Positions 1 through 64,000 of a DNA stretch of 64,000 bases are shown here, piece by piece. Position 1 is the stretch's first letter. Every line of letters begins with the position of its first letter. The position numbers and the translations under genes are program-made. Origin of the DNA: an uncultured Deferribacteres bacterium (GTDB taxonomy: Bacteria; Zhuqueibacterota; JdFR-76; DREG01); NCBI GenBank assembly GCA_913009825.1, contig CAJVYQ010000004.1, forward strand, positions 62,001 to 126,000, in the 5' to 3' direction. Under the pieces are notes generated by a model, which searched no databases, was not told the DNA's origin, and saw only the letters and a program-made list of their open reading frames with translations.

Positions 1-267
1 TTTTACTTGTTCAATTCCGCTATCCAGGCCGGTTATCTGTGGCTGGTCATTTTCGGTGTGATGAATTCAGTGATCTCCGCTTATTATTATCTGCGTGTGG
101 TGGTAAATCTGTATATGCACGAACCGGAAAAAGAGGTGGCGGTGCCGAAGGCTAGTTTGGGGCTTTCCTTTGCCTTGTTGATTGCAATGGTTGCCGTGCT
201 GCAGATGGGGATCATGTCTTCTTCTTATTTTGAATTCTTCCGGCAGGCCGTTATCGCCATGCCGTAA
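1..267 (+). CDS. nuoN: NADH-quinone oxidoreductase subunit N, C-terminal part (truncated by window start)
   Basis: Hydrophobic C-terminal segment GYLWLVIFGVMNSVISAYYYLRVVVNLYM resembling NuoN; frame open to base 1. Confidence 0.75.
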   Translation, partial: FYLFNSAIQAGYLWLVIFGVMNSVISAYYYLRVVVNLYMHEPEKEVAVPKASLGLSFALLIAMVAVLQMGIMSSSYFEFFRQAVIAMP

Positions 268-366
268 AAAAAGATATCAGTTAACCTGAAAAATAGCGGG
301 AACAGGAAATCAGTGCTTTGAATTCTTGTTCCCGTTATTTTTTTAAGAGAAGAAAAGGGACTAAAA

Positions 367-1863
367 ATGAAATATACAACAATCAGTAAAAATGTTGCTG
401 AAATAAAAACGGATGCACTGCTTATCTTTGCTTTCGAAAATGAAAACTGGCGCGTACTTCCCCTGCCGGCAAAGATTAAAAATTACATTTGTACTGCGGC
501 GGTAGACCCAAAAGATTTTACCGGTAAGGAGGCGGAATTTCTTATTATACCGGTGCAGAAACAGTTTCCAAATTTAAATCGTATCGTTTTAGTTGGCCTG
601 GGGAAGGAAGATAAATATTCTACCACTGTTTTGCGTAATGTGTGCGGAAAAACAGTTCGATTGCTCAAAAATTACCCGGTGAAAGCAGTTTCATTGTTGG
701 TTAGAAAAAAATTGACCGGGAAATATAATTTGTCCCGGTTAGGACAAACAATTGTAGAAGGGTTCAAATTGGGCGGGTACCAATTTGATACATATAAAAC
801 TAAAGAGGATCAGAATAAAAAATCGGAACTGCGTAAAATAGAAATGGTTACCGGAAGCGCAAAAGAAATAACCGGAATCCGGAAAGGGGTGAAAACGGGA
901 GAAATTGTTTCGGCGGCGGTTATACTTGCCCGGGATTTGGCCAATCAGCCGGGGAATGTGGCCACACCGCAAATGCTTGCCAAAAGCGCCAAATCGATGG
1001 CGGAAAAAGCGGGATTGGCTTGCGAAATCCTCAGCGAAAAAAAGATGCAGAGTCTGAATATGAACGCCCTGCTTGCCGTAGCCAAAGGAAGTAGTCAGCC
1101 GCCGGCATTGATTGTTTTGGAGCATAAGGGCGCGAAAAAGCGGGAAGCTCCGATCGTTTTTGTCGGAAAGGGAGTTACTTTTGACAGCGGGGGAATCTCT
1201 CTGAAACCGGGTAAATGCATGGATGAAATGAAGTTTGATATGAGCGGCGGTGCAACGGTGATCGGCATTATGCAGGCGGTAGCTCAACTCAAACTGAATA
1301 AAAACGTGATCGGTATCGTTCCTGCTGTTGAAAATTTGCCGGATGGTAAAGCTGCCAAACCCGGGGATATCGTAAAATCCATGTCCGGGACAACTATCGA
1401 AATTCTGAATACGGACGCGGAAGGCAGAATGATTTTGGCGGACGCCCTTACCTTCGCTGAAAAATACAAACCCGCTGCCGTGATCAATCTGGCAACGCTG
1501 ACGGGTGCCGTTGTGGTGGCGTTGGGGCATGTTGCCGCCGGGATTATGGGGAATGATGATGAACTGGTTGATGGAATTAAAAAATATGCGGAAATCAGCG
1601 GGGAAAAAGTGTGGCAGTTCCCTTTGTATGATGAATACAAAGAACAGATTAAAAGCGACGTCGCCGACATCAAAAATATCGCCCGGAACGGAGCCGGGGT
1701 GACGACGGCAGGCGCTTTTTTATCAAAATTTACGGAAAAATATAAATGGGCTCACATCGACATCGCCGGTGTTGCCTGGACCAACAATGCGATTCCGATT
1801 GCTCCGAAAGGCGCCACCGGGTTTGGCGTTCGTTTGTTGCTGGAATGGTTGACCGATAAATAA
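367..1863 (+). CDS. pepA: Leucyl (cytosol) aminopeptidase, M17 family
   Basis: M17 signatures VGKGVTFDSGGISLKPG, NTDAEGRMILADAL, NLATLTGA; 498 aa. Confidence 0.95.
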   Translation: MKYTTISKNVAEIKTDALLIFAFENENWRVLPLPAKIKNYICTAAVDPKDFTGKEAEFLIIPVQKQFPNLNRIVLVGLGKEDKYSTTVLRNVCGKTVRLLKNYPVKAVSLLVRKKLTGKYNLSRLGQTIVEGFKLGGYQFDTYKTKEDQNKKSELRKIEMVTGSAKEITGIRKGVKTGEIVSAAVILARDLANQPGNVATPQMLAKSAKSMAEKAGLACEILSEKKMQSLNMNALLAVAKGSSQPPALIVLEHKGAKKREAPIVFVGKGVTFDSGGISLKPGKCMDEMKFDMSGGATVIGIMQAVAQLKLNKNVIGIVPAVENLPDGKAAKPGDIVKSMSGTTIEILNTDAEGRMILADALTFAEKYKPAAVINLATLTGAVVVALGHVAAGIMGNDDELVDGIKKYAEISGEKVWQFPLYDEYKEQIKSDVADIKNIARNGAGVTTAGAFLSKFTEKYKWAHIDIAGVAWTNNAIPIAPKGATGFGVRLLLEWLTDK

Positions 1864-2107
1864 ATGGTATTTTCTCAATAAATTAGAGTAAAAATAAATT
1901 GCGATTGAGGGTTTATAAAAAAGCGTGTATTAATTGAACTCGCTTGCGTTTGTTTTTAGCTACAAAAATGGGCTGGTGATTATTTGATAACTTTTGGCTC
2001 TAAACAAAGTGAAAACAAGAAAAAACCACTTGCAAAACGAAAGTTAATTTATTACCTTTCTTAGTTACAAATTGGGTTGATTGTATTTACCTGGGCGGTT
2101 TTGACAG

Positions 2108-3433
2108 ATGTTCGAAGAGCTGAGCAGAAAGCTTGATAGCGTATTTAAAAAGATCAAGGGGCAGGGAAAACTTTCGGAAGACAATATCAAAGAAGCCCTG
2201 CGTGATGTTCGGCGTGTTCTTTTAGAAGCTGATGTAAATTTCCGCGTTGCGAAAAAGTTTATTCAGGCGGTGCAGGAAAAAGCGGTTGGCCGGGAGGTGG
2301 TTCGCAGCATAACCCCGGGCCAACAGGTCGTTAAAATTGTGTACGATGAATTGTCCCGTTTGATGGGACAGTCTGCGGCGGATCTGCATTTTTCCAATAT
2401 TCCGCCAACAATTTTCATGATCGTTGGGTTGCAGGGTTCCGGAAAAACAACCTTTGTCGGGAAATTGGCAAAACATTTAAGGAGCAAGGGACACACTCCT
2501 TTAATGGTTGCAGTGGACATCTATCGTCCCGCAGCAGTGAAACAGTTGCAAACCATCGGCAAACAATTGGATATATCTGTGTTCTTTGAAGAAAATACCA
2601 ACCCGGTTGATCTGAGCAAAAAGGCGATATCCTTCTCCCGTCATAACGGGCAGGATTGTGTCATTTTGGATACGGCAGGCCGGCTTCATATCGACCGGGC
2701 CATGATGGACGAATTGGTGGAAATCAAAAAAACGGTTTCTCCCAACGAAATATTGTTTGTGGCGGATGGCATGACCGGTCAGGATGCGGTGAAAGCGGCG
2801 GAAGAATTCATGCAGCAACTGGATTTTAACGGCGTCGTTTTAACCAAAATGGATGGTGATGCCAGAGGCGGTGCCGCGCTTTCCATCAAAGCCGTAACCG
2901 GCAAACCGATTATGTTCTTCGGTACCGGTGAAAAATTTGATGCGCTGGAAATCTTCCATCCGGACCGTATGGCCTCGCGGATTTTGGGCATGGGCGATAT
3001 TGTCAGCCTGGTGGAAAAAGCACAGGCGACCATCGACCGGGAGCAGGCCGAGAAGATCGAGAAAAAAATACGGCGGCAGGAATTTACGCTGGAAGATTTT
3101 TTGGATCAGATGCATCAAATAAAGAAGATGGGCCCGCTTGACCAAATTATCGGCATGATTCCCGGTTTGGGAAATTCACCGTTGGGTAATGTTCAGGTTG
3201 ATGAAGGTGAGATGGTAAAAATAGAGGCAATCATCAATTCGATGACCCGTGATGAGCGCCGGCGGTCCAATATTATGAATGGCAGCAGACGAAAACGTGT
3301 GGCCAGAGGAAGCGGTACATCGGTACAAGATGTAAATCGTTTACTGAATCAATTTTCTCAAATGCAAAAAATGATGAAGCGATTCAGTAAAATGGGTAAA
3401 AGAGGTTTTGGAAAAAATTTATTTCCATTTTAA
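2108..3433 (+). CDS. ffh: Signal recognition particle GTPase Ffh
   Basis: GLQGSGKTTFVGKLA, DTAGRLHID, C-terminal M domain. Confidence 0.97.
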   Translation: MFEELSRKLDSVFKKIKGQGKLSEDNIKEALRDVRRVLLEADVNFRVAKKFIQAVQEKAVGREVVRSITPGQQVVKIVYDELSRLMGQSAADLHFSNIPPTIFMIVGLQGSGKTTFVGKLAKHLRSKGHTPLMVAVDIYRPAAVKQLQTIGKQLDISVFFEENTNPVDLSKKAISFSRHNGQDCVILDTAGRLHIDRAMMDELVEIKKTVSPNEILFVADGMTGQDAVKAAEEFMQQLDFNGVVLTKMDGDARGGAALSIKAVTGKPIMFFGTGEKFDALEIFHPDRMASRILGMGDIVSLVEKAQATIDREQAEKIEKKIRRQEFTLEDFLDQMHQIKKMGPLDQIIGMIPGLGNSPLGNVQVDEGEMVKIEAIINSMTRDERRRSNIMNGSRRKRVARGSGTSVQDVNRLLNQFSQMQKMMKRFSKMGKRGFGKNLFPF

Positions 3434-3467
3434 TGAATTGATTGCATGAAAAAAGGAGGTAGCAGAT

Positions 3468-3965
3468 TTGGCGGTTAGATTACGCTTAACGAGAATGGGC
3501 AGGAAGAAAAAACCTTATTACCGTATTATTGCGGTTGACTCGCGTGCCCCGCGGGACGGACGATATCTGGAAAATCTTGGCTATTACAACCCGCTGCCCG
3601 ATCCCTTTGAACTGAAAATAAATGAGGAACGTGTGCTGTACTGGCTCGGCGTTGGCGCCATCCCCAGTGATACAGTGAACTCCTTGTTCAGAAAAGAAGG
3701 TATTCTGTTCAAATGGGACCTGGTTAAACGCGGATTGTCCGGTGAAGAATTGGACAAGGAGATGAAGCGTTGGGAAGTGATCCAATTAGAAAGAAGGCGG
3801 AAACAGGAAAAGAAGCTGGAAGCTAAAACGGATCGGGAAGAGAGCAAAGAAGCTCCGGCAGAAGCGGCTGCGGAAGAGGTTCAGGAAAAAGCCGAAGAAA
3901 CTGCCGATGCTGCTCCGGAATCCGGTGAAGCTGAAGATGAAAAAACCGTAGAAAAAGCATCGTAG
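3468..3965 (+). CDS. rpsP: 30S ribosomal protein S16 with long acidic C-terminal extension
   Basis: VRLRLTRMGRKKKPYYRIIAVDSRAPRDGRYLE; TTG start preceded by AAGGAGG. Confidence 0.96.
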   Translation: MAVRLRLTRMGRKKKPYYRIIAVDSRAPRDGRYLENLGYYNPLPDPFELKINEERVLYWLGVGAIPSDTVNSLFRKEGILFKWDLVKRGLSGEELDKEMKRWEVIQLERRRKQEKKLEAKTDREESKEAPAEAAAEEVQEKAEETADAAPESGEAEDEKTVEKAS

Positions 3966-4073
3966 TCACAATAAAGACAATACAAAGGTATATTTTCTAA
4001 GCAGTTCAGTACTAAGTGGTATCCTGGAATTACTCAGGTTGTTTTGGCCGGAACCTTATTAGGAGAGAGAAAA

Positions 4074-4304
4074 ATGAAGGAGTTCGTTGAATTTATTGCA
4101 AAACACTTGGTGGACAGGCCGGAAGAAGTGCGCGTTACCGAGATTGATGGCGAGAGAACAATTGTATATGAACTCCGCGTTGGTGACGGCGAATTGGGGA
4201 AAGTGATTGGCAAACATGGCAATACAGCGAAATCTATTCGCACATTGCTGGCTGCCGCTTCGGCAAAATCCGGGAAACGGGCCGTTCTGGAAATATTGGA
4301 ATAG
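4074..4304 (+). CDS. khpA: KH-domain RNA-binding protein (KhpA/YlqC-like)
   Basis: [20 protein letters not shown] motif; position between rpsP and rimM. Confidence 0.88.
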
Positions 4305-4317
4305 TAGTTACTGCATA

Positions 4318-4848
4318 GTGAAATTTGCACCGGAAGATCATGTTGTAATCGGCCTTATCCTCAAACCTCACGGGATAAAAGGAGAGGTAAAAGTTAAACC
4401 GGTCACCGATTTTCCCGAACGCTTCTTAAAATTGAAACGGGCTTTTTTAGTATCCGTACATGGTGCGCGGAAAGAGATTTCTATCGAAAAAGCCAAAGTA
4501 CTCCGGGATATAGTGCTGTTGAAAATCAGGGGAATCGATTCTATCTCCGAAGCAGAAAAATACCGCGGTGATGAAATTGTGATTATGCCGGAAGACAGGT
4601 TTAAGCTGCCGCCGGATTATTATTATGAGTCCGATTTAATCGGAATGCAGGTTGTTCTTTCTCATGGTGAAATGATTGGCACGATTGTCGATGTGCAATC
4701 CTACCCTGCACAGGATTTGTTGATTGTGAAAACAGGGAGCGGCAGAGAAATTTTGCTCCCTTTCGTAAAGGAGATTGTTCCGGAGCTGTTGCCGGAGGAA
4801 GGGAAAGTGATTGTAAACAATATTTCGGGACTTTTCGACGAGGAATAA
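4318..4848 (+). CDS. rimM: 16S rRNA processing protein RimM (GTG start)
   Basis: VVIGLILKPHGIKGEVKVKPVTDFPERF; syntenic with trmD. Confidence 0.93.
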   Translation: MKFAPEDHVVIGLILKPHGIKGEVKVKPVTDFPERFLKLKRAFLVSVHGARKEISIEKAKVLRDIVLLKIRGIDSISEAEKYRGDEIVIMPEDRFKLPPDYYYESDLIGMQVVLSHGEMIGTIVDVQSYPAQDLLIVKTGSGREILLPFVKEIVPELLPEEGKVIVNNISGLFDEE

Positions 4849-4849
4849 T

Positions 4850-5575
4850 GTGCGGTTTGATTTAGTGACGGCGTTTCCAAATTTGGTCGCAGGACCGTTG
4901 GAAGAGAGCATCATAAAAAGGGCACAGCAGAAAAATCTTGTTGAAATTGTGGTTCATGATCTGCGGCAATTTGCCTGCGATAAACACCATCGGTTGGATG
5001 ATTATCCGTACGGCGGCGGACCCGGAATGGTGATGAAACCTGAACCGTTTTTTCGCTGTGTTGAGCAGATCATCGGCGATGTTCCGGCAAAAAAACGTAA
5101 AATTATTTTTATGAGTCCGCAGGGAATAACTTTCACTCAGGAAACAGCCAATGATCTCACGAATTGGGATCATATTATTCTTTTGTGCGGCCATTACAAA
5201 GGGGTTGATGAGCGGGTGATCGAAGCGCTGGTGGATGAAGAGATATCGGTGGGAGATTATGTGCTGACCGGCGGAGAGCTGCCCGCGTTGATTGTCATCG
5301 ATGCGGTATCCAGATTGATCCCGGGCGTGATCAGCGATTTAGAGTCGGCCAATACGGATTCTTTCCAGCATGATTTGCTGGACTGTCCCTATTTTACACG
5401 TCCGGAAGAATACCGGGGAATGCGCGTGCCGGATGTTTTGCTGTCCGGGCATCATCAAAAAGTTGCGCAATGGCGCGCGGAGCAGGCGCTTGCCAGAACA
5501 AAAAAAAGAAGAAAAGATTTATTAAATAGAAAAATGTCAGAGCCGGATAGAATGGAGGATAGAAAAGATGGGTAA
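4850..5575 (+). CDS. trmD: tRNA (guanine-N1)-methyltransferase TrmD
   Basis: [51 protein letters not shown]. Confidence 0.97.
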
Positions 5576-5918
5576 GCTTGAAGCAGTAGGTGTTGAACAG
5601 TTGCGGGATGATCTTCCGCATTTTCATTCAGGTGATACATTAGCGGTTCATATAAAAGTGCGGGAAGGTGATAAAGAACGGATTCAGATATTTCAGGGAA
5701 CCGTCATTAAAATAAAAGGCTCCGGCTTGAACCGGACATTTACGGTTCGTAAAGTTTCCAATGGCATCGGTGTGGAGAAAATATTCCCTCTGCACTCACC
5801 CAATATTGCCAAAGTAGAAAGATTGCGTGAAGGCAAAGTGCGCAGGGCAAAACTTTACTACCTGCGTAACTTAACCGGCAAAGCCGCCAGAATTGAGGAG
5901 AAGCGTTCCAACTATTAG
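5568..5918 (+). CDS. rplS: 50S ribosomal protein L19
   Basis: [47 protein letters not shown]. Confidence 0.97.
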
Positions 5919-5948
5919 GTGGCTATCAGAATCATCCCTTGCAGTATT

Positions 5949-5985
5949 TCAAAAGCCGTCGTATGTTTTTCGATGGCTTTTTTTT
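5949..5985 (+). terminator. Rho-independent terminator after rplS
   Basis: Hairpin AAAAGCCGTCG...CGATGGCTTTTTTTT. Confidence 0.75.
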
Positions 5986-6193
5986 GAGGTACTACCAAGC
6001 AGAGAAGATGTTGCTGTTTTTGGTTTGTGCGCCAGAGTGAGACTCACAGCAAATCCGGTGATTGGTTATTTTGATGGTACTATTTTGCACTTATAGATTT
6101 TCATGTAATTGATTCTTTAAGCCATTTCAGATACGGCTGTTTTTCTTCATGAAAACGCCATACTGAAAGACCTGAATGGGAGACTCGGATAAT

Positions 6194-6502
6194 TTAACCC
6201 ATGCGTTTTGTCGCTGTGTCGAATTCTTTATGGTGTATAAAAATTGCTGATTCGTCTTTTCTGACATCCAGATATTTATCAGCATTTTCCAGAATGACTT
6301 GCCTTGATAAACTAACTGCTTCGGCTATCGCTTCTTTAGTGATACTATTGCGCCATTCTTCGATGATCGTTTCCCAATCCAGTCCATCTGCAATTTGCTC
6401 TAAAACATCTGCAACCGGAATGCGTGTACCCCGAAATGTAGGTTTACCATGACAAATTTCAGGATCTGAGATTATATATCTGCCATATAATTTTCGATTC
6501 AT
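6194..6502 (-). CDS. DUF433 domain protein (antitoxin-like)
   Basis: ISDPEICHGKPTFRGTRIPVADVLEQIADGLDWETIIEEW is a typical DUF433 core. Confidence 0.85.
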   Translation of the reverse strand: MNRKLYGRYIISDPEICHGKPTFRGTRIPVADVLEQIADGLDWETIIEEWRNSITKEAIAEAVSLSRQVILENADKYLDVRKDESAIFIHHKEFDTATKRMG

Positions 6503-6804
6503 ATTTATTATCTTTTTATTTTGGTTTTAGACAGGTTAAGTCGGCATAGGATCATGGTGTTCTTCTTTTTGTAACTTACATTTCAATTTAATATAGAAAA
6601 ATTGCTAATTCATGCAATTCTTTTGTTCCGTTTTCATTTTTACTAAAATTGAGTGATTTTTATGTCATTCCGTAGGAATCTTTTTGGTTTATTGCTTGGA
6701 ATTTACCTACCTGCGGTTCGTCGGGCAGGCAGAATAAAAAAGCTCTTTAAGTAGCTGCTGCAAACTGAAGACAATAACCATGCTGTTGGAGTAAAAAAAA
6801 GTTC

Positions 6805-6833
6805 TTGACTTTTGCTATCCGGTTAATTATATT
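6805..6833 (+). promoter_or_regulatory. Sigma70-type promoter upstream of mrp
   Basis: TTGACT - 17 nt - TATATT. Confidence 0.6.
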
Positions 6834-6930
6834 TCGGACTAAATAAGTCGGGTTTATTTTAAGATAAATCCGACAATTTTGATTAAGGTGAATAAGTTAA
6901 ATGATGATAAATTAATGAAAGAAGATTGAC

Positions 6931-8025
6931 ATGTTTGGCAAGAAGAACAATTCAGATAATGCCGTTCTGAGCCGGGAACTGGTAATGGATAGACTAAAAA
7001 CCATCAAATATCCGGGGTTCAGCCGGAATATTATTTCATTCGGTGTGGTGAAGAATGTAACGATACAGGATTCCACGGTGAAGGTGCAATTGAATTTTAC
7101 CACGCAAAATGCGGAAATCCGTGAACAAATTGCCATTTTAGTGCGGGAGCAGTTAGAAACCATGCAGCAGGTTAAAAATGTTGAATTGCAAACAACGGCA
7201 CAGACTGCCCAGGCACCGCCGCAAGCATCGGTTTCCCATGCCCCGGCAGACAGGGAATCGGAAAAATTATTGATGGATACAAAATACAGAATTGCCGTGG
7301 CCAGCGGTAAGGGCGGAGTGGGAAAATCAACTGTTGCCGTTAATTTAGCCATTGCTCTGGCAAAACGAGGCGCCCGTGTCGGGTTGCTGGATGCGGATAT
7401 TTACGGTCCGAATATTCCGATTATGCTCGGCGCGTATGAAAAACCGAAAGGCAGGGATAATAAAGTTCTTCCTTTGGAAAGATATGGAATAAAATTAATG
7501 TCTATCGGGTTCTTTTTAGATGAGAATTCGCCGATTATCTGGCGGGGACCGTTGGTTGGTAAAGCAATTGAACAGTTGATGCGGGATGTGGCCTGGGAGG
7601 ATATTGATTTCTTTATCGTGGATATGCCTCCAGGCACCGGGGATGCGCAGATCAGCCTTTCCAGTCTGACGAAGCTATCCGGTTCCGTGATGGTTTCCAC
7701 ACCTCAGAATGTGGCGTTGACGGATGTGATTAAAGGGGTGAAAATGTTTCAAAAGGTAGATGTGGCAATAATTGGCATGGTAGAGAATATGAGTTATTTT
7801 ATTTGTCCCCATTGCGGTGAACGGACGGATATATTTGCCCACGGCAATACCGAGAAGACCAGCAGGAATTTAGGCGTACCGTTTTTAGGCAGCATTCCGT
7901 TGGATACGGCAATCCGTGAGGGTGGCGATGAGGGCAAACCGATTGTGGCTATGCGACCGGATTCTCCGCAAGCGGAATCATTTTTTGCTATTGCAGATAA
8001 AATTTTAGAAAAGATGCCGCTGTAA
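6931..8025 (+). CDS. mrp: Mrp/ApbC-family Fe-S cluster carrier P-loop ATPase
   Basis: N-terminal DUF59 domain, VASGKGGVGKSTVAVNLA, CPHC motif. Confidence 0.95.
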   Translation: MFGKKNNSDNAVLSRELVMDRLKTIKYPGFSRNIISFGVVKNVTIQDSTVKVQLNFTTQNAEIREQIAILVREQLETMQQVKNVELQTTAQTAQAPPQASVSHAPADRESEKLLMDTKYRIAVASGKGGVGKSTVAVNLAIALAKRGARVGLLDADIYGPNIPIMLGAYEKPKGRDNKVLPLERYGIKLMSIGFFLDENSPIIWRGPLVGKAIEQLMRDVAWEDIDFFIVDMPPGTGDAQISLSSLTKLSGSVMVSTPQNVALTDVIKGVKMFQKVDVAIIGMVENMSYFICPHCGERTDIFAHGNTEKTSRNLGVPFLGSIPLDTAIREGGDEGKPIVAMRPDSPQAESFFAIADKILEKMPL

Positions 8026-8040
8026 AGGAAAAGTTATCTT

Positions 8041-8649
8041 ATGATATATTTTGATCATCAGTCAACATCGCCAACCGATCCGCGTGTTGTGGATGTTATG
8101 CCGCCCTATTTTTCAGAGCATTTCGGCAATTCGCAAGCCCGGTTTGTCAACGGGGAGCAGCCCCGGCAGGCAATTCAGGAAAACAGGAAACGCGCCGGTA
8201 CGGAAAATGTGTCCGGCATCATTAGTATGGGCAAAGCCGCGGAAATGCCGCCGCGGCTGGAAAAAATTTCACAATTGGGAAAGATGCTGATCGAATGGGT
8301 TCAAAAAAAAATAACTAAAGTGCATTTAACCGGTCACCCGGAGAAAAGATTGCCCGGTCATGCCGGTTTTTGCTTTGAATTTGTGGAAGGGGAGCCCGTG
8401 CTGCTGTTTCTCCCGGCTCAGGGAATTGAAGTAGCCAACGGTTCAACCTGTTCTTCTCAGGATTTAAAGGCCTCACATGTTTTGATGGCGCTTGGCGCGG
8501 GAGATTTGTTAACACAGTGTTCTTTGTTGTTTTCCCCCGGCAAAGAAAACAGGGAGGCAGAAGAGACAATATTTCTGGAAAAATTGCCGTCGGTAGTTGA
8601 CCGGTTACGCAGCATGTCACCGGTGCATGAAGGATTCGATTATAATTAG
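8041..8649 (+). CDS. Internally deleted cysteine desulfurase (NifS/IscS)-like protein lacking the PLP-binding core
   Basis: N-term MIYFDHQSTSPTDPRVVDVMPPYF joins directly to GTENVSGIISMGKAAEM and the C-terminal Cys loop NGSTCSSQDLKASHVLMALG; PLP-lysine region absent. Confidence 0.8.
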   Translation: MIYFDHQSTSPTDPRVVDVMPPYFSEHFGNSQARFVNGEQPRQAIQENRKRAGTENVSGIISMGKAAEMPPRLEKISQLGKMLIEWVQKKITKVHLTGHPEKRLPGHAGFCFEFVEGEPVLLFLPAQGIEVANGSTCSSQDLKASHVLMALGAGDLLTQCSLLFSPGKENREAEETIFLEKLPSVVDRLRSMSPVHEGFDYN

Positions 8650-8779
8650 TGTCTGAACGAAAAGTGGAAAACATGCATCTTGCTTGTTTTATAAACTGTT
8701 TAGTTTCCTTCTTTTCAATAAGATTATAATTCAAACAAGATGTTTGATATACAATTTAGATACTTTTCGTTCAGGCACT
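8648..8779. mobile_element. F1 MITE-like element, copy A (132 bp)
   Basis: TIR AGTGTCTGAACGAAAAGT...ACTTTTCGTTCAGGCACT, flanked by TSD AATT (8644-8647, 8780-8783); near-identical to 27692-27823. Confidence 0.92.
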
Positions 8780-8936
8780 AATTAAGGAATCTTTTAGAGG
8801 TTCACACTCGCATTGATAGATGCTGGATTTTTATAAAGAATCCGGTTTAATGTGCCGGTTTCCAATTCATATCTTTTCGGTGCAAGAGATCGGTTCGTTA
8901 ATAATTCACAGAACAGGATAGACAAAGGAGAATAAA

Positions 8937-9239
8937 ATGATAGATGAAAAAAAAGTTTGGCAGGCATTAGCCAATTGTTACGATCCCGAAATTCCCATAA
9001 ATATTGTTGATCTGGGCCTGGTTTACGATATCCGGATCGACGACAATGCGGTAAATATAAAAATGACCCTCACAGCGCCGGGCTGTCCCATGCATTCCGT
9101 AATTGCCCAGGATGTGCGGGCAAAAATATCCGCCATTGAAGGTGTTGCCGATGCTCATGTGGATGTGGTTTGGGAACCACCCTGGAATCCTTCTATGATG
9201 AGTGAAGAAGGAAAGGTGAAGTTGGGATTTACGGAATAA
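8937..9239 (+). CDS. DUF59/MIP18-family (SufT-like) protein
   Basis: WQALANCYDPEIPINIVDLGLVYDI, LTAPGCPMHSVI, VWEPPWNPSMMSEEGK. Confidence 0.92.
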   Translation: MIDEKKVWQALANCYDPEIPINIVDLGLVYDIRIDDNAVNIKMTLTAPGCPMHSVIAQDVRAKISAIEGVADAHVDVVWEPPWNPSMMSEEGKVKLGFTE

Positions 9240-9484
9240 AGCGAGGCAAAAAGTTCATTTATTTCATCATAAAGATTGATCCGTTCCGATCCGGCAGGAA
9301 TTTTCTGTATTTTAAAGAAAATGATTTGTAACAAAACAACCGGATATTCATCAAAAAAATGCAGTGAAAGGATAATAAAATGAACTATTTCAGAGAAAGA
9401 TCGTATATATTATGACATTTTCGAAAAAATGAGTGATAACATGAAGTTGGAAAAACGGAATTATTTATAAATAATAGGTGATTT

Positions 9485-10342
9485 ATGCCAGTACTCAGGA
9501 GTGAAAACAAAACAACTTTTAAGGCGTCTCTTGCAAATTATTTGCAGGATATTCAAAAAACTCCGCTTATTACCAAGGATAAAGAAGTTGAACTTGCCGA
9601 GAGAATTGTAGAAGGCGATGAAGCGGCGCTCAATAAATTGGTCGAATCCAATTTGCGTTTTGTTGTTTCAGTTGCCAAAGAATACCAGAACCGTGGATTG
9701 CCTCTGGAAGACCTGATCAACGAAGGTAATATCGGTCTTATTAAAGCGGCGCATAAATTCGACAGCACCAAAGGGTTTCGTTTTATCTCTTATGCCGTTT
9801 GGTGGATTCGTCAGGCGATTATGGAAGCCATTGTGAACCAATCCAAAATGGTGCGATTGCCATTCAATAAGGTCTGGGAAGTTTTTAAGGTAGAAAAAAC
9901 CTACAATAAACTTCGCAAAGTTCTTGGCCGCGATCCCAGTATGGATGAGGTAACCAAAGAACTGGGGATCTCCATTTCCGATCTCTCCAGCATCATGAAG
10001 AATTTTGGCAAGGACCTTTCTCTCGACGAGATGATCAGTGATGATTATGATTCCACTTTGATGGATTTTATCCCGGATGATAAAACGCCGCAGCCGGACG
10101 ACACATTGATGGATGAATCCCTTAAGATTGAAGTGAGCAAGGTGCTTTCTTCTTTGCCACGGCGTGAAGGTGAAATTTTGCGCTTGTATTACGGAATCAC
10201 CGCAGAACGTTCTTTGACCCTCAGTGAGATTGGGGAACGGTTAAATCTAAGCCGTGAACGCGTGCGCCAGATCAAGGAATTAGCCTTGAAAAAATTGCAG
10301 CGAACCAGTAAAGGACGGATGCTGCGGCAGTTTCTGGGATAG
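9485..10342 (+). CDS. rpoD: RpoD/SigA-like sigma factor, short form without region 1.1
   Basis: LINEGNIGLIKAAHKFDSTKGFRFISYAVWWIRQAI; region 4 SLTLSEIGERLNLSRERVRQIKELAL. Confidence 0.93.
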   Translation: MPVLRSENKTTFKASLANYLQDIQKTPLITKDKEVELAERIVEGDEAALNKLVESNLRFVVSVAKEYQNRGLPLEDLINEGNIGLIKAAHKFDSTKGFRFISYAVWWIRQAIMEAIVNQSKMVRLPFNKVWEVFKVEKTYNKLRKVLGRDPSMDEVTKELGISISDLSSIMKNFGKDLSLDEMISDDYDSTLMDFIPDDKTPQPDDTLMDESLKIEVSKVLSSLPRREGEILRLYYGITAERSLTLSEIGERLNLSRERVRQIKELALKKLQRTSKGRMLRQFLG

Positions 10343-10379
10343 AGTTGCTGCAAAAATCCTTTCACATTTTATTTATAAA

Positions 10380-11423
10380 ATGAAAGAAGCCCTATTGTAC
10401 GACCCTGTTGGCAACAACAGGGTCGTTTGTAATTTATGCCGCCATTATTGTAAAATTTTGCCCGGTCATTGGGGGATTTGCGGCGTAAGAAAAAACATCG
10501 ATGGCAAGTTGTACACCTATGTTTTTGAAAATGCCATCGCTGCCCACGTTGATCCCATAGAAAAAAAACCTTTGTTTCATGTCCATCCCGGTTCCCTTTC
10601 TTTTTCCATTGCCACAGCAGGTTGTAATTTCCATTGCGATTTTTGTCAAAATGCCGATATCGCTCAGATTACGCAGCGGCCATTTTTGTCTGATATAAAT
10701 GAACCTTCCATTCCGGGAGATTATCTTTCGGTTGGCAACGCGGTTGAAATTGCCCAAAAACGCGGTTGTCGTTCTATTGCCTATACTTACACAGAACCGA
10801 CTATCTTTTTTGAATATGCTTATGAAATCAGCAAGCTCGCTTCCCGCCATAAAATATTGAATCTTTTCATTAGCAACGGTTATATGAGTCCCGAGGCTAT
10901 CGACATGATTCACCCTTATTTGGATGCGGCGAATGTTGATTTAAAAGGATTTCATCAGGATTTTTACCGAAAAAAAATCGGTGCCAAATTGACAGGCGTT
11001 CTCGATTCCTTAAAACTAATGAAAGAGAAGGGCATCTGGTTGGAAGTAACTACGTTAATTGTTCCGGCCTATAATGGCGATGAAGCAAACCTGCGGGATA
11101 TTGCCAATTTTATCCGCACTGAATTAGGAATTGAAACGCCGTGGCATATCAGCCGTTTTTTCCCGCATTACAAAATGTCACATATACCGCCTACTCCCCC
11201 CGGAATTCTTAAACGGGCCCGTGAAATCGGGTACGAAGAAGGTCTGCGGTATGTTTACACCGGCAATTTACCCGGGGATGACGGCGAAAATACTTTTTGT
11301 TATCAATGTGGCAAGGAATTAATTCATCGCTGGGGATTTCAGGTGAGTGAAAATAATATTAAGGATGGGAAATGTTCCAATTGTGGCGCCCTCATCGACG
11401 GGCTCGGTATGGATCCTCAGTAA
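10380..11423 (+). CDS. amrS: AmmeMemoRadiSam system radical SAM enzyme
   Basis: CNLCRHYCKILPGHWGICGVR; radical SAM CNFHCDFCQN; C-terminal CxxC pairs. Confidence 0.92.
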   Translation: MKEALLYDPVGNNRVVCNLCRHYCKILPGHWGICGVRKNIDGKLYTYVFENAIAAHVDPIEKKPLFHVHPGSLSFSIATAGCNFHCDFCQNADIAQITQRPFLSDINEPSIPGDYLSVGNAVEIAQKRGCRSIAYTYTEPTIFFEYAYEISKLASRHKILNLFISNGYMSPEAIDMIHPYLDAANVDLKGFHQDFYRKKIGAKLTGVLDSLKLMKEKGIWLEVTTLIVPAYNGDEANLRDIANFIRTELGIETPWHISRFFPHYKMSHIPPTPPGILKRAREIGYEEGLRYVYTGNLPGDDGENTFCYQCGKELIHRWGFQVSENNIKDGKCSNCGALIDGLGMDPQ

Positions 11424-11666
11424 AAGTGTGACAGATCATTTCCTTCCTTTCTTTTCTGTTTCTAATCCCTGAGCGCAATTTAAAAATATACAACACTTTA
11501 GTTCTCTGAAAAATTCTATCAAATCCCATTTAAAGCGCATGATTCATAGTTGGTGGTAAGCAGCCTCCCCTAACCTCTCCCTTCGTCAGGCTCAGTAAAG
11601 GAGGGGAATTTCCTTCCTTTGCCAAGGGGAGGGAAGGAGGAGTTGAATCCCATATTTTTAAGTAAT

Positions 11667-11803
11667 ACCTGAATTGAGCGATTCTCTTGCTTTTGACCTT
11701 GTTTTTTTTATTAAACGGATTTTCATTTTTAACACAAATGCGGCCGGCGATTCAGCCTGCCTGTGCAGACAGGCGAATCACCCTACAATCGCTCAATTCA
11801 GGT
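11667..11803. mobile_element. F3 inverted-repeat element, copy 1 (137 bp)
   Basis: Perfect 17-bp TIR ACCTGAATTGAGCGATT...AATCGCTCAATTCAGGT; flanks AGTAAT / AATAAT (5 of 6 matching). Confidence 0.75.
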
Positions 11804-12017
11804 AATAATTGCAAATTTTCCCTTTCTTTTCTGTTTCCTATTGAATTTTTTCTTATAAAAACTTACATTGTTTAAATTTAATTTGAACCTGACCGCGGAG
11901 AAGTTTGTCTGTCCGTATGGTTTTATAATGGATTGGGAGATGGTATTCTTTTCGATTTTAACACATTCCATCAGCCCGGTTTTGGTTAGAAAAGATTGCT
12001 TTAAATTGGAGGCATAA

Positions 12018-12827
12018 ATGAATCCGGTCTTTTTGTCATCTATTGTTGCACTTGGTGTGTTAGGGTTAACTTTTGGCGCGATTTTGGCCATCGCCTCCAG
12101 GAAATTTGCGATTGAAGTAGATCCGCGTATTGAAGAGCTTACCGAAATTCTCCCCGGGGCAAATTGTGGCGGCTGTGGTTATCCGGGTTGTGCCGGTTAT
12201 GGGGAAGCGGTTGTGACGAAGGGAGAATCCATCACGTTGTGCGGCCCGGGAGGACCGGAAACGGCGGGAAATATCGCCCAAATTCTTGGCGTTGAAGCTC
12301 AGGAAATGGTGCCTAAAATTGCCGTGGTCCAATGCGGTGGCAGCCATAATAATGCAAGACAGAAATATGAGTACGACGGCATCAAGGATTGTAACGTGGC
12401 TACGCTTTTGGGCGGTGGTTCCAAGGCTTGCGAATTTGGCTGCCTGGGATTGGGTTCCTGTGTGGAGGCCTGCCCTTATGATGCCATGGCCATGCGGGAT
12501 GACGGACTGCCCATGGTGTTTGAAGATAAATGCACCGGATGCGGTCTGTGCGTTACCGCTTGTCCAAAAGGGATCATGGAATTGATTACGGCGACGCAAA
12601 AAGTGTATGTCGCCTGTGTCTCTCACCTGAGAGCTAAAGAAGTGAAAGCGGTTTGTTCTGTCGGTTGCACCGGATGTGGATTGTGTGCCAATCCCAAATT
12701 TACGCCCTCCGGTGTAGTTACAATGAACCGTGAAATTAATCTGCCTATCATCCCGGGAAAATGGGACGATTATGAAACAGCCGTAGAAAAATGCCCGACA
12801 CAATGTTTTGTGGTGCGCGAGATGTAA
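12018..12827 (+). CDS. rnfB: RnfB-like electron-transport ferredoxin subunit
   Basis: EILPGANCGGCGYPGCAGYGEAV; CxxCxxCxxxCP ferredoxin clusters. Confidence 0.92.
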   Translation: MNPVFLSSIVALGVLGLTFGAILAIASRKFAIEVDPRIEELTEILPGANCGGCGYPGCAGYGEAVVTKGESITLCGPGGPETAGNIAQILGVEAQEMVPKIAVVQCGGSHNNARQKYEYDGIKDCNVATLLGGGSKACEFGCLGLGSCVEACPYDAMAMRDDGLPMVFEDKCTGCGLCVTACPKGIMELITATQKVYVACVSHLRAKEVKAVCSVGCTGCGLCANPKFTPSGVVTMNREINLPIIPGKWDDYETAVEKCPTQCFVVREM

Positions 12828-12913
12828 AATATTTTAACTCACTAAACATCAGCCTACAGCGGATAGGCACGGAATACTCAAAATATATAAGTCAAAAATA
12901 AATATTGAAAACA

Positions 12914-12943
12914 AAAACGCCCGATTTTTTTCGGGCGTTTTTT
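12914..12943. terminator. Bidirectional terminator between convergent rnfB and nrdJ
   Basis: AAAAACGCCCGATTTTTTTCGGGCGTTTTTT. Confidence 0.85.
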
Positions 12944-12971
12944 GGTTTACTTTTTTATCTCTCTGTTTTTT

Positions 12972-15900
12972 TCAGGAACATCCCAGCGAATTGCCACAGT
13001 TCAAACATTTGTAGCAACTTCCGTTGCGAACGGTAATGTGACCGCAAATGTCGCAGGTAGGGGCATCGCCCATCAAATCGGACAGTGAATTACTTACAGC
13101 GTCGTCCGGCGCGGTGCTTTTTGAATGACCGTTTCCCTTTACTTTTACTTCGGTGGCGGCCTGTTCCGGCAGGATGATTTCCAGTGGAATTGTTTCGTTG
13201 CTTTCTTCATCTTCCATGTTTGCTTCGTCTCCCTCAACGTTGGGTTTAACATGGAGGAAATCGGTGCGGCCCAGGTATTCCATGCCTAACACGCGGAAAA
13301 CATAATCGAGGACAGACGTGCAGGTTTTAACATTGGGGTGGTTAACCATGCCGGCAGGATCAAAACGGGTAAAGACAAATTTTTCCACATATTTCTCTAA
13401 AGGAACGCCGTATTGCAGTCCCATGGAAACGGCAACCGCAAAGCAGTTAAGCAGGCTGCGGTAGGAAGCGCCCGCCTTGAACATATCAACAAAAATCTCA
13501 CCAAGTTTACCATCCTCATAGTCACCGGTACGCAGGTAAACCTTATTCCCCGCCACATCAGCGCCGATGGTAATTCCAGGCCGTCTTGCCGGGAGATGGC
13601 GTTTTTGACCCCGGCGTAAAAAATGTTTTTCCTCTTTTTCCGGCTGCTCATCGGATTGGTTCGACAATGGCTGAGAAAGTTTGGAACCGTCGCGGTACAA
13701 AGCCACTGCTTTTATACCAAGTTTCCACGCTTGTACATACAGTTGTTCTACTTCTTCGATGGTTGCTTCATTTGGCAGGTTGATGGTTTTGGAAATGGCG
13801 CCGGAGAGAAACGGTTGTACGGCCGCCATCATTTTAACGTGCCCCATCGGCTCGATGAATCTGCTGCCAATGCCGCACCGGTTGGCACAATCGAAAATTG
13901 CGTAATGTTCCGGTTTCAAATGAGGTGCGCCTTCAACTGTTTGTGCCCCTCCCACAAAGATCTGAATCTTTTTGACCTGTTCGGCAGAAAAACCACGATT
14001 TTGCAGCTCGATTGGCGTAATGTGCGGTGTATGATTATCGAAGACTTTAAATTCGCCGATGTAGGCTTCAGCCTCCTTGATTTGATCCTCACGAAAACCA
14101 AGCTGGATTAATTTGGACATGGAAAGATGGGGTGCGCCCTGCAGTGTGCCGTATCCCAGGGCATAGTTGACAATGTCTTCCACCGCTTCCGGTATATAGC
14201 CGAGGTTACGCAGCGTTTTTGGAATCGATTGATTGATGATTTTAAAGTAACCCCCGCCGGCCAGTTTTTTCCATTTGACCAGTGCAAAATCCGGTTCAAC
14301 ACCGGTAGTATCGCAATCCATCAGCAAGCCGATGGTCCCGGTTGGCGCCAGAAGAGTAACCTGTGCGTTCCGGTAGCCGAATTCTTCTCCGAAATCGATG
14401 GCATCCTGCCAGTCATCTTCGGCCGCTTCCAGTAGTCGAGGTTCAAGGAGATCATTTTTATGGATATTTCCCAGCGCGGCCTGGTGCATGCGCATCACAT
14501 TTAACATGCTGTTCCGGTTCTCCGGAAAACCGGCAAACGGACCGGTTTTGGAGGCAATTTCCGCAGAAGTTTTGTATGCGTGACCGGTCATAATTGCCGT
14601 GAGAGTTGCCGCGTACGCTCTGCCTTGTGCCGAATCGTACGGAAAACCTTTCATCATCAGCAGTGTGCCCAGATTGGCGTATCCCAGGCCTAACGGACGA
14701 AAATTATGGCTGTTTCCGGCGATCTGCCCGGTGGGGTAGGAGGCCAGATCCACCAGAATCTCCTGGGCAATGATGAAAATTCGTACCGCTTTACGGTAGG
14801 ATTCCACATCGAAGGTACCATCTTCGTGCAAAAATTTTACAAGATTGAGCGAGGCCAAATTACAGGCGGAATTGTCCAGAAACATAAATTCGGAACAGGG
14901 ATTGGAACTGTTGATCCGGTCGGTACCTTTGCAGGTGTGCCATTTATTAATGGTGCTATCGAATTGAACGCCGGGTTCAGCGCTGTGCCAGGCCGATTCG
15001 GCAATCAGGTGCATCAGTTCTCTGGCTTCGTACGTTTCATATTCCTCACCCGTGGTACGTAAACGGGTTTTCCATTCACCATGGTTAAAGTAGATATCCA
15101 TAAACTCATCCGTGATACGCACGGAGTTGTTTGAATTTTGCCCGGAAACCGTGCGGTATGCTTCATCGTTGAAATCAGCCGAATAACCTGCTTTGATTAG
15201 AGCGGCCACTTTCTTTTCTTCGCGCATTTTCCAGGTGATAAAGTCAACAATTTCCGGATGATCCATATCCAAACAAACCATTTTTGCCGCCCGCCGCGTG
15301 GTGCCGCCGGATTTGGTGGCGCCGGCGCCTTTGTCCAGCACTTCCAGAAAAGACATCAAGCCGGATGAAGTTCCGCCGCCTGATAATTTTTCCTGCCGGC
15401 CGCGTATGGCTGAAAAGTTTGTTCCCGTCCCCGAGCCGTATTTGAACAATTGTGCCTCGTTCTTGGCCAGTTCAAAAATAGACATTAAATCATCCTTAAC
15501 CGACTGAATGAAGCAGGCGGAGCCCTGCGGACGTTCATAACTGTTCTTTACGGCTTTGATCGCCTTTTCTTTAAAATCCCAGGCAAAATTTCCGCCACTG
15601 CCTTTTATGCCGTGTTTATGATATAATCCTACATTGAACCAGACCGGCGAATTGAACGCACCTATCCGGTGGATCAATAGATAGGCCAATTCGTTGCGAA
15701 ATGTTTTGGCATCGCTTTTCGTTGCAAAGTAATTGTGTTCAAAACCAAAATCTGAAATTGTGTCAATAATTCTCGAAATCACTTTTTTTACCGAGACCTC
15801 ATGGCCTGTTCCGGGCACACCCGCTTTGCGAAAATATTTTGACACGACAATATCCGTAGATAATTGCGACCAGTCTTCCGGCACCTCCACATCATTCATC

Positions 15901-16064
15901 TCAAACACTACCGTACCGTCCGGTTCCGAAATGACAGAACGGGTTTTTTTGAATTTTACGTCATCAAGAGGATCCGCATCAGCCGATTTTGAAAAATAGT
16001 TCTCGATGGACAGGCCGGTTTTGCTTTGAATCTCAGTATCTTCCCCGGAAATGATTTCAGACAT
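12972..16064 (-). CDS. nrdJ: Vitamin B12-dependent (class II) ribonucleoside-diphosphate reductase
   Basis: AFNSPVWFNVG, GSGTGTNFSAIRG, NPCSEFMFLDNSACNLASLNL, C-terminal CDICGHITVRNGSCYKCLNCGNSLGCS. Confidence 0.96.
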   Translation of the reverse strand: MSEIISGEDTEIQSKTGLSIENYFSKSADADPLDDVKFKKTRSVISEPDGTVVFEMNDVEVPEDWSQLSTDIVVSKYFRKAGVPGTGHEVSVKKVISRIIDTISDFGFEHNYFATKSDAKTFRNELAYLLIHRIGAFNSPVWFNVGLYHKHGIKGSGGNFAWDFKEKAIKAVKNSYERPQGSACFIQSVKDDLMSIFELAKNEAQLFKYGSGTGTNFSAIRGRQEKLSGGGTSSGLMSFLEVLDKGAGATKSGGTTRRAAKMVCLDMDHPEIVDFITWKMREEKKVAALIKAGYSADFNDEAYRTVSGQNSNNSVRITDEFMDIYFNHGEWKTRLRTTGEEYETYEARELMHLIAESAWHSAEPGVQFDSTINKWHTCKGTDRINSSNPCSEFMFLDNSACNLASLNLVKFLHEDGTFDVESYRKAVRIFIIAQEILVDLASYPTGQIAGNSHNFRPLGLGYANLGTLLMMKGFPYDSAQGRAYAATLTAIMTGHAYKTSAEIASKTGPFAGFPENRNSMLNVMRMHQAALGNIHKNDLLEPRLLEAAEDDWQDAIDFGEEFGYRNAQVTLLAPTGTIGLLMDCDTTGVEPDFALVKWKKLAGGGYFKIINQSIPKTLRNLGYIPEAVEDIVNYALGYGTLQGAPHLSMSKLIQLGFREDQIKEAEAYIGEFKVFDNHTPHITPIELQNRGFSAEQVKKIQIFVGGAQTVEGAPHLKPEHYAIFDCANRCGIGSRFIEPMGHVKMMAAVQPFLSGAISKTINLPNEATIEEVEQLYVQAWKLGIKAVALYRDGSKLSQPLSNQSDEQPEKEEKHFLRRGQKRHLPARRPGITIGADVAGNKVYLRTGDYEDGKLGEIFVDMFKAGASYRSLLNCFAVAVSMGLQYGVPLEKYVEKFVFTRFDPAGMVNHPNVKTCTSVLDYVFRVLGMEYLGRTDFLHVKPNVEGDEANMEDEESNETIPLEIILPEQAATEVKVKGNGHSKSTAPDDAVSNSLSDLMGDAPTCDICGHITVRNGSCYKCLNCGNSLGCS

Positions 16065-16322
16065 AGTTCATTCTCCTACAACTAGAAAGTAAATTGAATC
16101 TATCAAAAAATTCGATGAAATTTTGAAAGAAAAAACTGATTTGAGTTAGCGTAAGATTAATGAAATCTATAAGATGTGAATACTACCATATATAGACGGC
16201 ATTAATTTTAGTGAACAAAATATAGTGGGTTTGAAATAAAAAAACAAGAGAAAAATTAACAGAAAACGGTCGAAAAATGAATCCTTGCGTAAATATTGAA
16301 GTTACAAATGCAAAAAATATTT

Positions 16323-16859
16323 TTATGTTTCGAACCCTTTCCTGGCCGGGATTCCGGCGTTAAAATAGTGTTTTATTTCTCTCATCTCGGTGACCAGATC
16401 GGCGATCTCAATCAGTTCTTTCGGCGCTTTTCGGCCGGTGCAGATAATCTCCACTTCTGCCGGTTTGTTTTGTAAAATATGAAGAACATCATCGATGCTG
16501 ATAAGCCGGAAATAAATCGCTACATTAATTTCGTCCATCACCACAATCCGGTAGTTTCGACTATCGATGGCGGCTTTTATTTTTTGCAACCCCTGTTGCG
16601 CTAATTGCACATCCTTCTCAGATGGATTTTTTACATGGACAAAGGAGGGCTGGCCGTATTGCTCTATGACTAATTGACCCGCAAATTGCTTCGCCGCCCG
16701 CAATTCACCGTATGCTTGCCCTTTCATAAACTGACCGATGTAGATTTTGTACCCGTGTCCCAGCGCCCGCAGAGCCAGGCCGAGCGCGGCGGTGGTTTTC
16801 CCCTTGCCGTCTCCGGTATAAACCTGGATGAGACCTTCTGTTTCTTCGTTTGTTGGCAT
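16323..16859 (-). CDS. cobO: Cob(I)alamin adenosyltransferase (CobA/BtuR/CobO type)
   Basis: GLIQVYTGDGKGKTTAALGLALRALGHG, VVMDEINVAI. Confidence 0.95.
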   Translation of the reverse strand: MPTNEETEGLIQVYTGDGKGKTTAALGLALRALGHGYKIYIGQFMKGQAYGELRAAKQFAGQLVIEQYGQPSFVHVKNPSEKDVQLAQQGLQKIKAAIDSRNYRIVVMDEINVAIYFRLISIDDVLHILQNKPAEVEIICTGRKAPKELIEIADLVTEMREIKHYFNAGIPARKGFET

Positions 16860-16899
16860 GATATATCCTATGCAAGTTAATAATTATTTATAATTTATG

Positions 16900-17039
16900 G
16901 TAACTACTCAGGTTCCCGGTTCAGAAGTTCATGGTTCAGAGGTTAACAACACAAATACATAAAAAGCGTAAAAGGATTCTAACAGGTCTGCCGCGGGCAG
17001 GGAACTTTGAACTATGAACCTGTTAGCCTGAGTAGTTAC
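16900..17039. mobile_element. F2 MITE-like element (140 bp)
   Basis: TIR GTAACTACTCAGG...CCTGAGTAGTTAC; perfect 8-bp TSD AATTTATG (16892-16899, 17040-17047). Confidence 0.9.
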
Positions 17040-17182
17040 AATTTATGATTGTTTAGGTTGGCCAAGAATATTCTTATAAAACTGATTAAACTCGTTTTTT
17101 TTCATAGATTTCATCCATTCAATGGCCTCACCCGGGTGTTGGTTGAAAAGACCGGAAAAAGGTATCCTCTCAATAAGTTATG

Positions 17183-17313
17183 ACTAAACTAAGCGATTCT
17201 AATGTCATTCAGCAGGAATCTTTTTGAATTCAAGCACAAAAACAACATGATTCCTTCTGAATGACATAGCGCCCTTTTAGTGCCGGTTTTAAGATGAAAA
17301 TCGCTCAACTTAG
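17183..17313. mobile_element. F3 inverted-repeat element, copy 2 (131 bp), within the aldolase pseudogene
   Basis: CTAAACTAAGCGATT...AATCGCTCAACTTAG; flanked by 6-bp repeat GTTATG (17177-17182, 17314-17319); internal GTCATTCAGCAGGAATC/GATTCCTTCTGAATGAC hairpin. Confidence 0.8.
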
Positions 17314-17600
17314 GTTATGGTAAAACTTCGTAATCGATAGCTGTTGTACCGGATTGACGAGGTAATTGGCGATCGGTAATTCGAGGGGACAATTTCCTGC
17401 TGCTCTGCCGGGTCCAAACAGAGTTCCATCGATAAAATTCACTCCGGCGTTGATTCCGGTAATGGTGTTGGCGAAAGCAAGCTGTTGATTATTATGGAAA
17501 TGAACCCCGATTTTTTTTGATTCAGGAATTCTCTATATTTTGAGATGAGAGATCGCACCTCTTCCGGATACAGCGCGCCATAACTATCGACAATATAAAT

Positions 17601-17719
17601 AGTGTCTGACCGAAAACTCGAGGAATCTGTATGTTACAATAACTTAAAGGGTTAAACAGATTTCTCTCCGCCTTTTGGCGGATCGAAATGATAAAAAAGT
17701 GTATTTTCGTTCAGACACT
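17601..17719. mobile_element. F1 MITE-like element, copy C (119 bp), within the aldolase pseudogene
   Basis: AGTGTCTGACCGAAAA...TTTTCGTTCAGACACT; perfect TSD AAAT (17597-17600, 17720-17723). Confidence 0.92.
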
Positions 17720-18270
17720 AAATAGCGTTTGCTTTTGTTTGTGAATCGATCTGTTGTAAAGCTTGATCCAGGCTATCGGGTTTTTCCCGGGAAATGGCCA
17801 TGATATTGATGGTACATTCATAGCCCTTTTGGGAAGCGTTGTTTGCCATGGCAACCGCCTTGTCGATATCCCTGATGTAGGTGGCAATGCGAATCATATC
17901 TACTGCCGAATCTTCGCTAGGGAGAATATCTTCGGAAACAGCTTTGTGGGCGTCCTGCATAATAGCTATCTTTGTCGTGCTTTTGTCTGTACCTTCAACA
18001 ACTTTTCGCAACTGATCTTCATCGCAAGATCGCCAGGGGCCGTATTCCTCAGGTGAAAAAAAAATCTTACTGTTGCGATATCCCAACTCAATGTAATCAA
18101 TACCTGTAAGACATGCGACATGATAAACGGCTCTGACAGTTTCCAGATTGAATAGTGATTTATTCATCAATCCCCCGTCCCGGATAGTACAATCCAACAG
18201 TTTAATTTTTCTCTGTTCCATTGTTCTCACTTCTAATGTTTGATCTTGCTTTGGTTTTTTATCGCTATTT

Positions 18271-18381
18271 GTAACTACTCAGGGATGATCTATGTATGAA
18301 CCGTAACCGTGCTTCGACTCCGCTTTGCTTCGCTCGGAATGACATATTTCTCGAGTTTTCGGACAGACACTATGTAGTTAT
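18271..18381. mobile_element. Composite/degenerate F2 element containing an F1 end
   Basis: Left end GTAACTACTCAGG (F2), internal TTTTCGGACAGACACT (one F1 end), right end GTAGTTAT; flanks CGCTATTT / CAGTATTT similar but not identical. Confidence 0.55.
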
Positions 18382-18389
18382 CAGTATTT

Positions 18390-21236
18390 TTATTTTTCCT
18401 GACCCCGTTTTTTTAAATCAGCTATCTTCTTTGCCAAACCCGGAGCATTAGGATTGATTTTTAATGCGATTTCAAATTGTTGAATTGCATGATCCGGATC
18501 GCCGGTTTTGAGGAAAAGATTACCGAGTAAAATTCGTTCGTCAAAATATTTTGGCTTGATTGTCAATCCGTCTTTGAGGATTGAAATTGCTCCTTCCGTT
18601 GTTTTTCCACTTTTCGATAAAAGTTCTCCCAGTATAAAACATGCATTTGCATCGCGTGGATTAAGTTCATGTACTTTTTTGAATATTTTAATGGCATTTT
18701 TAAAATCTTGCATCTCGATATACAATTTACCCAAATTAATATGTGCATAGATATTTTCGGGGTCTCGATCCAAAATATTATAATATTCTTTGGCGGCGTT
18801 GTCGTAATCTTTCAATGAAGTGTACAATCGTCCCAGATAAATCCGAGAGTAGAGATTGCCCGGATCAAGCTTCATAACGGTTTTAAATTCCCGAACGGCT
18901 TTTTCTTTTTCATCGGTTTCCGCACAAAGTTGACCCAATTCCAAATGAGCGGAAACATTAGACGGATCAATTTTTAAAATGGCATCAAATTCCTGCTTTG
19001 CTTTTTCCTTATTTTTCATAATTGAATAGATGTTGCCAAGGTTGTGATGTGCATCGACATTTGTTGGTTCCAGACTGATTACTTCCTCAAATTCCTTTTT
19101 GGCTTTTTGATATTCTTTTTTGTTGATGTAGATATTTGCCAAATTAAAATGAACGCCAATTATTTTTTCCTTTTCCGATTCAAGAGGGAGCACTGCTTTA
19201 AATTTTACTTCTGCTTTGTCCAATTCTTTCTTGTTTAGATAAACACTGCCCAAATTGAAAAGTACGTCCATATTTTTTGGGTCCAGTTTGATCGCAGTTT
19301 CAAATTGTTCTTCCGCCTTGTCGTATTCTTTCATTCTTAAATAGAGGCTTCCCAGATCGTTGTGAACAATAGGGTTTTTCGGGTCCAGTTTTACTACGGC
19401 TTTAAATTCATTTTCTGCTTTTTGGTATTCTTTTTTATTTGCGTATAATGTCCCCAATGAATAGTGGGAGTACGTGCTCCTTGGATTGAGTTTTAATGAC
19501 TTCAAATATTTTTTTTCGGCATTGTCGAAAAGTCTAAATTGCTCAAAAATTCTTCCGCTTCTGAAATAATTATAGTCATCCAGAAATCTTTCATGGATAA
19601 TTCTCTTCTCATTTGGTTTGATATTCACAAATTCGGGAATATTGGCGCCGCGATCTTCATTCAACGGTGTGAAATTACGCAAGAGTACGGGGGGCGTATC
19701 ATTGCCATTTTCATCGATGTGAGTTAAAAAAAGCTGTGTATTCGGAGAAAAGACCTTGGAAGAAAATACCAGCCATTTGCTATTGGGCGACCAGCTATGC
19801 CAGGAATTCATTCTATTGGTGTTGCAATTCATTAACCTGGGTTTTCCTCCTTTTGCCGGTATAATGTAAAGCTTGCTATCCGGTTGAAGTAGCATAAAAC
19901 TGTGTGCCTGTGTGAAAACCATCCATTTACCGTCGGGAGAAAATTTAGGGAAGTAATTGCTCATACCGTTATTTGATGCGCCTTCGATTGGTTCGGCTTT
20001 TCCGCCTTTTCCATGATTAAATGGTACTCTGTACAGACTGTACATGAATTTTTTATTTGTCTCCTGCGGCTTTTCCAAAAATTCTTCGCCGCCTAACGCT
20101 TCTATCGATTCCTCTTTGTTAAGGATGATTCCCTTAAATTTATCTCCTTTCGCTTTCAATTTTACGGCACGATTTTTTGCAAAAACCACGTTTTTTCCAT
20201 CCGGTGTCCAAACGCCATCGGCCTGGACATAATCTTCGTCATCAGCACCGGCAAGAGCGTGTATCTCTCCGGTTTGATGATCATAATAGGCTAATATTCC
20301 CATCACGGGAAAGAAAATTTGTGAAAATAGAATATCCCTTCTCGGTAGAAAAACGGATCGGTCTTTAACGCCGCTTATCACATATCTGCCGTCCGGTGAA
20401 ACTCTCGGCAGCATGCCAAATGTAGGTATATCCGGAACAAAATTTGACCAACTGATCAATTTATCCCGTGAAAAAACGGTTTCTTTGTCGAATGAAGTCA
20501 ATATGTAGGCACCTTTATCGTTACCAACATCAACATCCATCCCCAATATTTTGCCATTGGCAGAAAAGGAATGGCAGTTACCGCAGACCGGCAAGTCGGT
20601 AAGCACTATTGGCGGTGGATCGTACGAGGAGATATTACCCAGACGCCATCTGATTTTGTCTACATTTTTAAGCGCTATGCTGAAAGGCAATGGAACATCG
20701 CGATAAAAAATTGGGGCGGCTACGGAGTCTTTAGAGGTTGAAAAATAGACTGTTCCTTTTGATATTTTCTTTTCTATTCCGGCAGTTGATTTTAAACCAT
20801 AAATAGTAATCGATGCTCTCTTTTCCAATGATCTTTGTTTCATCGTTTCCCATAAATTTCTTTCCGGCATCCATTCAGTCGTGTCAACTTCAACTTTTAT
20901 GGGAGGTTCATTATCATTGAACCTGGCGACAATTTGCCATTTGTTGATTTTCTGTTTTGTATCTCTCCAGATAAATTCGGGAGCAATGATGTCCGGGGGA
21001 AAAACAGAATTATTGAATGGATAAACAAAGGCTATTTCTCCTGATATAGGCCAAAATAGTTCCGACGCAATGAAAACAGAAACAACAACGGAAATAAGGA
21101 TGACGAAAATAGTGATAATTGATTTTGCCCGGGGTTTTGGGGTTGCCAATGTTCCTTCCAAATTTTTACTTTTATCTTTTTTCTGCTTTTTTCCTCCCTG
21201 TCGTTTGTCACGTCTATTCTTTCTTGCTTGTGACAT
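18390..21236 (-). CDS. Membrane-anchored PD40 (TolB-like) beta-propeller / TPR protein with a CxxCH motif
   Basis: N-terminal TM; VCGNCHSFSANG; SPDGRYVISG, SPDGKWMVFTQ, SPNSKWLVFSS; about 10 TPR units. Confidence 0.88.
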   Translation of the reverse strand: MSQARKNRRDKRQGGKKQKKDKSKNLEGTLATPKPRAKSIITIFVILISVVVSVFIASELFWPISGEIAFVYPFNNSVFPPDIIAPEFIWRDTKQKINKWQIVARFNDNEPPIKVEVDTTEWMPERNLWETMKQRSLEKRASITIYGLKSTAGIEKKISKGTVYFSTSKDSVAAPIFYRDVPLPFSIALKNVDKIRWRLGNISSYDPPPIVLTDLPVCGNCHSFSANGKILGMDVDVGNDKGAYILTSFDKETVFSRDKLISWSNFVPDIPTFGMLPRVSPDGRYVISGVKDRSVFLPRRDILFSQIFFPVMGILAYYDHQTGEIHALAGADDEDYVQADGVWTPDGKNVVFAKNRAVKLKAKGDKFKGIILNKEESIEALGGEEFLEKPQETNKKFMYSLYRVPFNHGKGGKAEPIEGASNNGMSNYFPKFSPDGKWMVFTQAHSFMLLQPDSKLYIIPAKGGKPRLMNCNTNRMNSWHSWSPNSKWLVFSSKVFSPNTQLFLTHIDENGNDTPPVLLRNFTPLNEDRGANIPEFVNIKPNEKRIIHERFLDDYNYFRSGRIFEQFRLFDNAEKKYLKSLKLNPRSTYSHYSLGTLYANKKEYQKAENEFKAVVKLDPKNPIVHNDLGSLYLRMKEYDKAEEQFETAIKLDPKNMDVLFNLGSVYLNKKELDKAEVKFKAVLPLESEKEKIIGVHFNLANIYINKKEYQKAKKEFEEVISLEPTNVDAHHNLGNIYSIMKNKEKAKQEFDAILKIDPSNVSAHLELGQLCAETDEKEKAVREFKTVMKLDPGNLYSRIYLGRLYTSLKDYDNAAKEYYNILDRDPENIYAHINLGKLYIEMQDFKNAIKIFKKVHELNPRDANACFILGELLSKSGKTTEGAISILKDGLTIKPKYFDERILLGNLFLKTGDPDHAIQQFEIALKINPNAPGLAKKIADLKKRGQEK

Positions 21237-21265
21237 GTTTCGTTCCTTTTTTTAATTAAAAATTC

Positions 21266-21516
21266 GTAACTGTTCAGGATACGATATTATTATATTGGAA
21301 GTTGTTCTACACCCCCGTACCCCCCTCAGGGACTATATAGTGTCTGTCCGAAAATACCCACGATATTATCATTCCGGCAATTTTTAAGCCGGAATCTACT
21401 TGAGGGCAGCAATGGATTCCCGCTAAAAGTATGCGGGAATGACAAATTCGGACAGACACTATATAGTCCCTGAGGGGGGTACGGGGGGTGTTTGCTCACA
21501 TTACCCGAATAGTTAC
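21266..21516. mobile_element. F2 MITE-like element with an F1 element nested at the centre of an internal palindrome
   Basis: GTAACTGTTCAGG...CCGAATAGTTAC, perfect 8-bp TSD AAAAATTC (21258-21265, 21517-21524). Confidence 0.9.
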
Positions 21517-22645
21517 AAAAATTCAAAGCAACTGCATCTACTTCAATTTCAAATAAAAGTTCATCCCGGCAAACATCATTATTGCCGACAAGAACAATCG
21601 ATTGGGTTAATCCGTATTTTTTGCAGTATTTTGTTAATGCCGGAGCATCTTGACGGCGCTTAAAATAGGCAATTGCCCGCATCACATTAGAATAATTCAT
21701 ACAACGTGATTTCAAAATTGCTTCCACCACACGGAATGTTAAATCGATTTGCGCTTCAACATTATTTACGTGAACGGTATTGCCTGCCGAATCTATGCTG
21801 GCAGTGCCCGAAATGATGAGGTGACGGTGATCCGGCATCAAAACTTCGACGGCTCTGCTGAAAGAACTTTTATAATAATAAGCGGAACACTGTAACGGAG
21901 ATGTAACTTCCTTAATCTTTACGTTTTGACTGTGGGGTTTTATGGCAATTGCCCCGGCAATCAAAGCTGAATGATTCGGATTGTCACCGCCGATTCCCGT
22001 ACTGGCAGGCAAAAACCGATCGAAAATATGTTTTTCTTTGTATATTTTACTTCTTATCGAATTAAATTCCTTGTACCATTCCGGAATGTTTTCGTTGAAA
22101 AACCACGTGCGAACAAGGTCGGTCATTTCCATTCCGGCAGACTGCAAGGCTGTTTCCATTTTTCCCAAAGTCTGTTCTGTTTGCACTTCTCGAGTCTCTG
22201 TAGTATTTGCTGAATGGAGATTACCCAAAAAACAACATTTGGCGTAATCATTGTCAAAAACAGATCCTACCGGTATGCTATTCAAACGAATCGTTTTCAC
22301 CGCAACTCCTGAAACAGCATAAATTTGCATACCTGCGATCTTATGATTGAAGCAGCTTTTTCCGTCGATATAATTAACAGGCCGGTTTATAGATGGGAAT
22401 GTGTTTATCAGGGCGTCTCTGCATTCCCGGAAAAATGCAATCGCTCCCAGGACGTCCATCTTTACAATTTTGGCTTTCTGTTCGGCTAAATAATTTGCCG
22501 GTCGTTCAAATAGTGATAGAATCGATTCATTTGAAACCTGTTTGACAGTCAAATAATATTCGGTTATTTTTTCCCCTTGAATAGTTGTGCCATGCATTCC
22601 GGTTTTGTCAAATTCAGCAATTTTTGTCTGCGTTCTCGTTTCCAT
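21326..22645 (-). CDS. RidA-fold / chorismatase (FkbO/Hyg5)-like enzyme; last 63 codons are mobile-element-derived
   Basis: LVRTWFFNENIPEWYKEFNSIR, LPASTGIGGDNPNHSALIAGAIAI, HRHLIISGTASID; downstream of ALNF the frame runs into F2/F1 sequence. Confidence 0.72.
   Translation of the reverse strand: METRTQTKIAEFDKTGMHGTTIQGEKITEYYLTVKQVSNESILSLFERPANYLAEQKAKIVKMDVLGAIAFFRECRDALINTFPSINRPVNYIDGKSCFNHKIAGMQIYAVSGVAVKTIRLNSIPVGSVFDNDYAKCCFLGNLHSANTTETREVQTEQTLGKMETALQSAGMEMTDLVRTWFFNENIPEWYKEFNSIRSKIYKEKHIFDRFLPASTGIGGDNPNHSALIAGAIAIKPHSQNVKIKEVTSPLQCSAYYYKSSFSRAVEVLMPDHRHLIISGTASIDSAGNTVHVNNVEAQIDLTFRVVEAILKSRCMNYSNVMRAIAYFKRRQDAPALTKYCKKYGLTQSIVLVGNNDVCRDELLFEIEVDAVALNFCNYSGNVSKHPPYPPQGLYSVCPNLSFPHTFSGNPLLPSSRFRLKNCRNDNIVGIFGQTLYSP
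21339..21460. mobile_element. F1 element nested in the F2 element (122 bp)
   Basis: AGTGTCTGTCCGAA...TTCGGACAGACACT with TSD ATAT (21335-21338, 21461-21464). Confidence 0.88.
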
Positions 22646-22673
22646 TAAAGTTGTCTTCCTTCCTTCACATTTG

Positions 22674-24548
22674 CTAATCTTTGGTTATCTCGAATTTAAC
22701 TTTTCTTGTTTTCTTCTGAAAGGATAATTTATCTTTTATCTTCACAAACAGTTCGTAATCCCCCTCTTTCAATTTGGAAATGTCGATGCTGTATTGCTCG
22801 CTCCTGCGCGGTTTGTCGGTTTCCAATTCGTAAGAAAGGCTGATACTGTTTTCTTTTTCCTTTTTATTTTTTTCGCTGCCGGAAGCGCCAATCTCAATAG
22901 AGTAGTATGCTTTCCCTTTTTTATCCTGTTGCAGATGGTAAATTTCGAAGTAGATCGTAATCGGATTGTTACGCCAGAATTGCCGAACCGGGTACACCGG
23001 GAATGAGTACTCGGAAGTTTTTTTCGCCTCGATTCCCAAAATCAGGTCGCTCAATTCAAGAGAATCCGGCGCTCTGCTCAACGGTGGGGAGATATGCAGG
23101 ATCTTTCTGCCGTTGGCCAGAATGGTATCTGCCTTGCTCCGGTAAGCTTCCGCAGCAAAAGTGCCGTGAAAAATATCCGGAGTATGTTCAAACTGGAAAA
23201 CGGAAGAATTGACCACACTACCAAAATAGAGTTTGGTTTTCCGGTAAATCTCCTTCATTTCCCGGTTTCTGATGATGAAAGTACTCAAAAGTTTGTATTC
23301 CGGCGCTTTGTATTCTTTCTTGTCCTGCCGGGTGTAATGCTTGCTTTCAAATTGCGGCGCTGTAGAAGCGACAACAGTCAGTTTCGGTTGACCGGCCCGG
23401 GAAAGTGACCGGATTTGAAATGCGGCAATGTCGATAGGGTTGATTTTTTCTTCATATTCGGATCGTTCCGGGTTGGCATATTTTCTGACCGGGTTGAACC
23501 GGTCGATATTTTTGTTAGCATAGAAAATTTGGCTGATCATATCGATATACGCTTTACGCAGAGACGGCGACTTTCTGCCGGCCAGTTCTCTGGATTCAAA
23601 TATCTGTTCATATCTGCTGTAGCGGTCGTAAAAATATTCACTGAATTCTTTCAATTCCGCATAATAGATGATGAGACAAACCGCGCGGAATTCTGCCGCA
23701 TCGATCCCGCCGCGCCGGGGAACCAAATATTCGACACATGGCTGCAAACCGTACTCGCCAGCTCCTTCCCGGTAGGAGAAGAGAAAAACAGCCGGTTCTT
23801 TAGTGCCAATCGTTTCGTATGACCAAACTTCATATTGTGGTGTCGGATCATCTAATAGTGACGTTCTGGTGTAACCCCATCTCATCAGTTCGATTTTGCT
23901 CATGGAAGAGGAACCCAGGTTGCCGCGCTGTTTTCTGTCCGGTTCGCCGTATTTGACGTAGATGGTACCCCGGTCATCGGTGCGGTACGGGCTGATCCGG
24001 TTTTTCAGATAATGCTCCCGGGCATAAGCGATGCGCTGCCAATGTTCAATCAATCTTTCATTGCTTTTTGTAGTGGGTCTGAAATCGTGTTCGAACCAAA
24101 AACTCCGGATCAAAAATGAAAGGTGCGGATCGAACTGTTTGATCTCTTCCCGCCATTCTTTTATATCAGTTGCATCTACCAAAGGCAGGACTCTTTTTGC
24201 TTCGTCGATAACCATGTTCAAATATTTCCGGGAAGGAATTTTGGAAAATGACCACAGATAAATTTCGCTTGCCGAATCGTAATATTCTTTTGCCTTCTTT
24301 TTTGTGGCAAGTTCAATGAAAGCAATTCCCAGGCGCGGATCGGTTTTCCCGTTTTTTTCATAAGCCAATTTGCCCTGCCACCAGGCGTTCAAGGCTTCCT
24401 CCCATTTTCCATCTTGCAGTAATGCAAGGCCATTTTTATAGTAATCCGTCTCAAAACAGAAAGAAGATGACGGCGGATAGGAAAAGAGCGCAGCAAGGAT
24501 AAAAACAGTCTCTAAAAATCGAACAAATTTTCTTTTTGATTTTATCAT
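22674..24548 (-). CDS. GWxTD domain-containing secreted protein
   Basis: Signal-like MIKSKRKFVRFLETVFILAALFSYPPSSSFC; RTDDRGTIYVKYGEPDRKQRG; ORF extends to 24635 but the internal Met gives a better signal peptide. Confidence 0.75.
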   Translation of the reverse strand: MIKSKRKFVRFLETVFILAALFSYPPSSSFCFETDYYKNGLALLQDGKWEEALNAWWQGKLAYEKNGKTDPRLGIAFIELATKKKAKEYYDSASEIYLWSFSKIPSRKYLNMVIDEAKRVLPLVDATDIKEWREEIKQFDPHLSFLIRSFWFEHDFRPTTKSNERLIEHWQRIAYAREHYLKNRISPYRTDDRGTIYVKYGEPDRKQRGNLGSSSMSKIELMRWGYTRTSLLDDPTPQYEVWSYETIGTKEPAVFLFSYREGAGEYGLQPCVEYLVPRRGGIDAAEFRAVCLIIYYAELKEFSEYFYDRYSRYEQIFESRELAGRKSPSLRKAYIDMISQIFYANKNIDRFNPVRKYANPERSEYEEKINPIDIAAFQIRSLSRAGQPKLTVVASTAPQFESKHYTRQDKKEYKAPEYKLLSTFIIRNREMKEIYRKTKLYFGSVVNSSVFQFEHTPDIFHGTFAAEAYRSKADTILANGRKILHISPPLSRAPDSLELSDLILGIEAKKTSEYSFPVYPVRQFWRNNPITIYFEIYHLQQDKKGKAYYSIEIGASGSEKNKKEKENSISLSYELETDKPRRSEQYSIDISKLKEGDYELFVKIKDKLSFQKKTRKVKFEITKD

Positions 24549-24809
24549 ATCGGACACGCTTCGTTTGTTGGAGATGTAGAATTCAATAAAATATATAGCG
24601 TACTGAAAAGAAGATGCCACAAAAAAAACCGGCACTTAAAAAATTGGGATACAAGGCTAAGGTTTGAAGGGATCAAAATTAATTGTTACCGTTAATCAAC
24701 AAAATCATGAATGATTTCGTTCTAATCGCTATTTATTTTTTCTGTGTCGTCTTTTCTGCCACCGGTTATTTCTCTTCCGTTGCCGGTAATTGGATGCCGG
24801 ATTCCTCTT

Positions 24810-26675
24810 TTAATTCCAAAACTTCCACCGGACACCAAATTGAAACTGCCAGCCGGGTATGGTATGTTGACTGCGATAGGCGAACGATTGATTGGTGAGA
24901 TTGTACCAGTAAAAGAAAACGTCGGCATCTCCGACTTCAAAAATTAGTTTTACATGGAGAAGCGGAAGCGCAGGGAGGGTTTCGATTGTGAATTGCGAAA
25001 AATCCTGTGTGAGACCGTAACTGTTCCGCCGGCTCATGTATTCCGTGTAAATCAGGAGGTTGGCCTTTAAATTGTTTTGGAAAAAGGAGTGGGTAGCGTG
25101 AACATTAAAAAACAGGTGCTGGTTAGGGATTTCAAGCAGATCCGGTGATTCCCGTTGTGAATAACCGGTAAATTGATAGCGCGTCGTCGCCGAAAGCCAG
25201 TTTGTAAACGTGAAATCAGCGCTCAAAAACAGAGAGGAGGAGAAATAATCCGGCGCCGTTTTAAACTGAATCTCCGGCTCCGTCAGGTTGATGGGGTATT
25301 CCAGATTGGCAACTTGTTGGAATAGGAAACCGGCGTACAGATCGAACCGTGAAGATGAGTGCCATTTCAATTTGATTTGCCCACCTTTCAATTCTGCCGT
25401 TTTATCTGCGTGTGCATGGGTGATGAAGGTTGAATCGGCAGTTTGAACCATGATCGGCCAGGGTTGATTTTCAAAAGGGAGAACTCTGCCGCGGCGCCAG
25501 CCCAGAGGCGGCACAACCTGGCGGTAGAAACCGGAAGCGGAGAGGTTGAGACTTCCCGAGATCCCCCTGTTCCAAATGATATTAGTTGTAAACGCCCGCT
25601 TATTCCTACTGTAAACAGAGGCTTTGAGCGAAGCGGCGAAACGGTTCGAACCTAAATTGATTTGGTGAGTGAGTAAAATTTTACCCGGAAATTCGCTGAT
25701 TCCGGCAAAACCATTTCGTGAAGCGGAAACAGCTTCAGCCTGTAAGCGGAACAGCGTGGTGGAACTTTTTGTAACACGGGTAGCCGCTGCGGAGAGATTT
25801 GCCCAGCTCATTTTCTCTAATGTATGCCACGGCAGTTTCCAGTCGGTGTATTCCCTCTCGTCCCGATGAATCTGCACCTGAAATAGCGCGCGCCATTTTT
25901 GCGAATAGTTGTAGCTTAATTCCAGGGCATGGTCCTGCCGAAGAGCTTTTCGCTGTAAGCGGGAAAATTGGATCTGATAATTCTTATTAATTGCTCCGGG
26001 GGTTCCCGTTTCCTGTTTGTTGGAGAGAACCCGGTAGGTCAATTTGGCGCGTTCAGAAAGGGGGATAGTCAGGTCTGCGTGCAATCTGAAAATATTTACT
26101 TTGCTGTTCGAATATATCCCGCCATATTTGAAAAAGTCAGCGCCGGTCTTAAATTTGATGCCGTGAGAAAACCCGCGGCGGAAAAGGATGTTCACATCGG
26201 TTAAACCGTTGTCTCCGGTGTGATAGAAAACCTGCGTGTACGGTCGTGGTGCCGTAACATTTTCATTGTTGATTTCCAGAGTTGTGAAGTCGATGACACG
26301 CAGTGTGTCGATGGGGACAACCGGCAAAAAATTCAGATCGAACACGCCGTAAACCGGATCCGTAAGCGATATTCCCTGCCAAATTACTTGTGTCATCCAG
26401 CCTGGAACGGCGCTGTTTTGCAACAACTGCGGCTGACCGAATTGCGGCATGCGTGCAACCCAAAAATGCGGCAGTTGGTTGCTCCATTTCCCTAAATCAT
26501 AATCACCGAGTTGACGCAGCGCCGTTTGCGAAAAAACAAAATCGGTGCAGGCCGGTTCCTTTTGTACTTTGGTCGAATCGCTTTGCCCCACCGGTTTTTC
26601 CTGTCCTGTGGCTACAAGGGAGGTGAAAAGAAAGCATAATAAAACGAAACGGAATTTTAATCTTTTACTTTTCAT
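24810..26675 (-). CDS. Putative outer-membrane beta-barrel protein (porin/TonB-receptor-like barrel)
   Basis: Signal peptide, alternating aromatic beta strands, C-term WQFQFGVRWKFWN. Confidence 0.65.
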   Translation of the reverse strand: MKSKRLKFRFVLLCFLFTSLVATGQEKPVGQSDSTKVQKEPACTDFVFSQTALRQLGDYDLGKWSNQLPHFWVARMPQFGQPQLLQNSAVPGWMTQVIWQGISLTDPVYGVFDLNFLPVVPIDTLRVIDFTTLEINNENVTAPRPYTQVFYHTGDNGLTDVNILFRRGFSHGIKFKTGADFFKYGGIYSNSKVNIFRLHADLTIPLSERAKLTYRVLSNKQETGTPGAINKNYQIQFSRLQRKALRQDHALELSYNYSQKWRALFQVQIHRDEREYTDWKLPWHTLEKMSWANLSAAATRVTKSSTTLFRLQAEAVSASRNGFAGISEFPGKILLTHQINLGSNRFAASLKASVYSRNKRAFTTNIIWNRGISGSLNLSASGFYRQVVPPLGWRRGRVLPFENQPWPIMVQTADSTFITHAHADKTAELKGGQIKLKWHSSSRFDLYAGFLFQQVANLEYPINLTEPEIQFKTAPDYFSSSLFLSADFTFTNWLSATTRYQFTGYSQRESPDLLEIPNQHLFFNVHATHSFFQNNLKANLLIYTEYMSRRNSYGLTQDFSQFTIETLPALPLLHVKLIFEVGDADVFFYWYNLTNQSFAYRSQHTIPGWQFQFGVRWKFWN

Positions 26676-27286
26676 GCAGTATTTTCCGGATAAAATATTC
26701 TGTTGCTGATCTTTGGCATGATAACAGGCAGCAGAACTGCGAAGATTAACATATTGGTTGTGATGTGAAAAAGATAGTAATACATGCCAAAAATCAGGCT
26801 GGTCAGCAATTTGGGCAGTGTCAGTCCGGCAAAAATTAAAAAGCCGATGCTGGTGAGCAGGTCAAAAATAAGTGTGAGAACCAATCCCATCGCGCCCAGA
26901 GAAAGCTTCTGTTTGATGTGAAATTTTTCCTCATCCCCGTGGAAAGTAAATTTCCCTTTTGCAATGAGGCTGCCGGCGAAAGCCACCAAAGCCATGCCGG
27001 CAATCTGCGCCGCCATAAGCGGAGGGGAGGCGATACCCAGCGGATTCAACAGAGAGAAGGTGAATTCTCCAAGAACGGCGGCGGTGATCCCGTTGCGCCG
27101 CCCCAAAAAATAGCCCGCCAGAAAAAAGGTAGCGGTCACCAGTTCCAGATTGGGCACCGACAAAAAAAGTAAACCAAGCGCCACCGCCAATGCGGCAAAA
27201 ATAGCAATGAAAACAATATTTCGCAAAATCGGTTGTACTCCTTCTTCAAGGTGATTCAATATATTTTTATCCCGTTTAAAAATCAA
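26672..27286 (-). CDS. Integral membrane protein, possible ECF-transporter S component
   Basis: About 5 hydrophobic helices; FLAGYFLGRRNGITAAVLGEFTFSLLNPLG. Confidence 0.6.
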   Translation of the reverse strand: MIFKRDKNILNHLEEGVQPILRNIVFIAIFAALAVALGLLFLSVPNLELVTATFFLAGYFLGRRNGITAAVLGEFTFSLLNPLGIASPPLMAAQIAGMALVAFAGSLIAKGKFTFHGDEEKFHIKQKLSLGAMGLVLTLIFDLLTSIGFLIFAGLTLPKLLTSLIFGMYYYLFHITTNMLIFAVLLPVIMPKISNRIFYPENTA

Positions 27287-27691
27287 GACGAAATAATTTT
27301 GATACGAAAGGTTGTGAAGAAAAGAAAGAAGACGGTAGTTATTCCGGTGTCATTCATGGTTATTTGATTGTCATTTAATTGCCAATCCGTTATCTGGCAG
27401 TTTGAAATAATGCCGTTTCCTTTTTTTCGTGATGCAATTACAGTGAAAGCGCTAAAACCGTAGCGCCGGAACTAAGTTTTTTATATGAAACCAATTTGGC
27501 TATTCTTCATAATTTACCTATTTACAAATGATTGCGGTTTTTCATTGCGGTTATTCATTTTAGTACGTAAATTGCGTTTGATTGATAATTGTGATCATTT
27601 GAACCCGTTCACACACGAGCAGTATTTCGCGGGGAGATGAAAAATTTATAATTTAGGAAATTAGTACTTCTTACTTTACTGGCAATTATAT

Positions 27692-27823
27692 AGTGTCTGA
27701 ACGAAAAGTGGAAAACATGCATCTTGCTTGTTCAATAAACTGTTTAGTTTTCTATTTTTCAATAAGATTATAATTCAAACAAGATGTTTGATATACAATT
27801 TAGATACTTTTCGTTCAGCCTCT
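27692..27823. mobile_element. F1 MITE-like element, copy B (132 bp), upstream of susC-like gene
   Basis: Near-identical to 8648-8779; TSD ATAT (27688-27691, 27824-27827). Confidence 0.92.
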
Positions 27824-27859
27824 ATATGGCAAAAAATTAAAATTCTGTAAAAAAAACTA

Positions 27860-27887
27860 TTGACTTTTATCATATTCCTATTAAATT
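27860..27887 (+). promoter_or_regulatory. Candidate sigma70 promoter for the susCD-like operon
   Basis: TTGACT - 16 nt - TAAATT. Confidence 0.45.
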
Positions 27888-28075
27888 AATTTCAAGCAAG
27901 GCTAAATATGCGAATAATGATTACCATAGATACAAATTTATTATACCTCATATAGAAGCGAATGTCCGGCAGCCAATTTTTGAGGAGATTGAGTTGCAAT
28001 AACACTTGTTTTTACTGCCCCACTATTTTTAAAAATTTGTGATCTTTCAGTCCATGTTTTTATTCACTAATTTTC

Positions 28076-28136
28076 AAAGGAGGTGATAAATAAAGCAATC
28101 TATTGGTTCAATTTATCAAAATGAGAAAGGAGGTGA
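28076..28136 (+). promoter_or_regulatory. Tandem extended anti-SD complements in the susC-like 5' UTR
   Basis: AAAGGAGGTGAT (28076-28087) and AGAAAGGAGGTGA (28124-28136), both well upstream of the ATG at 28198. Confidence 0.6.
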
Positions 28137-28197
28137 GAAAAGTTTTTTTCGTCAGTAAGTAGTAGTTGAAGTTCGTAACTAACTGGAGGAGAAAGTA

Positions 28198-31100
28198 ATG
28201 AAAAAGATATTCATTGTATCATTTTGTCTTGTTTTTGCCTTATTACCGATGTTGGTACTGGGGCAACAACAGGCACTACTGGTTTCCGGGAAGGTTGTGG
28301 ATAGTGACGGCAATCCGCTTCCGGGAGCTAATGTTATAATCCAGGATTATGATATCGGCGCGGCAACCGATATTAACGGCAATTACAGTTTCAAAGTTCC
28401 GGCAAAGATGAATAAAGGCCAGGATGTGGTTGTAACCGCCCGTTTTATTGGTTACCATTCCAAAACGGCCTCAATTACGCTGAATTCCGGTGTGAAGACA
28501 TTGAATTTTACTCTTGCCGCAGATGTTTTACAGATGGACGCCATTGTGGTTACCGGCGTTAGCGAAGGCACACCGAAAAAGTTACTGCCGTTCAGTGTGT
28601 CCCGGGTGTCTGAGGAAGCGCTCCAGATGGTGCCGCAGCAGAGTCCTATCGAGAGTTTGCAGGGTAAGGTTTCCGGTGTGGATATTGTTCAAGGTTCCGG
28701 CAAACCGGGCACCGGCTCGGATATCAAAATACGTGGCGCTACAAGTATCGGCAGCGGCAATTCTCCCCTCATAGTCGTAGACGGCATTATTCTGGACGCC
28801 AGCAGTGAGGTTGATATCGATGCTCTGGACGTGGAGACTATCGAAGTGGTCAAAGGCGCTGCAGCGGCAGCTCTGTGGGGATCACGTGCTTCTGCCGGTG
28901 TGATCAATATCAAGACCAAGCGCGCCGGTAACATGGCGCTGGGTATGACAAAAATCCGGGTGAGGAGTGAAGCCGGTTACAGTCAGTTTGTTGGTTCTGT
29001 AAACGATTACCGCTCTGCCCATCATGAATTTGCGGTCACTGCCGATGGCAAACATTTTGCCGACGCCGATGGTAACCCGGTTAAAGATGAAGCCGGTAAT
29101 GTAATCACCGATCCATGGAAAGAATACCAGGCGTCTGTGTTGGATGGCAGCAATACCTCGAAGATTTTCCAGGATAATAACTGGCCTACCTCCGTTCCCA
29201 CCTTCAATCAGGTCGATCAGTTTTTCAATGCCGGCCAGTATCTGCGGAACCGCGCCGAGATCAGCCGTCATATGCAGGGCGGTAACATGCTGCTCAGTTT
29301 TGCGAACCTGCATGAACCGGGTATTATTGCCGGTGTGAAAGGATATAAGCGCAGCAATATCCGGTTGAATTTTGACCAGCGAATGACCGATAACCTGAAA
29401 TTGGGTTTGAGCGCTTATTATATGGATTCCTGGCGTGATGATCCGCAAGGTTCCCTCAACCCATTTTATTCGATGATGTTCATGTCACCCATGGCCAATT
29501 TGGAAGCAGATAATTCGGATGGAACTGCCTATCGAATCGATCCCGATCCAAAATCGTTGGAAGAGAATCCTTTGTATGCTTCCCACAACCAGGACATTGA
29601 CAACAATCGCCGGTCGTTGAATGCGGATTTTAATATCAACTGGAACCCGGTGCAATGGCTGGTTTTGAACGGCCACATGGCTTTCGACCGCAATAACCGT
29701 TTCAATACCCGTTATTATTTCAAAGGATTCAAAAGTATCGATAATCAAAACTATCCCACCGGGTACTATTCCCGATACCATTCCTTTAATAACTCGATCA
29801 ATTCCGATTTGACTGCAAAGGTGTTCAGGGATATCGGCAATTTTTCCATGAAAAACACGGTGCGCTACCATTATGAGAGTTCCGAATATCAGTCAACAAC
29901 CGCAAGCGGTTCCAATTTAGCGGTAAACGGTGTGCGGAGTCTGGGTGTGGTAGATCCTGAACAAAACAATACGTCTTCATATCAATCCATCGTTCGCTCG
30001 GTTGGTTATTACTGGGAATCAGCCGTAAATTACAAAGAAAAATATCTGAGTAATGTTCTGATACGCTATGACGGCAGTTCTCTGTTCGGTGAAGATCAAC
30101 GCTACCATCTCTATTACCGCGCCGGTTTCGGCTGGCGGTTAAGCCAGGAACCATGGTGGTTCTCTGAAAAGATCAATGAGTTTAAATTACGTGCCGCGTA
30201 CGGTACCGCCGGTAACCGGCCCGGTTTTTCCTCCCAATACGAAACCTTTTCTGTCGGTGGCGGGACCATTTCAAAAGGTAGTTTAGGAAATAAAGAATTA
30301 AAACCTGCTTTTTCAAAAGAGGCCGAAATAGGTTTGGAAATGGCGCTGTTTGATAAAATCTCACTGGAAATGGCCTATTCAAACAGAGTGACAGAAGACC
30401 AGATTTTAGGTGTACCGCTTCCTGCTTTTTTCGGGTATAGTTCACGAACGCTGAATGCCGGCACTCTGGAATCTAACACCATCGACGGAACCATCAGCGC
30501 CATGGTTTTCCAAAAACGGGATATGAGCTGGAATCTGGGACTCACATTTGCCAGAACCCGGGAGAAAATCACGAAATTAGACCGGCCTCCGTGGCGTCAG
30601 GGCGCTTATAACGCATTTTATGTGCGTGAAGGTGAAACCAATGGCATCATGTACGGTTACCGCTGGTTGGAAAACACCGGCGATCTTTCCGATCTGTCCG
30701 CAGCCGACAAGATCAATTATAACAACGGCGCTTTCCAGGTGAATAATGACGGTTATCTGGTACCGGTTGGCGAAGGAAATTCCTGGAAAAGCGGTCCTGG
30801 TTCGGATGGTATTGCCGGCACCGATGATGATTTGTGGGGCACCCCTGTGGTGGTTGGTACCGATGAAAACGGCGATCCCATTGAGATGGAATATGGCATG
30901 CCGGTGAAATATGCCAAATTGGATCCCAAGGAAGGCAGAACGGGATTTGTTCAAATCGGTAATGTGCTGCCCGATGTTTCCACCAACCTGTCGTCAACTT
31001 TCCGTTGGAAAGGGTTAACCGTTTACGGTCTGGTCAGCGCTGTTTTTGGCGGCAGTATTTACAACGGAACCCGCCAGTGGTGTTATCGTGAACTGCGGCA

Positions 31101-31458
31101 CACCAATGTGGATCAATTCGGCAAACCGGAAGCTGAAAAGAAGCCGATCGGTTACTACAGTAAATTGTACGATACCAACAAAACCAATAAAGAATTTGTT
31201 GAAAGCGGCAGTTATCTGAAATTGCGTGAAGTTACCGTGTCTTACCGGTTCGGTAAAAGTTTCCTCACCGGTTTTGCCGGCGGTTTCCTGAGTAATGTTT
31301 TCCAAAGTGTTTCTCTGGGTTTGATTGGCCGGAATCTGATTACCATCACAAACTATGAGGGATTTGATCCAGAAGTCGGCAGCGTTGAATACCGCGTGGA
31401 TAATTTTGCTTATCCGCATTTCAGGCAAGTCACCGCATTTGTTGAATTTGAGTTATAG
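28198..31458 (+). CDS. SusC/RagA-family TonB-linked outer-membrane receptor
   Basis: CarboxypepD_reg-like domain VSGKVVDSDGNPLPGANVIIQ; plug GATSIGSGNSPLIVVDGIILD, GAAAAALWGSRASAGVINIKTK. Confidence 0.95.
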   Translation: MKKIFIVSFCLVFALLPMLVLGQQQALLVSGKVVDSDGNPLPGANVIIQDYDIGAATDINGNYSFKVPAKMNKGQDVVVTARFIGYHSKTASITLNSGVKTLNFTLAADVLQMDAIVVTGVSEGTPKKLLPFSVSRVSEEALQMVPQQSPIESLQGKVSGVDIVQGSGKPGTGSDIKIRGATSIGSGNSPLIVVDGIILDASSEVDIDALDVETIEVVKGAAAAALWGSRASAGVINIKTKRAGNMALGMTKIRVRSEAGYSQFVGSVNDYRSAHHEFAVTADGKHFADADGNPVKDEAGNVITDPWKEYQASVLDGSNTSKIFQDNNWPTSVPTFNQVDQFFNAGQYLRNRAEISRHMQGGNMLLSFANLHEPGIIAGVKGYKRSNIRLNFDQRMTDNLKLGLSAYYMDSWRDDPQGSLNPFYSMMFMSPMANLEADNSDGTAYRIDPDPKSLEENPLYASHNQDIDNNRRSLNADFNINWNPVQWLVLNGHMAFDRNNRFNTRYYFKGFKSIDNQNYPTGYYSRYHSFNNSINSDLTAKVFRDIGNFSMKNTVRYHYESSEYQSTTASGSNLAVNGVRSLGVVDPEQNNTSSYQSIVRSVGYYWESAVNYKEKYLSNVLIRYDGSSLFGEDQRYHLYYRAGFGWRLSQEPWWFSEKINEFKLRAAYGTAGNRPGFSSQYETFSVGGGTISKGSLGNKELKPAFSKEAEIGLEMALFDKISLEMAYSNRVTEDQILGVPLPAFFGYSSRTLNAGTLESNTIDGTISAMVFQKRDMSWNLGLTFARTREKITKLDRPPWRQGAYNAFYVREGETNGIMYGYRWLENTGDLSDLSAADKINYNNGAFQVNNDGYLVPVGEGNSWKSGPGSDGIAGTDDDLWGTPVVVGTDENGDPIEMEYGMPVKYAKLDPKEGRTGFVQIGNVLPDVSTNLSSTFRWKGLTVYGLVSAVFGGSIYNGTRQWCYRELRHTNVDQFGKPEAEKKPIGYYSKLYDTNKTNKEFVESGSYLKLREVTVSYRFGKSFLTGFAGGFLSNVFQSVSLGLIGRNLITITNYEGFDPEVGSVEYRVDNFAYPHFRQVTAFVEFEL

Positions 31459-31469
31459 AAGGAGGCATT

Positions 31470-33068
31470 ATGAAACTGATAAAATATATTGCATTAAGCG
31501 TAGCGCCGCTCCTGATTCTTTTTCTGGTTTTCGGCTGCTCGCCCGATCTGTCGGTGACAAACCAGAACGCTCCGGATAAAGAACGTGCCTTGTCCAATCC
31601 CAATGACGTGGAGAAGCTGGCTGGCGGTTCTTTTAAGGAATTCTGGTGGTCACAAACCCAGTATTACGGTCCTCCCTGGTCGCTTTCTACCATGGCCGAT
31701 GAGTTTTCCTCTTCCTGGGGCAACTCCGGCATGCGGGACCTTTCTTCGGAACCGAGAAAAGCATGGGATAACTCTTCGTCTTATGGCTATCGGGTTGTCT
31801 CACGTAATGCATGGCGGTATTGTTATAAAGCTATATCCAATGCCAGTGATGCCATGGGTCAGATCAATGCCGGCTTGATAATTACCGATGCCGATGGTAA
31901 TGACCAGACAACGCGTTTGAAAGCCTGGTGTAAATTTATTCAGGGCATCAGTCTGGGATTTCTTGGCCAGTATTTTGATAAAGCGTTTATTATCGATGAG
32001 ACGGTAAACCTGGAAGCCGGCACCCCGCCAACGGCGCCGTACATGGAGGTGCATGAGGCCGGCATGCAAAAATTGGCTGAATGTATTCAACTCTCTGACA
32101 ATAACAGTTTCGATATACCGGAAGAATGGTGGCCGGGCAATAATTTCAGCAATGTGGATCTGGCCAAACTGGCTCATTCATTCATTGCCCGCTACGAAGC
32201 CGGCGTAGCCCGGGATCCGGCCGAACGAACTGCCCGGGATTGGGCCGGCATTGCCTCACATGCCGCCCAGGGTATTACAGAAGATTTCGGTTCGGACAAT
32301 GACGGCGATAACTGGTATTCCTATCTTCATGGCCTTTTCAGCAATAACACCTGGTGCCGTACCGATTATAAACTGATCGGGCCTGCGGATACCTCCGGCG
32401 CCTTCAAGGGCTGGTTAGATTCGCCTGTCGCGGATCGAAATTATATTCAAATCCACACTAATGATGCCCGTGTAACCGGCGGCACCTGGGATTCCGATGG
32501 TAAATATTTCCGTTATTACGGCAACTGCGCTTTCCGCGCCAATCGCGGTACTTATCATTTCTCTTACTACCACAGCTACAAATATATCGACTATTACAAA
32601 AACGGTTATGTGGGCTGGGCTCATATTATGAGTGTTGCGGAGATGGATTTTCTGCGTGCGGAAGCGGCACTGCGCCAGGGAGATGCCCAAACCGCGGTGG
32701 ATCTGATCAACAAATATCATGTGGGTATCGGTGAAATGGCTCCGGTTACTGCGGCTATTCCTGTCGGGAATCCCGGTGACCTGCGGGATGCCCGTCCGGA
32801 CATCGGTGACTTTGGCAATTCTCTGTGGGCTGTGATGAAATATGAAAAAGGTATAGAAATTGCCCAAAAGAATTGCGGCGTGGCTTGGACCGATCGCCGT
32901 GGCTGGGGTACGCTGGTTTCCGGCACACCCATTCACTTTCCGATTCCCGGCGAAGAACTTGAGGTGTTGCAGATGGGTAATTACACTTTTGGTGGTGTTG
33001 GCGGAGAAGGAGCCGCGCCCAAAATGCTGGCGCCCATGCCGCCGAAGATGGATATGATCAAGTATTAA
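31470..33068 (+). CDS. SusD/RagB-family lipoprotein
   Basis: Lipobox region LFLVFGCSPDLS; EMDFLRAEAALRQGDAQTAVDLINK; adjacent to SusC. Confidence 0.9.
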   Translation: MKLIKYIALSVAPLLILFLVFGCSPDLSVTNQNAPDKERALSNPNDVEKLAGGSFKEFWWSQTQYYGPPWSLSTMADEFSSSWGNSGMRDLSSEPRKAWDNSSSYGYRVVSRNAWRYCYKAISNASDAMGQINAGLIITDADGNDQTTRLKAWCKFIQGISLGFLGQYFDKAFIIDETVNLEAGTPPTAPYMEVHEAGMQKLAECIQLSDNNSFDIPEEWWPGNNFSNVDLAKLAHSFIARYEAGVARDPAERTARDWAGIASHAAQGITEDFGSDNDGDNWYSYLHGLFSNNTWCRTDYKLIGPADTSGAFKGWLDSPVADRNYIQIHTNDARVTGGTWDSDGKYFRYYGNCAFRANRGTYHFSYYHSYKYIDYYKNGYVGWAHIMSVAEMDFLRAEAALRQGDAQTAVDLINKYHVGIGEMAPVTAAIPVGNPGDLRDARPDIGDFGNSLWAVMKYEKGIEIAQKNCGVAWTDRRGWGTLVSGTPIHFPIPGEELEVLQMGNYTFGGVGGEGAAPKMLAPMPPKMDMIKY

Positions 33069-33107
33069 AAATTTTCGCTTGTAAATATTCATCCTGATGT
33101 AACAGTG

Positions 33108-33145
33108 TGAGGGTCATCCCGGATTATCGGAGTGACCCTCATTTA
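33108..33145 (+). terminator. Terminator-like hairpin after susD-like gene
   Basis: TGAGGGTCA...TGACCCTCA followed by a T-rich tract. Confidence 0.65.
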
Positions 33146-33172
33146 TTTTTCTATTTCAAGGAGATTGCGATT

Positions 33173-33670
33173 ATGAAGAAAATGCTTGTTGTTCTTTCAA
33201 TCCTTTTATTGCTTTTTGGTTTTCTGAGTTGTTCGTCTACCAAAAGTGGCAAAACCAAGTCAAATCCGGTGCGGTTTAAAGATAGAATCGGCCGGGTTAC
33301 CAAGGTTGATTTTCAAAATAAATCCAGGACTGTTTTGGTAGGCAGACATCATTTCCAGTATGAACGTGAAGAAAACAGCGAAGGCCAATTGTACGTAGAA
33401 ACCTTGTGGCGGTTCCGCGCCCCCTTTGATGATGAGTTGGCATCCGGTGTTACGGAAGCAAGATCCAAAATTATACTAACCGCCTACCCCAGAGAACTTA
33501 CTCGTCCCGCCGGTCTTTGGGTAGCAAGTATGGAGGGAAGAAACGAAGTGAAATTAGAAGGCGGACAGGGTTGGGTCACATTGCCCCTGACCGAAGGAGC
33601 AAAAAAATATTTTAAAAATATCGCAGAAGACTTACGAATCGAATACAGAATGGGTGTGCGAGAGTTTTAA
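33173..33670 (+). CDS. Small lipoprotein of unknown function
   Basis: MKKMLVVLSILLLLFGFLSCSS lipobox; SD AAGGAGAT upstream. Confidence 0.7.
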   Translation: MKKMLVVLSILLLLFGFLSCSSTKSGKTKSNPVRFKDRIGRVTKVDFQNKSRTVLVGRHHFQYEREENSEGQLYVETLWRFRAPFDDELASGVTEARSKIILTAYPRELTRPAGLWVASMEGRNEVKLEGGQGWVTLPLTEGAKKYFKNIAEDLRIEYRMGVREF

Positions 33671-33714
33671 ATCGTGTTTATGATATTTTTCCTGGATAAC
33701 AAAATTTTCAGTCT

Positions 33715-33812
33715 TCAACCGTCCCTACGGGACGGTATAAATTTTGTTCTTTATTGCCCACCAATGAATTGGCGGGCAATTCCCGTTAATCCCTTCGGGA
33801 TTATTTAAAGTG
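33715..33812. repeat. Cluster of short palindromes in intergenic DNA
   Basis: CCGTCCCTACGGGACGG, TTGCCCACCAATGAATTGGCGGGCAA, AATCCCTTCGGGATT. Confidence 0.6.
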
Positions 33813-34320
33813 CAATATGGTGTTTCAAAAAAACAACCGTTACAAAATTAATTCGGCTTTTTATCATTCGTGTGGCTGAATTTATGAGTCGTTTCGTCCG
33901 TTATCGAAAGTATATCTTCTCATTTACACCGGAAGATGATGCAAAGACGGCCTGAGCAATTACAGGAAAAACCCGGTGTTCCGGTAATTATTATGCGCAT
34001 CAAACACCGGTAACAAATTTATCCAAGTTACCCACACAAAATGATGAAGAACCCATTTTTTACTGTTTTGTACTATATTTGCAACACCCTCCTGTGCAGG
34101 CAGGATATAAATCCTTCCTGAAAAATATATGAACGGTTATCTTTTTTTGGTTTTCTCTTCGATCTATTATTTTGCCATAAATTTGGCCCAATCAGTTTGA
34201 TAAATTGACAACTCAAATCACAATCACTCAATCCGGAAAATTCTTTGCATTTATGTCTCCAATGAATTAAATTCACTTTTTAAATTTGTGAGAAAAAACC
34301 ATAAAAATCAACAGGAGAAT

Positions 34321-34395
34321 ATAACAGAATTTACCGGTAAAACCGCATTGATCAACGGCGTCGCCATGGGAATAGGTGCTGAATTTGCCCGCCTG
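34321..34395 (+). pseudogene. Short-chain dehydrogenase/reductase N-terminal remnant
   Basis: Translation EFTGKTALINGVAMGIGAEFARL resembles the SDR TGxxxGIG nucleotide-binding segment; no continuation. Confidence 0.65.
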
Positions 34396-34440
34396 CCGCC
34401 AGGGTGTAAATCCTGAACCGGCGGATATACCAGCTCTTCA

Positions 34441-36684
34441 TTAAAAATGACTGTTAACCGTAAATACAAAATTGCGCATGGGCGCTAAGTTACGCTCCAC
34501 TTCTGTGTAATTGTAATTCAACAGATTATTGGCGCGCACGGAGAGTTGCAAATTAGTGGAAAGTTGTGCTTCAAAATAGATGTCTATTACGCGCTGGTCG
34601 ATACGGATGTCGTTGATGTAAGCCAGGACTTCATCAAACCGGCTGATGTAGCGGTAATCCAGACCTAATAAAAATTGGCGGTAACGGCCGTTGATGGAAG
34701 CCTGAAAAAGATGTTTGGGGCGATAAGCCAGTGTGGACGAAGGCGTGTGTGAAAAATCGTCCAACGAAAAAGTGGTGGGAATTTCTCCCAATCTCCGTGC
34801 ATCCAGATAGGTGTAACCTGCATTCACCGATATCCGTTTCTGCCAAAAATTGGTTTTTACTGAAATTTCCAGCCCCTGTATTTGTGTTTCTGCCAGATTG
34901 TCCAATTGGATGACCGGTTTGGGAATGAACGATTCCAACTCGATGAATAGTGTCGGTTCGATCATATTTTGATAATGATTGCGAAAAACAGCCGCATCGA
35001 TCATCAGGCCGCTGCCGAGAATCTGGTGCAAACCTAATTCGTAGGAGTTAACCGATTCTGCCTGCAAATTCAGGTTGGGCCTCACTTCAAACCCGGAAAC
35101 GATGGTGTTGGTGAAAATTTCCGCAATGGAAGCGGCGCGAAACCCTTTGCCGGCCGAAAGACGAATGGCGGAAAAGGGCGAAGGTTGGACCACAATCCCC
35201 AATTTGGGACTGAACTGGTCCTCAGAGAACAGGTCTTTCATTTGGTGGTGATCATAGCGGCCGCCTACTGTGATGCGCAACGGTTCGGCAAATTTAAATT
35301 CGTCCTGCAGGTAACCGGCGATGTCGTAGGCGAACGGGTTGCCGAACATAGAAGAGTGGGTTTGGTAGTAGGTAAACTCGCTGCCACCGGTGATGTTGTG
35401 GCGGACAGTGGGTTGATATTCTATCTGAATCTCCTGCTGCAGTTTGCTGGTTTTGGCGTAATCGTTATTGTCGTGGAAAAAATCCTGCCAACTGTTGCGG
35501 TAAAGGGACGACTTGCTGATCAGCGCCAGATTACTGCGCAGCATGGTTTTGAACGTGAGGTGGGTAATGAATTTTCCGGAATGAATTTTATCGCCGATGC
35601 TTTCCGGCGAAATACGCAGCGGATCGTTGGTGGCCGGGCCTTTCCAGGTAAGAATGTTGCCGTGATTGTTGAAGGTATAGTCGGTCATCAGAATGAAATG
35701 GGATTGTGGTGAAAAACGATAGTGAAATTTGCCAAAACCATTCCAGATTTTGTATTGTCCGTTCTGCCGGTACCCGGTCGAGGTTTTTCTCCCCGCCGAC
35801 AGGATCATGCTCAATTTACCGGTTTTGCGGGAATGGGACACGTCAATGGCGTTAAATTGCAACATACGATCGGTAAATTTCCAGGATGAGTAGGATGGGT
35901 CATCGTAATATCCCCAGGAAATCCGGCTGCGGGTTACCGGCGTTGTCGTCGGTTCTTTGGTGATCAGATTGATGATGCCGCCCATGGCATTGGAACCGTA
36001 GAGTGCGGAACCGGCGCCTTTGACCACTTCTACGCGGGCGATTTCGGTTGGCGGCAGTGCGTCCCAGTTGATGCCGCCGGTATCTCCGGCGATGGCGGGA
36101 ACGCCATCTAACAAAATCAGCACTCTGCTGCCGGCGCCTTTATTATAGCCTGTTGAACCGCGGATATTCACCTGGTCGTCGGTCATGTAAAGTCCCGGTA
36201 TAAAGCGCAGCGCATCCTGGATAGTGATACTGTTTTTTTGCCTGATTTCCTGGTCGGACAACACTGCGATGCTGACAGGTGAATCCTGCACTCGCTGAAT
36301 GGATTTATTCGCGGTGACAATCAGTTCCGGGGCCAGGATGAACGTTGATTTCAATTTGACGTCGAGTTTCGTAGTTTGATTTACGCCGATGAATGTGTTG
36401 TCAAAAACGCCCGGTTTGTAGCCGATCATGGAAATGAGAATATTGTACCTGCCGTTCGGTACATTTTCCAACACAAAAAAACCGTTTTTATCGCTGATGG
36501 TGCCCAGGGTTGTGGCTTTTAAAATGATGTTTGCGCCGGGCAAAGGCTCCCCGCTTTCGGCATCCACTACCCGCCCTTTTAAAGTTCCCTGTGCGATGCT
36601 GCTGTTTCCTGTCTGCGGGATTGTCAGGATAATCAACCAAACCAAAGGAAGGATCGTTTTATTTTTCAGGATTTTTCGTGTCAT
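34441..36684 (-). CDS. TonB-dependent outer-membrane receptor with CarboxypepD_reg-like N-terminal domain
   Basis: GRVVDAESGEPLPGANIILKATTLGT; plug VRVLILLDGVPAIAGD-like, VEVVKGAGSALYGSNAMGGIINLITK. Confidence 0.93.
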   Translation of the reverse strand: MTRKILKNKTILPLVWLIILTIPQTGNSSIAQGTLKGRVVDAESGEPLPGANIILKATTLGTISDKNGFFVLENVPNGRYNILISMIGYKPGVFDNTFIGVNQTTKLDVKLKSTFILAPELIVTANKSIQRVQDSPVSIAVLSDQEIRQKNSITIQDALRFIPGLYMTDDQVNIRGSTGYNKGAGSRVLILLDGVPAIAGDTGGINWDALPPTEIARVEVVKGAGSALYGSNAMGGIINLITKEPTTTPVTRSRISWGYYDDPSYSSWKFTDRMLQFNAIDVSHSRKTGKLSMILSAGRKTSTGYRQNGQYKIWNGFGKFHYRFSPQSHFILMTDYTFNNHGNILTWKGPATNDPLRISPESIGDKIHSGKFITHLTFKTMLRSNLALISKSSLYRNSWQDFFHDNNDYAKTSKLQQEIQIEYQPTVRHNITGGSEFTYYQTHSSMFGNPFAYDIAGYLQDEFKFAEPLRITVGGRYDHHQMKDLFSEDQFSPKLGIVVQPSPFSAIRLSAGKGFRAASIAEIFTNTIVSGFEVRPNLNLQAESVNSYELGLHQILGSGLMIDAAVFRNHYQNMIEPTLFIELESFIPKPVIQLDNLAETQIQGLEISVKTNFWQKRISVNAGYTYLDARRLGEIPTTFSLDDFSHTPSSTLAYRPKHLFQASINGRYRQFLLGLDYRYISRFDEVLAYINDIRIDQRVIDIYFEAQLSTNLQLSVRANNLLNYNYTEVERNLAPMRNFVFTVNSHF

Positions 36685-36709
36685 GCGCCATTCCGGTTGC
36701 AGAGTTGTT

Positions 36710-36730
36710 GGTCGACGAGGCTTGTCGACC
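36710..36730. repeat. Hairpin GGTCGACgaggcttGTCGACC
   Basis: Perfect 7-bp inverted repeat, 7-nt loop. Confidence 0.6.
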
Positions 36731-36738
36731 TCCTATTT

Positions 36739-36884
36739 AGAGTCTGTCCGAAAATTCCCGTTTTTGTCATTTCGACCGACGGGAGAAATCTGTTTAACCT
36801 ATTGATTTATCGTGGCATACAGATTCCTAGACTTCGCTTTGCTCCGCTCGGAATGACAAGTTTTACCGGTTTTCGGACAGACTC
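36739..36884. mobile_element. F1-type element, variant copy
   Basis: AGAGTCTGTCCGAAAA...TTTTCGGACAGACTC; interior GTCATTTCGACCGACGGGAGAAATCTG...CTCGGAATGACAAG; no clean TSD recognised. Confidence 0.75.
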
Positions 36885-37336
36885 AAATTACCTAATTTAT
36901 TAAAATCGGCAGTGATGTTTATATTGGCAACAATTTTTTCTTTTTCCACAACTAAATTCGGTTGATCGTATTCGCCGATAATTTTCAGAGGATGAGTTTT
37001 TGAATTGTAGATAACGGCAATCCATTGGTAAACGCCGGGTTCCAGTTCCACAGTAAAATCGTATTTGGCTACCCTGGCCGGGACCGGATCACCAATTTTA
37101 GCATTGAACAGAGCTACCAAAATATCGTTCACGTTTTCAGATCTCGGTTTTTGCTGAAAACAGAGGATACGCACCCATTCCATATTTTCCGGCCAATTCC
37201 CAACAAATGTTACCGTACCGCTGATTCCGGTGATTTGGACAGGGTGTAAACCGTGTTGATAATTACAGGAACTCAAGAATACAACAAGAGTGATAAATAA
37301 AAATGCTGCTGATCGTTTAAATTTTTTGGATAACAT
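36863..37336 (-). CDS. Small lipoprotein, unknown function; C-terminus and stop lie in the F1-type element
   Basis: LFITLVVFLSSCNYQHGLHP lipobox; C-term GNLSLSENR* read from the TIR. Confidence 0.65.
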   Translation of the reverse strand: MLSKKFKRSAAFLFITLVVFLSSCNYQHGLHPVQITGISGTVTFVGNWPENMEWVRILCFQQKPRSENVNDILVALFNAKIGDPVPARVAKYDFTVELEPGVYQWIAVIYNSKTHPLKIIGEYDQPNLVVEKEKIVANINITADFNKLGNLSLSENR

Positions 37337-37507
37337 TTAATTTATTCATAACTGTAATTTCTAGTTCAGAGTGCCTTAAGGGAACTAAAGTTAATATTAC
37401 TAACAATCAAATCTTTGAAAAGAACAATTCAAGTTTAAGTTATTTATATTATTTGCTTTAGTCAATTTAAATTTTAGTTCACTTAAAACTTTAATTATCC
37501 ATAAAAA

Positions 37508-37533
37508 ATGGCCTTAGATTAATCTAAGGCCAT
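37508..37533. terminator. Terminator-like hairpin 3' of the OmpP1-like gene
   Basis: ATGGCCTTAGATTAATCTAAGGCCAT perfect palindrome flanked by A/T tracts. Confidence 0.75.
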
Positions 37534-37562
37534 TATGTAAAAAAATGAAAATCGTTCCCCAA

Positions 37563-39029
37563 TTAAAAATTGTATTCGAAACCTGTCATAAGAGTGAAGG
37601 TGTCAGCTTGATATTTTCCGGCGTAATTTTCCCAACCGCCGGAATTATTTTGGCTCCATCCTCTCACTTCACGATCACCGATAAAGAAATATTCGCCACT
37701 CAGATGAAGATGGATATTTCCCATATTGTAACCCAATCCAGCAATTATGACATTACGGTGTCCGACATCCGGAATTGTTGGGGAAAATGTTCCTTTAACG
37801 GCAGCCGGATTTTCAGTGTAAAAACCGCCTCGGAGCTGCAATTTATCCATCGTATATTCTAATCCAAAAGCAACACGAATTACGTTGTTCCAGTTTTCCA
37901 CCAGCTCATTTTTAGTTCCATCAGACAAGTCAATTTTGATGGCATCCCAGGCTGACCATTGTGTGAAATCAATATCCATGCTTAAAAGTAGATTTTCAAC
38001 ACCGGTATAGGAGAGACCAAAACCAATATTCATTGGAAGCGGAAGTGTGGCTTTTGCGCTGTTATCATCTATTGTTTTGGCAGAGGCGCCGGAAAATAGT
38101 GCGCCAAGTTGAAGGGCTGTTCCCTGATCTAATAACCCACCCTGTACTGCCTGAGTGATCACTGCTTGATTTACCGCATTATTTACGGGATCATTGGCAA
38201 AATAGGTTGTGCCCATGAACGAGCCGGACAGCTCTGTATCTAAATAATATCTTGCAGAGATACCCAATTGTAAATTTTCAGTAGCTTTGTACATTAAACC
38301 GATATTTCCGCCAAAACCCCAACCGGTGCCCTTTAAATTTACATCCGTCATAATGTAACTGTTGGTTGCATTAAAACTGCCGCCATTCGCTAAAACCATC
38401 CGAGATAAACCTGCCAGAAGCGGATTGGAAAGATATGGGATTTGCGTTAAGTTTGGTTGTTGAATTCTAATATCTGCATAAATGATACTCAGGCCGGCGC
38501 CAACGGATAATTTGTCCGAGACTTTATACGCAATTGTTGGGTGAAAATCCATTATTTTTAAGTTGTTATTAAATTCAGTTTTCGGATATGAAGCATTGTA
38601 GGATGTTGTGTTGAAAAGATTCCATTTTGTTCCCAAACCAAAAGGGGCAAATACGGAAAATCCAACTGCTAAGTCTCCCATGTTGTAAACAAAACCTCCG
38701 GAAGGAACAAAGAACGTTTGGTCTTCGCCGTTTTTTGCACCTGGCAGCAGGGTACCATAGGGTTGACCATGTAAAAGGGATGGGTTGTAATTTGCTGTGG
38801 GTGCAATAAATTCAAAACTGCCGCCAATTTGCATTTTCTGGATTTGTACCAGTCCTGCCGGATTCCAGTAACCCGCACTCCAATCATTGGCAATACCGCG
38901 GAAAGCGCCGCCAAATACTGTTGCCCGACTACCGATACCTGTTAACGAAACTCCTGTGGCCATAACTTCCACAGAAATTAGGGCAACACTTAACATGATA
39001 GTTATACTGAAAACATACAATTTTTTCAT
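37563..39029 (-). CDS. OmpP1/FadL-family outer-membrane transporter
   Basis: N-term signal; GSRATVFGGAFRGIANDWSAGYWNPAGLVQ; C-terminal aromatic residue. Confidence 0.9.
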   Translation of the reverse strand: MKKLYVFSITIMLSVALISVEVMATGVSLTGIGSRATVFGGAFRGIANDWSAGYWNPAGLVQIQKMQIGGSFEFIAPTANYNPSLLHGQPYGTLLPGAKNGEDQTFFVPSGGFVYNMGDLAVGFSVFAPFGLGTKWNLFNTTSYNASYPKTEFNNNLKIMDFHPTIAYKVSDKLSVGAGLSIIYADIRIQQPNLTQIPYLSNPLLAGLSRMVLANGGSFNATNSYIMTDVNLKGTGWGFGGNIGLMYKATENLQLGISARYYLDTELSGSFMGTTYFANDPVNNAVNQAVITQAVQGGLLDQGTALQLGALFSGASAKTIDDNSAKATLPLPMNIGFGLSYTGVENLLLSMDIDFTQWSAWDAIKIDLSDGTKNELVENWNNVIRVAFGLEYTMDKLQLRGGFYTENPAAVKGTFSPTIPDVGHRNVIIAGLGYNMGNIHLHLSGEYFFIGDREVRGWSQNNSGGWENYAGKYQADTFTLMTGFEYNF

Positions 39030-39123
39030 TGCTCACTACCTCCTTTTGTTTTAACGGGTTAGCAATTAATTTGATAATGTCTTCCACTAAATTACTTTAA
39101 ACAAAATTAACCTTAAAACTATG

Positions 39124-39136
39124 TATCACCTCCTTT
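39124..39136 (-). promoter_or_regulatory. Upstream extended anti-SD complement in the 5' region of the OmpP1-like gene
   Basis: Minus-strand AAAGGAGGTGATA about 95 nt upstream of the ATG, in addition to the normal SD AAAGGAGGTAGTGAGCAATG. Confidence 0.6.
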
Positions 39137-39447
39137 TTTTTGATTAGACAAGATTTGTTTGTGCAGCCTCAATTTGGTTTATTGCTAATAAAAGTTTCTC
39201 TATTGACCCTATATTTAAATAAAAAAATACTAAAATGCAATAGTTTTTAATTTTTTGTCATATTTTATATTGCTCAGACTATGTATGATTGCCGCGGTTT
39301 TTTTCTGATTCATTTAAGTATCCCGGCGGATTTGTAAAATGAAAGAAAAAACCTTGATTTCAACAGGTTAAATGGATAAATTCAAATTGATTGGCGGTTG
39401 ATAAAAGGACTTTATTATTACAAATTCAATGAACGGGAGGAACAAAA

Positions 39448-40200
39448 GTGAAAATTGTCGTTTGTGCTAAACAGGTTCCGGATACAGAGACAAAAGTCAG
39501 AATCGGTTCTGACGGAAAAACCATTGAAACGTCCGACGTGAATTATATTTTAAATCCGTATGACGAATATGCAGTTGAAGAAGCATTGCAAATAAAGGAG
39601 AAGCAGGGTTCCGGTGAAGTAACTGTATTAAGCCTGGGACCGGAGCGGGTAACTTCGGCTATTCGCACGGTTTTGGCCATGGGCGCCGATAATGCGATCC
39701 ATATTAAAACGAATGACACGTATTTGGATTCTTATGCAGTTTCCACGGCATTGAGCGAAGTTTTGCGGGAAATGGAGTACGATCTGATTTTAATGGGAAA
39801 ACAGGCAGTGGACGATGACAATGTTCAAATGGGGCCGAGGATCGCCGCTTTGTTGGCTATTCCGTGTGTTTCCGTTGTTACCAGGTTGGAGATTAATGAC
39901 GGTCATCTGGTGGCGGAGCGGGAAGTTGAAGGTGGTGTGGAAATCGTGGAGGCTTCATTTCCGGCTATCATTACCTGTCAAAAGGGTTTGAACGAACCGC
40001 GTTATGCCTCCCTGAAAGGGATTATGATGGCAAAGAAAAAACCGGTCGAACAGAAAACAGTTGAAATCGCCGGAGCAAAATTATCCACTTTAAAGATGGA
40101 ATATCCGCCGGCAAGAAAAGAGGGCAAGATTGTTGGTGAAGGTGCGGAAGCTGTACCGGAACTGGTAAAATTGCTGCATGAAGAAGCGAAAGTTATTTAA
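39448..40200 (+). CDS. etfB: Electron transfer flavoprotein beta subunit
   Basis: MKIVVCAKQVPDTETKVRI, DYVILNPYDEYAVEEAL-like, GKQAVDDDNVQMGPRIAALL. Confidence 0.95.
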   Translation: MKIVVCAKQVPDTETKVRIGSDGKTIETSDVNYILNPYDEYAVEEALQIKEKQGSGEVTVLSLGPERVTSAIRTVLAMGADNAIHIKTNDTYLDSYAVSTALSEVLREMEYDLILMGKQAVDDDNVQMGPRIAALLAIPCVSVVTRLEINDGHLVAEREVEGGVEIVEASFPAIITCQKGLNEPRYASLKGIMMAKKKPVEQKTVEIAGAKLSTLKMEYPPARKEGKIVGEGAEAVPELVKLLHEEAKVI

Positions 40201-40280
40201 CTAACAATTTTATCTAAAGCAAAAAAGAGCGGCCTGCATTTAAGTAATGCTGTGGCTCATGCAAATAAAAGGAGGATTTC

Positions 40281-41258
40281 ATGGCAAAATCTGTTTTGGC
40301 AGTTGTGGAGCAGAGGGAAGGAATTTATCGCAAAACGGCTTATGAAGTTGCAACCGCGGCTGCTCAGGTTGCGGATGGCTTAGGTTCTGATGCCGTTGCT
40401 CTGATAATCGGGAAAGATGCTCCGGATAACGCCGGCAATTTGGCTGCCTTTGGTGTGAAGAGAGTTTTAGCAGCAAAGAATGACGAATGTAAAAATTATG
40501 TGCCCGAAGCGTATGTTCAGGCTGTTCTAACAGCAATTGCGCAGGAAGATCCGGAGGTGGTTTTGTTTAGCGCTTCCGCAATGGGGAAGGATTTGGCGCC
40601 CCGGGTCGCGGCCAAATTAGAAGCGGGTTTAGCAGCGGAAATTACCGCTTTGGAAGTAGTGGATGGTAAATTGCAGGCTACCCGCCCTGTTTATGCGGGA
40701 AAAGCAAACATCAGGGTGGCATTCGACAGCAGTCCCAATCTGGCCACTTTACGTCCCAATGTTTTTACTGCTAATGAAACAGCCGCCGGCGCCCATGCGG
40801 AAATAGCCGACCTTACTTTTGAGGCGGGAGAAACAAAATCGGTAGTGAAAGAATTCCGTGCAACAGGAAGTGGAAAGATTGAACTGACCGAGGCGGAAAT
40901 TATTGTTTCCGGCGGCCGGGGTATGAAGGGAGCGGAAAACTTTGGCATTCTGGAAGAGCTTGCGGCAGAATTGGGTGCGGCAGTTGGCGCTTCCCGTGCC
41001 GCCGTGGATGCCGGCTGGCGTCCTCATTCCGATCAGGTAGGGCAAACCGGGAAAACCGTTTCACCTAATATGTACATCGCCTGTGCTATTTCCGGCGCTA
41101 TTCAACATCTGGCCGGAATGTCTTCATCAAAGGTGATCGTTGCCATCAACAAAGATCCGGAAGCGCCCATTTTCAGTAAAGCGGATTACGGCATTGTCGG
41201 TGATATTTTTCAGGTTGCACCGGTGTTGACGGAAGAAATTAAAAAATTAAAAGCTTGA
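40281..41258 (+). CDS. etfA: Electron transfer flavoprotein alpha subunit
   Basis: IIVSGGRGMKGAENF, GASRAAVDAGWRPHSDQVGQTGKTVSPNMYIACAISGAIQHLAGMSSS. Confidence 0.96.
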   Translation: MAKSVLAVVEQREGIYRKTAYEVATAAAQVADGLGSDAVALIIGKDAPDNAGNLAAFGVKRVLAAKNDECKNYVPEAYVQAVLTAIAQEDPEVVLFSASAMGKDLAPRVAAKLEAGLAAEITALEVVDGKLQATRPVYAGKANIRVAFDSSPNLATLRPNVFTANETAAGAHAEIADLTFEAGETKSVVKEFRATGSGKIELTEAEIIVSGGRGMKGAENFGILEELAAELGAAVGASRAAVDAGWRPHSDQVGQTGKTVSPNMYIACAISGAIQHLAGMSSSKVIVAINKDPEAPIFSKADYGIVGDIFQVAPVLTEEIKKLKA

Positions 41259-41385
41259 TGTATCAAACTGCCGGCCGGTGCTTCGATTGCCGGCCTGTAT
41301 TTTATATTTGCAGGGTTTTGTTGGGATTGGTGAAAACCCTTTTCCTGAAATTAAAAGTAACCGATGATAATTTAAGGATTGGAAA

Positions 41386-41904
41386 ATGGAAAAATGTTTT
41401 TTTGCACTGCTGATATTTTCATTTTTCTTTGGCTGCGCAACCACACAAAAAAGTAAAGCGCCGGTGAACCGGGATAAAGCAGAACCGGAAACTCAAATAT
41501 TGGAAGATTTTGACCCGGTTGAGCTAAAGGATGACGATTTTGTTGTTCCTGCAAAAGTGAATGATTTTGTTGCTCCAGGGAAGATACAAACGGAATATCC
41601 CAATGCCGTACCTTTTGCAAATGCGGATTCCGGTGAAGTGAAAACGGTTCGTGTACGAGGGTACCGGATTCAGATTGGTGCTTTTAAAAATCAGGAAGAT
41701 GCGGAAACGGTTCACAGGGAAGCGATGCTGAACTTTGAGAATGACAATGTTTACCTGATCTTTGAACCGCCGAACTATAAAATCCGGGTCGGAGATTTTG
41801 AAGCACGCCGCGATGCCGAAGGACTTTTACAAAAGGCCATTTCAATGGGTTTCAAAGATGCGTGGATTGTGAAAACTTTGGTGGGAAAGGAAGTGAGGAA
41901 GTAG
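41386..41904 (+). CDS. SPOR-domain lipoprotein
   Basis: Lipobox FFFGCATTQ; YRIQIGAFKNQEDAETVHREA SPOR domain. Confidence 0.85.
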   Translation: MEKCFFALLIFSFFFGCATTQKSKAPVNRDKAEPETQILEDFDPVELKDDDFVVPAKVNDFVAPGKIQTEYPNAVPFANADSGEVKTVRVRGYRIQIGAFKNQEDAETVHREAMLNFENDNVYLIFEPPNYKIRVGDFEARRDAEGLLQKAISMGFKDAWIVKTLVGKEVRK

Positions 41905-42199
41905 AAGATAACATATTCTGATTATTCCCGCTTTGCTGATTTTGCGGAATCGTTGATGAAAAAATCTATCAAACTCCATCGATGAAACATACCTCCGCGT
42001 TTTTTTTCATGAATGTATCAACACATCGTCAACCTTTTTTGTTCAATTTTTTTCAGGCTTGGGAAGAAGTTGAATTCCTGTCCGGCATACAGTCGCAGAA
42101 TAGTATAACCCCCTTGAATAACTAACATATAGCAATTTTTATTTGGAAAACGGGAAAAATTGTATTAAATTCTATACTCGGGAAATGTCAGGAGGTGAA

Positions 42200-42946
42200 A
42201 TGTCAGGACACAATAAATGGAGCAGCATCAAGCACAAAAAAGCGAAAGCGGATGCTGCCCGTGGGAAAATATTTACCCGGTTAATTAAAGAAATTGCTGT
42301 TGCTGCGCGCTTCGGTGGTGGTGATGAAAATTCAAATCCCCGGCTTCGTACCGCGCTTGCGGCAGCAAAAGCCGCAAATATGCCGTCTGCCAATATCGAG
42401 CGCGCCATCAAGCGCGGCACCGGGGAGCTGCCCGGTGTGACTTATGAAGAAATTACTTATGAAGGATATACGGCAGGCGGCGCCGCTTTAATCATCGAAG
42501 TGCTCACGGATAATAAAAATCGAACCGTTGCAGATATCCGCCATCTTTTCAGCAAACATAACGGCAGCCTGGGCGAATCGGGAAGTGTAGCCTGGATTTT
42601 CGATAAAAAGGGTGTAGTCCACGTAAAGAATGAAAATGTGGATGAAGACGAGCTGATGTTATTAGCGCTTGAAGCAGGCGCGGACGATGTGAAAAATTTG
42701 GATGATGTTTTTGAAATTCTGACCGAACCGGAAACTTTCGAAGCGGTGCGGAATGAAATTGCTGCGGCGGATTATGAAATTGAATCGGCGGAAGTAACCA
42801 GATATCCGCAAAATACGGTGAAAATCGAAAGAAAACAGGCGGGACAGGCTTTGAAACTAATGGATGCCCTGGACGAGCATGAAGATGTCCAGAATATCTA
42901 TTCCAATTTTGATATCGATGAAAAACTGATGGAAGAATTGGGTTAA
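42200..42946 (+). CDS. yebC: YebC/PmpR-family protein
   Basis: MSGHNKWSSIKHKKAKADAARGKIFTRLIKEI; SD GGAGGTGAA. Confidence 0.97.
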   Translation: MSGHNKWSSIKHKKAKADAARGKIFTRLIKEIAVAARFGGGDENSNPRLRTALAAAKAANMPSANIERAIKRGTGELPGVTYEEITYEGYTAGGAALIIEVLTDNKNRTVADIRHLFSKHNGSLGESGSVAWIFDKKGVVHVKNENVDEDELMLLALEAGADDVKNLDDVFEILTEPETFEAVRNEIAAADYEIESAEVTRYPQNTVKIERKQAGQALKLMDALDEHEDVQNIYSNFDIDEKLMEELG

Positions 42947-42961
42947 ATGAAGGAATTTTAA

Positions 42962-43483
42962 ATGGCCCGTCAGGGTAGTAATTTGATTGTGATGGGGATC
43001 GATCCCAGTTTGACATCGACCGGATACGCAATTATCGATTATTTTTCCGAGCAATTTTTTGCCCTTGATTACGGCCTGATCAAGACTAAATCCAGTCAAA
43101 GTTTACCGGACAGGTTGAGTGAAATTTTTCATACGGTTTCCAAATTAGTGGAAAAACATCACCCCGATGTGGTCGCTTTTGAAGATGTGTTTTATGCTAA
43201 AAATCCTCGAATTGCGCTTTTGATGGGACACGCGCGCGCGGCTTCTCTCGTAGCTGCGGCCATCCGGAATATTTCGGTGGCGGAATATTCCGCCAGGGAG
43301 ATTAAAATGTCCGTTTCCGGCTATGGTAATGCCTCGAAAGAACAGGTGAAAAGAATGGTGCTGTCGCAAATAAAAATCGATGATGCTTCCATCGGCTATG
43401 ATATTTCCGATGCTTTTGCTGTAGCTCTTTGTCACCTCTACCGCCAAAAACACCAACTGTTCACGCAAAGGAATATTTTGTGA
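42962..43483 (+). CDS. ruvC: Holliday junction endonuclease RuvC
   Basis: VMGIDPSLTSTGYAII; AFEDVFYAKNPR; DISDAFAVALCH. Confidence 0.95.
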   Translation: MARQGSNLIVMGIDPSLTSTGYAIIDYFSEQFFALDYGLIKTKSSQSLPDRLSEIFHTVSKLVEKHHPDVVAFEDVFYAKNPRIALLMGHARAASLVAAAIRNISVAEYSAREIKMSVSGYGNASKEQVKRMVLSQIKIDDASIGYDISDAFAVALCHLYRQKHQLFTQRNIL

Positions 43484-44079
43484 TTGCCCAAGTGAGAGGA
43501 ATTGTTGCGGAAAAATCACCAACACGTGTGGTTCTGGACGTGAGCGGCGTCGGATATGAAATTAATATCCCTGTTTCTACCTACGAAAAATTGCCGAACG
43601 TGGGCGGGGAAATTCGCTTATTAACTCATTTGCATGTTCGTGAAGATGCCATGCAATTATTCGGCTTCAGCAATGACAAAGAAAAGAAGCTTTTCCAATT
43701 GTTGATTGCCGTTTCCGGTATCGGCCCCAGGTTGGCGTTGGGTGTGTTGTCCGGGATCTCCGTGGAAGATTTTTCTCTGGCCGTACGGAACGAGAACTCT
43801 GCTATGCTCACCCGGATTCCTGGTGTGGGGAAAAAAACGGCGCAGAGGTTGGTGATAGAATTAAAAGATAAAATCGGAAAGGGGCTGGACGTCTCTCCGG
43901 CACGGGAAATCGGTTCGGTGAATATTCTGGAAGAAGCCGTTCTCGCTCTGGTTTCTTTAGGCTACCGGCAGACTGAAGCGCAAAAAATAGTGGAAAAAGT
44001 GGCCGGAGAAGAGGAAAGCCTTCCTTCCATCGAGGTGTTGATTAAAAAAGCATTACAAACGGTGGTTTCTAAGAGATAG
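43480..44079 (+). CDS. ruvA: Holliday junction helicase subunit RuvA (GTG start overlapping ruvC stop)
   Basis: IAQVRGIVAEKSPTRVVLDVSGVGYEINIPVST; IPGVGKKTAQRLVIELKDK. Confidence 0.95.
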   Translation: MIAQVRGIVAEKSPTRVVLDVSGVGYEINIPVSTYEKLPNVGGEIRLLTHLHVREDAMQLFGFSNDKEKKLFQLLIAVSGIGPRLALGVLSGISVEDFSLAVRNENSAMLTRIPGVGKKTAQRLVIELKDKIGKGLDVSPAREIGSVNILEEAVLALVSLGYRQTEAQKIVEKVAGEEESLPSIEVLIKKALQTVVSKR

Positions 44080-44116
44080 ATGATTGCGCAATCCCTAAGT
44101 TGAAATTCGTAAATGT

Positions 44117-45163
44117 ATGGAATTTAATTTGACACTCGAGCCAAAAATAGATTCGGCAACAACGCCGGAACAGCTATTCGGAGAACAGGAATTTGACCGG
44201 AATCTCCGCCCGTCCCGGTTTGAGGATTTTGTCGGCCAAAATAAAATGAAAGACAATCTCCGGGTTTTCATTCAGGCGGCAGTTGCCCGGAATGAAGCGC
44301 TGGACCACGTGCTGCTTTACGGTCCGCCGGGCCTGGGCAAAACCACGTTGGCGCATATCATTGCAAAAGAATTAAATTCAGAAATAAAGGTAACTTCCGG
44401 GCCTGTTCTGGACAAAGCCGGTGATCTGGCCGGCATTCTTACTAATTTAAAAGACGGCGATGTGCTGTTTGTGGATGAAATACACCGGCTAAACATTTCC
44501 GTTGAAGAATATCTTTATTCGGCGATGGAAGATTTTAAAATAGATATCATGATTGACCGGGGCGCAAATGCACGCAGCATCCAGTTGGCGTTGCCGAAGT
44601 TCACGTTGGTGGGAGCAACGACCAGAGCCGGGCTGCTCACTTCACCCCTGCGTGATCGTTTCGGCGTCGTGAATCGATTGGATTATTACCCGCCCGACGA
44701 TCTGTATCTGATTATTCTGAGGTCGGCATCCATCCTGGATATAAAAATAGAGGAAAATAGTGCGCAGGAAATTGCGCGTCGTTCACGCGGGACACCGCGA
44801 ATCGCGAACCGCTTGTTACGCAGAGTGCGGGATTTTGCCCAGATTGAAGGAAATGGCGTCATCACGCATGCAATCACAAAGTCGTCGTTGCAGCGCCTCG
44901 ATGTGGATGAACGAGGCCTGGATGAAATGGACAAACGGATTTTGCTCACTGTAATTGAAAAATTTGACGGCGGGCCTGTAGGAGTAAACTCTTTGGCCGT
45001 CGCTGTGGGCGAAGAAAGCGATACCATCGAAGAAATTTATGAACCTTACCTGATTCAGGAAGGTTTTTTAAATAGAACCGCCAGGGGAAGGCAGGCGACC
45101 CCTCTGGCTTACCGGCACTTTGGCCTGAATAGCGGCAAGTCGGTACAACGGTCGTTATTCTAA
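44117..45163 (+). CDS. ruvB: Holliday junction helicase subunit RuvB
   Basis: [54 protein letters not shown]. Confidence 0.98.
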
Positions 45164-45190
45164 GTTATGTGTTTACTATTGGAGTAAGTT

Positions 45191-46219
45191 ATGAAGTTAT
45201 CAGATTTTAAGTACAATTTATCCGAAAACCTCGTTGCCCAGTATCCGGCTGAACAAAGGGATAAATCAAGATTGATGATATTGAACCGGGAAAAACATTC
45301 CATCGGTATTGATGAGTTCGGTACAATTAAAAATTTTCTCAATGAAGGAGACTGTTTGGTTATTAATGAAACCAAAGTGTTTCCCGCCCGGATTATGGGA
45401 ACCAAGGAAAAAACAGAGGCGGAAGTAGAGATATTTTTGCTGCGGGAACTGGAAACCAGTTTGTGGGAAGTTCTGGTAAAACCGGCAAGAAAAGTACGGG
45501 TAGGGAATCGTCTCCATCTTACAGAAGAGCTCTACTGCGATGTGATTGATAATACAGTTTCCGGCGGCCGGGTTGTACGGTTCAATTACAACGGAAATTT
45601 CTATTCTATCGTCGAAGAATTAGGCAGATCACCTTTGCCTCCTTATATTAAACGAGATCCGGAACCGTTGGACAAAGAAAGATATCAAACTGTTTATGCC
45701 AAGGTCCGGGGAGCCGTTGCTGCGCCGACCGCCGGTCTTCATTTTACCAAAGAATTGCTGGCCGATATTGAGAAAAAAGGGGTTAAAATTGTGCCGCTGC
45801 TGTTGCATGTAGGGTTGGGCAGTTTTCGTCCGGTGCAAGTGGAAGATCTGTCCCGGCATAAAATGGATTCCGAATATTTTGAGATTTATCAGGAAACCTC
45901 AGATATCATCAATCAAACCAAAGCGGATGGCGGTAGAATTATTGCGGTTGGCACCACGACAGTGCGGGCACTGGAAAGTACTGTAACGTCGGATAATTCT
46001 GTAAAAGTGGAAAAAGGCTGGACTGACAAATTTATCTTTCCGCCTTATGAATTTAAAGTGGTAGATACGATAATCACCAATTTTCACCTACCCTGTTCAA
46101 CGCTGTTGATGTTGGTTAGCGCCTTTGCCGACCGTGATTTCATTTTTAAAGCGTACAGAAAAGCGATGCGGGAAAAATTTCGCTTCTATAGTTACGGTGA
46201 TGCCATGTTGATTATTTGA
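45191..46219 (+). CDS. queA: S-adenosylmethionine:tRNA ribosyltransferase-isomerase
   Basis: MKLSDFKYNLSENLVAQYPAEQRDKSRLMIL; AAPTAGLHFTKELL. Confidence 0.97.
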   Translation: MKLSDFKYNLSENLVAQYPAEQRDKSRLMILNREKHSIGIDEFGTIKNFLNEGDCLVINETKVFPARIMGTKEKTEAEVEIFLLRELETSLWEVLVKPARKVRVGNRLHLTEELYCDVIDNTVSGGRVVRFNYNGNFYSIVEELGRSPLPPYIKRDPEPLDKERYQTVYAKVRGAVAAPTAGLHFTKELLADIEKKGVKIVPLLLHVGLGSFRPVQVEDLSRHKMDSEYFEIYQETSDIINQTKADGGRIIAVGTTTVRALESTVTSDNSVKVEKGWTDKFIFPPYEFKVVDTIITNFHLPCSTLLMLVSAFADRDFIFKAYRKAMREKFRFYSYGDAMLII

Positions 46220-46254
46220 CGATTTAGAATTGGCGACAAAAATTGAGTTGATAT

Positions 46255-46950
46255 GTGAAAGTTGCGGCAATTGTTCTGGCCGCCGGTTCCGGCAGCCGGA
46301 TGGGAAAAAGAACGCGGAAACAATTTCTAAGAATCGGTGATAAGCCGATTCTTTTTTATTCTCTGCATATTTTTGAACAGTGCGCCGCAATCGATGAGGT
46401 TGTGCTGGTGATAAAAGAGGAAGATTTGTCATTCGCTGCCGAGACGGTTGTGGATCGGTTCAATTTTCACAAGGTACAAAAAATTGTTTCCGGGGGCGAA
46501 AAAAGACAGAATTCCGTTTTTGCCGGTTTGCAGGCAGTTGATGAGAATAGCAGGATGGTTGTTATTCACGATGGCGTTCGTCCGTTTATCACTGTGGAGC
46601 AGGTTGAATTGGGGGTGCAAAAATGTGTGGATTCCGGCGCTGTTATCAGCGCGGTGCCGGTAGTGGCTACCATCAAAAAAGCAACGGGCGGAAAGGTGGT
46701 CCGCACGATCAACCGGGATGCTCTTTGGGAGATACAAACGCCGCAAATTTTTAATTTTGATCTCATTTATACCGCTTACTCCCAGGCATTTGCCGAAGGG
46801 TTTCCCGCCACCGATGACGCGATGATGGTGGAACGGCTTGGCGGCGAGGTGCACATTTTGCCGGGAGACCGCCGTAACATTAAAATCACTACGCCCGAGG
46901 ATTTACACTACGCAAATTTTGTGCTGGAGAATAAACTATGGCCCGGGTAG
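46255..46950 (+). CDS. ispD: 2-C-methyl-D-erythritol 4-phosphate cytidylyltransferase
   Basis: AAIVLAAGSGSRMGKRTRKQFL; VIHDGVRPFI; PQIFNFDLI. Confidence 0.96.
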   Translation: MKVAAIVLAAGSGSRMGKRTRKQFLRIGDKPILFYSLHIFEQCAAIDEVVLVIKEEDLSFAAETVVDRFNFHKVQKIVSGGEKRQNSVFAGLQAVDENSRMVVIHDGVRPFITVEQVELGVQKCVDSGAVISAVPVVATIKKATGGKVVRTINRDALWEIQTPQIFNFDLIYTAYSQAFAEGFPATDDAMMVERLGGEVHILPGDRRNIKITTPEDLHYANFVLENKLWPG

Positions 46951-47450
46951 GGATTGGTTACGATGTTCATCGATTGATAGAGGGACGGCCTCTGTTTTTA
47001 GGCGGCGTTCAAATCCCTTTCGCCAAAGGGCTTGCCGGACATTCGGATGCGGATGTGCTTTGCCATGCTATTATCGATGCCATATTGGGAGCGGCGAATC
47101 TTGGCGATATCGGGGCTCATTTTCCCGATTCGCAGCCCGAGTGGAAGGATCGATCCGGATTGTTTTTCTTGCGGCGGGTAAAAAAGCTAATCGATGAAAA
47201 CCGGTTCGGCATTGTCAATGTGGATGCAACCGTCCTGGCGGAACAGCCAAAACTCAGACCGTTAATCCCTCAAATGGCGGAAAATATTGCCGGGGCGCTG
47301 GGAATTGAAACATCGGTAGTCTCCGTAAAAGCGACTACTACAGAAGGGCTTGGCTACATTGGGGAGGGAAAAGGAATTGCCGCCCAGGCGGTTGTCTCCC
47401 TAACGAAGAAACCAGGAATAAAGAGGAAATTATGTCAGAAGTTAGAGTAA
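46938..47450 (+). CDS. ispF: 2-C-methyl-D-erythritol 2,4-cyclodiphosphate synthase
   Basis: RVGIGYDVHRLIEGRPLFLGGVQIPF; GHSDADVLCHAIIDAILGAANLGDIGAHFPD. Confidence 0.97.
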   Translation: MARVGIGYDVHRLIEGRPLFLGGVQIPFAKGLAGHSDADVLCHAIIDAILGAANLGDIGAHFPDSQPEWKDRSGLFFLRRVKKLIDENRFGIVNVDATVLAEQPKLRPLIPQMAENIAGALGIETSVVSVKATTTEGLGYIGEGKGIAAQAVVSLTKKPGIKRKLCQKLE

Positions 47451-48865
47451 GATTTGCACCGAGTCCGACCGGCTATTTACATGTCGGCAATGCACGTACT
47501 GCAATTTTGAATTGGTTATTTGCCCGCCATAGCGGTGGAAAGATGATCCTGCGTATTGAAGATACAGATGCGGAGCGGTCGACGGTAGAATTTGAACAGA
47601 CTTTGTTACAAGATTTGGCCTGGCTGGGAGTGGATTGGGATGAAGGCCCGGATAAGGGCGGAAATTTCGGCCCTTATCGTCAGTCGGAGCGTCTCGGTAT
47701 TTATCAAAAATACGCTCATCAACTGTTGGAAACAGGAAAGGCCTTTCACTGTTACTGCACGAAAGAAGAGATTGAAGCGAGAGGAAAGGCGGCACTGGCC
47801 AGAAGGGAAGACCCGCATTACGACGGCCATTGTTACTATCTCACGGAAGAGCATGTCGAGCAGTATAAAAAGGAAGGCCGGAAGCCGGTAATCCGGTTTC
47901 GGGTTCATCCCGGTGAAATATCCTTTTCCGATTTGGTGCGGAAAAATGTCCAATTTGATGGCAGCCATATCAGTGATTTTGTTATTCTGCGCTCGGATAG
48001 CACGGCAACTTATAACTTCGCGGTGGTGATCGATGATGCCTTGATGAAAATATCCCACGTGATTCGGGGAGAAGACCATTTATCGAATACTCCCAAGCAG
48101 GTTCTTCTCTTCAAGGCGTTTGGTTTTGACGTACCTGTATTTGTCCATATCCCTATGATCTTGGGAGAGGACAGGGCAAAATTGTCAAAACGTCATGGCG
48201 ACAACCAAGTAAGAGATTACCGTGAGAAGGGGTACCTGCCGGAAGCCATGTTCAACTTTTTAAGCTTGTTGGGCTGGTCGTCACCGAGTGGAGAGGAGCT
48301 GCTGTCCCGCCAACGGTTTATCGAAGAATTTGATTTCAGTCGTTTGTCCAAATCTGCTGCTATTTTTAATTCGGAAAAGCTGGATTGGATGAACGGTTGG
48401 TACTTGCGTAATTCGGATATCGATTATATTCTCGATCTCGGTCTCCCGTTTTTAAAAAAATCAGGATTTGATATTTCCGACCGGGAAGCCATTAAAAAAT
48501 GTGTCCGGGCGGTTATCGAAAGAATCGATCGTTTGGAACAACTACCGGATTGGTGCCGTTTGATTTATGCCGGAGAAATAAAGTATGATAATGAAGAAAT
48601 AGTGTTTAATGAAGGTTCCCAAAAAGTGTTCATCCGTTTTTTATCGGAAATTGAAAATATCTCTCAATGGGACAAGGATGCTTTTCTGCAGGTCGTGAAA
48701 ACCGTGCAAAAAGAGACGGGAATTAAAGGCAGGTTTTTATGGATGCCCATTCGAATTGCGTTAACGGGTAAAGAGCACGGCCCCGAATTGCCGGTTATTG
48801 TGGAATTATTGGGATTAGAAAACTGCAGGAAGCTAATCAAAAAAGCACTGAAAAAGCAAGGATAA
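47432..48865 (+). CDS. gltX: Glutamyl-tRNA synthetase
   Basis: [35 protein letters not shown]. Confidence 0.98.
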   Translation: [477 protein letters not shown]

Positions 48866-48868
48866 AAG

Positions 48869-50317
48869 ATGTCGCTTACTATATATAATACGTTGACCCG
48901 GAAGAAAGAAGAATTTATTCCGGTTGAATCCGGAAAGGTCGGGTTTTATCTTTGCGGTCCAACGGTGTACGATTATTTTCATATCGGCAATGCCAGGCCC
49001 TTTATCGTTTTCGATGTTTTCCGGCGGTTTTTGCAATACCGTGGTTTTGAGGTAACGTACGTGGTCAATATTACCGATGTGGACGATAAAATCATCAATA
49101 AATCCAATCAGGAAAATCGGGCACCGAAGGAAATTGCCGACGAATATACCAAAGCCTATCTGGAGGATCTGAAAAAATTAAAAGTGAAACTTGCGGATGT
49201 TCTGCCCAAAGCAACGGAGCATATTTCCGATATGATTGCTTTAATCAGGGAATTGCTGGATCATGGAATCGCTTACACTTTAAATGGCGATGTATATTTT
49301 TCTGTTGAAAAATATAACGGATACGGTAAACTAAGCGGGAAGCATATCGAAGACTTAAAGGCCGGAGCACGGGTTGAAATAGATGAACGGAAAAACAATC
49401 CACTGGATTTTGCGCTTTGGAAAGCCGCAAAACCCGGCGAGCCGTTTTGGGAAGCCCCCTGGGGAAAAGGCCGGCCGGGCTGGCATATCGAATGTTCTGC
49501 CATGTCCATGAAATATCTTGGTGACCGGTTTGATATCCATGCCGGTGGCGAAGACCTGATTTTTCCCCATCACGAAAACGAAATTGCACAAAGCTGTGGC
49601 ACCGGAAAACATGCTTTTGCCAAATATTGGCTGCACAATGGATTTCTAAAAATCCGCGGTGAAAAAATGGCCAAATCGAAAAGGAATTTTTTAACTGCGC
49701 GGGAAATTCTGAAACGGTATCCGGCGGAGGTTCTGCGATTGTTTTTTCTGCAGAAACACTATCGCAGTCCCATCAATTATTCGGAAGAAATTCTTGATGA
49801 AACACAGGTTGCCTGGCACCGGTTACAGAATTTCTACCGGGAATTAAATGCTAAAAAATTGCCGGAAATTAACGAAATTGTCCCGGATCGGCTTTCCGCG
49901 CCGGCACAAAAATTTTTCCGCTTTATTGAACAAAACAGATCGGAAATGGCTGCGGCTTTGGAAGATGATTTCAACTCGGCAAAAGCGATTGGTAAATTAT
50001 TCGAAATAGTGAAAGAAGGGAATCGCCTGCTGAATAGTGAAGAAATCTCGACAGACAAGCAAGTGGTTTTGAACTATTTGAAGAAAAAACTGGAGGAATT
50101 TGATGATTTTCTCGGTTTGCTTTCCCGGGAAGCTGATAATTCATCATCAGAAAATGATTTGGAAGCCATATTGGAAATTCTGCTTGAAGTGCGGAATGAA
50201 TTGCGGGAAAATAAAATGTGGGAGTTGGCGGATAAAATTAGAAACCGATTAACGGAAGCCGGTTTTTCAATCGAAGATAGGGCTAAACAGAGCATTATCA
50301 AAAAAAATAAATCATGA
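48869..50317 (+). CDS. cysS: Cysteinyl-tRNA synthetase
   Basis: YLCGPTVYDYFHIGNARPFIVFD; GWHIECSAMSMKYLG; KMAKSKRNF. Confidence 0.98.
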   Translation: MSLTIYNTLTRKKEEFIPVESGKVGFYLCGPTVYDYFHIGNARPFIVFDVFRRFLQYRGFEVTYVVNITDVDDKIINKSNQENRAPKEIADEYTKAYLEDLKKLKVKLADVLPKATEHISDMIALIRELLDHGIAYTLNGDVYFSVEKYNGYGKLSGKHIEDLKAGARVEIDERKNNPLDFALWKAAKPGEPFWEAPWGKGRPGWHIECSAMSMKYLGDRFDIHAGGEDLIFPHHENEIAQSCGTGKHAFAKYWLHNGFLKIRGEKMAKSKRNFLTAREILKRYPAEVLRLFFLQKHYRSPINYSEEILDETQVAWHRLQNFYRELNAKKLPEINEIVPDRLSAPAQKFFRFIEQNRSEMAAALEDDFNSAKAIGKLFEIVKEGNRLLNSEEISTDKQVVLNYLKKKLEEFDDFLGLLSREADNSSSENDLEAILEILLEVRNELRENKMWELADKIRNRLTEAGFSIEDRAKQSIIKKNKS

Positions 50318-50339
50318 ATGTTTTTTCTTGACAATTTTC

Positions 50340-50369
50340 TTGACAAACGGATTTTTTTTATTATATTAT
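50340..50369 (+). promoter_or_regulatory. Candidate promoter for the tRNA-tuf cluster
   Basis: TTGACA - 16/18 nt - TATATT/TATTAT. Confidence 0.55.
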
Positions 50370-50515
50370 AGGGCTGTTGTTTGAAAGTGCAGTTTAATAA
50401 TGGGCTGTAAGTACAGATTTTTATATTTGTTTTATGACGGGCTGCGGAAGTTCTTCAGACAACTTGTTTTTTGGGTTCTTTAAAATGGTTATTTCGCGGA
50501 ATGGTGAGATGAGGT

Positions 50516-50588
50516 GCCGATGTAGCTCAACCGGTAGAGCAACTGATTTGTAATCAGTAGGTTGGAGGTTCGAGTCCTCTCATCGGCT
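50516..50588 (+). tRNA. tRNA-Thr(TGT)
   Basis: Cloverleaf GCCGATG...CATCGGC, anticodon loop TTTGTAA; 3' CCA not encoded. Confidence 0.95.
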
Positions 50589-50651
50589 CGAAACTGAAGA
50601 CGTTGCATTTTGTGTTGGGCATTTTTTGATGTGTTGGCTTGTGGGGTTTTG

Positions 50652-50733
<82 letters not shown>

Positions 50734-50743
50734 CACAGTTTAA

Positions 50744-50816
50744 GCGGGAGTAACTCAGTTGGTAGAGTTACAGCCTTCCAAGCTGTCTGTCGCGGGTTCG
50801 AGTCCCGTCTCCCGCT
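50744..50816 (+). tRNA. tRNA-Gly(TCC)
   Basis: GCGGGAG...CTCCCGC, anticodon loop CTTCCAA. Confidence 0.95.
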
Positions 50817-50932
50817 CTTGTTTGTAACTTTTTTGATCGTTGTGTTTCTGATAGAAGTTGGAAATAGCTCCTTTGGATGACTCTGTCTAAGGGGCTATTT
50901 TGTTGTTTTACAGAGGGGTTGGCGGGGGTGAT

Positions 50933-50983
50933 GCCTGCGTAGCTCGGTCGGGAAGGTCATCCCGATGCATCGGGGTCGTAGGC
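50933..50983 (+). pseudogene. Decayed tRNA-Thr-like remnant (no anticodon arm)
   Basis: GCCTGCGTAGCTCGGTCGG...GTCGTAGGC shares both acceptor arms with the intact tRNA at 51021; middle replaced by ATCCCGATGCATCGGGGT. Confidence 0.75.
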
Positions 50984-51020
50984 CCGGGATAGAGAGGGAG
51001 GCTGAAAAATTGATATTTTT

Positions 51021-51093
51021 GCCTGCGTAGCTCAGTCGGTAGAGCACATCCTTGGTAAGGATGAGGTCACCGGTTCAATCCCGGTCGTAGGCT
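51021..51093 (+). tRNA. tRNA-Thr(GGT)
   Basis: GCCTGCG...CGTAGGC, anticodon loop TTGGTAA. Confidence 0.95.
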
Positions 51094-51100
51094 CAACGTT

Positions 51101-51118
51101 ATCCCGATACATCGGGAT
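51101..51118. repeat. Palindrome ATCCCGATACATCGGGAT
   Basis: Same palindrome type as inside the tRNA remnant (50959-50976). Confidence 0.7.
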
Positions 51119-51232
51119 TGTAGACTCTAAAATATCCTAATCTGTCGGGGGCGCAGTGATGAGTACTTGAAAGATAGAATATTTTCATCAATAAAATCGC
51201 AATTTGCGAAGAAAAAGTAAGGAGGAAGCAGA

Positions 51233-52423
51233 ATGTCGAAGGCGAAGTATGAGCGAACCAAGCCCCATGTGAATGTAGGGACGATCGGTCACGTGGATCA
51301 TGGCAAGACCACGTTAACGGCAGCGATGACATTATATTTGAGCAAAAAGGGGTTATCGGAAGTACGCACGTTTGATTCGATTGATAATGCACCGGAAGAG
51401 CGTGAGCGTGGTATCACCATTGCGACGGCTCATGTGGAATACGAGACGGCCAATCGTCATTATGCTCATGTAGATTGTCCGGGACATGCAGATTACGTAA
51501 AGAATATGATCACCGGTGCGGCGCAGATGGACGGTTCGATACTGGTGGTAAGCGCGGCTGACGGCCCGATGCCGCAAACGCGTGAACATATTTTGCTTGC
51601 ACGTCAGGTGGGGGTTCCTCGTATTGTCGTGTTTTTAAATAAAGTGGATATGGTAGATGATCCTGAATTGCTGGAATTGGTAGAGCTTGAACTACGTGAG
51701 CTGTTGACGCAGTATGAATATCCCGGAGATGAGATTCCCATCATATCCGGCAGCGCATTGAAGGCGTTGGAGGATACCGATGATCCGGAAGCGACCAAAT
51801 GCATTCAGGAGTTGGTGGATGCCCTGGATGATTATATTCCGGTTCCTGAGCGGGATATTGACAAGCCGTTTCTGATGCCGGTAGAGGATGTATTCAGTAT
51901 AACGGGTCGTGGCACGGTACCGACGGGTCGGGTGGACCGCGGCAAGGTTCATGTAGGCGATGAAGTAGAGTTGGTTGGTTTGGGGGCTCATCACAAGACG
52001 GTGGTGACCGGAGTAGAGATGTTCCGCAAGATTTTGGATGAGGGTCAGGCCGGGGACAATATCGGCGTTTTGCTGCGCGGCGTGGACAAGAATGAGATTC
52101 AGCGCGGCATGGTGCTGGCGGCGCCCGGTTCGATAACCCCTCATACCCAATTCAAGGGCGAAGTTTATGTGTTAAAAAAAGAAGAAGGCGGCCGTCATAC
52201 GCCGTTTTTCAACGGATATCGTCCTCAGTTTTATTTCAGGACGACGGATGTGACCGGTTCGATCACCCTTCCCGAAGGTGTTGAGATGGTTATGCCGGGT
52301 GATAATATCACCATGGATGTGGAATTGATATCGGAGATCGCCATGGAAGAAGGTTTGCGTTTTGCCATCCGTGAAGGCGGTCGTACAGTTGGCGCCGGTG
52401 TTGTCGGTAAGATTATTAAATAG
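51233..52423 (+). CDS. tuf: Elongation factor Tu
   Basis: [44 protein letters not shown]. Confidence 0.99.
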
Positions 52424-52437
52424 AATGGTGGTGACCG

Positions 52438-52587
52438 ATGCGGGATAATATCATATTGGAATGTACTGTTTGTAAAGAGCGCAATTACACTACCACAAAA
52501 AATAAAAGATTGCATTCTCAGCGGGTGGAATACAAAAAATATTGTCCGCGTTGCAACAAGCATACAATACATAAGGAAACCCGATAG
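52438..52587 (+). CDS. rpmG: 50S ribosomal protein L33
   Basis: Manual translation [49 protein letters not shown]; not in supplied ORF track (short). Confidence 0.95.
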
Positions 52588-52603
52588 CAGCTGATTATCG
52601 TGT

Positions 52604-52677
52604 AGGCCTGTAGCTCGAACGGCTAGAGCGCCGGACTCCAAATCCGGATGTTGGGGGTTCGAATCCCTCCAGGCCTG
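52604..52677 (+). tRNA. tRNA-Trp(CCA)
   Basis: AGGCCTG...CAGGCCT, anticodon loop CTCCAAA. Confidence 0.95.
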
Positions 52678-52770
52678 CAAGATTTTAAGTATACTGGTTT
52701 TACGCGGGAGCCGAGCGAGTTTTTTGGCGCCGCTTGTTCGTGTTCATTAAAAAATAAGATTGGTTCAGGC

Positions 52771-52959
52771 ATGTTTAATAAGATCGTATCGTTTATTAGG
52801 GAAGTCAGGACGGAGATGGCTCGTGTCACTTGGCCAACCAGGGATGAATTGCAAAATTCTACTACTGTTGTTATTCTGGTTAGCATTGCTTTTGCCGTGT
52901 TTATATTTTTTGTCGATAATATTTTAAAATATTTATTTGATCTGCTTTATGGCTTCTAG
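52771..52959 (+). CDS. secE: Preprotein translocase subunit SecE
   Basis: IVSFIREVRTEMARVTWPTRDELQNSTTVV; single TM; between trnW and nusG. Confidence 0.95.
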   Translation: MFNKIVSFIREVRTEMARVTWPTRDELQNSTTVVILVSIAFAVFIFFVDNILKYLFDLLYGF

Positions 52960-52976
52960 AGGGGAGTGAGTAGGAA

Positions 52977-53510
52977 GTGGAAAAGAAATGGTATGTAGTT
53001 CATGTTATGTCGGGCCAGGAGAAAAAGGTAAAAGCTTATCTCGAGAATGAGATCGAAAATTCCAGGATGGATGATAAAATATTTCAGGTTCTGGTTCCTT
53101 CCGAAGAAGTTGTAGAGATGAAGGAGGGGAAAAAGAAGGTTAAGAACAAGGTTTTCTTTCCCAGTTATATTTTAGTAGAAATGATTAAAACTAAAGAAAC
53201 GCTCGCCTTTGTCAGAAATATTCCTGGAATCACAAATTTTGTTGGCAATTCCCTCGATCCGCAACCGCTTCGGGATGTTGAAGTAGACCGGATTATCGGC
53301 AGGGTAGAGGCCAGTAAGGACCGCACTTCTCTGGAGGTACCGTTTCAGATCGGTAATCCTATACGAGTCGTCGATGGTCCCTTCACTGATTTTACCGGTT
53401 TCGTGGAAGAGGTGAATGAAGAAAAGAACAAACTAAAAGTGATGGTAAGTATTTTTGGCCGGTCGACTCCGGTAGAGTTGGATTTTTTACAAGTTGAATT
53501 AGAAAAATGA
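52977..53510 (+). CDS. nusG: Transcription termination/antitermination protein NusG
   Basis: [56 protein letters not shown]. Confidence 0.97.
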
Positions 53511-53524
53511 TATGGGATTTTTAA

Positions 53525-53947
53525 ATGGCTAAAAAGATTATTGGGACAATTAAGCTGCAGCTTCCGGCAGGCAGCGCAACGCCTTCTCCTCCTGTGGGAC
53601 CGGCATTAGGACAGCATGGCGTAAATATTATGGAGTTTTGTAAAGCGTTTAACGCCAAAACTCAGGACAAGCAAGGGTTGATTATTCCAGCGGTGATTAC
53701 CGTCTATGCTGATCGCTCTTTCTCATTTATTACAAAGACTCCTCCGGCGGCGGTTTTATTGAAAAAAGCAGCCGGTCTGGAAAAAGGCTCCGGTGAGCCT
53801 AACAAAGAGAAGGTAGGCAAAGTGAGCAAAGATCAGGTGAAGGAAATTGCGGAATTAAAAATGCCGGATTTGAATGCCAACGATATTGAGGCGGCAATGT
53901 TGATGATTGAGGGTACTGCACGCAGTATGGGTTTGTTGGTTGAGTAA
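53525..53947 (+). CDS. rplK: 50S ribosomal protein L11
   Basis: [35 protein letters not shown]. Confidence 0.98.
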
Positions 53948-53989
53948 TATAGAACTTTAATTAGTCTGATTTCAATTTCGAGGAATGAA

Positions 53990-54691
53990 ATGAAACGAAG
54001 TAAACGATATGATTCCCTTAAAAAAGTAGTTGGTAGTGAAAAGCTATATGATTTGGATAAAGGGGTTAAGTTAGCAAAGAAAACTGCCACAGCAAAGTTT
54101 GATGAATCGATTGAACTCTCTTTGAGATTGGGTGTTGATCCGCGGAAAGCAGATCAGATGATCCGTGGCACTGTTTCCCTGCCCCATGGCATTGGTAAGA
54201 CAGTGAAGGTTTTGGTATTAACCAAAGGCTCTAAGGCTAAAGATGCGGAAGAAGCCGGTGCGGATTATGTTGGTTTTGAGGAATATATTGATAAAATCAA
54301 AAACGGTTGGACCGATATGGATGTTGTGATTGCCACACCGGACAGTATGAGTGAGGTTGGCAAGTTGGGTAAAATCCTGGGTCCCCGGGGTTTGATGCCA
54401 AACCCCAAAAGCGGTACCGTTACCATGGATGTTGCCGGCGCTGTTAAAGAAGTAAAAGCCGGCCGTATCGAATTCCGCGTTGACCGTTTCGGTATTCTCC
54501 ATGTCAGTATTGGAAAGGCTTCTTTCGATGAAAATAAATTGAAAGAGAATTTTAAAACGTTTTTGGAAACGATTATGAGAATGAAGCCGGCGTCAGCGAA
54601 GGGGCAGTATATTCGAAGCGTAGCGCTCTCTTCAACAATGGGACCTGGTATTAAAATTGACCGCCTGGCCGTTTTGGCTGAATTGCGTTAG
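53990..54691 (+). CDS. rplA: 50S ribosomal protein L1
   Basis: [19 protein letters not shown]. Confidence 0.98.
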
Positions 54692-54724
54692 TTATTGATG
54701 TGTTGAAACAATAAGGATTGAAAA

Positions 54725-55246
54725 ATGCCGAGACCTGACAAAGTTGCGATTGTTGAAGCGACGAAAGAAATAGCCGCAAAAGCAAACAGCATTATTCTTG
54801 CAAATTTCACCGGGATTGATGTGGAGCGGGATACCGGTTTAAGAAGAAAAATGCGGGAAAAGGACGTCGATTATCGTGTGATTAAAAACAGACTTGCCAA
54901 AATTTCTTTCAAGGAGCTAGGGTACGATGATGTTGCGGAGTACTTGGTGGGACCTACATCTTTTGCTTTTGGTCTGGATGACCCGGGTGCTCCCGTTAAG
55001 ATTATACTGGAAGCAGGTAAAAAAACAGATATTCCCAAAATAAAAGCAATCTGGTTTGAGGGACAGTTATTCGGTGCCGAAGATGCAAAAAAAATCGTGA
55101 ACCTGCCCTCACGGGATCAATTGATTGCCCAGTTTGTCGGGGGGTTAAATGTACCTATCGCCAACCTGGTTGGTGACCTTAATAGTATTATCCGGAAATT
55201 TGTCGGCACACTGAGTGCAATTCGGAAGAAGAAAGAAGAAGAATAG
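54725..55246 (+). CDS. rplJ: 50S ribosomal protein L10
   Basis: [22 protein letters not shown]; position between rplA and rplL. Confidence 0.96.
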
Positions 55247-55280
55247 TTTTTATCGTATAAACCATGGAGGTAAAACTGAA

Positions 55281-55748
55281 ATGACCGAGAAAAAAGCAGC
55301 CGCTATCGAAACGACTGAAGAAGCAAAAAAGGAAACCAAAGCTAAAACAAAGGGGAAAACAGCTTCTGTTACCAAAGTTGACGAGATTATTGAAGCTGTA
55401 AAAAATATGAAGGTACTTGAGCTTGCCGAGTTGGTGAAAGCTTTGGAAGAAGAATTTGGTGTGACCGCCGCCGCACCTGTTGTAGCTGTATCAGCTCCCA
55501 GCGCTGCCGCCGAAGCTGCGCCCGAAGAAGAAGAGAAGACAGAGTTTGATGTTGTTTTGGCCAACTTCGGCAGCAATAAAATTCAGGTTATCAAAGTAGT
55601 GCGCTCTCTTACAGGTTTGGGCTTGAAAGAGGCGAAGGATCTGGTAGACAATGCTCCGAAACCGGTCAAAGAAGCCGTCACTAAAGAAGAAGCAGAAAAA
55701 GTTAAAAAAGAACTGGAAGAAGTTGGCGCTACTGTAGAAGTTAAGTAG
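55281..55748 (+). CDS. rplL: 50S ribosomal protein L7/L12 with a Lys/Glu-rich N-terminal extension
   Basis: [44 protein letters not shown]; about 30 aa precede the usual dimerisation domain. Confidence 0.96.
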
Positions 55749-55792
55749 TAATAATTTCATTGAATTTAAAATCTTTTTCATCGATTAAAATG

Positions 55793-55842
55793 ACCCCGTT
55801 TAGCTTCGTTGTCGGAGAGCCCTTCAATTTAAGCGACGGGGT
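55793..55842 (+). promoter_or_regulatory. Hairpin in the rplL-rpoB spacer (possible attenuator/processing site)
   Basis: ACCCCGT-tta-GCTT ... AAGC-g-ACGGGGT. Confidence 0.45.
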
Positions 55843-55882
55843 GAATTTTGATTAGACGTTGATGTCTCTAAATTAAAGATAG

Positions 55883-58800
55883 ATGCCTATGAATGGAAAT
55901 GAAGTAAAGCGAAAATCATTCTCAAAGATTCCTCTTTATGCGGAATTGCCTGATTTCCTCGAAGTGCAGTTAAAATCATTTGAGGACTTTTTGCAAACCA
56001 AGATAATACCTTCCAAACGGAAAGATATTGGCTTGCAGGCAGCGTTTAAAAATGTATTTCCAATTACAGATACCCGGGGGAACTACATTCTGGAATTTGT
56101 GGAATATCATGTGGAAAATCCACGTTATTCTGTTGAAGAATGCAAAGAAAGAAGTGTTACCTATTCCGTGCCGCTGAAGGCCAAACTTCGTCTCTCCTAC
56201 AAAGTTGAAAAAAGTAAAGAAGGAAAGTTTGCCGATACGGTTGAGCAGATTGTTTATCTCGGCTATATCCCGTTAATGACCCACACGGGAACTTTCATTA
56301 TTAATGGCGCGGAGAGAATTGTCGTTTCTCAACTGCACAGATCCCCCGGGGTGTTCTTTGGCGAAACCAAACATCCCAATGGGAATAGCCTGTTTTCTGC
56401 ACGGGTTATTCCGTTCCGGGGTTCATGGATTGAATTTGCCACCGATATCAACGATATCATTTATGTTTATATCGATCGTCGCCGGCGCTTTCCGGTTACT
56501 GCTCTGCTGCGGGCATTGGGCTATTCTTCAGATGAGGACTTGCTGAATCTTTTTGATCTGGTCGAAGAAATTTCGCTCGATAGCGGCGACTTAGATGAAC
56601 ACTATGGTAAAAAAATAATAGAAGATATTGTGGAAATATCTACAGGAGAAATTTTAGTTGAGAAAGAAGCCGAGCTTAGCCAGGAAATTATTGAAAAAAT
56701 AGCTCATCTGAAGCTTCCCTCTTTGAAAGTGATGCGGTCATCCGGTTATGGCGCTCCTCGATTAATCAGTAATACGCTGAAGAAGGATTCGACTGAATCG
56801 GAAAAAGCAGCTCTGGAAATGATCTACCAGCAATTTCGTTCCGGAGATGTGCCGGACGCCGAAGCCGCCAAAGCGCTCATCGATCGTCTGTTTTTCAATC
56901 CGAAGCGGTACGATTTGGGAGAAGTTGGCCGGTATCGTATGAACCGTAAGCTAAATCTGGGTATAGATGAAAATACTACGGTTTTAACCCGTGAAGATAT
57001 TATTGCAATTATCAAATATTTGATCGATCTCTATAGCGGCAATAAACTCCCTGATGATATCGATCATCTCGGCAACCGCAGGGTGCGAACCGTTGGTGAG
57101 CAGCTTGCCGCCCAGATGACCGTTGCTTTCACCCGAATGACCCGTATGATCAAGGAAAGAATGAATTTGCGGGATGTTGATCGACCAACACCCCAGGATT
57201 TGGTGAATGCCAGAACCATTCTTTCGGTTATTAATACTTTTTTTGGCACCAGCCAACTTTCGCAATTTATGGATCAGACCAATCCGCTGGCTGAAATGAC
57301 CCATAAACGGCGTTTAAGCGCGTTGGGTCCCGGCGGCTTGACCCGTGAGCGCGCCGGTTTTGAAGTGAGGGATGTACACTATACTCATTATGGAAGGCTT
57401 TGTCCGGTTGAAACGCCGGAAGGTCCCAATATTGGTTTGATCTCCTCTCTGACAACCTTTGCCCGAATTAATGAACTCGGTTTTATCGAGACTCCCTACC
57501 TGAAGGTAAATAACGGAATGGTTACAAAAAAAATTGAATACCTTTCGGCCGACGAAGAAGATCGTTACATAATTGCCCAGGCAAATGCTCCCGTCAATGA
57601 AAAAGGTAAGTTTTTGAACAACCGGGTTAAGTCGCGTTACCGTGGAGAATTTCCCATTGTCACTCCCGATAAAATTGATTATATGGATGTTTCCCCTACC
57701 CAGATAGTGAGTGTGGCGGCCTCTTTAATCCCGTTTTTGGAGCATGATGATGCCAACCGTGCATTGATGGGTTCTAATATGCAGCGCCAGGGTGTGCCAT
57801 TGTTGGTAACAGATTCACCCATCGTTGGCACCGGTGTGGAAAGAAAAGCTGCGCGTGATTCCCGAACGCTCATTGTTTCCGATGTAAACGGCGTGGTGCA
57901 AAAAGTAAGTGCTGCTGAAATTATTGTGCGAAAAGATGATGAGGAGAATGACAAACTCTCCATTGAACAGATACTGAATTTTGATGAGTCCGATACGGTT
58001 ACTTACAAGCTTACCAAATTTGTGCGAACAAATCAGGATACCATGACCAATCAACGCCCCATTGTTTCTGTCGGTCAGCATGTTAAAAAGGGGGAACCGT
58101 TGGCTGACGGCTGTGCAACGGATGGTGGTGAGCTGGCGTTGGGGAAAAATGTTTTGGTCGCCTTTATGCCGTGGCGCGGGTACAATTATGAAGACGCGAT
58201 TGTTATTTCCGAACGAGTGGTTCGCGATGATGTCTACACGTCGATTCATATACAAGAATTTTCTCTGGAAGTCCGGGACACCAAACGGGGTGAAGAAGAG
58301 TTGACCCGTGAAATCCCCAATGTCAGTGAAGAGGCAACCAAAGATCTGGATGAAAACGGCATTATCAGAACCGGTGCGGAGGTCTCTGCCGATGATATCC
58401 TTGTGGGAAAAGTTACGCCAAAAGGTGAAACGGAACCTACACCGGAAGAAAAACTGCTGAAAGCTATTTTTGGCGATAAAGCCGGCGATGTGAAGGATGC
58501 CTCGCTGAAAGCGCCACCCGGATTAAAAGGGGTGGTGATCGGTTCCCGTTTGTTTTCGCGCAAGAAAAAGGATCCAAAGGCGAAAAAAGCGGAAAAAAAG
58601 CTTCTGGAAGAGATCGATCGTAAACTGACGGAAGATGAAGAACGGGCTCGCCAGATCAGAGATAGAAAACTTGAATATATTCTGAATGGAAAAGTTTCGT
58701 CCGGTATTCGAGATGAAATCGATGCTAAAATTCTGATCAAGGCAGGGCAAAAACTGGCCAAAAGGAATCTGGCAAAGTTGAATTATGATCGAATCAATCC

Positions 58801-59671
58801 TTCTGTAGATTGGACAAATGACGAAGAAACCAACGAATTGGTGAGTCTGATTACAGAACACTATCATAGCAGGCTGAATGAGTTACACGATAGAGCGGAA
58901 CGGGAACGGTTCAAAATACAAATTGGTGACGATCTTGCTCCCGGCATTGTCCAAAAAGTAAAAGTATACGTTGCCAAGAAAAGAAAATTAATGGTTGGCG
59001 ATAAGATGGCCGGCCGTCACGGAAACAAAGGTGTTGTGGCTAAAATTGTTCCCATTGAAGATATGCCGTTTTTACCGGATGGCACTCCCGTTGATATTGT
59101 GTTGAACCCACTCGGTGTACCTTCACGGATGAATCTTGGGCAGATTATGGAAACCATGCTCGGCTGGGCGGGAGAAAAGTTGGGGGTTAAATACGCCACT
59201 CCGGTTTTTGATGGTGCAAGTTTGGAGCAAATTCAGGATGAACTGAAAAAAGGAGGGTTGCCCGGATCGAGTAAGATTAGATTGTACGATGGGCAGACCG
59301 GAGAACGGTTTGATCAGGAAACCCTTGTCGGCCAGATTTACATATTGAAATTGTCTCACCTGGTTGAGGATAAGATTCATGCCCGTTCAATTGGTCCCTA
59401 CTCCTTAATTACACAACAGCCCCTGGGTGGTAAAGCGCAATTTGGCGGACAAAGATTCGGAGAGATGGAAGTTTGGGCGCTGGAAGCTTACGGCGCAGCG
59501 CATACATTGCAGGAGATTCTTACTGTTAAATCCGATGATGTAAAAGGAAGATCCAAGACCTACGAAGCTATTGTAAAGGGCGAGAACCTGCCGGATCCGG
59601 GTATTCCCGAATCGTTCAACGTATTATTGAAAGAGTTGCAGGGTCTGGGTCTGGATATAGAACTTGAATAA
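55883..59671 (+). CDS. rpoB: RNA polymerase beta subunit
   Basis: [43 protein letters not shown]; 1262 aa. Confidence 0.99.
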   Translation: [1262 protein letters not shown]

Positions 59672-59681
59672 AAAAAATATA

Positions 59682-59813
59682 GTAACTATTCAGGTATGCA
59701 CAAAAAATTAGCTGCGATCACGCTTCGACTCCGTTCAGCACGGCTATTAAACCAGCCTGAGCGGAGTCGAAGGCTTATAACGCACTAAATAACAAGCAGA
59801 CTTTAACAGTTAC
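59682..59813. mobile_element. F2-like inverted-repeat element between rpoB and rpoC (132 bp)
   Basis: Left GTAACTATTCAGG; right AACAGTTAC; interior CTTCGACTCCG...CGGAGTCGAAG; flanks AAAATATA / AAGATATG only partly match. Confidence 0.6.
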
Positions 59814-59855
59814 AAGATATGTTTGTTTAATAAACTCGCATTGGAGGGAAATCCT

Positions 59856-62800
59856 TTGATTACTATTAGAAAAGATTTTAGCAAAGGAATCTCAAAAAAA
59901 TATAGCCGGTTTTCAATCGGGCTGGCTTCGCCGGATCGCATTTTGGAGAAATCCAGAGGCGAAGTTTTAAAACCGGAAACGATCAATTACCGCTCCTATA
60001 AGCCGGAAAAAGACGGCTTATTCTGTGAAAAAATATTTGGTCCGGTAAAGGACTACGAATGTCATTGCGGAAAATACAAAAGAATCCGTTACAAAGGAAT
60101 CGTGTGTGACAGATGCGGTGTTGAAGTGACCACAAAAAGTGTACGCCGGGAACGTATGGGGCATATCTCTCTTGCAGTGCCGGTTGTGCATATCTGGTTT
60201 TGGAAATCTTTACCGTCTAAAATAAGTTATATTCTCGGGATATCGATTAAGAATCTCGAGCGAATTATTTATTACGAAGCGTATGTTGTTATTAATCCCG
60301 GAAAATCGGAATTAAAAGAAAAAGAGCTCATTGAAGAAGATGAGTATTATCGCATTTTGAGTGAGTTGGACCGGGATGATGAAAATCCCTTTATCGCTAA
60401 AACGGGCGGTGAAGCGATTTTGGAAATGCTTCGTCATGTAGACGTGAATAAATTGTCTACCACACTACGTGAAAGAGCAAAGATAGAAACCTCTATGCAG
60501 CGAAAAGCCGATAATTTGAAGCGTTTGAAAGTGATTGAAGCATTCAAACAAAAAGATGATCACCGTTTCAACAAACCGGAATGGATGGTTTTGACTGCAT
60601 TGCCGGTGATTCCTCCCGAATTACGTCCGCTGGTGCCTCTGGAGGGCGGCCGGTTTGCGACTTCGGATCTGAACGACCTCTACCGCCGTGTAATTATTCG
60701 CAACAATCGTCTTAAAAAATTGATTGAAATTAAAGCGCCGGAAGTCATTTTAAAGAATGAAAAACGGATGCTGCAGGAGGCGGTGGATTCACTTCTTGAT
60801 AATGGCAGAAAAAGCGTAGCTGTGCGTGGTGATGGCAACCGGGCTTTGAAATCCCTTTCCGACATGTTAAAAGGAAAACAGGGAAGATTTCGTCAGAATC
60901 TGCTTGGCAAGCGTATCGATTATTCCGGCCGGTCGGTAATTGTAGTAGGGCCCGAATTGAAAATTCATGAATGTGGTCTGCCTAAAGATATGGCGTTGGA
61001 ATTGTTTAAACCATTTGTGATCAATAAGTTGGTTGAGCGTGGTTTGGTAAAGACAGTGAAGAGCGCCAAAAAACTGGTGGAGAAAAAAGGACCGGAAGTC
61101 TGGGACATCCTTGAGGAGATTATCGAAGACCATCCGGTGATGTTAAACAGGGCACCCACACTGCACCGGTTGGGTATTCAGGCCTTTCAACCCATTCTTG
61201 TAGAGGGAAAAGCGCTGCGTATACATCCGTTGGTTTGTTCCGCTTTTAATGCTGATTTTGACGGTGACCAGATGGCGGTTCATGTTCCTCTCTCATTTGA
61301 AGCCCGGGTTGAAACATCCATTTTGATGCTTTCAAGCCACAATATTTTGTCCCCGGCAAATGGAAAACCACTGGCCATCCCCAGCCAGGATATGGTTATA
61401 GGCTATTATTATCTGACCAAAGCAAAAGACGGCGATATTGGGGAAGGTTGTTTATTCAGCTCCGTAGATGAAGTGTTGGTGGCTTATCACAATGAAAAGG
61501 TTGGTTTACATGCCAAGATTAAAGTTCAGTTGGATGGTAAGCTTGTAGAGACCACTACCGGCAGAATTATTTTTAACCAGTATGTTCCCAAAGAATTGGG
61601 TTTCATTAACGAGTTGCTAACCAAGAAACGAATCGAGGAAATTGTTGGCGATGCCTTTCTCAAATTAGGCAATTACGGCACGGTGCAATTTCTGGATAAA
61701 TTGAAAGAGATCGGTTTTTACTATTCGACGAAATCCGGCGTCTCCATCGGTATGGTGGATGTGGAAATTCCTAAAGAAAAAGATGAAATGATTTTGAATG
61801 CTTATGATCGCGTGGAAAAAATACAAAATCGTTATGAAAAAGGCGTCATCACTGACGGAGAACGCTACAATCAGATTATCGATATCTGGACAAACGCAAC
61901 CAATGCCGTTGCGGAAAGTATGTTTGAACATCTCAAGGTATCCAGATCGGGATTTAATCCCCTTTTCATGATGGCGGATTCCGGTGCCCGTGGTTCGAAA
62001 GAGCAGATTCGTCAGCTTGCCGGTATGCGTGGCTTGATGGCGAAACCGCAAAAGAAAATGACCGGCTCCATGGGAGAGATCATCGAATCGCCAATCACGG
62101 CAAATTTTAAAGAAGGATTATCCGTGTTGGAGTATTTTATTTCCACACACGGTGCGCGAAAAGGTTTGGCGGATACGGCCTTAAAAACAGCCGACGCCGG
62201 ATACTTAACCCGCAGGCTGGTTGATGTGGCCCAGGACGTTACTATTACCATCGATGACTGCGGTACCATTATGGGCCTAAGAATTGGCGATTTGAAAGAA
62301 GGTGAAGATATTATCGAGCCGCTGCGTGACCGTATTTTAGGCCGGGTGGCCGTGGAAGATGTTTATGATCCTGAAACCAGCGGAATTTTTGTAGAGTCGG
62401 GAACGCTAATCACCGAAGAAATTGCCGATCAAATATCGAATGCCGGCATCGAATCGGTTTATATTCGTTCGGTTCTCACTTGTGAAGCACCGCGAGGTGT
62501 TTGCGCTATGTGCTACGGCCGTAATCTGGCCAATAACAAGAAGGTGGAAGCCGGCGAGGCTGTTGGGGTGATGGCTGCGCAGAGTATCGGTGAGCCGGGT
62601 ACTCAGTTGACGCTACGGACATTTCACATTGGTGGAACAGCCAGTCGTATAGCTGCGCAATCTCGAGCCGTGGCTAAATCGGATGGTGTAGTCGAATTTG
62701 AAAATCTGCGTTTGATTGAACAGATCGATGGCACCAAAATTACACTGCGCAGAAACGGCAAGATCAAAGTTGTGGATGAAAATAACCGGGTAACCTCCCA

Positions 62801-64000
62801 GATGGTGGTCCCTTACGGCGCCAAGATTGTAGTGAAAGAAGATCAGGAATTAAACCGGGGTGATATCCTGTTTTCCTGGGATCCTTATTCGGCTTCTATC
62901 TTGGCGAATAATAGCGGAACCATTGTTTTTCAGGATATGATCGATCGAATCACTTACAAAGAGGAACTGGATGAAACCACCAGTAAAAAACGTACGGTCA
63001 TCATTGACACCAGAAATCGTGCGCTGAGTCCGCAAATCTCTATTGTAGATGATAATGGTGAAAAGTTGGAAAACCATGTGTTGCCAACCGGTGCTTTCCT
63101 GAATGTTCAGGATGATCAAAAAGTGAATGCGGGTGATGCATTAGTTAAAATTCCCAGGGAAATTGCGAAAACACGCGATATTACCGGTGGTCTGCCACGG
63201 GTTGCGGAATTGTTCGAGGCCAGAAAACCGAAGGATCCGGCCATTGTCAGTGAAATAGATGGGATTATCTCTTTCGGTGAAATTCTTAAGGGCGTAAGAA
63301 AATTAACCGTTACTTCCCGCGACGGTGTGGATGAAAAAATCTACTCTGTTCCCCATGGGAAACATGTTTTAGTGCATGAGGGTGATTTTGTCACGGCCGG
63401 TGAAAAAATAACGGAAGGGTCGGTTACACCACAGGATATTCTTAATATTTTAGGTCCTAATAAGGTGCAGGAATACCTTGTGAACGAAATTCAGGAAGTG
63501 TACCGTTTACAAGGTGTGCGCATCAACGATAAACATATAGAAGTGATTGTACGGCAGATGCTGCAAAAGGTAAAAGTAGAAGAACCTGGCGATACGCATT
63601 ATCTGGAAGGTGATCTGGTAGATAAATTCAGATTTCTGCGTGAAAACGAAAAATTAATGGAAAAACTGGTGATCGTCGATCCGGGTGATGCCAAATTTTT
63701 ACGTGGTGAGTTGATTGAGCCGGAAGAATTTACCAATATCAATGGCCGTCTGGAAAAAGCCGGGAAACGGAAAGCGATTTCAACAAAGCCGAAACCCGCC
63801 ACATTTAAGCCGGTATTATTGGGAATTACAAAAGCGGCACTATCCACGGAAAGCTTTATATCTGCAGCTTCTTTCCAGGAAACAACCCGTGTTTTGGCGG
63901 ATGCTGCTATTTCCGGCAAGGTTGATTATCTTTACGGATTGAAGGAAAATGTCGTGATGGGGAATCTCATTCCGGCGGGGACAGGGCTAAGCAAGTATTC
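59856..64000 (+). CDS. rpoC: RNA polymerase beta-prime subunit (TTG start; runs off window end)
   Basis: Manual translation [103 protein letters not shown]. Confidence 0.98.

Follow-up and report, generated by a model that had tools for sequence, protein, structure and literature searches.

The gene for a chorismatase-fold protein on contig CAJVYQ010000004.1 of an uncultured Deferribacteres bacterium (assembly GCA_913009825.1) very probably acquired its present 3' end through two successive insertions of miniature inverted-repeat elements (MITEs), with a neutral or mildly harmful C-terminal tail as by-product and a functional effect that is likelier to lie with the RNA. The gene sits in a stretch of 64,000 nucleotides (positions 62,001 to 126,000 of the contig; the window), whose numbering is used below. 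The open reading frame (ORF), the outer element (F2) and the inner element (F1) were delimited as follows.

21326-22645, minus strand: chorismatase-fold / RidA-like ORF in its present form, 439 aa plus TGA (ORF translation, PF01042, Foldseek).
21518-22645, minus strand: native protein portion, 376 codons, ending ALNF (homologue ends; model confidence below 50 from residue 377).
21329-21517, minus strand: 63-codon tail from mobile sequence, its first T being also the final base of the duplication; closed by TGA at 21326-21328 (ORF, reconstruction).
21266-21516, no strand: F2, outer miniature inverted-repeat element, 251 bp with F1 and 125 bp without, ends GTAACTGTTCAGG and GTAACTATTCGGG (repeat copies, end searches).
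21258-21265, no strand: target-site duplication of F2, AAAAATTC, copy 1 (8/8 match).
21517-21524, no strand: target-site duplication of F2, AAAAATTC, copy 2, holding the codons of the last two native residues, N-F (8/8 match).
21340-21459, no strand: F1, inner miniature inverted-repeat element, 120 bp, GTGTCTGTCC...GGACAGACAC (repeat copies elsewhere).
21334-21339, no strand: duplicated target of F1, TATATA, copy 1 (sequence).
21460-21465, no strand: duplicated target of F1, TATATA, copy 2 (sequence).

The frame at present reads ...VDAVALNF to residue 376, continues for 63 residues (CNYSGNVSKHPPYPPQGLYSVCPNLSFPHTFSGNPLLPSSRFRLKNCRNDNIVGIFGQTLYSP) and stops at TGA. The initial annotation had claimed that insertion of F2 removed a native stop codon, and this is borne out by the reconstruction, in which joining the flanks with a single AAAAATTC gives GCT TTG AAT TTT TAA and a 376-aa protein ending ALNF. 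The perfect 8-bp duplication that was said to bound the element is present (8 of 8 positions at 21258-21265 and 21517-21524), and both nested elements are, as had been described, open in the host frame for all 63 codons to the TGA; the coordinates given there hold as well. The further claim that F2 added 63 aa holds for the total length and fails for a single event: removal of F1 and one TATATA by script left a 125-bp F2 with a tail of 21 codons (CNYSGNVSKHPPYPPQGLYSP), and F1 with its duplication (126 bp, 42 codons) is in frame and free of stops, which takes the tail from 21 to 63 codons while the stop remains the same TGA.

The order of events suggested by this arrangement is that F2 came first. 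It would have inserted at AAAAATTC, a site that covers the final two codons and reaches one base into TAA; the codons for N and F would have been preserved because they lie inside the duplicated target, element sequence would have replaced the AA of the stop, and the frame would have run on to the TGA within F2. F1 would have inserted later at TATATA, the centre of the F2 palindrome, bringing the tail to its present length. We take F1 to be secondary because F2 copies without F1 occur elsewhere in the genome, relatives of this kind being found at G000:C30:45048-45183 (136 bp) and G000:C7:39742-39869 (128 bp). Could the structure instead be a misjoining of repeats, this being a draft genome in which contig ends often fall within such elements? 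Several contigs do begin about 110-310 bp from a copy of the element's end, but such an artefact is extremely unlikely, given perfect duplications at both levels (8 bp and 6 bp), which a chimeric join is not expected to yield, and a composite of F2 with F1 that is unique in the genome.

Both elements belong to populous families. F2 has inverted ends of the form GTAACT.TTC.GG; its copy in the window falls into a small sub-family marked by a C-rich palindrome, and several F2-type interiors share one end type, with recurring lengths of 160, 102 and 157 bp among others. When one mismatch at most was allowed, the end pattern GTAACTNTTCNGG was counted at 731 places in the 5.1-Mb genome versus 70 for the reversed control, and the exact end GTAACTATTCAGG 221 times versus 0; because these counts far exceed the control, the F2 ends are not a product of chance. 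In 58 related genomes the exact end was found 0-8 times per genome, versus the 221 of the source genome. A burst of miniature elements with GTAACTATTCAGG ends, specific to this lineage, was noted, with window copies at 16900-17039 and 21266-21516, and several contigs break within elements of this kind. Segments matching parts of the composite number 54 in the genome, mostly the inner part alone, which shows F1 to be a genuine element repeated on its own. Copies of F1 elsewhere are mostly 117-171 bp long, many of them between duplicated TANNTA (exact, 6/6, at several). This second family, with GTGTCTGTCC ends and inserting at TANNTA, has copies in the window at 8649-8778, 17602-17718 and 21340-21459.

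Unrelated non-autonomous MITEs are the best explanation for F2 and F1. Both have terminal inverted repeats and a length within the range of about 100-600 bp (125 bp for F2, or 251 bp with F1; 120 bp for F1), no transposase gene is present inside the composite, and copies are many (221 exact F2-type ends, dozens of F1 matches). The target-site duplication of the F2 type is constant at 8 bp, with 8 of 8 positions matching in 31 of the 37 elements surveyed, a survey that itself required 7/8 or better. No element longer than 600 bp with F2-type ends and exact 8-bp duplications was found in 0.95 Mb of the source genome.

As a mobiliser of F2 we considered IS66, which F2 resembles only in its GTAA ends and 8-bp duplications. 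The source genome gave no match to PF03050; 2 of 12 related genomes did, with no F2-type ends nearby, and relatives carrying F2-type ends in numbers lack the transposase. IS66 was rejected on these grounds. In the related genome G058, a 952-bp unit (L123 3001-3952) has GTAACTATTCAGGC-type ends, a 7/8 duplication and one GxxExxY / PDDEXK_3 gene (PF13366, 1.3e-20); this may be a gene that was captured, or else it hints at what moves F2-type elements. Genes of the GxxExxY or four-helix-bundle type were rejected as autonomous partners in the source genome, where none of the 12 loci examined is bounded by F2-type ends.

Gene extension is the exception in this genome. We surveyed about 0.95 Mb of the 5.1 Mb, demanding F2-type ends and 7/8 or 8/8 duplications, a rule that misses elements with decayed ends. 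Among 37 elements so defined there are 34 into which no ORF of at least 100 codons runs, and a single one, the window copy, lengthens a gene, which rejects systematic tail-making by the F2-type family. Among other placements, one element lies right at the stop codon of a 270-codon ORF (L131 8790-8902) and another truncates an ORF after 119 codons (L097 3851-4010).

The host protein matches PF01042 (5.8e-13, Pfam), and its top seven Foldseek matches are all chorismatases, including 5ag3, 5a3k and 4bps (E 6e-17 to 8e-16). Its score against the FkbO/Hyg5 chorismatase model TIGR04444 is 49.8 bits, below the curated cut-off of 325 bits, so we regard the protein, on fold and profile matches, as a chorismatase-fold protein and a distant relative of FkbO/Hyg5, with no substrate assigned. 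Hyg5 chorismatase has an acidic active-site residue near its C-terminus, Glu-334 (PMC7170507). In a 40-sequence alignment E366 and E368 of the host protein are invariant; both lie in the matching C-terminal strand, and either might be the counterpart of Glu-334. Dozens of invariant columns are common to the host protein and this alignment, and since these never-varying columns are kept, the native domain appears intact and does not look decayed.

A search of genome contigs with the host protein alone gave no match; a search with an alignment profile gave 80 homologues, 33-47% identical and mostly from Kiritimatiellia, Verrucomicrobia, Planctomycetota and Hydrogenedentota. Past the region of the conserved C-terminal LLFE motif these have 5-38 residues (median 7), with at most 21 in 79 of the 80, and the one homologue with 38 shows that the family has modest variation at its C-terminus. 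The host protein has 8 residues past the motif region at its native end and 71 at its extended end. In related genomes ten homologues were found, and these together with a short second copy of the gene in the source genome all (11/11) end no more than 10 residues past the aligned region. The element end sequence was found at none of the 80 homologue loci. Insertion-free orthologues encoding a homologous tail, which would have contradicted the proposed history, were thus sought and none was seen, all 80 homologues and all 11 of the second set stopping near the ALNF point. That the ancestral protein ended at ALNF, as first supposed from the letters, is well supported by these ends and by the reconstruction, the comparison being with distant homologues (33-47% identity). 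The gene at 21518-22645 resembles homologues from Kiritimatiellia and other PVC bacteria (up to 47% identity) more closely than it does homologues of its own phylum (about 30-35%), and it was not found in the two other genomes of the source's family; on these sequence comparisons it is a candidate for lateral transfer.

The tail itself has no Pfam match. AlphaFold (40 sequences) placed the native part mostly above 90 and residues 377-439 all below 50 in pLDDT, and the tail is accordingly predicted to be unstructured along its whole length. We speculated that the 63 residues might have been adopted, that is, translated, stable and selected as a functional extension of the enzyme. The frame is indeed open through both nested elements and was kept by the F1 event, yet an opening of this length asks for little: entry into the composite from its two ends, three frames each, yields runs of 24, 0, 39, 6, 0 and 62 codons until a stop is met, and with one of six frames reaching 62 codons a long open tail is not improbable. 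The predicted lack of structure, the lack of a family match, the position of this gene as the sole extension among 37 surveyed insertions and the lack of any homologue with such a tail also speak against adoption, and we consider it very unlikely. Being predicted unstructured, unique and of a length given by one of six entry frames, the tail is probably an unselected by-product. In the preferred two-insertion history the native domain would have stayed intact and the tail would be neutral or mildly harmful, near-neutrality being our assumption.

The effect on the RNA may matter more. The element lies between closely spaced genes on the same strand, and the following features bear on this point.

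22674-24635, minus strand: preceding gene, encoding a GWxTD-domain protein, 28 nt upstream of the host gene (ORFs, domain match).
18390-21236, minus strand: next gene, encoding a TPR/WD40-like protein, ATG at 21234-21236 (ORFs, Pfam).
21312-21487, minus strand: perfect 41-bp inverted repeat, arms 21312-21352 and 21447-21487, predicted to form a very stable mRNA hairpin that spans the tail-coding stretch (repeat search, RNA fold).

The GWxTD-domain gene, the host gene and the TPR/WD40-like gene form an apparent operon, in which the gap from the host gene to the TPR/WD40-like gene, counted from the sequence, is 19 nt from the ancestral TAA and 89 nt from the present TGA. The minus strand of 21258-21524 is predicted to fold at -139.2 kcal/mol, versus -67.3 +/- 4.8 kcal/mol for shuffled sequences (z -14.9). 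The hairpin had no Rfam match. Because so stable a hairpin lies in the same stretch of mRNA, poor or aborted translation of the tail is plausible, and a hairpin at this place in the apparent operon may matter more than the peptide: standing between the host gene and the next, it might hold up ribosomes, serve as a target of RNase III or alter downstream expression.

It is possible, if somewhat doubtful, that the full-length extended protein is not made at all, the hairpin being cut by RNase III or halting the ribosome, with a truncated or tagged product and an insertion that serves mainly as an element of RNA processing or polarity. This reading is compatible with the two-insertion history and differs on what the cell makes. 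It draws on the depth of the predicted fold, on the position between neighbouring genes, and on Correia elements, MITEs whose hairpins in mRNA are cut by RNase III (PMC10969869); a matching scenario was proposed for Coxiella EnhC (PMC5896051). Against it, a simple terminator scan found no intrinsic terminator. Translating ribosomes are, moreover, able to melt long hairpins. We regard as highly improbable a bolder combination of the two themes, in which selfish DNA gave rise, in two frame-preserving steps, to a new end of the protein, and the nested palindrome was kept because the extended 3' end with its hairpin adjusts the enzyme as well as the next gene of the operon. We retain the account of two successive MITE insertions, under which the tail may or may not be translated and RNA-level effects would be the likelier ones.

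That a small repeat can lengthen a gene at its 3' end has already been published for several bacteria. The RU-1 repeat at the 3' end of the amidase gene ECA3499 of Erwinia carotovora (Delihas 2007, PMC2759123) is the same kind of event, although it involves a single element of another family, whereas here two elements are nested and both duplications are still perfect. In Coxiella burnetii Dugway, QMITE2 at the 3' end of enhC adds an in-frame tail of 33 residues (Wachter et al. 2018), for which the authors put forward a non-stop scenario: RNase III cuts the mRNA, the ribosome then stalls and the product is degraded (PMC5896051). That case resembles ours in its in-frame MITE tail and stable mRNA stem; it differs in that a second strain there differs by an indel, whereas ours was read from one genome and has a second element inside the first. 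Rickettsia palindromic elements, as they are presented in PMC10969869 (citing Ogata et al. 2000, 2002), are likewise small, mobile and palindromic, and they keep the frame open where they lie in protein-coding genes; by that account they do so many times over, with a conserved peptide, in contrast to the one exception among 37 surveyed elements described here.

At the DNA level the gene carries a MITE-derived C-terminal extension, its stop lost by insertion and its element-encoded tail absent in homologues. Since the principle is already published and the event is an exception in the source genome, the general picture is unchanged; what this case adds is that one element sits inside another, that neither duplication has decayed and that the gain in codons can be worked out exactly. 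The two insertions and which of them came first, the destroyed stop codon and the codon count can all be read directly from the sequence, and this unusual legibility makes the gene well suited for asking whether tails that come from repeats are translated, degraded or tolerated.
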